From: a bacterium
GTDB taxonomy: Bacteria > Thermosulfidibacterota > Thermosulfidibacteria > Thermosulfidibacterales > JALWSI01
Direction of reading: 5' to 3'
NCBI GenBank assembly: GCA_027080315.1
Contig: JALWSI010000063.1
Location: 1 to 7,659, forward strand
Length of the DNA stretch: 7,659 nucleotides
Part shown: positions 1 to 7,659 of the stretch, in pieces
Layout: every line of letters starts with the position of its first letter
Position numbering within the stretch: position 1 is the first letter of the stretch
Notes under the pieces: generated by a model
Seen by the model: the letters and a program-made list of their open reading frames with translations, nothing else
The model's database searches: none
What the model was told of the DNA's origin: nothing
Program-made: the position numbers and the translations under genes

Positions 1-38
1 CACCGCGAGGTGGTGGGAGAGTAGGTCATCGCCAGGAT
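1..38 (+). rRNA. rrf: 5S ribosomal RNA, 3' end (partial)
   Basis: The window opens inside a 5S rRNA. Bases 1-12 form the helix IV hairpin, CACC and GGTG closed by a GCGA (GNRA) tetraloop. They are followed by the conserved GTGGGAGAGTAGG block (loop E side) and then TCATCGCCAGGA, which matches the 3' strand of helix I in bacterial 5S rRNA. About two thirds of the molecule, on the 5' side, lies outside the window. The exact 3' end is uncertain by a few bases. An rRNA operon reading rightward therefore ends here, and its 16S and 23S genes would lie to the left. Confidence 0.9.
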
Positions 39-68
39 CCTTTTTTATTATATATTGTGAAAAAAGGA
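38..68. repeat. A/T-rich inverted repeat after the 5S gene, possible weak terminator
   Basis: TCCTTTTTT (38-46) is matched perfectly by AAAAAAGGA (60-68) across a 13-base A/T-rich loop. The T6 run at 41-46 directly follows the mature 5S end and could help end rRNA transcription. The stem is mostly A:T and no T-tract follows its right arm, so it is not a canonical rho-independent terminator on either strand. It lies between convergent transcripts (5S and the methyltransferase gene), where a bidirectional stop signal would be expected. Confidence 0.4.
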
Positions 69-119
69 ACAAAGCAAAACCTAACCATCAATACAAACAA
101 GAAACCAACAAAAAACCAA

Positions 120-1229
120 CTACAACCTAAAAGAACCCCGCCTGGGAACCTCTCGCAAACCTAAGGGGAACCAACCTTCATCTACTCCCTTTCCCTGAAT
201 CAACACCTTAAAGGTGTCACCCATCCCCCCAGGCATTATGAGAGTTTTAGCCTTAAGCACCTGACTCATCTCCAACCCATCCCCCTCATTCAATAGATCC
301 AGAAGGCCCAAACTGAGAAGAAAGTGGCTCTGGTCAGTGAACCCCAAGGTTTTCAATCCCACCTTCTCTCCCCAATGTTTAAGGGCAGAAAAGTTAACAT
401 GACTGGTGATATCCTGCTCACCGGGCTGGGCCAACACATCCTCAGAGGTCCTATGTCCTTTGTAGGCCATCAGGGTTCCCCTGCTACGATAAGGTTGATA
501 CAGCTCATGGCTGGGGTATCCGTAATCCACTGTTATCACGAACCCTTTCCCTAAACTATCCCCCACAAGCTCTATCCACCTCACCGCTTCAAGGTTAACC
601 TCGGTGCGAAAACCCACCGATAGGGTAACCCCCAGTTCTCTAAAGTATTTTTCAATCTCCCCGGTAGAGGGTTCTCGCAAGGTCTCAGCGAACTCTCCAT
701 CTTCAAAGGAGATGTAAACCTCTTTCAGACCATCCTCGCACATCTCCACCAGATGAACAGGAAAGGAGTCCACAAGCTCGTTTGAGAACAAAACCCCGCA
801 AAACGGGGCAACATCACCCAGGTCATCAACCCACTCAACATGGGTCAGGTCTTTCAATATCTCTTGCTGTTTGGTCCTCATGGCAGGACTTCTTTCCACA
901 ATGCAGTAGGTGCAGGAGCGTTCTAACCGTTCAAATTCCAGAAGCACGTCCCTGGCAAGGTATCCCTGCCCAGCACCCATCTCCACAACCGTTGGGCTAC
1001 CGCCCAACACATCAACCATCTCTGCGATCTGACGGGCCAACATTCTTCCAAAAAGATCCCCTACGCTTGCAGAGGTGAAGAAATCACCCTCTTTGCCGAT
1101 ACGACTGGCAGAAGACGAATAGTACCCCCATTCAGGATGGTAAAGGGCGAGTTCCATAAACTCCTTGAAGGTGATGGGTCCTTCAGATGCTATCTTGCTA
1201 ACAAGAAGCTCTTCTAAGGCAGAGGGCAT
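120..1229 (-). CDS. SAM-dependent methyltransferase, MidA/NDUFAF7 family (DUF185)
   Basis: This 369-aa cytoplasmic protein has the layout of the MidA/NDUFAF7 family (DUF185). The N-terminal block ITFKEFMELALYHPEWGYY is at residues 19-37 and GDFFTSASVG at 48-57. The SAM-binding motif VEMGAGQGYLARD is at 82-94, SNELVDSFP at 149-157, VDYGY at 234-238 and GTLMAYKGHR at 251-260. DITSHVNF is at 273-280 and the closing MGDTFKVLIQ at 336-345. The mitochondrial relative methylates an arginine in the NDUFS2 subunit of complex I. Bacterial substrates are mostly unknown, and a role with Nuo-type complexes here is only inference. The ATG lies one base after the ribE stop and has only a weak GGTGA-like ribosome binding site, so translation is probably coupled to ribE. 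It is the last gene of the lysC-cimA-ribE operon. Length is normal and no key motif is missing. Confidence 0.92.
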   Translation of the reverse strand: MPSALEELLVSKIASEGPITFKEFMELALYHPEWGYYSSSASRIGKEGDFFTSASVGDLFGRMLARQIAEMVDVLGGSPTVVEMGAGQGYLARDVLLEFERLERSCTYCIVERSPAMRTKQQEILKDLTHVEWVDDLGDVAPFCGVLFSNELVDSFPVHLVEMCEDGLKEVYISFEDGEFAETLREPSTGEIEKYFRELGVTLSVGFRTEVNLEAVRWIELVGDSLGKGFVITVDYGYPSHELYQPYRSRGTLMAYKGHRTSEDVLAQPGEQDITSHVNFSALKHWGEKVGLKTLGFTDQSHFLLSLGLLDLLNEGDGLEMSQVLKAKTLIMPGGMGDTFKVLIQGKGVDEGWFPLGLREVPRRGSFRL

Positions 1230-1230
1230 A

Positions 1231-1869
1231 TCACCACAGGGCAGCTATCAAGGTGGAGCTATCTTCTTTTTTTTGAACCGTGTAGTTCTGCAACAGGCTT
1301 TCAAGATACCTCGCCACCAGGTCAACCTCCACATTCACCTCATCCCCTACCCTCTTATCGCCAAGGGTTGTAACAGTTGCAGTGTGGGGAATAACCGCTA
1401 CTGAGATTATGTTCTCGTGAAGCTCTGCAACGGTTAGGCTTATCCCGTCTATTGCCACAGAGCCCTTCACGGCCACATACCTCAGCAGATTCAAGGGCAG
1501 CTCAAAACGGTAAACTATGAACTCACCCTCCCCTTTAATGTCAGCTATTATCCCCACCCCGTCTATGTGGCCTGTCACAAGATGCCCATGTAACCTGTCA
1601 CCAACAGCTAAGGCTCTCTCAAGGTTAACTTTTATGCCAGGTCTTGCGTTCTTCAATGATGTTCTCTTGATGGTCTCAGGAGAGACATCTGCCTTAAACC
1701 ACCCCTCCCCCGATTCAACCACGGTTAAACACGCCCCATTAACAGCTATGCTCTCACCAACCGGGATCACCGGTTCTGAGAGGGAGTGGGAGATATTCAA
1801 GACCAATCCCCCAGCTTTAGACGCTACATCTACCACCTCTCCAACTCCCTCTACTAAACCAGTGAACAA
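1231..1869 (-). CDS. ribE: Riboflavin synthase, alpha subunit
   Basis: Riboflavin synthase converts two 6,7-dimethyl-8-ribityllumazine molecules to riboflavin plus the pyrimidinedione precursor, the last step of riboflavin synthesis in the cytoplasm. The 212-aa protein starts with the family hallmark MFTGLVEGVG and contains two homologous lumazine-binding barrels. GESIAVNGACLTV (38-50) in the first matches GSVAIDGISLTV (136-147) in the second. The linker block HGHLVTGHIDGVG (94-106) is also typical. The start codon is TTG: the conserved N-terminus leaves no room for another start, and AAGGAG sits 7 bases upstream. It begins 4 bases after the cimA stop and ends 1 base before the methyltransferase gene. 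The usual rib partners (ribD, ribBA, ribH) are not in this window, so the gene is detached from the common rib cluster. The ATP-independent class I enzyme is meant; the symbol ribC is used for it in E. coli. Confidence 0.96.
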   Translation of the reverse strand: MFTGLVEGVGEVVDVASKAGGLVLNISHSLSEPVIPVGESIAVNGACLTVVESGEGWFKADVSPETIKRTSLKNARPGIKVNLERALAVGDRLHGHLVTGHIDGVGIIADIKGEGEFIVYRFELPLNLLRYVAVKGSVAIDGISLTVAELHENIISVAVIPHTATVTTLGDKRVGDEVNVEVDLVARYLESLLQNYTVQKKEDSSTLIAALW

Positions 1870-1873
1870 TAAG

Positions 1874-3460
1874 CTACTCCTTTTCCTCTTCGTCCCTCAT
1901 GAGCTTATACTCTATGCTGTCCACCAATGCCTTCCAGCTGGCCTCAATGACGTTACCATGAACGCCCACTGTGCCCCAGCGTTTCTCTCCATCTGTGGAC
2001 TCAATTAGCACCCTAACCTTCGCTGCGGTACCAGCGGTCTCGTCCAGGATTCGGACCTTGTAGTCTGTGAGATGGGTACCCGCCAGATTGGGATAGAACT
2101 CTGAAAGAGCCTTCCGAAGGGCCTTATCCATGGCGTTCACAGGGCCGTTTCCATCTGCAGCGGTATGGTAGGAACCATAAGGGGTCTTAACCTTTATAGT
2201 GGCCTCGCTAACAGGGTCCTCTTCTCTTGTGCGCTTCTCAACAATAACCCTGAATCCACCCAGCTCAAAGTAGGGATCAAACCTGCCCATGGCCTTCTTA
2301 ACCATGATCTCAAAGGAAGCCTCGGCGCCTTCAAACTGATACCCCTGGTGCTCAAGCTCTTTTAGCTGCTCCAACACCCGCTGAACCGTTGGATCCTTGC
2401 TCTCAATGTCAAGTCCAAACTCTTTGGCTTTGTAGAGAATGTTGCTCTTACCAGAGAGGTCTGAGACCAAAACCCTCTGCTTGTTTCCCACAAGTTCGGG
2501 CTTTATGTGTTCGTAGGTGTCCGATCGCTTCATCACGGCACTCACATGAATGCCCCCTTTGTGGGCAAAGGCACTGCGTCCCACATAGGGCTGGTGTTTC
2601 CAGGGCTTCAGATTGGCAATCTCATAAACGAAGCGAGAGATGTTGGTAAGCATAGCAAGCTGCTCATCAGAGATACAGTCAAGCCCCATCTTCAGCTTCA
2701 ATGCAGGAATGATTGAGCAGAGGTTGGCGTTGCCGCACCTCTCACCTATTCCGTTTATGGTTCCCTGAACATGGGTGACCCCTTCCCTTACAGCCATGAG
2801 GGTATTTGCAACAGCACACTCAGAGTCGTTATGGGTATGCACCCCCAACCTCACCTCTGGTCCCAGAGTCTCTTTAACCGCCTGTACGATGGGAGGAATT
2901 TCGTAAGGAATACACCCGCCGTTGGTATCGCAGAGCACAATCACATCGGCTCCTCCTTCAACGGCGGCTTTCAGGGTCTTAATGGCATACTCTGGGTTTC
3001 TCTTGTAACCATCAAAGAAGTGCTCGGCATCGTAGATAACCTCTGGCACCCGCTCTTTCAGATAGTTAATAGACTCTTGAATCATTCGCAGGTTCTCATC
3101 TAAGCTGGTCTTCAGAGCATCTGTAACATGAAGATCCCAAGACTTTCCAAATATGGTCACCACCGGAACATTGGCTTTGAGAAGCATTGAGATGTTATGG
3201 TCATCCTTTGGATGAACATTGGGCCTGCAGGTACTACCAAAGGCTGTTATCTTAGCCTGCTTAAGTCTGAGATGCTGGGCCAGTTTAAAAAACTCCATAT
3301 CCTTTGGATTAGAGCCAGGCCATCCACCCTCGATGTAGTGGATGCCCAGCTCATCCAGGTTCTCTGCAATGCGCACCTTATCTGCGCTTGAGAGGGAGAC
3401 ATCCTCCCCCTGTGTTCCATCCCTCAAAGTGGTGTCGTAAAGATCTATTCTCTTTCCCAT
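1874..3460 (-). CDS. cimA: (R)-citramalate synthase
   Basis: Citramalate synthase condenses acetyl-CoA with pyruvate to (R)-citramalate. This starts the threonine-independent route to 2-oxobutyrate and isoleucine, continued by LeuCD and LeuB. The 528-aa protein has the HMGL-like TIM-barrel with [13 protein letters not shown] (7-19; R13 and D14 are the expected catalytic and metal residues). HTHND (208-212; H208 and H210 metal ligands) and [10 protein letters not shown] (237-246) follow. [13 protein letters not shown] (297-309) marks the linker region, and a LeuA-type dimer/regulatory domain follows at about 375-520. The SNPKDMEFF region, the overall length and the C-terminal [18 protein letters not shown] block (501-518) fit the long CimA type rather than homocitrate or 2-isopropylmalate synthase. 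The regulatory domain suggests isoleucine feedback. The ATG shares one base with the lysC stop (TAATG) and is preceded by a purine-rich AAGGAAGGGAG. Specificity for pyruvate is inferred from the subfamily. Confidence 0.95.
1877..1882 (-). promoter_or_regulatory. Ribosome binding site fixing the TTG start of ribE
   Basis: On the minus strand AAGGAG overlaps the last codons of cimA and lies 7 bases ahead of the TTG at 1869-1867. It supports initiation at TTG rather than at a downstream ATG, which would cut off the conserved MFTG start. Confidence 0.75.
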
Positions 3461-4686
3461 TAACTCCCTTCCTTATCTAACTCAAAAGCTCTGTGTAATG
3501 CCCTAACCGCTAATTCTAAGTATTTATCCTCAATAACACAAGAGACTTTTATCTCTGAAGTGCTTATCATAATGATGTTGATACCCTCGTCTGCAAGGGC
3601 ATCAAACATGGTGGCTGCGACCCCTGGATGGGAACGCATGCCAACACCCACTATAGAAACCTTTGCTATTGTGTCATCGGTTATGAACTTTTGAGCCCCA
3701 ATCTCTTTCACCACATTCTCAATCACCTTAATCGCCTTAGGAAGCTCGGTTCTCGCCACAGTGAAAGAGATGTCGGTAAGGCCGTCTTGACTGACATTCT
3801 GGATAATCATGTCAACATTAATATTTGCTTCGGCAATTGGGTCAAAAAGGGCCTTGGCAATGCCCGGCCTGTCAGGAACCCCTACCACTGTGATTTTTGC
3901 CTGATTTTTATCGTAGGTAACCCCGGATACAACCACATCTTCCATATCTTTATTGGCTGGTACCACCATTGTTCCTTCCTCCTCGCTAAATGTGGATCTA
4001 ACATGAATGGGAATATTGTACTTCATCCCTATCTCAACAGAACGCACCTGAAGCACCTTGGCTCCGGCACTGGCCATCTCAAGCATCTCTTCAAAAGAGA
4101 CGGCCTTAAGCTTTCTGGCCTCAGGCACTATGCGGGGATCGGCGGTGAACACGCCGGTCACATCGGTATAAATTTCACACACATCGGCGTTCAAACCAGC
4201 TGCCAAAGCCACCGCTGTGGTATCAGAACCTCCCCGTCCCAAGGTGGTGACATCGTGAGAGAGTTCGTCCACCCCTTGAAAACCGGCAACCACGGCAATC
4301 ATTCCCTCTTTCAGAGCATCAAGTACGTTTTTGGCCTCAATCTTCTTGATTCTGGCCTTGGTGTGAGCCCCATCGGTGATGAACCCTGCCTGTCTCCCGG
4401 TGAAGGACCTCGCAGGATAGCCAAGCTCCCTCAATGCAATGGCAAGTAACGCTGCAGAGGCACGTTCCCCAGAGGAGAGAAGTAGATCCATCTCACGCTC
4501 ATCTGGAAGCTCCGACAGTTCATGGGCCAACCCTATGAGTCGATCGGTCTCGCCAGCCATTGCGGAGATAACCACCACCACATCGTTACCGGCATCCTTT
4601 GTTCTGGCCACCCTTCGTGCCACGTTCTTGATCTTCTCTGTGGTGCCAACAGAGGTGCCCCCATATTTCTGAACAACCAAAGCCAT
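3460..4686 (-). CDS. lysC: Aspartate kinase, with two C-terminal ACT domains
   Basis: Aspartate kinase phosphorylates aspartate to 4-phospho-aspartate, the committed step to lysine, threonine, methionine and diaminopimelate. The 408-aa protein has the standard single-function (non-fused) length. The amino acid kinase domain shows KYGGTSVG (7-14), the SSGERASA segment (71-78), [16 protein letters not shown] (150-165) and [12 protein letters not shown] (174-185). Two ACT domains lie at about 264-330 and 343-405, the second with [12 protein letters not shown] (374-385), the segment that binds effector lysine and/or threonine in this family. Feedback inhibition is therefore expected. The ATG is preceded by GGGGAGG about 9 bases upstream. 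It is the first gene of the minus-strand operon and overlaps cimA by one base. No fusion to homoserine dehydrogenase or diaminopimelate decarboxylase is present. Which of lysine and threonine inhibits it cannot be read from the sequence. Confidence 0.97.
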
Positions 4687-4739
4687 GCTTCAATACCTCC
4701 CCGTGAAGTTGTGGCCTGCCATTACCAAAAACCCCACCC

Positions 4740-4768
4740 ATAATACAAGGCCTATCAAAAGAGTTGTT
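4740..4768 (-). promoter_or_regulatory. Weak candidate promoter for the lysC operon
   Basis: On the minus strand TATTAT (4745-4740, five of six matches to the -10 consensus) is preceded by TTAACA (4770-4765, five of six to the -35 consensus). Their 19-base spacing is longer than ideal. Transcription would start near 4733, giving a leader of about 45 bases that contains the GGGGAGG ribosome binding site. Other starts farther upstream are possible. Confidence 0.3.
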
Positions 4769-4869
4769 AATGTACCGCAAAACTCAAGGGTTTACAGCCT
4801 TAAATAAAGATGTTCAGGCACAACTCCAACATTATTATTATCTTTTGCTTGCCTCTGTTTTTGGTTTAT

Positions 4870-4898
4870 TTGACCCTATAAATCTTCTTTGCTATAAG
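4870..4898 (+). promoter_or_regulatory. Sigma-70-type promoter of the electron-transfer operon
   Basis: TTGACC (4870-4875) and TATAAG (4893-4898) are each one mismatch from consensus and are separated by exactly 17 bases. Transcription should start near 4905, leaving a 50-base leader before the ATG at 4955. The bases after the -10 box (CGCCCCGCC) are unusually G+C-rich for this region. In E. coli such discriminators make promoters sensitive to ppGpp, but whether that holds here is inference. Confidence 0.7.
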
Positions 4899-4954
4899 CG
4901 CCCCGCCTTGTGAGAAAAGGGCAAGATACCACCCTAACGAAAAGGGAGGGAGAT

Positions 4955-5821
4955 ATGGACAGACGCAGCTTTCTAAAGGCAATCGCAGCCGGAACAGTCT
5001 CTTTCTCTCTAACGCCTTCTGGTGTCTTAGCTAAAATGCCAGATGGTTCTAAAGAGTTTGTAGGTGTTCTTGTTGATACAACTCGGTGTATCGGCTGCCG
5101 CAGGTGCGAGCTTAGGTGTGCCCAGGTGAACAACTTACCACTACCGGATCCTGACGACAAAAAGGTTTTTGAGAAGGAAAGGTGGGTTTCAGCGGAGCAC
5201 TGGACAATTGTTAACAGGCATAAGACCTCAAAGGGTACTTTCTTTATCAAAAGGCAATGTATGCACTGTTGCCAACCAGCCTGTGCCGCAGCGTGTCCGG
5301 TTAAGGCAATGGAGAAAAAGAAGGATGGGCCTGTGGTATGGAACCCCAACTGCATAGGGTGTAAGACCTGTGCTTTCTCCTGTCCTTGGGGAGTGCCCGA
5401 ACTTGAACCCAAACCATTTCCGAAGATCGGGAAATGCATCTTTTGTTGGCCCAGATTACAAAAAGGGCTTCTGCCTGCCTGTGTTGATACCTGTCCTATG
5501 GAAGCTCTCATCTTCGGTACAAGAAGACAATTGCTGGACGAGGCAAGAACCAGAATCTACAAAAATCCAGACAGGTATCACAGGTATATTTATGGAGAGC
5601 GAGAGGTAGGAGGCACCTCCTGGATGTATTTAACCGCTGCTCCTCCAGAAGAAATGGGGCTCAAGCGAGAGGTGGGCAAGAAGCCTTTGCCTGAGAACAC
5701 AACAGGGTTCCTCTTTGCTGTGCCTTACGTGTTAGTCTTATGGCCGGCGTTCTTACTGGGAGTTCATAAAGCCACTGAAAGAAGAAAAGAGGTGGCCAGC
5801 AAAGAAAACGAGGAGGGTTAA
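4955..5821 (+). CDS. Tat-exported 4x[4Fe-4S] ferredoxin-type subunit with C-terminal anchor (HybA/HmcB-like)
   Basis: This 288-aa electron-transfer subunit probably works on the periplasmic face of the membrane, passing electrons between the NrfD-type partner encoded next and a cytochrome or enzyme. The N-terminus has a twin-arginine motif, DRRSFLK (2-8), followed by a hydrophobic stretch to A26. Sixteen cysteines form four cubane sites: C45-C48-C51-C55, C102-C105-C110-C114, C133-C136-C139-C143 and C161-C164-C176-C180, the pattern of the DMSO reductase B-subunit family. One extra cysteine, C106, sits inside the second motif. A single hydrophobic segment at about 251-270 followed by basic residues should anchor the C-terminus, as in HybA and HmcB. 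The ATG at 4955 is chosen because GGGAGGG lies just upstream and it places the Tat motif at the N-terminus. It is the first gene of the operon, and the next ATG comes 2 bases after its stop. DsrO is the main alternative, but the C-terminal helix and HybB-like neighbour favour HybA/HmcB. Confidence 0.9.
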   Translation: MDRRSFLKAIAAGTVSFSLTPSGVLAKMPDGSKEFVGVLVDTTRCIGCRRCELRCAQVNNLPLPDPDDKKVFEKERWVSAEHWTIVNRHKTSKGTFFIKRQCMHCCQPACAAACPVKAMEKKKDGPVVWNPNCIGCKTCAFSCPWGVPELEPKPFPKIGKCIFCWPRLQKGLLPACVDTCPMEALIFGTRRQLLDEARTRIYKNPDRYHRYIYGEREVGGTSWMYLTAAPPEEMGLKREVGKKPLPENTTGFLFAVPYVLVLWPAFLLGVHKATERRKEVASKENEEG

Positions 5822-5823
5822 AG

Positions 5824-7011
5824 ATGACTGGCTCTTTGATATCTGAACTTAAACCAAAAGGTAAGATCATCACCCCTTTCAACGTGATTAGTGGACTCTT
5901 CATCTTAGTAGGCATAGGCTTCATGATCTACAGATTCATCTACGGCCTGCCTGCGGTGGTCAATGAGGCTCCTGGGTTTCCCTGGGGAGTATGGATCGGC
6001 TTCAACGTGATGGCAGGTGTCGCCTTTGCCGCAGGGGCTTACACCTTAACCTTTGTGGTGTACATCCTAAAGAATGATCTTTACCATCCCATAATAAGGC
6101 CCACAGTGCTAAACGGATTTTTGGCCTATGTGTTTTACGCCGGTGCCATAGTCTTAGATTGCGGAAGATGGTGGCATATCTACAACCCGCTAATAGGAAA
6201 CAAGTTTGGAGTCAATGCTGTTCTGTTCCTCATCGCCTGGCACTTCTTCCTTTACATGCTGGCTGAATTGGTAGAGTTCTCTCCCGCAATCGCAGAGTGG
6301 TTAGGAGCAAAGAGGCTATGGAAGGTCCTTAAAGGCATGACCATAGGTGCCGTGGTGTTTGGAATAACCCTCTCAACCCTTCATCAGTCTGCCTTGGGCG
6401 CTTTGGTTCTCATGGCCGAGCCGAACATACATCCCTTGTGGTGGAGTGAGTGGATACCCGTCCTCTACTTCGTGTCGGGAATATACGGCGGAATCTCAAT
6501 GGTTCTGGTGGAAGGATGGATCAGCATGAAGGCTTTCAGCGACATCATTCCAGAGAAATTCAAAAAGCAGTATCCCAACATCGCAGTAGGATTGGCAAAG
6601 TTTGCCGCAGGTGTGATGTTTGCCTACTTATTCATGAAGCTGTTGGTGCTCATCCACGGTAGACATTGGGATCTTCTTCTCACCCCCATGGGTTACATCT
6701 ACATAATAGAGGTGATTGGTCTAACCTTCATCCCCTTCCTCTTCTTCCTGTTTGGAGCCAAAAACAGAAGCGTGGGTCTCATCAGGTGGGCAGCGGTGCT
6801 GGCAATGTTGGGGATCATCCTCAACCGATGCAGCTACGTCTTCATCGCCTACAAGTGGTATGTCCCCCTCTCCGAGCGTTACATCCCTGCCATCCCCGAG
6901 GTATGGATAGCCTTAACAATAGTCGTGGCTCATATGTGGGCTTACAGGTGGGTTGTTAGAAGAATGCCAGTTTACACCGATCCACCAGAGTGGGCCAAAG
7001 AAGACCACTAA
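5824..7011 (+). CDS. NrfD/PsrC-family integral membrane subunit, HybB/HmcC-like
   Basis: This 395-aa polytopic protein has about ten predicted helices, near residues 17-40, 55-81, 95-113, 130-150, 172-195, 210-232, 255-277, 289-310, 317-336 and 356-378. Family features are GFPWGVWIGFNVMAGVAFAAG (51-71) and TLHQSALGAL (185-194) followed by HPLWWSEWIPVLYFVSGI (203-220), close to the HybB (hydrogenase-2 membrane subunit) and HmcC type rather than the shorter NrfD/PsrC proteins. Members bind quinone in the membrane without heme and hand electrons to a ferredoxin-like partner, which here is the gene just upstream. AGGAGG at 5811-5816 is 7 bases before the ATG. The stop is followed after 17 bases by the small-protein gene. 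Quinone reduction or quinol oxidation are both possible, and the direction cannot be read from sequence. Confidence 0.92.
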   Translation: MTGSLISELKPKGKIITPFNVISGLFILVGIGFMIYRFIYGLPAVVNEAPGFPWGVWIGFNVMAGVAFAAGAYTLTFVVYILKNDLYHPIIRPTVLNGFLAYVFYAGAIVLDCGRWWHIYNPLIGNKFGVNAVLFLIAWHFFLYMLAELVEFSPAIAEWLGAKRLWKVLKGMTIGAVVFGITLSTLHQSALGALVLMAEPNIHPLWWSEWIPVLYFVSGIYGGISMVLVEGWISMKAFSDIIPEKFKKQYPNIAVGLAKFAAGVMFAYLFMKLLVLIHGRHWDLLLTPMGYIYIIEVIGLTFIPFLFFLFGAKNRSVGLIRWAAVLAMLGIILNRCSYVFIAYKWYVPLSERYIPAIPEVWIALTIVVAHMWAYRWVVRRMPVYTDPPEWAKEDH

Positions 7012-7017
7012 AAAACT

Positions 7018-7025
7018 GGAGGTGA
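7018..7025 (+). promoter_or_regulatory. Ribosome binding site of the 64-aa protein gene
   Basis: GGAGGTGA is a full match to the anti-Shine-Dalgarno sequence and lies 3 bases before the ATG at 7029. It is the strongest site in the window and is good support that this small gene is really translated. Confidence 0.85.
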
Positions 7026-7028
7026 ATC

Positions 7029-7223
7029 ATGGGCGAGTTCCATTATGTAGACCTGTTTGCAACAAAGGGAATAGAGTACATCGTGGTAATAATCTACTTG
7101 ATCATTCTAATTCCCTTTTGGAAGTTCTTAACCAGAAACAAGGATAGCTATCGGTACAATCCCCATTCACATCATTCGCATTCAACAACTTCCAATTCTC
7201 CATCTGCAGGAGGAGAAAAATGA
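7029..7223 (+). CDS. Small single-helix membrane protein with His-rich C-terminal tail (HmcD-like)
   Basis: This 64-aa protein has one transmembrane helix (about residues 15-35) and a polar tail containing HSHHSH (46-51). The basic residues after the helix (K32, R36, K38, R42) against an acidic N-terminus predict the N-terminus outside and the tail in the cytoplasm. It is very probably real: an ideal ribosome binding site precedes it, it sits 17 bases after the NrfD-type gene, and its stop overlaps the cytochrome start in ATGA. Its position after a ferredoxin/NrfD pair matches HmcD of the Hmc complex, and the TKGIEY...F..FW pattern resembles small proteins at that position. That likeness is recalled rather than computed. 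Its function is unknown; stabilising the membrane subunit is the simplest guess. The His-rich tail is unusual and could bind metal. Confidence 0.8.
   Translation: MGEFHYVDLFATKGIEYIVVIIYLIILIPFWKFLTRNKDSYRYNPHSHHSHSTTSNSPSAGGEK
7208..7213 (+). promoter_or_regulatory. Ribosome binding site of the cytochrome gene
   Basis: AGGAGG lies within the end of the small-protein gene, 6 bases before the ATG at 7220. Together with the ATGA stop-start overlap it suggests coupled but independently efficient initiation of the cytochrome. Confidence 0.75.
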
Positions 7224-7642
7224 GAAGAGAGACAAACATTATTGCAAGCATCATAATACTCTCTCTGGGGATTTTCTTGGTGTTCGGTTCTCTAAAAACC
7301 TCATATGCAGAAGACCCCCCAGATACCATCACCATCAAAAAGTTGGAGAACCTGTACGGAGAAGTTGAGTTTCCCCACTCAGACCACTTTGAGTACACAG
7401 ACAGCTGCTCAGATTGCCATCACCATTCAGGCGAAAAGACCATAAGCTGTCAAAGGTGCCACAAGCCTTTCAAGGTGTACAAGTATTCGGGGTCCAAAAG
7501 AAAGAATGGATTAGGGCTAAAAGGAGCCTATCACGGAAGATGTCTCAAATGCCATGAAGAAGAGTCTGGCCCCACAGGTTGCACCGACTGCCACGAAAGA
7601 AGAAAGAAACCAACACCTAATTTCTCCTCCGAGAAAGAGTAG
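7220..7642 (+). CDS. Exported tetraheme cytochrome c, class III (cytochrome c3-like)
   Basis: This 140-aa precursor has a Sec signal peptide (basic start, hydrophobic 7-23, likely cleavage after SYA at 30), giving a mature periplasmic protein of about 110 residues. Four heme c sites are seen: CSDCH (63-67), CQRCH (77-81), CLKCH (108-112) and CTDCH (121-125). The distal histidines fit the cytochrome c3 plan: H53 and H56 before the first site, H68 directly after it, and H105 before the third. Every heme can therefore be bis-histidine ligated. H69 is spare. Class III cytochromes shuttle electrons in the periplasm between hydrogenases, formate dehydrogenases and membrane complexes. Here the operon suggests it exchanges electrons with the Tat-exported ferredoxin-type subunit. 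AGGAGG and the ATGA overlap support the start. The stop lies 17 bases before the window end, so more operon genes may follow. Confidence 0.93.
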   Translation: MRRETNIIASIIILSLGIFLVFGSLKTSYAEDPPDTITIKKLENLYGEVEFPHSDHFEYTDSCSDCHHHSGEKTISCQRCHKPFKVYKYSGSKRKNGLGLKGAYHGRCLKCHEEESGPTGCTDCHERRKKPTPNFSSEKE

Positions 7643-7659
7643 CTATTCTCCCACCCCGA

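Follow-up and report, generated by a model that had tools for sequence, protein, structure and literature searches.

The window analysed here, a stretch of 7,659 nucleotides that represents an entire contig of an uncultured Thermosulfidibacterales bacterium, carries at positions 4955-7642 genes for a ferredoxin, an NrfD-type membrane protein and a one-helix protein in the same order as hmcB, hmcC and hmcD, followed by a gene for a small cytochrome c3. The locus raises the question whether these genes encode a distinct complex type or a shortened Hmc relative, as a preliminary description of the sequence had left it, and in which direction such a complex may pass electrons. Our analysis supports the shortened relative, while a distinct type is too strong a claim, because Nhc and HybA/HybB-like modules are already known. 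The encoded proteins very probably form a reduced membrane complex that links the quinone pool by electron transfer to a small protein with four hemes, located outside the inner membrane. All open reading frames of this tight and co-directional unit were confirmed, and the following features were assigned.

4870 to 4898, plus strand: promoter-like site TTGACC-17 nt-TATAAG upstream of the unit (pattern match, weak evidence)
4955 to 5821, plus strand: ferredoxin of the HmcB type, 288 amino acids, Tat-exported and tail-anchored, containing four [4Fe-4S] motifs (HmcB and HybA profiles, cysteine conservation, tree)
5824 to 7011, plus strand: HmcC-type membrane subunit of the NrfD family with about 10 helices, 395 amino acids (profiles, tree, fold match, residue map)
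7029 to 7223, plus strand: HmcD-like protein, 64 amino acids, with one helix and a tail rich in His (NF045712, identity with a relative of the same order, short homologues after HmcC)
7220 to 7642, plus strand: tetraheme cytochrome c3, 140 amino acids including a signal peptide (PF02085, PDB match to HmcA, heme ligands, relatives)

Each start codon of the unit is preceded by a GGAGG-like site, and the start of the c3 gene overlaps the stop of the HmcD-like gene by 4 bp. The divergent lysC operon upstream was confirmed as lysC-cimA-ribE. The strong promoter assumed in this region could not be upheld, since just the TTGACC-N17-TATAAG site was found and a scan showed that promoter-like sites are not commoner here than in shuffled sequence. 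The contig ends 17 bases past the c3 gene, so that further genes may follow in this genome, and an assembly-overlap search did not find a second copy of this end.

The ferredoxin bears the Tat motif RRSFLK and a C-terminal hydrophobic tail, and its 16 cluster cysteines are arranged in four motifs, each cysteine being kept in 46-47 of 47 relatives. Its best profile match was HmcB (NF045715, 315 bits, under the NCBIfam equivalog cut-off of 420 bits), and HybA reached 198 bits. The NrfD-type subunit scored 337 bits with HmcC (NF045714), 224 with HybB and 32 with QrcD, where the equivalog cut-offs are 550 bits for HmcC and 570 bits for QrcD, and the HmcD-like protein scored 26.5 bits with NF045712 (cut-off 34). 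All of these subunits score under the NCBI equivalog cut-offs for Hmc. The matches of the unit to HmcB, HmcC and Cytochrom_CIII lie well beyond chance level. An AlphaFold model of the HmcC-type subunit, which was of middling quality (65.7) and used for this comparison alone, matched the fold of subunit C of alternative complex III. The small one-helix protein has no match in PHROGs.

The c3 protein contains four CXXCH motifs and four invariant extra histidines (H53, H56, H68 and H105), and all four bis-His heme sets are conserved. It scores 40.3 bits with Cytochrom_CIII (PF02085, cut-off 22.9) and 41 bits with TmcA (cut-off 114), and it matches the C-terminal domain of HmcA (PDB 1gws/2e84); the AlphaFold model of c3 (pLDDT 46) was not used. 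Its nearest relatives are small c3 proteins encoded beside other HmcB-HmcC pairs, followed by the C-terminal domains of HmcA and NhcA. The length of 110 residues previously given for it applies to the mature part, whereas the full precursor has 140 amino acids. Likewise, its placement where HmcE would be is correct by position, whereas its sequence corresponds to the HmcA C-terminal domain and to the small c3 genes beside HmcB-HmcC. We rejected it as a replacement of HmcE, to which it shows no similarity.

A relative that belongs to another family of the order (L002) carries these four genes as well, with identities of 87, 86, 92 and 65-70%, the 92% applying to the helix of the HmcD-like protein. 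There, the unit is located behind different upstream genes and a GC hairpin directly follows the c3 gene. Together with this conservation in a second family, the subunit identities, the operon, its export signals and the cluster and heme ligands can be read from the sequence, and the reading frames, the family profiles and the relatives bear out a B-C-D core like that of Hmc, accompanied by a tetraheme c3. In phylogenetic trees, the window and L002 proteins fall inside the HmcC and HmcB clades, in both cases as sister to Nitrospirota operons (99/98 and 97/88). The tree proposed for the NrfD-type protein places it in the HmcC clade, far from HybB, and both proteins stand apart from classical Hmc and Nhc.

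The comparison with known systems specifies this position. The unit shares with Hmc (HmcABCDEF) the order B-C-D, homologous subunits and a c3 like the C-terminal domain of HmcA, but it is without the 16-heme HmcA, the cytochrome b HmcE and the CCG protein HmcF. The closest HmcB and HmcC proteins (49-50% and 57-58% identity) are encoded in Nitrospirota TmcD-TmcC-TmcB-HmcA-HmcB-HmcC operons (L003, L004 and L008), in which a short HmcD-like helix also follows HmcC, but which carry a 16-heme HmcA and transmembrane and cytoplasmic Tmc subunits. Loci of other lineages that combine a small c3 with HmcB and HmcC (L146, L149 and L154-L157) encode a standalone c3 of the same sequence type with 4-6 hemes and are likewise without HmcA or a CCG partner within about 6 kb; in contrast to the window, their c3 gene comes first and their HmcC is about 31-40% identical to that of the window. 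No HmcD helix was detected in L146 and L155-L157, whereas the HmcD-like helix of L149 and L154 bears a GcvH-like domain.

The nearest analogue in composition is Nhc (NhcABCD) of Desulfovibrio, a cytochrome-B-C-D complex without HmcE/F (PMC4215793, PMC8076601) and without a catalytic subunit, whose NhcA ends in a c3 domain of the type found in the window. However, NhcA has nine hemes and its gene comes first, whereas the window cytochrome has four and its gene comes last, and NhcC and NhcB, taken from Nhc operons included for comparison, branch among the classical Hmc proteins (100/100 for HmcC) while the window proteins belong to another clade. Judged from sequence, the unit is Nhc-like in its make-up but not a member of Nhc. 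Geobacter Cbc4 (CbcSTU), which we compared by description alone, combines a c-type cytochrome, an iron-sulfur protein and a membrane subunit and likely does the same job; it has been described as menaquinol:ferricytochrome c oxidoreductase, with CbcT grouped with DsrO/SirC (PMC11434368). Qrc (QrcABCD) shares the periplasmic-side exchange between c3 and quinone via an NrfD-type subunit, but the QrcD match is weak, a hexaheme QrcA was not found, and the window unit has neither a QrcB-like subunit nor a Mo-type partner. It also differs from Tmc by the lack of TmcB (CCG), TmcC and TmcD. Pairs of HybA-like and HybB-like proteins with c-type cytochromes have already been described as modules (PMC10924467). 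The window unit is best regarded as a relative of the Hmc and Nhc complexes of sulfate reducers that is smaller and branches off separately.

The direction of electron flow was judged from the content of the own genome (94% complete, 253 contigs), in which absences are not proof. It encodes menaquinone synthesis, a decaheme cytochrome with an MtrB/PioB porin, an octaheme cytochrome and a soluble basic c3 that is found order-wide. Its CCG proteins comprise EtfAB-linked, lactate-dehydrogenase-like, GlpC/LdhH-like and HdrB proteins, but neither HmcF nor TmcB. The large multiheme HmcA reported missing before the unit was indeed absent: the window c3 gene has only four CXXCH motifs, and no HmcA-sized PF02085 match was found in the genome, although the c3 of the window, close to the end of the contig, escaped this search as well, which was therefore not taken alone as proof of absence. 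Also as described before, the unit contains no hydrogenase or molybdopterin subunit; genome-wide, searches for group 1/2 [NiFe] hydrogenases returned just weak Nuo-type matches, dsrA was not found, and no periplasmic Mo enzyme was detected, the single Mo-family protein being adjacent to NuoH and therefore presumably NuoG.

On this basis, which for the direction is genome content only, we favour a minimal Hmc/Nhc-type complex that probably passes electrons outward from quinol through the ferredoxin clusters to c3 and further to periplasmic and outer-membrane cytochromes. The four proteins would assemble into one complex, in which electron exchange with (mena)quinone may take place at the NrfD-type subunit, close to the periplasmic face, and this subunit may take up or release protons via a channel from the cytoplasmic side, while the HmcD-like helix would be an accessory subunit. 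The complex would most likely oxidise quinol supplied by Nuo, by an EtfAB:quinone-type oxidoreductase and by a lactate-dehydrogenase-like enzyme, and the four [4Fe-4S] clusters of the tail-anchored ferredoxin would conduct the electrons to the dedicated tetraheme c3, which may trade them with periplasmic cytochromes. From there, the probable recipients are the soluble basic c3, the octaheme cytochrome or the conduit of the decaheme/MtrB-like type. The location of all redox centres on the periplasmic side, as proposed earlier, is supported by the predictions.

The same complex might run in reverse, with periplasmic c3 as donor and menaquinone being reduced, a possibility that we regard as less likely. 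Qrc acts as c3:menaquinone reductase, a preference for quinone reduction has been suggested for HmcC (PMC6303296), Nhc is given as TpIc3:quinone oxidoreductase (PMC8076601), and a soluble basic c3 is present. However, a periplasmic [NiFe] hydrogenase or formate dehydrogenase to load c3 was not found in the own genome, which does encode outward conduits and cytoplasmic quinol-forming dehydrogenases.

The residues of the NrfD-type subunit bear on the quinone itself. The predicted proton channel is kept in 14 of 15 residues against an overall identity of 33% (P about 2e-6), together with the gate Arg335. The predicted quinone site, a residue list derived from homology models (D68, D119, S137, E141 and S200 in NhcC), is kept in only one of five positions in the window (N61, D112, A132, L136 and A190) and in L002, so that Asp/Ser/Glu/Ser became Asn/Ala/Leu/Ala. 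This difference from HybB, Nhc and Hmc at four of five positions speaks against the favoured reading. All five are present in HybB (28% identity), Nhc and classical Hmc. The change is unusual, because even the quinone-independent OmeB of Dehalococcoides retains these residues (PMC10772276). The proposed quinone role thus stays plausible with regard to the menaquinone genes but is weakened by the altered site. Tentatively, and with low probability, the HmcBC core of this branch could have turned into a minimal c3 oxidoreductase that moves protons, has a rewritten quinone pocket and uses a different quinone or works in a quinone-poor mode, its sole cytochrome being the one c3-type domain common to all Hmc/Nhc cytochromes. 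Similarly improbable is that the usual pocket has ceased to serve quinone in this subunit, so that electron transfer through ferredoxin and c3 drives protons through the kept channel or another quinone is used; the kept channel and the altered site fit this, but the site was derived from homology models, intermediate states (2-3 of 5) occur in related rows and menaquinone synthesis genes are present.

It is very unlikely that the unit belongs to a full Hmc/Tmc complex with HmcE/HmcF-type subunits encoded elsewhere or just beyond the contig end. The nearest HmcC relatives do occur in operons with TmcB, TmcC and TmcD, but HmcE/HmcF and TmcB/TmcC/TmcD are absent from the window and the L002 unit, where the hairpin directly follows c3, and the other small-c3 loci are without such subunits within about 6 kb. 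Downstream hmcE/F genes, for which a search had been suggested, were found neither in L002 nor when the CCG proteins of the own genome were surveyed. Finally, a remnant or helper of the Hyd-2 (Hyb) hydrogenase was rejected as highly improbable: despite the HybA- and HybB-level similarity and a true hyb cluster in another genome of the same order (G004), HybA and HybB are far off in both trees and no large subunit of that hydrogenase group was found in the own genome.

Collectively, the favoured Hmc/Nhc-type complex suggests that HmcB-HmcC plus one c3 domain, which elsewhere is the C-terminal part of cytochromes with 9 and 16 hemes, may be the irreducible part of Hmc-type complexes. At least two separate branches, that of Nhc and that of the window, would have complexes of this size, which would also exist outside the sulfate reducers, as in this genome without a detected dsrA and with an MtrB-like conduit. 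Moreover, the kept channel next to the changed pocket provides a testable case for separating the residues of NrfD-type proteins that serve proton transfer from those that serve quinone chemistry.

The window is one entire contig of a genome (G000; 1.84 Mb, 253 contigs, 94% complete) and carries four co-directional ORFs with short spacers and GGAGG-like sites at their starts, in which the c3 gene overlaps the preceding ORF by 4 bp:

4955-5821, + strand, HmcB-type FeS protein
5824-7011, + strand, HmcC-type protein
7029-7223, + strand, HmcD-like protein
7220-7642, + strand, tetraheme c3

The divergent lysC operon was confirmed as neighbor, accompanied by genes for citramalate synthase and riboflavin synthase. 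The strong promoter also proposed in the preliminary description could not be substantiated; it comes down to a TTGACC-N17-TATAAG match, and promoter-like sites in the region do not exceed those in shuffled sequences. Among nine genomes of the order, two were found to carry the unit, G000 and that of a relative from another family (locus L002), where the four proteins are 87, 86, 92 and 65-70% identical to those of the window and uvrB plus an unknown gene take the upstream place of lysC. The hairpin GGGGGAGTAATGCCTCCCCC directly follows the L002 unit just before the contig end, which cuts its + strand tail, hence it can only be regarded as terminator candidate. Another genome of the order (G004) harbors a separate Hyb-type pair adjoining a [NiFe] large subunit.

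In family-profile searches, the first protein scored higher with HmcB (315 bits) than with HybA (198 bits), the second higher with HmcC (337 bits) than with HybB (224) or QrcD (32), while the third gave a weak HmcD match (26.5 bits). All three stay below the NCBI equivalog cut-offs (420, 550 and 34 for HmcB, HmcC and HmcD), hence they are relatives rather than certified orthologues. Each of the 16 cluster cysteines of the FeS protein is common to 46-47 of 47 homologues, and the Tat motif and hydrophobic C-terminal tail of this protein correspond to the HybA-like tail-anchored design (PMC10924467). The HmcD-like protein ends in a His/Ser-rich tail (PHSHHSHSTTS), the details of which differ in L002.

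The fourth ORF encodes a class III cytochrome with four CXXCH motifs and four further invariant histidines (H53, H56, H68, H105), matching the need of bis-His c3 hemes. Among solved structures, it is best matched by C-terminal domains of HmcA (PDB 2e84, 444-556; 1gws, 433-545). In pairwise ranking it came closest to small c3 proteins that are encoded next to other HmcB-HmcC pairs (L154, 99 bits; L157, 89; L155, 87; L156, 83), followed by HmcA C-terminal domains (up to 65 bits) and the soluble c3 of G000 itself (53). The small c3s grouped with the HmcA and NhcA C-termini in a tree of 38 short domains, with modest support (91/78), and HmcA N-termini and soluble c3 fell outside. These sequence relations suggest that the shared domain is the one meeting HmcB, and that the window complex would carry this domain only.

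Reading the partner genes in HmcB-HmcC neighborhoods gathered from contigs and genomes revealed several types: 16-heme HmcA with HmcE/F or with TmcBCD, nine-heme Nhc, small c3 with four to six hemes, GcvH-like proteins with kinase/NtrC, and Hyb. The HmcC tree places the window and L002 as sister group of Nitrospirota HmcA/Tmc operons (99/98), within a larger clade that also holds GcvH-associated and other pairs. Classical Hmc makes up a separate clade (100/100), in which Nhc is nested; the HmcB tree agrees (97/88). Hence, Nhc and the window complex are alike in make-up yet belong to separate branches, and their small make-up may have arisen through loss or reflect retention of an older small state.

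The Nitrospirota operons (L003:1879-9331, L004, L008) are Hmc/Tmc hybrids, in which TmcD-TmcC-TmcB is joined with 16-heme HmcA, HmcB, HmcC and a 40-aa HmcD-like ORF, and TmcB is split into two ORFs. One to three GcvH-like proteins flank many HmcB-HmcC pairs (L005:2391-3245, L007:4108-4833, L159:5517-6221; also L142, L144, L149, L151, L154, L158, L160, L161, L190, L194). Their lipoyl-lysine position looks unconserved, the HmcD-type helix is fused to a GcvH-like domain at several of these loci, and a histidine kinase and NtrC regulator often follow.

Regarding possible partners, the CCG-domain proteins of G000 comprise an EtfAB-linked quinone oxidoreductase type, a lactate-dehydrogenase-like LdhH, a GlpC/LdhH-like protein and HdrB; neither HmcF nor TmcB is among them, and dsrA and group 1/2 [NiFe] hydrogenases were likewise not found in this 94% complete genome, the sole Mo-type protein of which adjoins NuoH. 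Menaquinone (futalosine) genes are present. A decaheme lipoprotein is encoded directly upstream of an MtrB/PioB-like porin (L209:2890-5794; contig C196), suggesting extracellular electron transfer, and an octaheme HAO-like cytochrome, a radical SAM protein and a basic tetraheme c3 are encoded together (L096:9884-12645; contig C95). This soluble c3 occurs order-wide, with a net charge of about +15. In G004, multiheme cytochromes of very large size, with 26, 16, 8, 7 and 5 CXXCH motifs, are encoded in one cluster (L106; contig C21). The menaquinone genes, the decaheme/porin pair, the octaheme cytochrome and the basic c3 favor an outward path, in which electrons would pass from quinol via the FeS protein and c3 to periplasmic/outer-membrane cytochromes; the main alternative is the reverse direction through the same complex.

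For the HmcC-type protein, a model of middling quality (pLDDT 65.7) gave a match to alternative complex III, subunit C (TM 0.60). Published residue lists were mapped via NhcC sequences, with numbering agreeing with the source paper at 20 of 20 positions. The protein retains eight of nine N-side and all six P-side residues including Arg335, which is far above its 33% overall identity (P about 2e-6). Of the five predicted quinone-site residues only D112 is kept, the changed ones being N61, A132, L136 and A190. All five are present in HybB, Nhc, classical Hmc and several distant sequences, even at 28-38% identity; one of five is kept in the window, L002, the small-c3 loci L155-L157 and the GcvH-associated L161, and two to three in most others of this branch. 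The quinone-independent OmeB has been reported to retain these quinone-site residues (PMC10772276).

The preliminary description had left open a distinct complex type or a shortened Hmc relative. The kind is already known, since Nhc, an Hmc relative with shortened cytochrome that lacks HmcE/F, has been described (PMC4215793; PMC8076601), and modules of tail-anchored ferredoxin, HybB-like protein and cytochrome have been published as well (PMC10924467). What stands is the variant make-up, because no description of a unit with HmcB-, HmcC- and HmcD-type proteins plus tetraheme c3 was found in a search of largely open-access literature. The Geobacter CbcSTU complex has been described with the same job as proposed here (PMC11434368). 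The predicted alteration of the quinone pocket represents the most interesting point of the window complex.
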